NCBI GenBank assembly: GCA_003500135.1
Contig: DNTA01000261.1
Coordinates: 1-28,269 of the forward strand
Length of the DNA stretch: 28,269 nt
Source: Cytophagales bacterium
Lineage (GTDB): Bacteria > Bacteroidota > Bacteroidia > Cytophagales > Cyclobacteriaceae
Direction of reading: 5' to 3'
Shown here: positions 1 through 28,269 of the stretch, piece by piece
How positions within the stretch are numbered: position 1 is the first letter of the stretch
Layout of the letters: each line of letters opens with the position of its first letter
The notes under the pieces: model-generated
Database searches by the model: none
What the model was told of the DNA's origin: nothing
The model's input: only the letters and a program-made list of their open reading frames with translations
Position numbers and translations under genes: made by a program

Positions 1-80
1 TGCATTACTAATGCAGATGAAACTCGTTTTTTTAATAATAGGATTTTTGAATGCGTTTGCATCGCATGGCTGATGAGAAA

Positions 81-95
81 GGCGTTTGTAACGCC
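81..95 (-). terminator. possible weak terminator after the DUF983 gene
   Basis: A perfect 6-bp hairpin (GGCGTT, 3-nt loop, AACGCC) lies about 30 bp beyond the stop of the DUF983 gene. On the minus strand it is followed only by TTTCTC, so the T-tract is poor. It may be a weak terminator or a chance hairpin. Confidence 0.3.
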
Positions 96-124
96 CGAAT
101 AAATTTTACACCAAAAACGACCAT

Positions 125-511
125 TCAACTCCTTTTCTTCCGCTTACTTCCGAAAGCATACAGCATCATAGCCCTTGACAGCCGGAATATCCATGGCGAA
201 AGCAGTAGGGGAGGCAGAAAAACGGAAACGAAGGTCTTCCACAGCTCATCGGGATCGACCAATACCTCAAACGCTACACCGGCGGTGACCATCAGGGCTA
301 CATTCATGGCATAGCTGAAGTACATGGCGCCAAAGTAAAAGCCCGGCTCAGGGTTGAAATCGTAACCGCAATTGGGGCATCTCGGATACATCTTTAAAAA
401 TTTGCCCAGGTGCAGGGTGGAATATTCGAACATGTTGGCCTCTCCGCAATTGGGACACTTGGTCTGCAACAAGTCTTTTAAAACACGGGAGTTTCCGCCT
501 GCTTTTTTCAT
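125..511 (-). CDS. DUF983 family zinc-ribbon membrane protein
   Basis: Small inner-membrane protein of unknown function (128 aa from the chosen start). Two CPNCG knuckles (Cys19/Cys22 and Cys45/Cys48) form a zinc-ribbon-like N-terminus. The segment NPEPGFYFGAMYFSYAMNV, typical of DUF983, then leads into two hydrophobic helices at about 61-85 and 92-118, followed by a basic tail (GSKRKKRS). The ATG at 511 is preferred over the upstream ATG at 538, which would add nine residues (MCFSRYFYG) that do not look like part of the family. The gene stands alone downstream of the HTH gene and is separated from it by a terminator. Family assignment is confident; no function is known. Confidence 0.85.
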   Translation of the reverse strand: MKKAGGNSRVLKDLLQTKCPNCGEANMFEYSTLHLGKFLKMYPRCPNCGYDFNPEPGFYFGAMYFSYAMNVALMVTAGVAFEVLVDPDELWKTFVSVFLPPLLLSPWIFRLSRAMMLYAFGSKRKKRS

Positions 512-570
512 GCCGTAAAAATAACGGCTGAAGCACACCTTTCAAGGATTTTTGTTACATAATTGGATAT

Positions 571-613
571 AAAAATAAAGGCTGGTCACCGATAATCAGT
601 TCACAGCCTTTAT
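571..613 (-). terminator. rho-independent terminator after the HTH gene
   Basis: Ten-bp perfect inverted repeat (575-584 ATAAAGGCTG with 604-613 CAGCCTTTAT) around a 19-nt loop. On the minus strand it is followed by TTTTATATCC. It starts 3 bp past the stop codon of the upstream HTH gene and separates it from the DUF983 gene. Confidence 0.65.
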
Positions 614-615
614 GA

Positions 616-1365
616 TTACTCTTTCATCGACCACTCCGCCGGCCAGGGCATGGTGGCATTGGACATTTCATTTTCTATTACCCATTCACGGCCTTCTTTG
701 CGCCACTGGCTAAGGTAGGCGCCATGAATTTCCTGGTCGTTTCCGATACGAATCTTCCATGACCCCCGGTCTACCAGGGTTTTGTTGTCTACAACCAGTT
801 TTTCCGACTGGTTTTCAATCATTTTAAATCCCTGCTGGTGCATCCATACATAATAATTCCGAATTTGTGCTTTTCCAACTACAGAAGGCGCCCCGCCGGG
901 AGAAATACTGGCGCTTTCATGATACAGGGTCATCAGCGAATCGATCTGGCCATCGTTAAACCAGCGCATCATATTGCTGTTTTTGGTTTCAATTTCTGCC
1001 TTTAGCCGGGCATTGTTTTGCGCCTGGCTGTCCATGCCGGTCAATAAGAATACCAGCAGAAGCGATACAAAAGGCGCCGATAAAATCATTACTTTTTTCA
1101 TTGTGTTCGTTTTTAAATTAAACAGATCTAAAAATTGATGGTAAATCTGTTCTGGCATGCCGGAACTTATGATCCCCGATGAATACCGGTAGTCGAGACC
1201 TTCAAAGATCATTTTGATCGTATAGCTACGGGGAAATACCTCGGCCGATTCTATGCGTTGTACCGTGCGTATACTTACATTACACTTTTCGGCAAGTTCT
1301 TCCTGGGTCAATCCTTTGGCTTGCCTTAGGGTGGCGATCTTTTTTCCCAATTCCGGTTGTTTCAT
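616..1365 (-). CDS. XRE-type HTH regulator fused to a membrane-anchored NTF2/SnoaL-like domain
   Basis: 249 aa in one reading frame with three parts. Residues about 4-57 are an XRE/Cro helix-turn-helix (LRQAKGLTQEELAEKC, then NVSIRTVQRIESAEVFP). Residues 89-115 (MKKVMILSAPF... to ...DSQAQ) look exactly like a secretory signal peptide or single membrane helix. Residues about 118-249 resemble the DUF4440/SnoaL NTF2-like fold, including WFNDGQIDSLMTLYHESASI and a Trp-rich end. The ATG at 1365 is used because the two codons before it begin with TTG. One reading is a one-pass membrane regulator with a periplasmic ligand-binding domain. The other is that the internal ATG at 1101 starts a separate secreted NTF2-like protein. 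No catalytic residues are claimed. Confidence 0.75.
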   Translation of the reverse strand: MKQPELGKKIATLRQAKGLTQEELAEKCNVSIRTVQRIESAEVFPRSYTIKMIFEGLDYRYSSGIISSGMPEQIYHQFLDLFNLKTNTMKKVMILSAPFVSLLLVFLLTGMDSQAQNNARLKAEIETKNSNMMRWFNDGQIDSLMTLYHESASISPGGAPSVVGKAQIRNYYVWMHQQGFKMIENQSEKLVVDNKTLVDRGSWKIRIGNDQEIHGAYLSQWRKEGREWVIENEMSNATMPWPAEWSMKE

Positions 1366-1383
1366 CTTCAATCAATGTTTAAG

Positions 1384-1415
1384 CAAGATTATCAAAGCCT
1401 TTTTATTATTGCAAA
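1384..1415 (-). promoter_or_regulatory. candidate Bacteroidota promoter for the HTH gene
   Basis: On the minus strand, TTTG (1415-1412), a 20-nt spacer and TAATCTTG (1391-1384) match the Bacteroidota sigma consensus TTTG-N19/20-TAnnTTTG with one mismatch. The predicted start would leave a 5' leader of only about 12 nt before the ATG at 1365. Confidence 0.35.
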
Positions 1416-1529
1416 AAAATCGGGCGTCCTTCTTACGCCACTTGTACGACATTTAGCCGTCAATTTATAAACAATTGATTTACAATGCTTTGTTTCGTGT
1501 AAATTAAAATATTTACCATTTGTTATTTT

Positions 1530-1569
1530 TCATAAAAAATAAAACCCCGGCGATGTATCGTCACCGGGG
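1530..1569 (-). terminator. rho-independent terminator of the TonB receptor/DUF4249 operon
   Basis: GC-rich hairpin: CCCCGG (1545-1550) pairs with CCGGGG (1564-1569), and the inner GATG/CGTC pairing gives a stem of about 11 pairs with one mismatch and a 3-nt loop. On the minus strand it is followed by TTTTATTTTTT. It lies 56 bp past the stop of the DUF4249 gene. Confidence 0.85.
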
Positions 1570-1625
1570 ATAAATCAATGCGTAGCTTTCAGGCTTGTAG
1601 TTTTTGCAGGACTAAAATGATTGCA

Positions 1626-2486
1626 TTATCTTCTTTTCGTTTCCGGGTCGCCCACCACAATTTCTTCAGCCGATATGGCAGATACCTGGAAAAAGCCAAC
1701 GGCGTTGGCCCCTTCAATATTACTGGCCGGGTTGGCAGGTATACCACTGAACATTCCGCCATCGCTGTTGATCAACTGGTCCAGATCGAAGTAGTATTTA
1801 AATGCGGTAGGCGTGAGGCTATACATTTCAAAGCGGGCTGTATCCTCCAGGCTGTACAGCGACGGCCCCGACAGGTCATTGATCTCTTCACCCAAACCAA
1901 TATCATCTGAATAAAATACTCCGGTTTCGGAATCGAAGCGCTCGATGGTGTCATTTCTGTAAAATTTGAACAGGTAGAAGTCTTCGGTTTCTTTTGGCTC
2001 ACGTGCATAAGTCAGTACTTCATAGATGTAATCATCGTCCTTGGGTTCCAAAAAGAAAGATTCACTTTCGCGCCATCGCAAACTGTCAATAGCTGCAATA
2101 AAGCGCAATGTGTCAGTTGCTGTGATCGTCTGTCCGTCAATGGTAACATTCAGCGTGTAAACTTTGCCGACCTCTCCTGCAAAAGGAGGGCTCGGCCGGT
2201 ACAGGGAGTCTTCTTCCTGGTAAAAATAGGGGTAGGTATTTCCTTCATTGTCCTGTACCTGCACCTCTGCATTCGTAATCACCGGAGCGCGGCCTTCATA
2301 ATAAAAATCCACCGATCGCGATAATCTAACGTGATTGTAAGCCATACTATCGGTTAGCAAAGCATCTACTACGACTACCGGAGGCGCCTGCTCCAGGTCG
2401 AGCTGTATAGTTTCTTCGCACCCCCAACACAGGGCCCCGAAGAAAGTGATCATTATGAGGGTAATTCTTATATATAAACTTTTCAT
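1626..2486 (-). CDS. DUF4249 family outer-membrane-associated lipoprotein
   Basis: 286-aa predicted lipoprotein. A hydrophobic leader ends in a lipobox-like LCWGC with lipidation Cys23. The mature start (EETIQLDLEQAPPVVVVDALLTD) and the following pattern (HVRLSRSVDFY, NAEVQVQDNEGNTYPY, YTLNVTIDGQTITATDTL) are typical of DUF4249, a Bacteroidota family encoded beside TonB-dependent receptors. It follows the receptor gene after only 6 bp, so the two are surely co-transcribed. By analogy with SusC/SusD pairs it may be the surface accessory protein of the transporter; the ligand cannot be told from sequence. Family confident, role inferred. Confidence 0.85.
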   Translation of the reverse strand: MKSLYIRITLIMITFFGALCWGCEETIQLDLEQAPPVVVVDALLTDSMAYNHVRLSRSVDFYYEGRAPVITNAEVQVQDNEGNTYPYFYQEEDSLYRPSPPFAGEVGKVYTLNVTIDGQTITATDTLRFIAAIDSLRWRESESFFLEPKDDDYIYEVLTYAREPKETEDFYLFKFYRNDTIERFDSETGVFYSDDIGLGEEINDLSGPSLYSLEDTARFEMYSLTPTAFKYYFDLDQLINSDGGMFSGIPANPASNIEGANAVGFFQVSAISAEEIVVGDPETKRR

Positions 2487-2492
2487 GGTGGC

Positions 2493-4865
2493 TTAAAACT
2501 TAAAATTATAGGTGACTGATGGTAAAAACTGAAAAAGATAGATCATTCTGGCTTCCTTGCGAATGGGTTGAAAAATGTTACCATCGCCATCGGCGGCCAG
2601 TCTTGTATAAATGGTAAAAGGATTCTTGCGTCCGTACAAGTTATATATCGAGAATACCCAGCTGCCCTGCCATCTACGATTTTTATTCTTTCGTGGCGTC
2701 AGCGTGGCCGACAAGTCCATTCTGTGATAGTCGGGCAGTCTGTATCCATTGCGTTCCGTAATGATGTCCGTGACATAACCATCGAATTCATATCGCCCTG
2801 CCGGCACTGTCAGGGGTCGTCCGGAACCATATACCCAATTGGCGCCAAAGGCCCATTTATCATTCAGTTCGTAGGTGCCTACTATAGAAATGCTGTGGCG
2901 GCGGTCGAAATTGGCCGGAAATTCGAGGTCATTGTTCACCGTCGGGATCTGGCGCATCGTTTTGCTGTAGGTGTAGGCGAAAGAGCCCGTGAGCGGTCCT
3001 CTGTTTTTTACAAGAAAGAATTCCAGTCCGTACGAATACGAATCGCCCTGACGGAATTCAGTGGCTATGTCCTGATTCAAAAAAACCTGGGCATTATCGG
3101 CAAAGTCGGTTACATCGTACATCCATTTATAATAGGCTTCTATTGACAATTCGTAAGTGTTTTCCCTGTAATTCTTAAAAATGCCGGCAGCAATCTGATC
3201 GGCCTTTTGAGGTCTGAGGTAGGGTGAGCTGGGTTGCCAGGTGTTAAAAGGCACCGGCACGGTAGAGTTGCTCATCAGGTGTACATTTTGTACCATCCGG
3301 TTGTACGACACCTTTACAGATGAATTGGCATTCAGCATGTAACGCGCCGCAAAGCGTGGTTCCAGATTGAAAAAGTCTTCAATAACTTCCAGGTCATCGT
3401 ATTCTATCTCTTCATATTTTGGGTTGATATTGTTTTGCGGATCTTCATAATCTCGGAAAGTAAAAGGCCCTATATTTTGGAAATAGGATAGTCGAAGTCC
3501 GTATTGGAAACTTAACCGGTCGCTGATGTCCTGGTCATTACTGATATACAAGCTATGATCCAGCCCAAACATTTTTTCCAGTTGCAATTCTGTAAATATC
3601 GAAGTAGGCGAATTGGGCTCTAATCTTCCGGGACTGAAACGCAGGTAAGCGCCCTGGTAGCCGAATTCAATGTTGTTTTTTGGGTTGAGAAAATAGGAAA
3701 AATCGAGTTTGAACTGCGCCTGCTGCAGGTTGGCCGTCCATTGCAAGCCCTGCACTGGGTCTTTCAGCTCCAGCCCGTAATCGAAATTGCTGAAAATCAC
3801 CGAAGTATTGGAAAAGAGCTTATCGCTGAAGAGGTGGTTCCAGCGCAGCGTAAAGGTAGTATTGCCCCAGTCAAAACCTGCGTCTTCACCGAAGTTAAAG
3901 TTGTCGCGACCGAAATATCCGGCGGCAAACAAGCGGTTTTTATTGCTGATCTTCCAGTTTACTTTGGCATTGATATCGTAAAAGTAGACCAGGTTGCTGC
4001 TTACGTCTTCGTTATTTGATAACCTTTGAAATACATCGACATATGACCTTCTGCCCGAGATCAAATAAGAGGCTTTATCTTTTTTTATGGGTCCTTCCAG
4101 CATCAACCGGCTGGCCAGTGTTCCTATGCCACCTTTCATTCCAAAGCGCTTATTATTACCATCAATTGTCCTTACATCAAGAAGAGAGGATAAACGGCCT
4201 CCGTAGCGGGCAGGTATACCTCCTTTATATAATTCGGAGCTCTTGATCACATCGGAATTGAATACCGAAAAAAGTCCGAAGAGGTGGGAGGCATCATATA
4301 CGGGCGCTTCATCGATAATGATCAGGTTTTGATCTGAGCTTCCTCCACGCACAAAATAGGCGCTCGTCCCTTCTCCGGCTGAAATAACACCGGGCTGCAT
4401 CTGGATCGATTTGATTATGTCGGGTTCGCCAAAAAGCGAGGGCAGGCGCTTGATCTGTTCCAGGTTAAGGTTGACGGTACTCATAGAGATATCCCTCACG
4501 TTTTCATCTAAACGAGTAGAAGAGATCACAACCTCTTCCAGGCCTACCACCTCAGGCGAAAGTTCAATATTAATAGATGTGCCCTCTTCGGTTAAATCGA
4601 TGTCTTTTGTCACGCTCTCATATCCAAGGTAGGTGAATTTTACCTCATAAGTACCTTGTGGGATAGTTAGCGAATAAAATCCATAGGGGTTGGTCACTGC
4701 GCCACTGCCAAGTGAAGATACGTACACGTTAACACCGATAAGCTCTTCACCCGTTTCGGCATCTTTCACATATCCGCTTAGCGTACCACTGCTTTGAGCA
4801 CTACTTGTACTGACCGTACCCAGCCATATAATCAGGCACAGTCCCAGTAAGTGTTTGGTTGACAT
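2493..4865 (-). CDS. TonB-dependent receptor with carboxypeptidase-regulatory-like domain
   Basis: 790-aa outer-membrane active transporter. Signal peptide 1-24 ends at SSAQ. Residues about 28-110 are a CarboxypepD-regulatory-like beta-sandwich (SGYVKDAETGEELIGVNVYV, then YEVKFTYLGYES). Residues about 115-230 are the plug domain, with QPGVISAGEGTSAYFVRGGS, NLIIIDEAPVYD and KGGIPARYGGRLSSLLDVR. The rest is a 22-strand-type beta barrel ending in the C-terminal Phe of ...TYNFKF that is typical for outer-membrane insertion. Length and architecture match the family that pairs with DUF4249 rather than true SusC. Energised by TonB-ExbBD encoded elsewhere. Substrate unknown. A TAnnTTTG promoter box lies about 45 bp upstream. 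Confidence 0.93.
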   Translation of the reverse strand: MSTKHLLGLCLIIWLGTVSTSSAQSSGTLSGYVKDAETGEELIGVNVYVSSLGSGAVTNPYGFYSLTIPQGTYEVKFTYLGYESVTKDIDLTEEGTSINIELSPEVVGLEEVVISSTRLDENVRDISMSTVNLNLEQIKRLPSLFGEPDIIKSIQMQPGVISAGEGTSAYFVRGGSSDQNLIIIDEAPVYDASHLFGLFSVFNSDVIKSSELYKGGIPARYGGRLSSLLDVRTIDGNNKRFGMKGGIGTLASRLMLEGPIKKDKASYLISGRRSYVDVFQRLSNNEDVSSNLVYFYDINAKVNWKISNKNRLFAAGYFGRDNFNFGEDAGFDWGNTTFTLRWNHLFSDKLFSNTSVIFSNFDYGLELKDPVQGLQWTANLQQAQFKLDFSYFLNPKNNIEFGYQGAYLRFSPGRLEPNSPTSIFTELQLEKMFGLDHSLYISNDQDISDRLSFQYGLRLSYFQNIGPFTFRDYEDPQNNINPKYEEIEYDDLEVIEDFFNLEPRFAARYMLNANSSVKVSYNRMVQNVHLMSNSTVPVPFNTWQPSSPYLRPQKADQIAAGIFKNYRENTYELSIEAYYKWMYDVTDFADNAQVFLNQDIATEFRQGDSYSYGLEFFLVKNRGPLTGSFAYTYSKTMRQIPTVNNDLEFPANFDRRHSISIVGTYELNDKWAFGANWVYGSGRPLTVPAGRYEFDGYVTDIITERNGYRLPDYHRMDLSATLTPRKNKNRRWQGSWVFSIYNLYGRKNPFTIYTRLAADGDGNIFQPIRKEARMIYLFQFLPSVTYNFKF

Positions 4866-4908
4866 TTGGTCTACGATTTTCTGATGTTGAAAAAAAGTGT
4901 AATCAGCT

Positions 4909-4916
4909 CAAAGGTA
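4909..4916 (-). promoter_or_regulatory. candidate -7 promoter box for the TonB receptor operon
   Basis: On the minus strand, TACCTTTG is an exact match to the Bacteroidota -7 consensus TAnnTTTG, 43 bp upstream of the receptor ATG. No good TTTG -33 element sits at the expected distance, so the call rests on the -7 box and its position. Confidence 0.45.
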
Positions 4917-5022
4917 TAACAAATTACGTAAAATAATTGTCTTCGTATGTTGAAAATTCCTTTAATTGGATAATTCGCTGTGCAAAAGGGGATTTAATAT
5001 GACAAGTGGAGCCCTTCGACGA

Positions 5023-5754
5023 CTACTTTAACACCACATTTTTAAGGTCAATTTCAGAAAGCTTTTCCAGCTTTCCCTGCTCATACATTTGGGGTAGCTG
5101 ATCGAGTGGGGTATTTAGATCTTCCACTTTATAGTTGTCGTAGTCATTCAGCAGTAAACCTGCGGCTAGATGGCGGTTAGTGACGACCCGGAACCTGATG
5201 CCTCCTTCGTTTACATGATACAAATACGCCAGATAATCCAGTTTTGCCGTTTCAGTATGAAACCAGTACATAAATTCATCTTCATAATCCTGCCCTCCGC
5301 CTTCCTCGTCAAAGGTTACTTTAACCTGGAAGTAAGGCTCGCCATCAATCATTACAATGCCCTCAACAAACTTATTGACCGCCTTATCATTTAGTCCGTA
5401 GGGGAGCAGGGCAAAGTAGATCACCGAGTTTACGCTATTGCTGTATTTCTGCTGGTCTTTATCACTTAAATTGACGGTGTCGCCATTCAATATACGAGTG
5501 AAGCCTTCATTGGACACAATATCGTGATATTGCCCGGTGCTGTCGCGCCAAATGCGATGGTATTGAAACACACCATCCTTTCTTTCCGCAATATAATGAC
5601 GGTCGCGAAAGTCAAACTCCAGTACCATATGGTCAAATTGATCACCTCCATGGGCTTTTATGGCCTGGTCCACAATAATTCTTGCTTCATCATTTGAAGT
5701 GGCACAGCCCGCCAGCGCTATCAGTAAAAGTGAAATATGTATTAAACGTGTCAT
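5023..5754 (-). CDS. DUF6503 family lipoprotein
   Basis: 243-aa predicted lipoprotein of unknown function. The leader MTRLIHISLLLIALAGCATS has a clear lipobox (LAGC, Cys17). The mature start (ARIIVDQAIKAHGGDQFDHMVLEFDFRDRHY) and the blocks HDIVSNEGFTRILNGDTV, VNSVIYFALLPYGLND and YWFHTETAKLDYLAYLYHVNEGGIRFR fit the DUF6503 family of Bacteroidota. Relatives are sometimes labelled aldolase in databases, which nothing in this sequence supports. The fold is likely an outer-membrane-lipoprotein-like beta structure that could bind a hydrophobic ligand (inference). It begins 62 bp after the stop of the large membrane TPR gene and may be the last gene of that operon. Confidence 0.75.
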   Translation of the reverse strand: MTRLIHISLLLIALAGCATSNDEARIIVDQAIKAHGGDQFDHMVLEFDFRDRHYIAERKDGVFQYHRIWRDSTGQYHDIVSNEGFTRILNGDTVNLSDKDQQKYSNSVNSVIYFALLPYGLNDKAVNKFVEGIVMIDGEPYFQVKVTFDEEGGGQDYEDEFMYWFHTETAKLDYLAYLYHVNEGGIRFRVVTNRHLAAGLLLNDYDNYKVEDLNTPLDQLPQMYEQGKLEKLSEIDLKNVVLK

Positions 5755-5816
5755 TTTTTCTTTTTGCGATATTCCGGTTTTTGCCTTTAGTGATATGCCA
5801 TGTTAACGACAATTAC

Positions 5817-8800
5817 TTAATTTGACCAATCATTTTCAGCATTATAAAGTTCAAGGGCTTCCTGGTATTCGGGCACAAAAGCATCGTATGCCTTTTTGTT
5901 AAATGTCCTTAGGTCTTCCATTCCATCCCTGGCATAGGCGCGCAACCCTACACGTATAGCCTGAAGTATATAAGCCTGATTGATCTGCACATCGTAAGGG
6001 TTGGTTTCAAGTGCCTGTATCAAAATTTCATAGGCAGCCTCCTGGTCCTTATTATAAAAATTGGCGTGGTAAACAGCAGATAATACAGCCTCTTCGACCA
6101 TGGCATTCCTTTGGCTGAGTTCAAGGTACATCTGATAAGCTTTGTTCAGGTCGCCCGCCACTTCTTCAATCCTTGCTGTGGCCAATTGTGCATATGGCCC
6201 CAAGGCAGGAAAGTTTTCTTCAATTTCTTTTCCGAGTTCTTCCAGCATTTTAGTGTCACTTTCCTGAAAATACAATAAGGTTAGCAAGCGCAGGTAGGGT
6301 TCATATACATAGTCCGCATTAAACTGACACCCCTCTGCCTTTACCAGCCATACTTTTACCATTTCATAGTCCTGATTGCGGTAGGCCCAATCGGCCAGCC
6401 ACACATAAGCAGCAGCTTTAATATTGTCATCCATGATGGTCAGGATAAAACCTTCCAGGATATCAATTGGCCAGTCCTCTGAGAAATAGCGAAGGAACAC
6501 ATACTTTTCTTCATCCGATATATCGGTAAGGGCGCTGATATTACTCGTACCGGCTAGCCTGATAATTTCTTCACCCATAGCCTTACCTTCGGTATCAGCC
6601 TGAATGATCCTGCGCCAAATGTCAAGGCCTTCATCAGTTTTACCGGCTTCAAGAAGGGAAAGGCCCCAGCCGGGAAGCGCTTTACCAAGCCCTTTTCGGA
6701 CGGCCTTTTCGTAGTTTTCAGCAGCGAGCATAGGTGCTCTGTGCTGCAGGGCAATATTGCCAAGGGTGTAAGCAAATACTCCTTCTCTAACCCCCTGCCT
6801 GGCCACCATGCTGCTCAGTGTAGCAACAGATTGGTTTACTTCCCCGCTTTTGGCAGATGCCACGGCCCCAACAAAGCGAAGGGGTTCCTCCATCCAGTAT
6901 GAGTTGCTTGCCTCGTAATAGGCTTTCATTTGTTGCCAAAATGAGCTATCGGCTAAGGGCGGACGGTTAAGCAAAACATTGTAATTGAAAACAAGTTCCT
7001 GCGGGCTTACCTTATCGGGATTGCCAAAACGGTAACCGGCCGAAGTATCGACGTTTACATAAGCCCTGTTGGCGAAAGTCAACAGATTGCTTCGATACGC
7101 CTTGTCATCGCTTTCTGACCAAATTTGAGCAAGGGTGTCGGTAGTAAATTCGTAGTTCTTTTGTGCCAGAAGACCAACCATATTGGTCCGGGCTTCATCA
7201 CGGCTTTTTCGCTTTGCCAGGGCATTTTCGAGGAAGTAAAAGGCAGAATCGGAAATGTCGGTGGCGCCAAATGCCAGTGCCAGATTGTTTTGCAGCGGTC
7301 CGCTTTCAGGGAATATTATGACGGCATTTTTCAACAGGAATAAACCGTCAAAAAACTGATCGCGATCCAGATAGCGCTGTGAAAGGTTGGCCATAGCATA
7401 TGGTGACGGGCGCTTCTCGATCGACTGCGCCAGATATCGGATTTCCTTTTTCTGATTGCCATCTTCATGTGCCAGGCTTGCCAGAGCATAGTTGGAGCGA
7501 TGGCTTTTTTGTCCCAAACCAACGGCTTGCTGGTAATAGTGTTCTGCCACGGCGCTGTTATCGGTAATCCTGTAAATGTCGCCTATGCCGGACAGGTACC
7601 CTGAAATTCCCTGTTGATAGGGTAACATTTGCGATACAAAAAACAAGGCTGCCACAGCGATGGTACCTGCAAAGCGAGAGGTGAAGTAAGGCATTCTGCT
7701 GGGTTTGTACATTACCTTCGACACCTGTTGGTTTTCATAAAGCAGCTGGATGAAGTTGGTAAGGATATAAAAGAAGAAGATAAGGCTGTAACCCAGCTGG
7801 CTGAATACGATGGCATCCTCTATCACTTCCAGCATGGCATCGTTGGCAGTGATAAAAAAGAAGGAGATGGTGTTTGTCGAGATAAATGCCAGAAGCAGAT
7901 AGACCACTGCTCCCTTGGTTTTGAAACGGAATATGTACTGATAGTTGACTTCGCGCTGGCGAAAACCCCATATTCCGGCAATGGTGTTGATGGCAAAAAG
8001 CCAGAAAGCATCGATCAAAGTAAGCTCCCATTCAATGATCCTTCTGTTGTACAAATACACTAACAGGGCGTTGCCCAGGTATAATATGCTGAAGATCAGA
8101 AAATGCGTCAGCGTATTTTTATCGCCCGAACGATTGTAGTAAGTGATCACGTTGAGTGCGCCGGCAATCACTTCATGGCCGATGAGCAGAGTGAAATAAA
8201 TGGTGATAAAAAGTGGCGCCAGAATTCCGTATTGCGCCCATTGAAATGCCGGCATTTGGGCTTCAGAAAGATAGAGCACTAAACCCGTCATAATGGCCCC
8301 GGCGAAAAGCATGAATCCCATACGTGTAGCCATAGAGGCATTATTGCGAAAGGCATGGAGGTAGTATCCCAGTGGCAATAAACATATCATGGGGATGATG
8401 AGCCCTGTTTTGTTGTATTGATCGAGCAACAATAAGTTTTCAAGCCGGAATGCGATGAATATAATGATCAGAAGCGCCGAGGCTACAATAAACCAAAAGC
8501 GCGAGCAGGTAGTGGCATAGGCATACAGGATTAATAATGATGACAGGAAAAGGGCGTAAAAAGCTATACTAAGCGTCGGATGAATTTCCAATGGGCCCGC
8601 CTCGAAATGCTGTTGGATGACAAATTGCTCCACATAAATCGGAATTTTGTTCAGTCCGACAAAAAACTCATCAAACAGTACCTGCTGAGGCCTTACAGTA
8701 GATATCACTTCCCAGTTTATGGAAAACCCTGTCCCTGTGCCATAAGCAATAAAATAAATGACCAGGGAAATCAACAGAACTGATAAAAGACTGATGTACC

Positions 8801-8852
8801 AGTACCTTTCCCTTTTTGGCCATTGGTTCCAGAATGGAATGTTTTCGAACAT
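5817..8852 (-). CDS. large polytopic membrane protein with C-terminal TPR domain
   Basis: 1011 aa, function not recognised. The N-terminal 420 residues carry about ten or eleven hydrophobic helices (for example YISLLSVLLISLVIYFIAYG, LSIAFYALFLSSLLILYAYA and FWFIVASALLIIIFIAF). From about residue 425 to the end come degenerate TPR-type helical pairs (YYQQAVGLGQKSHRSNYALA, SAFYFLENALAKRKS, AAENYEKAVRKGLGKALPGW, KAYQMYLELSQRNAMVEEAV). The plan resembles other bacterial proteins with a polytopic membrane half and a TPR half, some of them glycosyltransferase-like, but no catalytic motif is visible. The ATG lies 4 bp after the gatC stop, so it is co-transcribed with plsC and gatC. That suggests a role in the cell envelope or general growth, not a specific pathway. 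Confidence 0.85.
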   Translation of the reverse strand: MFENIPFWNQWPKRERYWYISLLSVLLISLVIYFIAYGTGTGFSINWEVISTVRPQQVLFDEFFVGLNKIPIYVEQFVIQQHFEAGPLEIHPTLSIAFYALFLSSLLILYAYATTCSRFWFIVASALLIIIFIAFRLENLLLLDQYNKTGLIIPMICLLPLGYYLHAFRNNASMATRMGFMLFAGAIMTGLVLYLSEAQMPAFQWAQYGILAPLFITIYFTLLIGHEVIAGALNVITYYNRSGDKNTLTHFLIFSILYLGNALLVYLYNRRIIEWELTLIDAFWLFAINTIAGIWGFRQREVNYQYIFRFKTKGAVVYLLLAFISTNTISFFFITANDAMLEVIEDAIVFSQLGYSLIFFFYILTNFIQLLYENQQVSKVMYKPSRMPYFTSRFAGTIAVAALFFVSQMLPYQQGISGYLSGIGDIYRITDNSAVAEHYYQQAVGLGQKSHRSNYALASLAHEDGNQKKEIRYLAQSIEKRPSPYAMANLSQRYLDRDQFFDGLFLLKNAVIIFPESGPLQNNLALAFGATDISDSAFYFLENALAKRKSRDEARTNMVGLLAQKNYEFTTDTLAQIWSESDDKAYRSNLLTFANRAYVNVDTSAGYRFGNPDKVSPQELVFNYNVLLNRPPLADSSFWQQMKAYYEASNSYWMEEPLRFVGAVASAKSGEVNQSVATLSSMVARQGVREGVFAYTLGNIALQHRAPMLAAENYEKAVRKGLGKALPGWGLSLLEAGKTDEGLDIWRRIIQADTEGKAMGEEIIRLAGTSNISALTDISDEEKYVFLRYFSEDWPIDILEGFILTIMDDNIKAAAYVWLADWAYRNQDYEMVKVWLVKAEGCQFNADYVYEPYLRLLTLLYFQESDTKMLEELGKEIEENFPALGPYAQLATARIEEVAGDLNKAYQMYLELSQRNAMVEEAVLSAVYHANFYNKDQEAAYEILIQALETNPYDVQINQAYILQAIRVGLRAYARDGMEDLRTFNKKAYDAFVPEYQEALELYNAENDWSN

Positions 8853-8856
8853 ATGT

Positions 8857-9144
8857 TTAATCTAAGAACTTGGGCACACGGAAAAAGCCTTCATCTTTTT
8901 TCGGTGCATTTTTTAATGCGCTATCATGTGGAAGCTGATTTTTTACTTCATCAGACCGGAATACGTTGGTCTCGAAAGACATGTTGGTGATGGGTTCCAC
9001 GCCTTCGGTATCTATCTCGTTAAGTTGCTCCACCCAGGTGAGGATTTCCTCCAGGTCTTTCATCATACCGGGCCCATCTTCTTCCCTGAGTTCAAGCCTG
9101 GCCAGGTGTGCCAATTTGTGGAGCGTATCTTTGTCTATTTTCAT
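8857..9144 (-). CDS. gatC: Asp-tRNA(Asn)/Glu-tRNA(Gln) amidotransferase subunit C
   Basis: GatC, the small scaffold subunit of the GatCAB amidotransferase, which converts misacylated Asp-tRNA(Asn) or Glu-tRNA(Gln) to the cognate amides in the cytoplasm. The 95 aa are full length for the family. It begins with the typical HKLAHLARLELREED helix and continues with EEILTWVEQLNEIDTEGVEP and the C-terminal belt region ending KDEGFFRVPKFLD. The gene is not beside gatA or gatB here. Its start lies inside the end of plsC (53-bp overlap in another frame) and it is 4 bp ahead of the membrane TPR gene, so the three genes are one tight transcription unit. Confidence 0.95.
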   Translation of the reverse strand: MKIDKDTLHKLAHLARLELREEDGPGMMKDLEEILTWVEQLNEIDTEGVEPITNMSFETNVFRSDEVKNQLPHDSALKNAPKKDEGFFRVPKFLD

Positions 9145-9868
9145 GGCTTAATTTTCTTAATTCCTGATCAATAATTTGATAAACCTGTTCTTTTAGTTTT
9201 GGGAGGTCGTCCAAAGTTAATCCTTCCGTAGCAACAGGCTTTTCAAAAATCACCACTGATTTATGCCAACGCATGGCAAAGGTATCATCATCCGGCAAAA
9301 TTAACCAATTATATGGAATGATTACCGGAACAATAGGCGCTTGCTTTTCAATAGCCAACCGAAAGGCGCCATCTTTAAAACGTGCCATTTCAGGCGGGTT
9401 TTTTGCCATTATGCCACCTTCAGGAAAAATAATCAGGCTCTTGCCATGATCAAGCGCTTCCTTGGCTCTTTCCAACAGTGTATAAAAACTTTTGGGGTTT
9501 TCACGGTTTACACCGAGATGGATTCTTCTAAACATATAACCGAATACAGGTATTTTGGACAAAGAACTCTTGCCAACATAAATAGCGTCATTGGGTATGC
9601 GACCCAATATTGGTATGTCCAAGTATGAAAAGTGGTTGGCACAAAAGATATAATTCTGATTGGATTTAAGTTTTTCACGGTAATAGTACCGGTTTGGCAT
9701 GCCAATCATGGCAAAGAATGCCACTGCCCAAATCCGGTTGATGAAAAATACGACCTTTCCACGATGGTTGAGTTGTATGGCAATAAAAAAGAAAGGCATC
9801 AGCAGGAGAAACACCAGCGAAAAGCATATCAAAACGTACAGGCTGTAAGCTCTTCTCATCCAGATCAT
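9092..9868 (-). CDS. plsC: 1-acyl-sn-glycerol-3-phosphate acyltransferase
   Basis: 258-aa membrane acyltransferase that makes phosphatidic acid from lysophosphatidic acid in phospholipid synthesis. The N-terminal hydrophobic stretch (about 8-33, then 41-57) anchors it to the inner membrane. The catalytic HX4D motif is HFSYLD (His79, Asp84). The glycerol-phosphate-binding block is FPEGG (148-152), followed by RFKDGAF and VPVIIPYN, as expected for PlsC. ATG at 9868; a second ATG at 9859 is possible. Its last 53 bp overlap gatC. Exact acyl specificity, or a role in ornithine-lipid synthesis as in related acyltransferases, cannot be excluded from sequence. Confidence 0.88.
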   Translation of the reverse strand: MIWMRRAYSLYVLICFSLVFLLLMPFFFIAIQLNHRGKVVFFINRIWAVAFFAMIGMPNRYYYREKLKSNQNYIFCANHFSYLDIPILGRIPNDAIYVGKSSLSKIPVFGYMFRRIHLGVNRENPKSFYTLLERAKEALDHGKSLIIFPEGGIMAKNPPEMARFKDGAFRLAIEKQAPIVPVIIPYNWLILPDDDTFAMRWHKSVVIFEKPVATEGLTLDDLPKLKEQVYQIIDQELRKLSHENRQRYAPQIGTPGQA

Positions 9869-10083
9869 ATGACTGCAAATAAAGCGGGTTCTTCTAAATT
9901 TTACAATGAAAAGCTGTTCTACCCCCTATAATATCCGATAATTAAGGAGAAAGCGATTAGTTGACTATTCCACATAATTGAAATAGATGAAATATTATTC
10001 ACAATTTGACGTTTTATTTTCGTTTCAATTAAACATTATCTTCCAAAAGTGGTCTAACTTTTATAAATTACCATGTGATATTT

Positions 10084-11172
10084 ATGATGATGGAACTGGT
10101 GCGTGGAATCAAATACTACATTTTTAGGGTTGCCTATATCATGGTAGCGCTGTTCGCAGTGTCTTGCGATGAAGAAGATTTCGAGCCGGGAGACCTCATG
10201 TTAAGAAATCTAACTCAGGAAGAACAGCAACTCATCAATGCCTCCAATCAATACGCCATAGACCTTCTGGCCCTTCAGGCACAAAGCCGCAGCCAGGCTG
10301 TTTTTTCACCACTCGGAATAGGCATGAGCCTGAGTTTGTTTCAAAATGCGGCCAATGGAGACCAAAGACGGGCAATAGGAAATGAACTGGGAACACAAAT
10401 CCCTCCTTACAAACTCAACAAATCCTTCTACAAGCTGCTTACCATGATCGATGCAGTGGGTGATGACCGTAATATGTTCCTCAGAAATTCTATCTGGCAT
10501 CGCAATGTAATGGATCTCGATCCTGTTTTTGAAAGTGTCGCCATGGCATACTATCAAACAGAAGTATATCCTATTGATTTCAAAAGGGAAAAATCCAATA
10601 GCAAAGTAAAAGAATGGGTTTATCTGAATTCGGATGGAAAAATGGAAAGCGCTTCCGATTTCAGCATCACTGATGATCTTCGGTTTGTTTCGATTATGAG
10701 TTTGGAATCAGGGATTGAAACTTCCCGCATGAAATATTTTTCTGATGAAAAAGTACAATACTGGGAAGCGCCTTTGACCATCGGGCCGGTATCCATTCAG
10801 GTAATTCTTCCTAATGAGCCTCTGAGTGAAGCGTCTGAAGATATGCACCTGGGACTGATGGAGTTCTACCACAAAAAAGCGCTTCCCGCTAAATCCGGTT
10901 TTCCTGTTCAGCAACTTCAGTTTTCCGACAATGTAGAAGTAAGCCAGTTTTTCAAATTGAAACAGGATAATAATATTTTGCTCGAGCGCCTTTTTGCAAA
11001 ACCTTCAGATATTGATAAAATAAAAATAGAACAAAAACTTCAAATCAAACTTGGCGCCTCAACCCCGGTAAATATAGATTTTAACATTCCGAATAACACT
11101 TCAGGATTATTCTTTATCACTGATAATCACACCAGAAGTATTCTGTTTTGCGGAATATTTAATGGCAATTGA
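10084..11172 (+). CDS. serpin-like lipoprotein, divergent, with short reactive-centre loop
   Basis: About 362 aa. The hydrophobic leader ends in FAVSC, giving a lipidation Cys28. The body follows the serpin fold: NQYAIDLLALQAQ, VFSPLGIGMSLSLFQNAANG (the usual SPxSi..aL...GA.G block), FLRNSIWHRN...LDPVFE and KVKEWVYLNSDGKM, with the C-terminal signature GLFFITDNHTRSILFCGIF. Two things are odd. The hinge/reactive-centre segment, where inhibitory serpins carry a Glu-rich, Ala-rich stretch, reads IKIEQKLQIKLGASTPVNID and is roughly 15 residues short. The central asparagine-alanine-yF block is also degenerate. It is therefore probably non-inhibitory (inference). The start is one of three adjacent ATGs (10084, 10087, 10090); a GTG at 10075 is less likely. 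It stands alone between divergent plsC and the leu leader. Confidence 0.75.
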   Translation: MMMELVRGIKYYIFRVAYIMVALFAVSCDEEDFEPGDLMLRNLTQEEQQLINASNQYAIDLLALQAQSRSQAVFSPLGIGMSLSLFQNAANGDQRRAIGNELGTQIPPYKLNKSFYKLLTMIDAVGDDRNMFLRNSIWHRNVMDLDPVFESVAMAYYQTEVYPIDFKREKSNSKVKEWVYLNSDGKMESASDFSITDDLRFVSIMSLESGIETSRMKYFSDEKVQYWEAPLTIGPVSIQVILPNEPLSEASEDMHLGLMEFYHKKALPAKSGFPVQQLQFSDNVEVSQFFKLKQDNNILLERLFAKPSDIDKIKIEQKLQIKLGASTPVNIDFNIPNNTSGLFFITDNHTRSILFCGIFNGN

Positions 11173-11202
11173 TTTCATTTGCAATATTTTTTTAAATAAT
11201 TC

Positions 11203-11234
11203 TTGCCTTTTCGCAAAACAAGCGCTTACTTTTA
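11203..11234 (+). promoter_or_regulatory. candidate promoter of the leuA leader
   Basis: TTG (11203-11205), a 21-nt spacer and TACTTTTA (11227-11234) approximate the Bacteroidota consensus TTTG-N19/20-TAnnTTTG. Transcription would begin near 11240, about 30 nt before the leader peptide start, which suits an attenuator transcript. One base of the -7 box deviates and the spacer is slightly long. Confidence 0.4.
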
Positions 11235-11271
11235 TATCCATTAATCAAATTTGAAATTTTACATTATTACA

Positions 11272-11331
11272 TTGAATAAGCGCTACTCACTCAGCCTGAA
11301 CTTACTTGCACTGCTGCTTGACATGCTGTAG
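11272..11331 (+). CDS. leucine-rich leader peptide of leuA (attenuator peptide)
   Basis: A 19-codon ORF ending in TAG, about 80 bp upstream of leuA, encodes MNKRYSLSLNLLALLLDML if its TTG start is used. Eight of the 18 codons after the start are leucine (CTC, CTG, TTA, CTT, CTG, CTG, CTT, CTG), including L-L-A-L-L-L. This is the hallmark of a leucine attenuation peptide like enterobacterial leuL. No ATG is available in frame before the leucines; TTG at 11272 or TTG at 11251 could start it. The stop lies directly before an antiterminator arm and 35 bp before an intrinsic terminator, which gives the geometry needed for ribosome-coupled control. The peptide itself probably has no other role. Confidence 0.7.
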   Translation: MNKRYSLSLNLLALLLDML

Positions 11332-11398
11332 CGCCGGTTGGGTACTGCTTATATAAAATTATTTGGGCCATTCCCAACCTGGTGAATGGTCTTTTTTT
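11280..11398 (+). promoter_or_regulatory. leucine transcription attenuator of leuA
   Basis: Three competing pairings can be drawn. (1) GCGCTAC (11280-11286) with GTAGCGC (11328-11334), a 7-bp pairing spanning the Leu codons. (2) Antiterminator: CCGGTTGGG (11334-11342) with CCCAACC-T-GG (11373-11382), nine pairs with one bulged T. (3) Terminator hairpin 11366-11391. Pairing 2 occupies the loop and the last base of the 5' arm of the terminator, so 2 and 3 exclude each other. A ribosome that reaches the leader stop (11329-11331) would cover 11334-11342 and allow termination. A ribosome stalled on Leu codons leaves that arm free, so the antiterminator forms. The model comes from enterobacterial leu/his/trp operons; its operation here is inferred. 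Confidence 0.65.
11366..11398 (+). terminator. intrinsic terminator of the leu attenuator
   Basis: GGCCATTC (11366-11373) pairs with GAATGGTC (11384-11391; one G-U) around a 10-nt loop, followed by seven T residues (11392-11398). It ends 12 bp before the leuA ATG at 11411, so it can only act as a conditional terminator of leuA. Confidence 0.8.
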
Positions 11399-11410
11399 GT
11401 GGTAAACAAC

Positions 11411-12571
11411 ATGGATATGGACAAGGTATTTATTTTTGACACAACATTGCGTGATGGCGAGCAGGTGCCGGGCTGTCAGTTGAACACTGAAGAAAAAATT
11501 GAAGTGGCAAAGGCGCTGGAAGGTCTCGGTGTGGATATAATTGAAGCCGGTTTTCCCGTTTCCAGCCCGGGCGACTTTAAGTCTGTCGTGGAAATCTCCA
11601 AAGCGGTACGCGAACCTGTGATCTGTGGCCTGACCAGAGCAGTGGAAAAAGACATCACCGTGGCAGCGGAAGCACTTCAATATGCGAAAAGAAAGCGTAT
11701 CCATACCGGTATTGGCGCCTCGGATCTCCACATTTTCACTAAGCTTCGTTCCACCCGGGACAAAGTGCTCGAAAGAGGGGTGGAGGCCGTAAAGCTTGCG
11801 AAAAAGTATGTGGAAGATGTTGAGTTTTATGCTGAAGACGCCGGTCGCGCAGATTTGGATTATCTTGTTCAATTGGTCACCGCCGTAATAAAAGCAGGCG
11901 CTACCGTTGTAAATATTCCTGATACAACCGGTTACAACCTGCCTTGGGTATTTGGCGAGAAGATCAAATACCTGAAAGAAAATGTGCCTAACTTCGATAA
12001 TGCCATTATATCCGTTCACTGCCACAATGACCTTGGTTTGGCGACCGCCAACACCATCTCTGGTTTGGCCAATGGCGCCCGGCAGGCAGAAGTGACCCTT
12101 AACGGTGTAGGGGAACGTGCGGGCAATACCTCGCTTGAGGAAACGGTCATGATCATGAAAAGCCACAAGCGCCTGGGCCTCGATACCGGAATTGATACAA
12201 AGAAATTAAAACCCACCAGCGAATTGGTGTCATCATTGATGCGTATGCCGGTACAGGCCAATAAAGCGATTGTGGGTAAAAATGCCTTTGCGCACTCATC
12301 AGGCATCCACCAGGATGGTTTCCTGAAGAACCGGGAAAATTATGAAGTGATCAAACCGGAAGATGTGGGTGTGGACCAGTCCGAGATCGTGCTCACTGCA
12401 AGAAGTGGCAAGCACGCTTTGAAATACCGGTTACTGAATATAGGTTATGAAATCAAACCCGAACAACTGCCCGAAGTGTACGAGAAATTCCTGGAACTGG
12501 CAGATGTGAAAAGACAGATCGATGATAAAGACCTGCGCACAATGATGGAAAAAGAGTTTGTTTATAAATAG
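11411..12571 (+). CDS. leuA: 2-isopropylmalate synthase lacking the leucine-regulatory domain
   Basis: First committed enzyme of leucine synthesis: acetyl-CoA plus 2-oxoisovalerate gives 2-isopropylmalate. The 386 aa hold a DRE-TIM barrel with [13 protein letters not shown] (9-21), the metal-ligand block SVHCHND (201-207), [14 protein letters not shown] (231-244) and the subdomain block [12 protein letters not shown] (292-303). The family of about 510 aa ends in a leucine-binding regulatory domain. That domain is absent here, as in the short LeuA typical of Bacteroidota, so allosteric feedback by leucine is not expected. The ATG at 11411 is chosen because earlier in-frame codons lie inside the attenuator terminator. 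A related DRE-TIM synthase (homocitrate or citramalate) is possible, but the leucine leader strongly favours LeuA. leuB, leuC and leuD are not in the window. Confidence 0.93.
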
Positions 12572-12595
12572 GCTTATTAGTTAACCATTCTGAAT

Positions 12596-12628
12596 AAAGG
12601 CGTTTTCTTGATGAATCCGCCCTTTTTT
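12596..12628 (+). terminator. probable terminator after leuA
   Basis: AAAGGCG (12596-12602) can pair with CGCC (12618-12621) and, past one bulged C, with the TTT of a six-T tract (12623-12628). The loop is 15 nt and the GC core only four pairs, so it is modest. Its position 25 bp after the leuA stop supports it. Confidence 0.5.
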
Positions 12629-12706
12629 AATTGCCAGTAAATTGTGGCGCTTTATCTTTTCTTTCCTGTGTAATGTTTAATAATTTAGAGTAGAAATAAA
12701 CACTCT

Positions 12707-14200
12707 ATGAAGAAAATTCTAAGCGCTGAGCAAACGCGCGATGTGGATGCCTATACCATTAAAATCGAGCCCATTGCTTCCATAGACCTGATGGAGCGAG
12801 CCAGCAGGGCTTTTGTCGATTGGTTTGTAAGCAATATGCCCGATCGACAGGTTATGGTGTTCTGTGGGCATGGAAATAATGGTGGTGACGGCCTGGCCAT
12901 TGCCCGAATGCTTCATACAAAAGGCTGGGGGGTTAAGGCTTTTATGGTTTCAAAAGAAAAAAAGAAAAGTGAAGACTGTGCCGTCAATCTTGAACGACTG
13001 GAAAAGATCATCCCGGTTAATGATATTAGTGAGGAGCAGGATTTTCCAGACTGCAATGAGGGTGGTCTTATCATTATTGATGCCATTTTCGGTTCAGGTC
13101 TATCACGTCCCGTTGAAGGCTTATATGCCGGACTTATTGAACATCTGAATATGGCCAGCGCCATACGGGTGGCGGTAGATATCCCTTCCGGGCTTTTTGC
13201 CGATCAGCCAACCGGAAGTGCAGTTCGTTTTAAGAGCGATTATTGCGTCACTTTCCAGCAGCCCAAGCTTAGCTTCCTGTGGGCAGAAAATAAAATACCT
13301 CATTTTGAAGCAGTGGATATCGGTTTGTCAAAAACAGCTATCTCAAACAGTGATTCCAAATATTATTATGTAGAAAAGGAAGATATTACATTTAAGGCAA
13401 GGGAAAAGTTTGCTCATAAGGGGGATTTCGGCCGGGTTCTGCTCATAGCAGGAAGCTATGGGAAAATGGGAGCTGCCGTTCTGGCGGCCCGCGCCTGTAT
13501 GCGCTCAGGTGCAGGGCTACTTACCGTGCACCTGCCTCAAAAGGGTTATGATATTGTGCAAACCACTTTCCCGGAAGCGATGTGCACTGTTTCGAAGGGC
13601 GACAGGTACATTACCGATTTACCGGATACAACGAATTATGATGTGATTGGTATTGGTCCCGGTATAGGTACAAATGCTGAAACAGCCGAAATGCTCAAAA
13701 AGCTATTTTCAACCACGGCAAAACCAATGGCGCTCGATGCCGATGCACTGAATATCCTTTCGGAAAATCCGGACTTGATCCAACAAATCCCTAAAGGATC
13801 AGTGTTTACGCCTCATCCCGGTGAATTTGCCCGGCTGATTGGGGGAATTGAGAATGACCTGCAAAGGTTGGAACGTCTCAAACAGTTCGCAATAGAACAT
13901 CAATTGGTTGTGGCGCTGAAAGGTGCGCATACGGCAGTAGCTACTCCAAACGGTAAAATTTATTTTAATGGCACGGGTAATCCTGGTATGGCAAGCGGGG
14001 GCAGTGGTGATGTTTTAACCGGAATAATTACGGCGCTTCTGGCACAAACTAGCGACAGTGTGGAGGCTGCGGTCAAAGGTGTTTTTATTCATGGTTTTGC
14101 CGCAGATTTGGCTGCCAATCAAAAGGGGCATCAGGGACTGATTGCTTCAGATATCATCGAAGCACTCCCCGAGGCCTTTATGACACTTACTAAAAACTGA
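12707..14200 (+). CDS. nnr: bifunctional NAD(P)H-hydrate repair enzyme (epimerase and ADP/ATP-dependent dehydratase)
   Basis: Metabolite-repair enzyme that restores damaged NADHX/NADPHX. The N-terminal half (1-215, YjeF_N/NnrE-like) epimerises the R and S hydrates; it shows GHGNNGGDG (54-62), IDAIFGSGLSR (124-134) and the DIPSG loop (158-162). The C-terminal half (225-497, ribokinase-like NnrD) dehydrates the S form; it shows HKGDFGRVLLIAGS (237-250), GIGPGIG (315-321), the TPHPGE motif (368-373) and the nucleotide/anion-hole block GNPGMASGGSGDVLTG (424-439). The 497 aa match the usual fused bacterial length of about 500. It is a stand-alone gene, 135 bp after leuA and separated from it by a probable terminator, and it converges on rarA. 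Confidence 0.95.
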   Translation: MKKILSAEQTRDVDAYTIKIEPIASIDLMERASRAFVDWFVSNMPDRQVMVFCGHGNNGGDGLAIARMLHTKGWGVKAFMVSKEKKKSEDCAVNLERLEKIIPVNDISEEQDFPDCNEGGLIIIDAIFGSGLSRPVEGLYAGLIEHLNMASAIRVAVDIPSGLFADQPTGSAVRFKSDYCVTFQQPKLSFLWAENKIPHFEAVDIGLSKTAISNSDSKYYYVEKEDITFKAREKFAHKGDFGRVLLIAGSYGKMGAAVLAARACMRSGAGLLTVHLPQKGYDIVQTTFPEAMCTVSKGDRYITDLPDTTNYDVIGIGPGIGTNAETAEMLKKLFSTTAKPMALDADALNILSENPDLIQQIPKGSVFTPHPGEFARLIGGIENDLQRLERLKQFAIEHQLVVALKGAHTAVATPNGKIYFNGTGNPGMASGGSGDVLTGIITALLAQTSDSVEAAVKGVFIHGFAADLAANQKGHQGLIASDIIEALPEAFMTLTKN

Positions 14201-14269
14201 GTTTTTCACTCCAATTAGGATTTTGCCCACTATATGCCGCAAAGTTTATATTGGCCTGACTTAGAGCGG

Positions 14270-15538
14270 TTAATATTGATATCTGTCTTTCCAGAAAAAG
14301 CGGAGCCTTTTCCTGAATTCTTCTTCACGGCTGTTTTGTCCCGGTTCATAAAATGCAGTTCCTGATATTTGATCAGGCAGAAATTCCTGATCTACAAAGT
14401 TATTGGGAAAGTCGTGAGCATATTTGTAGCCCTTACCGTAATCCAGGTCTTTCATCAGTTTGGTAGGTGCATTTCGTATATGCATGGGCACCGGCAAGTC
14501 GCCCGATTGTTTTAACGCGGCCTGGGCTTTGTTGATGGCTTGGTAGCTGGCATTGCTTTTGGGAGAGCATGCCAGGTAAATAACGCATTGCGATAAAATG
14601 ATCCGAGCCTCTGGATAGCCGATCATATTGACTGCCTGAAAGGCGTTAGTTGCCATGATCAGGGCGGTCGGGTTGGCATTACCGATATCTTCCGAAGCCA
14701 GTATGACCAGTCTTCGTGCAATAAATTTCACATCCTCTCCGCCTTCGATCATGCGGGCCAGCCAGTACACCGCAGCATTTGGGTCGCTGCCCCTGATGGA
14801 TTTAATAAACGCCGAAATAATATCGTAGTGTTGCTCGCCGGTCTTATCGTAGATCGCTATTTTTTGCTGGGCTACTTCAATCACCATTTCATTGGTGATC
14901 ACTACTGGTCCTTGGGCAACGGACTGAACGGTCAATTCCAGCAGATTTAACAGTTTACGGGCATCACCGCCGGATAAACGAAATAGGGCATCAGTTTCCT
15001 TCAGCTCGATTTCCCTTTTTTTCAAAATACTGTCCCCGGTAAGCGCCTTGTCCAGCAATAGCTTCAAATGCTCTTTTTCCAAAGGTTTTAACACATAGAT
15101 CTGGCAGCGGGAGAGCAGGGCAGAGTTGACTTCGAACGAAGGGTTTTCAGTAGTGGCGCCAATCAGGGTGATCACCCCTTTTTCCACTGCCCCCAGCAAG
15201 GCATCTTGTTGCGATTTGTTAAACCGGTGGATCTCATCAATAAACAGGATGATTTTGCCTGACCGCTTCGCACTGCCAATTACTTCGCGGACATCCTTTA
15301 CACCAGCGCTTATTGCACTAAGTGTTTTGAACGATTGATGCACTTCGTTGGCGATAATATTGGCGATGGTGGTTTTGCCTACCCCAGGTGGCCCCCACAA
15401 GATCATGGACGGCACCAGGCCCTGCTCAATATTCCTCCGCAATACGGCTTTTGGTCCCACGAGGTGGTCCTGTCCGATCAAATGATCCAGTTTTGTGGGT
15501 CTTATTCTTTCCGCTAAAGGTATATTACTATCAATCAT
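14270..15538 (-). CDS. rarA: AAA+ ATPase RarA/MgsA, replication-associated recombination protein
   Basis: RarA (MgsA; eukaryotic WRNIP1/Mgs1 family) acts at stalled replication forks with SSB and RecA-dependent repair. The 422 aa are full length. Motifs: the N-terminal PLAERIRPTKLDHLIGQDHL typical of the family, Walker A GPPGVGKTT (49-57), Walker B IILFIDEIHRF (96-106), sensor 1 with GATTENPSFEVN (127-138), and the arginine finger in LLSRC (141-145). The C-terminal half carries the RarA tetramerisation and winged-helix blocks, including SAFIKSIRGSDPNAAVYWLA, IVLASEDIGNANP-type sequence and MHIRNAPTKLMKDLDYGKGY. It is monocistronic, convergent with nnr (69 bp apart), with a long non-coding upstream region. 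Confidence 0.96.
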   Translation of the reverse strand: MIDSNIPLAERIRPTKLDHLIGQDHLVGPKAVLRRNIEQGLVPSMILWGPPGVGKTTIANIIANEVHQSFKTLSAISAGVKDVREVIGSAKRSGKIILFIDEIHRFNKSQQDALLGAVEKGVITLIGATTENPSFEVNSALLSRCQIYVLKPLEKEHLKLLLDKALTGDSILKKREIELKETDALFRLSGGDARKLLNLLELTVQSVAQGPVVITNEMVIEVAQQKIAIYDKTGEQHYDIISAFIKSIRGSDPNAAVYWLARMIEGGEDVKFIARRLVILASEDIGNANPTALIMATNAFQAVNMIGYPEARIILSQCVIYLACSPKSNASYQAINKAQAALKQSGDLPVPMHIRNAPTKLMKDLDYGKGYKYAHDFPNNFVDQEFLPDQISGTAFYEPGQNSREEEFRKRLRFFWKDRYQY

Positions 15539-16017
15539 GCCAAATCATTGTGTTTCTGTGTAAATGTGCAAGCTAAATTAAACAGAATAAAATCCCACTA
15601 TACTAATTGATGTCAATATATGCTATATGCAATTGGGTGTTCAGTGTATTTTTTGTCTGTGTAAATTTAAAATGTACAATATATAAATCTGCGCTTTAAT
15701 TTTATGATTTTGATAACCAAAGCCTGAATTAGTTATATTTGAATTAAGTTGTTGAATAACCGGAGTGATTTCATTTTGCAAATTATAAATGTGAATATCG
15801 ATAAAACTGACCCAGGCCAAAATCATATTGCAAAAAAATAACGAAAATTGATTGATAATACACCCGGATTTATGTATTTATGTATATCTAAATAGGAGTG
15901 GAAAGAAATGGTTTTGAAAAAAGAATAAGGGTATTTTGGCATGAAGAGGAGCTAAATATCATTCCCTTATCTTAAAAAAATTAAATTTCTCTAACATACT
16001 CTGATCAACGCACGCTG
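15539..16017. other. gene-poor intergenic region upstream of rarA
   Basis: About 480 bp of AT-rich DNA between the rarA start and the terminator of the tyrosine operon. It presumably holds the rarA promoter, but no convincing TTTG/TAnnTTTG pair was found. A 61-codon minus-strand ORF (15641-15826) has no recognisable features. The only local structure noted is an 8-bp tandem duplication (ATTTATGT twice, 15868-15883). Nothing else is seen. Confidence 0.6.
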
Positions 16018-16045
16018 AAAAAAGCCCCGCAGATGCGGGGCTTTT
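16018..16045 (-). terminator. strong rho-independent terminator of the tyrosine catabolic operon
   Basis: Near-ideal hairpin: AAAAGCCCCGC (to 16030), loop AGAT, then GCGGGGCTTTT (16035-16045). It has 11 perfect pairs and A/T tracts on both sides, so it works in either direction. It lies 25 bp past the hpd stop. Confidence 0.92.
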
Positions 16046-16069
16046 ACATTTTATTTTGTGTGTTCTTAT

Positions 16070-17209
16070 TTATAAAGTGCCTCTTAATTCCTGCTCGCGT
16101 TCAATAGCTTCAAACAATGCTTTGAAATTTCCTTTACCGAAAGATTTGGCGCCTTTGCGTTGAATGATCTCAAAAAACATTGTCGGACGAGGATTGACGG
16201 GCTTGGTGAAGATCTGTAAAAGATAACCTTCATCATCACGATCAATCAATATGCCGAGCTCTTTTAAGGGTTTCAGGTCTTCGTCAATCTCGCCGACGCG
16301 ATCCAGTACATCTTCATAGTATGTGTCGGGAACATAGAGAAAGTCAACTCCTCTGTCGCGAAGTGCCATCACTGTTTCAATGATATTGTCGGTTGCCACA
16401 GCAATATGCTGAACACCGGCGCCTTCATAAAAATCGAGGTACTCCTCAATCTGCGACTTTTTCTTTCCTTCGGCCGGCTCGTTGATCGGGAATTTGATGC
16501 GGCCATTACCATTACTCATCACCTTACTCATTAGTGCCGTATAATCCGTCGAGATCTCTTTGTCATCAAAGGAGATCAATTGGGTAAAGCCCATCACTTC
16601 GGCATAGAATTTCACCCAGGTATTCATTTCATTCCAGCCTACATTTCCCACCATGTGGTCGATGTATTTCAAACCGATAGGGGTAGGGTTGTAGTGGCTT
16701 TCCCATTTTTGGTAACCGGGAAGAAAGATACCATTGTAGTTTTTGCGTTCTACGAAAATGTGCACCGTTTCGCCATAGGTATGAATACCCGACATTCTCA
16801 CTTCGCCCAGATCATCGCTTAAGGTTTTGGGTTCAAAATACGGCCTGGCGCCCCTTTTGGTAGTTTCATCAAAGGCGCTGAAGGCATCGTCGACGAAAAG
16901 GGCCACAGCTTTTACCCCATCGCCATGCTTGTCAATATGTTTACCAATATCGGCGCCCGATTTCAATGGACTGGTCAGTACCAGACGTATTTTATCCTGT
17001 ATCAACACATAAGATTCACGGTCTTTAACCCCGGTTGATAATCCGGCATACGCCAGCGACTGAAAACCAAAGGCCGTTTTGTAGAAATGTGCTGCCTGCT
17101 TGGCATTGCCCACATACAATTCAATATAATCAGTGCCATTGATCGGCAGAAAGTCTTCCGCATCGGGAAATACTTTTTCAATTGGGGTAGTGTCGTTTTT
17201 AGTTTCCAT
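16070..17209 (-). CDS. hpd: 4-hydroxyphenylpyruvate dioxygenase
   Basis: Fe(II)-dependent dioxygenase that converts 4-hydroxyphenylpyruvate to homogentisate, the second step of tyrosine degradation. The 379 aa form two vicinal-oxygen-chelate halves: N-terminal YIELYVGNAKQAAHFYKTAF and C-terminal YIDHMVGNVGWNEMNTWVKFY. The three metal ligands are His185 (IDHMVGNV), His268 (GVQHIAVAT) and Glu347 (MFFEIIQR). The C-terminal product/substrate gate helix is present (GAKSFGKGNFKALFEAIEREQ). It is the last gene of the fahA-reductase-hmgA-hpd operon: its ATG lies 12 bp after the hmgA stop, and a strong terminator follows. Length and residues are normal for the bacterial/eukaryotic long type. Confidence 0.97.
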   Translation of the reverse strand: METKNDTTPIEKVFPDAEDFLPINGTDYIELYVGNAKQAAHFYKTAFGFQSLAYAGLSTGVKDRESYVLIQDKIRLVLTSPLKSGADIGKHIDKHGDGVKAVALFVDDAFSAFDETTKRGARPYFEPKTLSDDLGEVRMSGIHTYGETVHIFVERKNYNGIFLPGYQKWESHYNPTPIGLKYIDHMVGNVGWNEMNTWVKFYAEVMGFTQLISFDDKEISTDYTALMSKVMSNGNGRIKFPINEPAEGKKKSQIEEYLDFYEGAGVQHIAVATDNIIETVMALRDRGVDFLYVPDTYYEDVLDRVGEIDEDLKPLKELGILIDRDDEGYLLQIFTKPVNPRPTMFFEIIQRKGAKSFGKGNFKALFEAIEREQELRGTL

Positions 17210-17221
17210 ATGTAAATGCTT

Positions 17222-18382
17222 TTAGTCTTCTAACCATGATAAATAATACTTGCCGTCATCGATATCCATAGCCTGCATCGTAAGCCAAAGCGGCTTGAAG
17301 GTATCGATCATAACCGCCAGTTCTGCGGTTTCCTTTTTGCCCAAACTTCGCTCCATGGCGCCAGGGTGCGGTCCGTGGGGAATACCTGCCGGGTGCAAGG
17401 TGAATTGGCCCTTATCGATATCATTTCGGCTCATAAAATCCCCGTCTACATAATACAACACTTCGTCTGAGTCAATGTTGCTATGGTTGTAGGGTGCCGG
17501 AACCGACTCGGGATGGTAGTCGTACAACCTCGGGCAGAAGCTGCAAACCACATAATTATGCCCTTCAAAATTTTGGTGAACCGGTGGAGGCTGGTGTATT
17601 CGTCCTGTGATCGGTTCGAAATCATGTATGGAGAAGGCATAAGGGTAGTTATAGCCATCCCAACCCACCACATCAAAAGGATGTGACGCATAGGTGATCT
17701 CATGCAGCTTGTTTTCTTTCTTCACCCTGATCAGGAAGTCACCTTTTTCATCAATAGTCCGAAGGTTTTCCGGCAGCTTAATATCGCGTTCGCAAAATGG
17801 CGAGTGCTCCAGTAGTTGCCCGAAGTTGTTGCGATACCTTTTGGGAAAATAGATCGGTGAAAATGACTCGAGAATGAGCAGCCGGTTATCCGGTGTGTCA
17901 AACTCCATCTGGTAGATCATACCTCTTGGAATAACGAGATAATCACCATATTCGAATGGAATTTCCCCCAGGAAGGTTTTGAGTTTTCCGGCGCCCTGAT
18001 GCACAAAGATCAATTCATCCGCATGGCCGTTTTTGTAAAAGTAGTCTTTCATCGATTCCTTTGGTGCCGCAACGTTTATGATCACATCGTTATTGAGCAT
18101 TAAAGGTGTACGGCTTTCCAGAAAATCGTTTTTTGGGGGCACATCGAAGCCTACCAGTCTTCTGGGCGTGATATTTTTATTGTCCACCACTTCAGGCGTC
18201 ATATCTATTGGCTCCCTGATCGACCTGATCATGGTTGGCCGGTGAATATGATACAAAAGCGATGACATGCCGCTAAACCCTTCAGTGCCAAACAACTGCT
18301 CGTAATAGTAGCCGCCGTCCGGCTTCTTGAAGGTGGTATGCCGCTTTTGGGGTATCTTTCCTAGCTTATGATATATTGGCAT
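17222..18382 (-). CDS. hmgA: homogentisate 1,2-dioxygenase
   Basis: Opens the ring of homogentisate to give maleylacetoacetate, using Fe(II) in a cupin fold. The 386 aa are shorter than the 430-440 aa of animal and proteobacterial enzymes but typical for Bacteroidota. Recognisable blocks: YHKLGKIPQKRHTTF at the N-terminus, LIFVHQGAGKLKTFLGEIPF with IPRGMIYQM, VGWDGYNYPYAFSIHDFEPI, and the metal centre His300 and Glu307 (NHSNIDSDEV) with His336 (PAGIPHGPHPG). Assignment of the exact ligands is by analogy with the human enzyme. It lies 30 bp after the flavin reductase gene and 12 bp before hpd in the same operon. Confidence 0.95.
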   Translation of the reverse strand: MPIYHKLGKIPQKRHTTFKKPDGGYYYEQLFGTEGFSGMSSLLYHIHRPTMIRSIREPIDMTPEVVDNKNITPRRLVGFDVPPKNDFLESRTPLMLNNDVIINVAAPKESMKDYFYKNGHADELIFVHQGAGKLKTFLGEIPFEYGDYLVIPRGMIYQMEFDTPDNRLLILESFSPIYFPKRYRNNFGQLLEHSPFCERDIKLPENLRTIDEKGDFLIRVKKENKLHEITYASHPFDVVGWDGYNYPYAFSIHDFEPITGRIHQPPPVHQNFEGHNYVVCSFCPRLYDYHPESVPAPYNHSNIDSDEVLYYVDGDFMSRNDIDKGQFTLHPAGIPHGPHPGAMERSLGKKETAELAVMIDTFKPLWLTMQAMDIDDGKYYLSWLED

Positions 18383-18412
18383 TTCTTTTTTGGGTTATGT
18401 TTTCTTTAACGT

Positions 18413-19321
18413 TTACGAAAACGTAGCGTTTTGCAATAAAACTTTCCAGGCATCTTCCGTCTGGTTTTTGTCCAGCAGATTAGCTGCCAAACGGTGCAAG
18501 GCTTCCTGACGCTCTTCTTCAGAAAGGTTTCTATCGTCCAGTATGTTGAGCACCTCCGGCTTTTGCTGCCAGGCGTTTATTTCCTCCGCTTCCGGAAACT
18601 TCTCGACATTCCCCAGTCGCCCAAGTTGATTGCCCGTCAGTATTTTACTTAAACGGATATGCCCCGGGATTTGATCCACGCCTATGCCTTTTTGCCTCAG
18701 TGGCTTGGGTATGGTAAAAAGCGCCTCACCATTGGCCCGCACATACCAGTCGCCACCCATTCTACCGATAGCATCGAGCTTATAGGGGTCGATCTTTTTG
18801 TTTTCATCGAGTATGCGTTCATTGACATGTACGAGCAGCACGCGACAGAAAATCAGGTTGCCGGCGCCACCCTGGTCGCCGAGTTTGACCACTCGTTCCA
18901 CTAGGCATTCCATAGATACCGGTGCTTCCAGAACTCTTGGCGGGCTTACCTTCTTACTTTTTGCTTCGGTAAAGCCTGCTTTTACAAACTCATTTACGCC
19001 TTTATCATATTCGGTCGAAGCGAGCGACATCTGTTCAGCCATGCTGTAGTCGCAAATATTGATCACTACTTCCGGCAGCTCTTCCACGTTCTCCAGGGTG
19101 TGCTTCGTGGTATTGTCGCGCACCCTTCTCGCTGGCGAAAAGACCAGCATAGGCGGATTGGCACTGAAGGCGTTGAAAAAACTATATGGGCTCAGGTTTA
19201 CCCGGCCCGACTTATCGATTGTGCTGGCAAAAGCTATCGGGCGGGGCGCTACGGCGCCCAGCAGATAACCATGTAGCTCAGGAGTCGAAACTTTTTGAGG
19301 GTCAACGGTTAAATATCCCAT
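18413..19321 (-). CDS. flavin reductase family (FMN-binding split-barrel) protein in the tyrosine operon
   Basis: 302-aa protein of the flavin-reductase-like FMN-binding split-barrel family. The first 200 residues show the family blocks HGYLLGAVAPRPIAFASTID, NLSPYSFFNAFSANPPMLVF, RDNTTKHTLENVEELPEVVI and SMECLVERVVKLGDQG. About 100 residues follow with no recognised domain (from PLRQKGIGVDQIPGHIRLSK to the end). Its ATG follows the fahA stop codon with no gap, so translation is coupled and a role in homogentisate breakdown is likely. It is not a known enzyme of the textbook pathway. Possible roles are supply of reduced flavin to a monooxygenase, or an unrecognised step such as handling quinones formed from homogentisate. 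Family sure, role unknown. Confidence 0.85.
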   Translation of the reverse strand: MGYLTVDPQKVSTPELHGYLLGAVAPRPIAFASTIDKSGRVNLSPYSFFNAFSANPPMLVFSPARRVRDNTTKHTLENVEELPEVVINICDYSMAEQMSLASTEYDKGVNEFVKAGFTEAKSKKVSPPRVLEAPVSMECLVERVVKLGDQGGAGNLIFCRVLLVHVNERILDENKKIDPYKLDAIGRMGGDWYVRANGEALFTIPKPLRQKGIGVDQIPGHIRLSKILTGNQLGRLGNVEKFPEAEEINAWQQKPEVLNILDDRNLSEEERQEALHRLAANLLDKNQTEDAWKVLLQNATFS

Positions 19322-20602
19322 CTATCTAGCAGGTAATATCTTTGAACTTACTTCTCCAAATCCGATGCGCACGCCATTTCCTTCGGCATATGCACGCATG
19401 GTTACCGTATCGCCATCCAGCAGAAATTTTCGTTCCGAGCCATCGTCAAGCTTGAGCGGTTTCGTGCCTTTCCAGGCCAGTTCCAGCATGGAACCGAAAG
19501 ATTTCGGATCACTGCCGCTTATGGTGCCCGAAGCATACATATCGCCAATGCCCAGGTTACAACCATTTACCGTGTGGTGTGCCAGCTGCTGATTGACGTT
19601 CCAGTACAAGTATTTAAAGTTCGAATGGCATATTTTGTTTTCATTTCCGCCTTCAGGATGTAAAAACACCTCAAGCTCGATATCAAAAGCTTTTTTGCCT
19701 TCCGTTTTCAAATAAGGTAAAACTTCAGGCTCCTGTTTAGGGCTTTCTGTACGGAAAGGCTCCAAAGCATCCATGGTGACGATCCAGGGCGAAATGGAGG
19801 ATCCGAAGTTTTTACCAAGAAATGGGCCCAAAGGCTGGTATTCCCAGGCTTGTATATCACGTGCCGACCAGTCGTTGAACAATACAAAACCGAATATGTA
19901 TTCTTCAGCTTCTGCCGTGCTCACGCTATTGCCCATCCCGTTTTCCTTGCAGGTAATAAAAGCCATTTCCAGCTCGAAGTCCAGGCGCCTCGACGGGCCA
20001 AAAGAAGGTTGGTCATCCTGAGGGTCTTTATACTGTCCTTTGGGGCGCGTGATTGGCGTACCGGAAGGCACTATGCTGCTTGCCCGGCCATGGTATCCCA
20101 CCGGCAGGTGTCGCCAGTTAGGTAATAATGCATTATTCGGATCGCGGAACATGGCGCCCACATTCGTGGCATGTTCAATACTGGAATAGAAGTCGGTATA
20201 GTCGCGCACAAAAACGGGCATATGCATGGTGACATGATCCATAGGTCGCATAGCTGCCTGTTTCAGTTCTTCATTGTCGCGCAGCTCTGGGTTATCGGCC
20301 AAAAGCAACTGGGAAACCCGGGTACGCACTTTTGAGGCGGCTTGCTTTCCCAAGGCCATGAATGCATTGAGGGTGTCGTAGGCAAAGACATTGTCTTCCG
20401 GCAGGCCCAGTCCGTTTAAATGGCCTTGTTCAAACAGTGCAGCCAGGTCAATCACCTGATCACCAATGGCTACTCCGGCGTGCGGGGCCTTGTATTCGGT
20501 ATTGCTGAAAATACCAAAAGGCAAATTTTGAATAGGGAAATCCGAATTGGGGGGCACATTTACCCACGTAGTCAAATTCGGATCGTTGGGTTGATGGTTC
20601 AT
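19322..20602 (-). CDS. fahA: fumarylacetoacetase
   Basis: Last enzyme of tyrosine degradation; it hydrolyses fumarylacetoacetate to fumarate and acetoacetate. 426 aa from the ATG at 20602. The 6-codon extension starting with TTG at 20620 is less likely. The N-terminal SH3-like domain shows SDFPIQNLPFGIFS. The catalytic domain shows YTDFYSSIEHATNVGAMFRD (Asp137, His144), PVGYHGRASSIVPSGTPI, the metal-binding DFELEMAF (Glu210, Glu212) and FNDWSARDIQAWEYQPLGPF (Asp244), matching the Ca/Mg site and catalytic His of mammalian FAH. It is the first gene of the operon, which has no maleylacetoacetate isomerase gene. The upstream 155 bp carry paired palindromic sites, probably operators. Confidence 0.96.
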   Translation of the reverse strand: MNHQPNDPNLTTWVNVPPNSDFPIQNLPFGIFSNTEYKAPHAGVAIGDQVIDLAALFEQGHLNGLGLPEDNVFAYDTLNAFMALGKQAASKVRTRVSQLLLADNPELRDNEELKQAAMRPMDHVTMHMPVFVRDYTDFYSSIEHATNVGAMFRDPNNALLPNWRHLPVGYHGRASSIVPSGTPITRPKGQYKDPQDDQPSFGPSRRLDFELEMAFITCKENGMGNSVSTAEAEEYIFGFVLFNDWSARDIQAWEYQPLGPFLGKNFGSSISPWIVTMDALEPFRTESPKQEPEVLPYLKTEGKKAFDIELEVFLHPEGGNENKICHSNFKYLYWNVNQQLAHHTVNGCNLGIGDMYASGTISGSDPKSFGSMLELAWKGTKPLKLDDGSERKFLLDGDTVTMRAYAEGNGVRIGFGEVSSKILPAR

Positions 20603-20666
20603 ATGAATACTTTTCTCCAAACTTTAATTCAACATATTAGTGATGTAATTTGTAAAATTAAAAATT

Positions 20667-20681
20667 TGGCAATAAACGCCA
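20667..20681. promoter_or_regulatory. operator-like site 1 (TGGC-N7-GCCA) upstream of fahA
   Basis: TGGCAATAAACGCCA shares 13 of 15 positions with site 2 (20720-20734). Centre-to-centre spacing is 53 bp, close to five helical turns. It lies 65 bp upstream of the fahA ATG, where a promoter is expected. The binding protein is unknown. Confidence 0.5.
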
Positions 20682-20699
20682 TGACAACCCAAATAAAAT

Positions 20700-20714
20700 T
20701 TTGAATAATTCAAA
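20700..20714. promoter_or_regulatory. perfect palindrome between the two operator-like sites
   Basis: TTTGAATAATTCAAA is a perfect 7-bp inverted repeat about a central A, lying between the two TGGC-N7-GCCA sites. It may be a binding site for a second dimeric regulator; being AT-rich, it could also be chance. Confidence 0.35.
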
Positions 20715-20715
20715 C

Positions 20716-20738
20716 AATATGGCAGTATACGCCATATT
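20716..20738. promoter_or_regulatory. operator-like site 2, 8-bp-arm palindrome upstream of fahA
   Basis: Arms AATATGGC (20716-20723) and GCCATATT (20731-20738) are perfectly complementary around a 7-nt spacer. The core TGGCAGTATACGCCA (20720-20734) repeats site 1. There is no T-tract, so it does not look like a terminator for the upstream threonine aldolase gene. A dimeric repressor or activator of the tyrosine operon is the likely ligand. Confidence 0.55.
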
Positions 20739-20775
20739 CTGCAAAGATTATAAGGCCAAAAGCTGAATTACTTGG

Positions 20776-21804
20776 TTAAAATTCTAATTGACGCAACCCT
20801 TTTTCCGCCAAATCCATATGATCATCGGAAATATCGAGGTGGGTCACCAGCCGGATGTCACGGGGCCCGAAAGGTACCGCCAGAATTCCAACATTTTTCA
20901 GGGCATCCATCACTACTTTTTGGTCCATGGTCTTCTCTGGTGTAAAAATGACGATGTTCGTTTCCACGGGCATCACGGATTCCACCCACGATAGTCCTTT
21001 TAAGGTCTGCTCCAGATGTTCTGCCTTTTCATGGTCTTCTGAAAGGCGGTGTACATGGTTGCGAATAGCATACAATCCGGCGGCAGCCAGGTAGCCCGCC
21101 TGTCGCATGCCGCCACCGAACACTTTTCTGATCCGCAGGGCTTTCGGTTTGAGGGCATTGGACATCAATAGCGCTGATCCCACCGGTGCGCCCAATCCTT
21201 TCGACAGGCAAATGGAAATGGTGTCGAATACATTGCCATAACTTTTCGGTTCATCACCGGTTTTTACCAACGCATTGAACAAACGGGCCCCATCGAGGTG
21301 CAGGGCCAGGTTGTGTTCGCGACATACCTTTTGTATGGCCTCAATTTCACTGAAGTCGTAGCAGCATCCGCCGCCTTTGTTCATGGTGTTTTCCAATGAT
21401 ACCAAACGGCTGACCGGCGCATGGATGTCATCGGGTTTGATATTTTCAAGTAGGTGAGCGGCGGTTATCCTTCCGCGGTCGCCATTCAGCAGGCAAGGGG
21501 TGACAAGCGAGTTGGCCGCAATACCTCCGCCTTCATATAAATAGATATGCGAACGCTTGTCGCAGATCACCTCATCCTGGGGTTGGGTGTGCAGCCGTAT
21601 GGCGATCTGGTTGGTCATGGTGCCCGACGGACAAAAAAGCCCGGCTTCCATGCCGAGCATATCCGCCAGCTCCTGTTCCAGTTTTTTGATCGTTGGGTCT
21701 TCACCAAAGACATCATCACCCACTTCAGCCGCCAACATGGCTTCCAGCATTTCCGGAGTTGGCTTTGTTACGGTATCGCTCCTGAAATCTATAGTTGTAC
21801 TCAT
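20776..21804 (-). CDS. ltaE: low-specificity L-threonine aldolase
   Basis: PLP enzyme that splits L-threonine or allo-threonine into glycine and acetaldehyde. 342 aa from the ATG at 21804, whose first residues MSTTIDFRSDTVTKPTPEML are the family's N-terminus; the longer frame up to 21882 adds 26 residues unlike the family. Key blocks: DDVFGEDPTIKKLE, FCPSGTMTNQIAIRLHTQP, SHIYLYEGGG, LHLDGARLFNA (PLP-ring Asp) and the Schiff-base lysine in SICLSKGLGAPVGSALL (Lys202), then GGGMRQAGYLAAAGLYA. Its ATG overlaps the stop of the giant TPR gene as ATGA, so the two are translationally coupled. The tyrosine operon follows 173 bp downstream on the same strand, behind its own operators. Confidence 0.94.
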   Translation of the reverse strand: MSTTIDFRSDTVTKPTPEMLEAMLAAEVGDDVFGEDPTIKKLEQELADMLGMEAGLFCPSGTMTNQIAIRLHTQPQDEVICDKRSHIYLYEGGGIAANSLVTPCLLNGDRGRITAAHLLENIKPDDIHAPVSRLVSLENTMNKGGGCCYDFSEIEAIQKVCREHNLALHLDGARLFNALVKTGDEPKSYGNVFDTISICLSKGLGAPVGSALLMSNALKPKALRIRKVFGGGMRQAGYLAAAGLYAIRNHVHRLSEDHEKAEHLEQTLKGLSWVESVMPVETNIVIFTPEKTMDQKVVMDALKNVGILAVPFGPRDIRLVTHLDISDDHMDLAEKGLRQLEF

Positions 21805-24800
21805 TTTGCGCCGCAATATCTTTTTATTGAAAATGCTGCTTTGGAATCGCCCAGTTCCACAGCTTTTTTCCAGTCTTCGCAAGGGTCGCTTTCCATGCCA
21901 TTAAGTCGGTATTTGGTGTTGCCCAGCACCCGCCAGTAGGAAGCATTTTCTGTATCGAGGCGGGCTGCCTGGTCCAGGTCGCGAATAGCTTTCACAAAAT
22001 CGCCTCTTTCGCTGTAGCAAACACCCCGGTTATAATAGGTCAAAGCATCTTCCTCATTGATTTTCAGTACTTCATTATAGTCGCTAATGGCCGCATCGAA
22101 CCTTCCTATCTGCTGTCGGATCCAGCCACGGTTGTAATAGGTATTGGCATTGGATTTATCCAGTTCAATGGCTTTGTCCAGGTCGGCCATCGCGCTTTGA
22201 ACGTCTTCCATGTAAATATAGGCCTCAGCCCTCGAGACATAAACACCCTCGTCTTTGGTATCCAGCTTGATAGCCGCCGTGTAATCCGTAATAGCTTCGT
22301 TGTATTCGCCTAGTTGAAGATGGCAGTTGCCCCGGTTTTTGAAGGCTTCTTCGCGGTTGAGCCCGCCATTGATGGCGCTAGAGTAATATGACATCGCCAG
22401 CGGATACGATTCTTTGAAGAAATAACTCTGTGCCAGGTAAAACTCCAGCTCCGGATCAAGCGGCTCTATCTTCTGCAGGATCTGAAGATCCCGGATCACA
22501 TCATCGTAGTTTTTCAGGAAATAGTTGGCCAGCGCACGGTTTTCATAAGCTTTCGCATATCGCTTATCCAGCTCGAGGGCTTTCTCAAAATCAAGCAGTG
22601 ACTCCTCGTACTGATCCATATTCAACTTGGCCTTACCGCGATTGTTGAATACAATGGCACCGTTCATGCCCTGATCTATGGCAATGTTGTAATCGTTGAT
22701 CGCATCATTATAGTCCTTGTTCTGAAACTTGGCATTTCCTCGTTTGGCGTAGGCTTCGGGGTAGTCGTTTTGCCGTGAAATGGCCTTGCTCAGGTCTGTT
22801 ATGGCGGCCTGGTACTTTTTCAGTTCATATTTTGAATGCCCCCGGTTATGGAAAAGTGCTGCCGAATCAATGCCCATCTGCTCCGCTTTTTCGTAGTCGG
22901 GAATAGCGTTGGTGTAATCTTCCATTCGATAATAAGACGTGGCGCGGTTGTAATAGGCTATGTTGTCGGCCTCTCCCAGATCGATAGCTTTGCCCAGGTC
23001 ATACACGGCCCTGTCATAGAATTGTAAATAATAACTGGCATTACCACGGCAGTAGTATGCAAGCGCCGACTTTTCACCCTGTGCCATGGAAACGCTGAGG
23101 TACTTCACCACAGGATCGTATTGTTGCAGATAGTAATAAGAAATGCCAAGCTTGCCAATCGCATTCATATTCTTTTCGCCTTCGAGCGACTTTTCGAGAT
23201 CAGCCACGGCTTTTTCCCACTGCTTTTGCTCGTAGTATATGCTTCCGCGATTTCGATAGGCAAGGTAGAAGGCATTGTCGAGCTCAATGGCCTGGTTAAA
23301 GTCGGGAAGGGCGGCATCCAGCTTTTTCTGTTGTACCCTGGCCTCGCCGCGTTTATTAAAAACAGTGGCATCCTTCATGCCTTTGGTGATGGCCTGGTCA
23401 TAGGCCTGCTCCGCAGCGGCAAAGTCGTTGGTTTCATAACGGCAAACACCAAGGACAAACCAGTTTTCCTTATTATTTGCACCTTGCGTCACGGCTTGTT
23501 CCAGGTCGGCGCGGCCTTCTTTGTAGTGCGCCAGCTGATAGTGGGCATTACCACGGCTGTTCAGCAGGCGGGCATTGCTCACACCTCCTTCTATTGCCTT
23601 GTCAATGTTGCTGATCGTTTTCAGGTAGTCAAAAAGGTTATAATAGGCGAGTCCGCGAATGGCATAGCCCTGCGGATCGTCAATGCCTTTTTCCAGTGCA
23701 TAGGTCAGGTCGTCGATGGACTTTTGATATTCCTTTTTGGTGAATAATATATTGCCACGGGCAAAATAAGCATCAGGCTTTTGAGTGCCCATTGTGATGG
23801 CGGTATTGAGGTCCTGAAGCGCTTCATCGAACTGACCATTTTTAAACCGGGCATATCCCAGCATGCGATAGAGCTCCTGGTTGTTCTCACCAAGTTCTTT
23901 TGCTTTTATCAGGTCATCTGCCGTTTTTACATATTCTTCGGTAATGAAATAGGCCAGCCCGCGATTGTAATACCCTTTGGCATAGCCTTCTTCAAGCGAG
24001 ATCGCCTTTGAAAAATCTGTAATGGCGGCAGGGTACTGCTTCAGGTAGAATCTGGCCTTGCCGCGGTTGTTAAAAATGAGGTGTTCATCAGCTTTAAGGG
24101 CAATTGCTTTGTCATAGTGACCGATAGCTTCCCCGTATTTGTCCTGTTTGAAGTACAGATTGCCCAGGTGGTAAAGCCCTTCGTAATTGGCGGCCCCGGC
24201 TTCTACCGCCTTTTTGAGGTCAGCAAAAGCTTTCTGGTCTTCATCGAGGTGGTAAAGCGCATTACCCCGGGTCAGGTAGGCTTCCGGCGCTTCAATACCC
24301 ATGGTGATGGCAGCGTTGAGCGCGGTAACCGTGCCCCGGTAGTCTTTGGTGCCATACTTGGCCATGCCCAGGTTGTAGAATAAAGCTTTTTCCTTGATGC
24401 CTTTATCTATAGCTTCGGTATAGGGTGCAATGGAAGCTTTCAAATCCCCCGTCTCATAGAAGGCGGTACCTAGCCGGTAGTAGTTCTCACCAGACGTTGC
24501 CCCCTTGTCGATCGCTTGCGTGAGATGATCTATTGTGGAGGGCCAGTCTTTCAACTCGAAATAAGCGCCTCCCATTTGCGACAGGTAGCGCGCATCGTTT
24601 TCGCTACCCAGCAGCTTTTTATAATCGGCTATGGCACCCTGCCAGTCTTTATTATCATACTTCGCGTCGGCGCGGTTTTCAATAGCCTTATCGTAATCAG
24701 GCTTCAGGCGGATGGCGACATCATAATCCGCTATGGCAGCTGAGTACTGTTCTTTGAGATATTTTGCTTTTCCGCGATTGTTAAAAATGATCGGTTCATC

Positions 24801-26018
24801 CTTTTTAAGGGCAATACCCTGATCATACATGGCAATGGCTTCGTCGTATTGCTCTTGTCTGAAATGCAGGTTTCCGGCCTGATAATATACATCGTAATCT
24901 TTAATGCCTTTTTCAATCGCCTTTTTCAGGTCATCCAGCGCTTCGGTATCTTTCTGCTGCACACGCGCCAATCCACGCATGCGAAACATTTCACCCTCCT
25001 CTACATTTGCATCGATGGCTGCGCTGAGAGAGGTAATGGCTTCGCGGTAGTTTTGCGTAAGGTAATAGGCCGTTCCCAGTTGCGAGTAAGCTTCTGCTGA
25101 TATTTCTCCCGATCGTTCCGCGGCCTTGAAATAGGTTATGGCATCTTTGTAGTTCTCCTGCTGGTAAAAGGCCTGTGCTGCCATCAGGTAGTTGTCCTGC
25201 GATTTTTGTCCGCGCTGTATGGCGGATACGAGGTTATCGGCCGCTTCTTTATATTTCTTTTGCTTAAACTGGGCATGTCCCAGCCATGCATACCACTCTG
25301 CGCCGTTGTCACCGCCTTCGATGATGGCGGCCAGGTCGGTTTCTGCGGCCGGCCATTTTTCAGCTTTGTAATTGGCCGTGGCGCGATTTTCCAGTGCCTT
25401 TTTGTATTTCGGGGCGATTTGCAGCGCTTTGGAAAAGTCGGCAATGGAGGCGTCGTATTGCTCGAGCAAAAGCCTGGCTTTACCCCGGTTGTTAAAAAGA
25501 ATTTCGTCTTTGTTCAGGCCGGCGTTTACTGCTTTATCGTAGGCCTCTATGGCTGCTTTGTAGTCTTCCATTTGAAAGTGGGCATTGCCAAGGGTGTAAA
25601 AGGCCTCCGGAATTTTGGCGCCCAATTCAACCGCTTTGGTCAGATCCTGAACGGCGGAACTATAGTTTTTGAGCTCGTAATGCGTAAGTCCGCGATAGGC
25701 AAACAAATAATCCGTGTTCACGTGCGACTTCACCGCTTCGTCGAGGTCTGATTTCGCTTTGTTGTAATCTTTGAGCAAAAAATAGGCTTGTCCGCGCCGG
25801 GCGTAGACCTCTTTTTCCTTGTAGTTACCCTGGATCACCTGTGTGAAAACCGTGATCGCTTCCTGGTATTGTTCGGCATCCAGCGCTTTCAGGCCTTCCT
25901 CGTATTGCGACTTAAGCACGTTTTGAATGGAATCCTGGTCAGTCTGCTGTGCCAGGATGTGGTTGGTGATGGCAGAGAAAAAAATGGCCATACAGAAAAA
26001 AATGCCTGTACGTATCAT
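21801..26018 (-). CDS. giant secreted TPR protein with a 7-TPR super-repeat
   Basis: About 1405 aa from the ATG at 26018. Residues 1-24 form a signal peptide (MIRTGIFFCMAIFFSAITNH, then ILAQ), so it is exported; the 21 codons before it in the open frame are not credible. The rest is about 40 uninterrupted TPR units of 33-34 residues (for example AIADYDVAIRLKPDYDKAIE). A higher-order period is visible: FNNRGKA-type units recur at residues 175, 412, 649, 887 and 1124, a spacing of 237, 237, 238 and 237 residues, or seven TPRs. It ends with the short Cys-containing tail DPCEDWKKAVELGDSKAAF...RYC, common in secreted Bacteroidota TPR proteins. No enzymatic domain. Probably a periplasmic or surface protein-protein scaffold (inference). 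Overlaps ltaE by ATGA. Confidence 0.9.
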   Translation of the reverse strand: MIRTGIFFCMAIFFSAITNHILAQQTDQDSIQNVLKSQYEEGLKALDAEQYQEAITVFTQVIQGNYKEKEVYARRGQAYFLLKDYNKAKSDLDEAVKSHVNTDYLFAYRGLTHYELKNYSSAVQDLTKAVELGAKIPEAFYTLGNAHFQMEDYKAAIEAYDKAVNAGLNKDEILFNNRGKARLLLEQYDASIADFSKALQIAPKYKKALENRATANYKAEKWPAAETDLAAIIEGGDNGAEWYAWLGHAQFKQKKYKEAADNLVSAIQRGQKSQDNYLMAAQAFYQQENYKDAITYFKAAERSGEISAEAYSQLGTAYYLTQNYREAITSLSAAIDANVEEGEMFRMRGLARVQQKDTEALDDLKKAIEKGIKDYDVYYQAGNLHFRQEQYDEAIAMYDQGIALKKDEPIIFNNRGKAKYLKEQYSAAIADYDVAIRLKPDYDKAIENRADAKYDNKDWQGAIADYKKLLGSENDARYLSQMGGAYFELKDWPSTIDHLTQAIDKGATSGENYYRLGTAFYETGDLKASIAPYTEAIDKGIKEKALFYNLGMAKYGTKDYRGTVTALNAAITMGIEAPEAYLTRGNALYHLDEDQKAFADLKKAVEAGAANYEGLYHLGNLYFKQDKYGEAIGHYDKAIALKADEHLIFNNRGKARFYLKQYPAAITDFSKAISLEEGYAKGYYNRGLAYFITEEYVKTADDLIKAKELGENNQELYRMLGYARFKNGQFDEALQDLNTAITMGTQKPDAYFARGNILFTKKEYQKSIDDLTYALEKGIDDPQGYAIRGLAYYNLFDYLKTISNIDKAIEGGVSNARLLNSRGNAHYQLAHYKEGRADLEQAVTQGANNKENWFVLGVCRYETNDFAAAEQAYDQAITKGMKDATVFNKRGEARVQQKKLDAALPDFNQAIELDNAFYLAYRNRGSIYYEQKQWEKAVADLEKSLEGEKNMNAIGKLGISYYYLQQYDPVVKYLSVSMAQGEKSALAYYCRGNASYYLQFYDRAVYDLGKAIDLGEADNIAYYNRATSYYRMEDYTNAIPDYEKAEQMGIDSAALFHNRGHSKYELKKYQAAITDLSKAISRQNDYPEAYAKRGNAKFQNKDYNDAINDYNIAIDQGMNGAIVFNNRGKAKLNMDQYEESLLDFEKALELDKRYAKAYENRALANYFLKNYDDVIRDLQILQKIEPLDPELEFYLAQSYFFKESYPLAMSYYSSAINGGLNREEAFKNRGNCHLQLGEYNEAITDYTAAIKLDTKDEGVYVSRAEAYIYMEDVQSAMADLDKAIELDKSNANTYYNRGWIRQQIGRFDAAISDYNEVLKINEEDALTYYNRGVCYSERGDFVKAIRDLDQAARLDTENASYWRVLGNTKYRLNGMESDPCEDWKKAVELGDSKAAFSIKRYCGAK

Positions 26019-26081
26019 ATCGATCGTTTTGTTAATGGGTAAAAATAGTGAAAGTGGATTGATTACGAAAAGGGACAGCAA

Positions 26082-26769
26082 AGTAAGGGGTAAGGTTGGT
26101 CGAAAAAAAAGGGTTGTTGGTCTAATTTTGGTTCAAGGGTTCATGGGTTTAGTTAAAAGCACTTTTTTGCTCGAGGCTCGAAGCTGGAAGCTGGAAGGGT
26201 TTGGCTCACAGCTCATGGTTCATGGATTTAGCTAAAAACGCTTTTTGTTCTAAGCTCGAGGCTGAATGCTGGAAGGGAATGATAGTTTAAAGGTTAAAGT
26301 TTAATGTTTAAAGGTTTAAGGCTCAAAGCTCTTGGCTCAACTCCCTTCAGGAAGTCAAGAGGCTAAAAGAACATTTTTGCTCGAAGATCGAGGCAGGAAG
26401 CTCGAAGGTTTTGTTCGGAGCTGGAAGGGATACAGGCAGATATTTGCTTTAAGCTATCGGCCCGGCCTTTGAACCCTTGAACTTTTGAACCGCTGAACTT
26501 ATAATAGGCCGTTGCAGGTGTTGTCACCTGCAACTTTTCATAGGTTTAGCTAAAGGCTCAACTTCCTACGGAAGTCAAGATGTTGAAAGCGTTTTTTGCT
26601 TGAAGCCCTTTGTGCCATCTCTGTGATCGCTGTGGTAATAGGGGATCATACACCGCTTGAAACGGTTGATGATTTTTAGGGATTGATGGAAATTCATAAA
26701 AAAATAACCCTTTTCTATCGATGATTTGCATAATGGACTGTACCTTAGGGCTTTTGAATAAAGCAAGCT
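26082..26769. repeat. gene-free intergenic block of degenerate short repeats
   Basis: About 690 bp with no credible gene. It is built from decayed repeats. A unit TTCATGG..TTTAG(T/C)TAAAA followed by a CTCGAGGCT...GGAAG tail occurs at 26140 and 26219 (79 bp apart), with looser copies near 26362 and 26541. GGCTCAACT..CCT..GGAAGTCAAGA occurs at 26334 and 26556. An 8-bp tandem GAACCCTT/GAACTTTT/GAACCGCT/GAACTTAT occurs at 26471-26502. TTTAAAG-type AT repeats occupy 26285-26320. Many words repeat (GCTCGAAG, GCTGGAAG, GGCTCA). It also holds a strong hairpin at 26511-26534. It marks the boundary between the ancestral genes and the AT-rich TPR/IS region. Confidence 0.7.
26511..26538 (+). terminator. 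perfect hairpin with short T-tract in the repeat block
   Basis: GTTGCAGGTG (26511-26520), loop TTGT, CACCTGCAAC (26525-26534), then TTTT. The 10-bp stem could terminate plus-strand transcripts, but no plus-strand gene lies upstream nearby. It may instead be a mobile palindromic repeat (REP-like). Confidence 0.4.
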
Positions 26770-27816
26770 ATGTGGCGGTTCCGCAAAATATTTTTTCTGA
26801 TGGGCATTTCCATTAGTCTCTCCTTTTCAGCTCAGGCTGAAGCCGATACGACCCGGGCACAACAATATTTTGACTTGGGGGAGGAGTATCTGTTTCAATA
26901 CCAGTTCGATAGTGCAAGACATTATTTTAAAGCCTCATCAGAGATCTATCGAAGTCTGGAAGACTGGGAAGGGCATATTAAATGTTTGAATAAGTTATCG
27001 GAGTCTTATTGGAGAAATTATGAATTGGAAGAAGCAGAGATGTTTACTGATAGTGCATTACATGCAAGTTTAAGAAGGTTTGGAAAATTACATCCTGAGA
27101 CTGCAACTGCATATTATAATTTAGCTGCAATAGAATCTATTTATGGCGATTATTCGAAGAGTCTTCAATATTTAAATTTATGTTTAAGTATTGATTTAAA
27201 GATATACTTTGAAATCCATAGTTATATAGCCTCTGATTATGAATCTATTGCTATTGCATACGACGATTTAGATGAAACAAACTTAGCTTTGAAGTACGCT
27301 TTAAAATGTAAAAGAATTAGGGAATCGGTCTTTCAGTCAAACAATTATAAATTAGCTTCGACATACAGTAATTTGTCTATTTATTTTAAAAAAATTAGGG
27401 AATTTGAAAAAGCTTTAAATTTGAATGAAAAAGCAAACAAAATAGCAAGATCACTATATGATCGAAAGCATCCTCGATACATAAATACATTTATAAATTC
27501 AGCTTCGCTTCATTTTGATGCAGGTAATTACATAGATGCAATTAAAACATTGGATTCTATATCTTATGCAGAAGATTTAGATAATATTAAACGAGAAAAG
27601 GAGATTTATTATGTGCTAATGGGTAAAATTAATCATTATCAAAAGAAAGATTCGATAGCGATAGAATATTTTAATAATGCGAAAAAAATTATATTGGATA
27701 ATCAAAAAAGCTATGATCAATTATCATTTATTAACAATTGGTTAGCAAAAATATATTTAACTAAGAATAAAAAAAAATTACTATCATCCGATAAAAGTTG
27801 TCATGAATTACTATGA
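26770..27816 (+). pseudogene. secreted TPR protein, probably truncated by an IS (possible TPR-CHAT remnant)
   Basis: 348 codons. Signal peptide 1-23 (FFLMGISISLSFSAQAEA), then TPR units, several with the 42-44-residue kinesin-light-chain-like spacing (HPETATAYYNLAAIESIYGD, ALKYALKCKRIRESVF, FEKALNLNEKANKIARSLYD). This arrangement in Bacteroidota is often followed by a CHAT caspase-like domain, which is absent here. The native sequence seems to end near residue 337 in a lysine run (LTKNKKK). The last dozen codons (LLSSDKSCHELL) fall in what looks like the left end of the following IS4-type element. The gene is markedly AT-rich (11 G+C in 60 bases at 27361-27420, against 25 in 60 inside the giant TPR gene), suggesting acquisition. 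That it is truncated is an inference; the rest may lie beyond the IS. Confidence 0.6.
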
Positions 27817-27832
27817 TGTTGGAATAATCCAA

Positions 27833-27856
27833 TAGCGAGGCTTTGATGCCTCGCTA
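27833..27856. terminator. hairpin at IS left end
   Basis: TAGCGAGGC (27833-27841) pairs perfectly with GCCTCGCTA (27848-27856) around a 6-nt loop, upstream of the transposase start. It may block read-in transcription from the interrupted gene. The T-tract is weak (AAAGTTTATG follows). Confidence 0.5.
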
Positions 27857-27894
27857 AAGTTTATGATGTTTGAAGTCACTACAAACCAAACATC

Positions 27895-28257
27895 ATGTCT
27901 AAAGTTACGAATCTTGCTGGTCAACCGGTACTTTGTCAAATACTTTCTTTTCTTCCACGCGAAATAGTGGACGTTTGTGTCAAAGAGCACAACAGTGATC
28001 ACTACTATAAAACGCTGACTACATATAAGCAACTTGTTTTTATGCTATATGGTGTTGTGACCAGGTGCCATTCATTGAACAGTTTATGTAAAAAGCTCCT
28101 TTTCCTGGAAGATAAATTGACCTACCTGGGCATTCACAAACTTCCGGCTGTCAGCACATTGAGTGATGCCAATATCAATCGGAGCAGCGAAGTTTTTGCC
28201 TCCATATACCGTCAACTTTATGAACATTACAAGGAGGAATTAAGCCCGATTCAATGA
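27895..28257 (+). CDS. IS4-family transposase, N-terminal (DUF4372-like) part, frame interrupted
   Basis: 120 codons matching the N-terminal domain of Bacteroidota IS4-family transposases: MSKVTNLAGQPVLCQILSFL, HYYKTLTTYKQLVFMLYGVV, and STLSDANINRSSEVFASIYR with LYEHYKEELSP. The catalytic DDE domain should start soon after, but the frame stops at TGA (28255-28257), 12 bp before the window end. The other two frames give short continuations (ATGAAG overlaps the stop as ATGA, reading MKFSR; the third reads NEVFS). The gene is therefore either frameshifted or split, or the stop is an error; the window ends too soon to tell. Family assignment good, integrity unknown. Confidence 0.75.
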   Translation: MSKVTNLAGQPVLCQILSFLPREIVDVCVKEHNSDHYYKTLTTYKQLVFMLYGVVTRCHSLNSLCKKLLFLEDKLTYLGIHKLPAVSTLSDANINRSSEVFASIYRQLYEHYKEELSPIQ

Positions 28258-28269
28258 AGTTTTCTCGAG

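Follow-up and report, generated by a model that had tools for sequence, protein, structure and literature searches.

The leuA gene of this Cytophagales bacterium is very probably controlled by a ribosome-mediated leader-peptide transcription attenuator that responds to the supply of leucyl-tRNA. This reading of the sequence and of folding models is supported by the anatomy of the region, by its predicted folding, by the recurrence of the arrangement in relatives, and by leader codons that match the product of the leu, ilv, and trp genes within the same genome. The window, by which we mean the whole 28,269-nucleotide stretch of DNA analyzed, belongs to a draft genome (332 contigs, 94% complete, 4% contamination).

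A leucine-rich leader and alternative hairpins upstream of leuA

Direct reading of positions 11272 to 11410 gives, on the forward strand, a leader, an antiterminator arm, and a terminator, followed by the leuA ATG at 11411. The predicted leader ORF (MNKRYSLSLNLLALLLDML; 11272-11331) comprises 19 codons, from a TTG start at 11272 to a TAG stop at 11329-11331. Eight of the 18 codons after the TTG specify Leu, in agreement with the original prediction; these putative control codons (7, 9, 11, 12, 14, 15, 16, and 19, within 11290-11328) read CTC, CTG, TTA, CTT, CTG, CTG, CTT, and CTG. At the Leu frequency of the window (9.3%), the chance of at least eight Leu in 18 codons is 1e-4, uncorrected for multiple testing, and the top mini-ORF Leu count of the region has a p value of 0.025 against the shuffled region. 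By eye, the TTG stands where the leader of the nearest relative (G087, locus L049) has its ATG, and we infer from the sequence that translation starts at this TTG. Neither a Shine-Dalgarno site nor a clear promoter was seen by eye for the window leader. Directly upstream of it lies a serpin-like gene (10075-11172, forward strand; Pfam Serpin, E = 3.6e-20), whose best-matching stretch corresponds to the N-terminal part of the profile.

The 5' arm of the putative antiterminator (11332-11342) directly follows the stop codon and can pair with a 3' arm at 11373-11384, which overlaps the left arm and the loop of an intrinsic terminator (11365-11398; hairpin 11365-11392, seven-T run 11392-11398). At the core of this pairing, GGTTGGG at 11336-11342 complements CCCAACC at 11373-11379, inside the terminator hairpin. 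Thus, the parts that had been predicted in order within 140 bp are all there, although the antiterminator is longer than first described. The predicted alternation between antiterminator and terminator likewise stands, but a third pairing had gone unmentioned: in the minimum free energy (MFE) fold, region 1 (11276-11289) pairs with 11339-11352, forming a 1:2 hairpin when the leader is untranslated. The terminator fold of 11344-11400 has a predicted energy of -14.9 kcal/mol, and the antiterminator fold one of -17.6 kcal/mol (11335-11400) or -23.1 kcal/mol (11332-11398). Folded as a whole, the leader adopts the terminator together with the 1:2 hairpin, and the MFE fold also pairs 11398-11405 with 11264-11271. 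The last T of the terminator sits 12 nt before the leuA ATG; because this gap is too small for a promoter, transcription of leuA must cross the terminator.

With leucine plentiful, the ribosome would reach the TAG at 11329 and cover the arm at 11332-11342, the hairpin at 11365-11392 would form, and transcription would end at the T run before leuA. With charged tRNA-Leu scarce, the ribosome would stall at Leu codons 7 to 16, leaving the arm to pair with 11373-11384, which would block the terminator and allow leuA to be transcribed. If the leader were untranslated, the 1:2 hairpin would hold the arm, making termination the default. Coupling of transcription and translation at the leader, as well as a response of leuA to leucine, is presumed in this scheme.

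A folding model in which the ribosomal A site was set on each codon in turn, and only RNA at least 12 nt downstream could pair, behaves in this way. The modeled probability of the terminator is 0.65 to 0.94 at codons 1 to 6, 0.00 to 0.28 over codons 7 to 16 (about 0.08 at the Leu codons among them), 0.00 at codon 17, 0.17 at codon 18, and 0.99 at codon 19. It reaches 1.00 with the ribosome at the stop codon, bearing out the predicted masking of the antiterminator arm by a terminating ribosome, and is 0.99 without a ribosome. The antiterminator pair 11338-11377 has a probability of 0.72 to 0.998. None of 500 shuffles of 11272-11364 was equally switch-like, their mean terminator probability at the Leu positions being 0.985. 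Fold and script both place a terminator between leader and structural gene; in the model, antiterminator and terminator exclude each other, and a ribosome at the stop masks the antiterminator arm.

Recurrence in relatives

The sample comprised the upstream regions of 214 leuA loci (203 of them distinct in the final 150 nt), drawn from the matches listed for the window's family, its order, and named genomes; the last 40 were hand-picked to cover short LeuAs and a range of genera, which means that frequencies in the sample are not unbiased. By the rule of our script, 45 of the 203 distinct regions among the matches listed have a terminator no more than 140 nt from leuA. The script is incomplete and missed at least one locus, L056 (G100), which has no Leu-rich leader but a terminator hairpin (-18.4) located 32 nt upstream of its long leuA. 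At 44 of the 45 loci, we could name a leader containing two or more Leu (at least three Leu at 39, at least four at 31); the remaining one, L037, was left out of the 44-locus counts. A weak member (L176; two Leu, arm p = 0.57), whose arm was misaligned by MAFFT in alignment A1, was retained in the counts and in the covariation analysis.

Leu is the residue most enriched in the ATG-started mini-ORFs of these regions (mean maximum, 3.51 versus 0.94 in shuffles), followed by Asn (1.44 versus 0.49); with GTG and TTG starts also allowed, the values for Leu are 4.36 and 1.98. For single loci, Leu richness reaches p ≤ 0.05 against their own shuffles in 19/45 (ATG starts) or 8/45 (all starts). Over the 44 loci, 184 of 763 frame-0 codons are Leu, whereas the two alternative frames have 74 and 57, an excess biased upward because the leaders were chosen by their Leu content. 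Sequence flanking the leader stop complements the terminator better than shuffled versions of itself in 28 of the 44 loci at p ≤ 0.05 and in 14 at p ≤ 0.01; the loci are related and therefore do not amount to 44 independent tests. In the equilibrium model, nine of the 44 switch, with a terminator probability below 0.2 at some Leu codon and above 0.8 at the stop. The terminators of most relatives win at equilibrium even with the arm free, and therefore a kinetic, cotranscriptional action of the arm must be assumed for them. T runs recur in relatives, and their distance to leuA, measured to the start of the match, ranges from 22 to 125 nt.

Carriers include the nearest relative G087, Sporocytophaga, and many Spirosomataceae, which ruled out an impression gained from 48 upstream regions that the attenuator was unique to the window's genome. 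The carrier Dyadobacter fermentans (L150) can be cultivated. Among the 55 loci listed from the window's own family, the script found terminators at L001 (the window), L047, and L049 (G087), L056 being a fourth, and only the window and G087 combine a terminator with a Leu-rich leader. The original prediction had named relatives lacking the Leu codons or the alternative pairings as evidence against it, and to this extent such relatives exist. A covariance model (R1) run on 117 relatives singled out only the window's genome and G087, both of which are in the model; the remaining matches listed (E ≥ 9.5e-4 per genome) were treated as noise. Similarly, in a DNA search of 390 family genomes, with two candidates scored per genome, the G087 terminator was, besides the window, the only pre-leuA match recognized among the matches listed.

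G087 (CAJXNP010000012.1, uncultured Cytophagales bacterium) encodes a LeuA 81% identical to that of the window, preceded by an ATG-started leader (MNNPLAYLSLFKYSFLLKERNS), GTTGGG, and a terminator; the arm, taken by itself, is short (duplex p = 0.31). Counted per site, amino acid-changing differences between leaders are less frequent than silent differences within each of three sets of close relatives (pN/pS of 0.41, 0.00, and 0.55), as would suit a translated peptide. The Sporocytophaga-like leaders L094, L095, and L173 show silent differences only, and the sole length change among such leaders, in L172, removes exactly one Leu codon, alongside two substitutions.

The alignment with relatives that had been proposed as a check showed recurrence of leader, arm, and terminator but weak formal covariation. 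In A1 (11 sequences), 98.0% of the terminator cells and 93.9% of the antiterminator cells pair, against maxima of 60.6% and 59.1% when slid, and the antiterminator 5' arm reads GUUGGG or a variant of it. Terminator pairs exchange G-C and A-U at two positions, double changes being equalled by 259/500 column shuffles, and one antiterminator pair changed on both sides, equalled by 96/500. Judged from the sequences, conservation more than compensation characterizes this group. By reading, two motif types prevail. The window, G087, and Sporocytophaga with its relatives have GCCATTC with GTTGGG; Dyadobacter, Runella, and their relatives have CCCTTTC with GGGAAAGG or similar. The change of both arms between these types, noted by reading and without a formal test, is the clearer sign of covariation at the sequence level.

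A separate observation made by reading concerns a recurring palindrome around GCGAAATTTCGC in Spirosomataceae-like loci (L200, L208, L213, L226, L227, and L230), where it lies between a TATTTTTG-like promoter element and leuA. It occurs without any leader in L209 and L233 and in a related form in L215 and L232, and may represent an operator or a 5' hairpin. A similar GCGTAATTTCGC was read upstream of ilvD in G046 (L248).

Leaders matched to the product at ilvD and trpE

In the window's genome, an Ile/Val/Leu leader (MLIHKVIVLINILVVVVRDFGR) with a terminator precedes ilvD within approximately 300 nt (L246, contig C121), and a Trp-Trp-Trp leader (MKTKSTYTFFWWWHRAYYRR) with a terminator precedes trpE (L280, contig C76). 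The residue counts are eight Leu and no Ile, Val, or Trp in the leuA leader; three Leu, four Ile, six Val, and no Trp in the ilvD leader; and three Trp and no Leu, Ile, or Val in the trpE leader. G087 and G046 carry similar leaders at both ilvD (L247 and L248) and trpE. In the window's genome and G087, the counts of these four residues fit each product, save for two Leu and two Ile in the G087 trpE leader. By reading, the triple-Trp leader is found in all six trpE regions (L276-L281), with a script terminator in five; that of G417 was missed by the script and is visible by eye. An Ile/Val/Leu leader is present in three of four ilvD regions, the fourth (G522) following closely behind another gene. 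Applied to seven ilv and trp leaders, the equilibrium model brought only G087 ilvD below 0.5, the switching of the own-genome ilv and trp leaders being weak. The match between codons and product at leu, ilv, and trp in one genome, as read from the sequence, is the strongest single argument for control peptides.

No hisG was found in the window's genome. Runs of His codons occur upstream of hisG in G046, G087, and G417 (L271, L272, and L273), and in none of five genomes did the script detect a terminator in the 180 nt before hisG. The leuC and leuD genes lie on a contig other than that of the window, in an operon where they are followed by a citramalate-synthase-like gene that is cut by the contig end (L239, contig C166); by eye, no leader or terminator was seen upstream of leuC.

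LeuA and the allosteric domain

The gene downstream of the putative attenuator (11411-12571, forward strand) encodes 2-isopropylmalate synthase, with 598.6 bits to the NF002086 equivalog (cut-off, 532). Its TIGR00973 score of 560.8 falls under the cut-off of 598.7, profile positions 381-494 at the C-terminal end remaining unmatched. In line with the prediction of a LeuA without leucine-binding domain, the Pfam search found HMGL and HCS_D2 but no LeuA_dimer allosteric domain (PF08502), the hallmark of leucine feedback. This domain is also absent from the LeuAs of L049, L094, and L144, and is present in two long LeuAs of relatives (L088 and L109). Further along the window, the reverse strand carries a tyrosine/homogentisate degradation cluster (16070-20620; 4-hydroxyphenylpyruvate dioxygenase, HmgA-like, flavin reductase-like, and fumarylacetoacetase).

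That attenuation might replace allostery, as had been suggested, agrees with its distribution up to a point. Among 150 distinct full-gene loci from the matches listed, the attenuator occurs at 18 of 71 short and none of 79 long LeuA loci, by a rule (terminator, at least three Leu, arm p ≤ 0.1) that misses G087 itself. However, the majority of short LeuA loci are without an attenuator, the loci are related by descent, and G087 has, besides its short attenuated LeuA, a long one that includes the allosteric domain. In a LeuA tree of 107 rows, 20 labeled carriers (by a looser rule: at least three Leu, arm p ≤ 0.35, short LeuA) are scattered within a mostly nonattenuated short-LeuA background. They fall in three places with noncarriers between them: the window with G087, a Cytophagaceae-like group (f16), and a Spirosomataceae-like group (f11), the family names being those of named records in the same clades. 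A substitution of attenuation for allosteric feedback in short-LeuA lineages is only compatible with these sequence data. In the same tree, the leuA and attenuator of L130 (Flavobacterium sp. SUN052) group with Spirosomataceae; this record may be mislabeled, contaminated, or a transfer.

Alternative explanations

The hairpin could be a plain end-of-gene terminator of the serpin-like gene upstream, with a Leu-rich ORF by chance and leuA regulated otherwise. That gene is indeed codirectional and ends at 11172, the Leu count of the one ORF is only moderately unusual (p = 0.025), and at least one relative (L056) has a terminator close to a long leuA that lacks a Leu-rich leader. However, the 12 nt between T run and ATG leave no space for a promoter, leuA is preceded by the same arrangement in Cytophagaceae and Spirosomataceae, and none of the 500 shuffles was as switch-like, which makes this explanation very improbable. 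We attach equally little weight to a conditional terminator with another sensor, be it a T-box-like tRNA sensor, a riboswitch, or an RNA-binding protein. By itself, the antiterminator/terminator pair suits any of these, but no Rfam family matches at gathering threshold (E ≤ 10 gives only a chance-level RyhB match), and the Leu codons, the position of the stop, and the product-matched codons at ilvD and trpE are best explained by translation.

Finally, the leader might act on translation of leuA, by start-site sequestration or reinitiation, more than on its transcription. The hairpin is near the leuA start, and the pairing of 11398-11405 with 11264-11271 in the MFE fold would suit such a role; nevertheless, seven T right behind a G+C-rich hairpin are the signature of intrinsic termination, and the T runs of relatives vary in their distance to leuA. 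This is the least probable of the three, and ribosome-mediated transcription attenuation remains the reading that we strongly prefer.

Implications and relation to known systems

Ribosome-coupled attenuation is well known in enterobacteria, and Bacteroidota rarely use Shine-Dalgarno initiation. The mechanism proposed here is a textbook E. coli-type switch that is seldom described in Bacteroidota. Attenuation requires the leading ribosome to keep up with RNA polymerase, and therefore recurring, product-matched switches argue, on genomic grounds, for transcription-translation coupling in Bacteroidota, whose leaders are ready reporters for testing it. One may go further and propose that Cytophagales possess a full, independently evolved set of attenuators (leu, ilv, trp, and probably his), with leaders that lack Shine-Dalgarno sites and require tight coupling, and that the switch replaced allostery in short-LeuA lineages; for this combined proposal our confidence is tentative and falls somewhat short of even.

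Work by Lopatovskaya from 2010 may cover Bacteroidota; among the papers listed in our literature searches, none dealt with attenuation of leuA in this phylum. A transcriptome study of Flavobacterium psychrophilum, a member of the same phylum but a flavobacterium and not of the Cytophagales, reports "strong clues" that amino acid operons are preceded by leader-peptide attenuators, and some conserved 5' elements without Rfam matches; the passage on these elements names pheA and hisG and not leuA (PMC9723704). A map of Bacteroides thetaiotaomicron mentions small ORFs reminiscent of leader peptides (PMC7366714), and Korolev (2016) describes many short leader genes in Bacteroidetes, those at short distance being explained by reinitiation (PMC4833913).

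Among the systems closest to the leuA leader are the ilv and trp leaders of its own genome (L246 and L280), which have the same order of leader, terminator, and gene with Ile/Val/Leu and Trp as control codons. A search of the window gave no Rfam match at gathering threshold, including Leu_leader (RF00512), the family of the enterobacterial leu operon attenuator (leuL), and the T-box models, and on this ground a T-box, a riboswitch, or a known Leu leader was ruled out. Nor did Rfam release 15 give a leader match at gathering threshold for any of 12 loci from the leu, ilv, trp, and his pathways, four leuA loci of relatives among them, which points to an annotation gap. The window differs from enterobacterial leuL in the missing Rfam match, the TTG start, the location of leuC and leuD on another contig, and a LeuA without the allosteric domain. 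Nevertheless, the two are alike in their Leu-rich leader peptide, their 1:2, 2:3, and 3:4 pairings, and a terminator before leuA, and we infer that the attenuator of the window arose independently of its enterobacterial counterpart.
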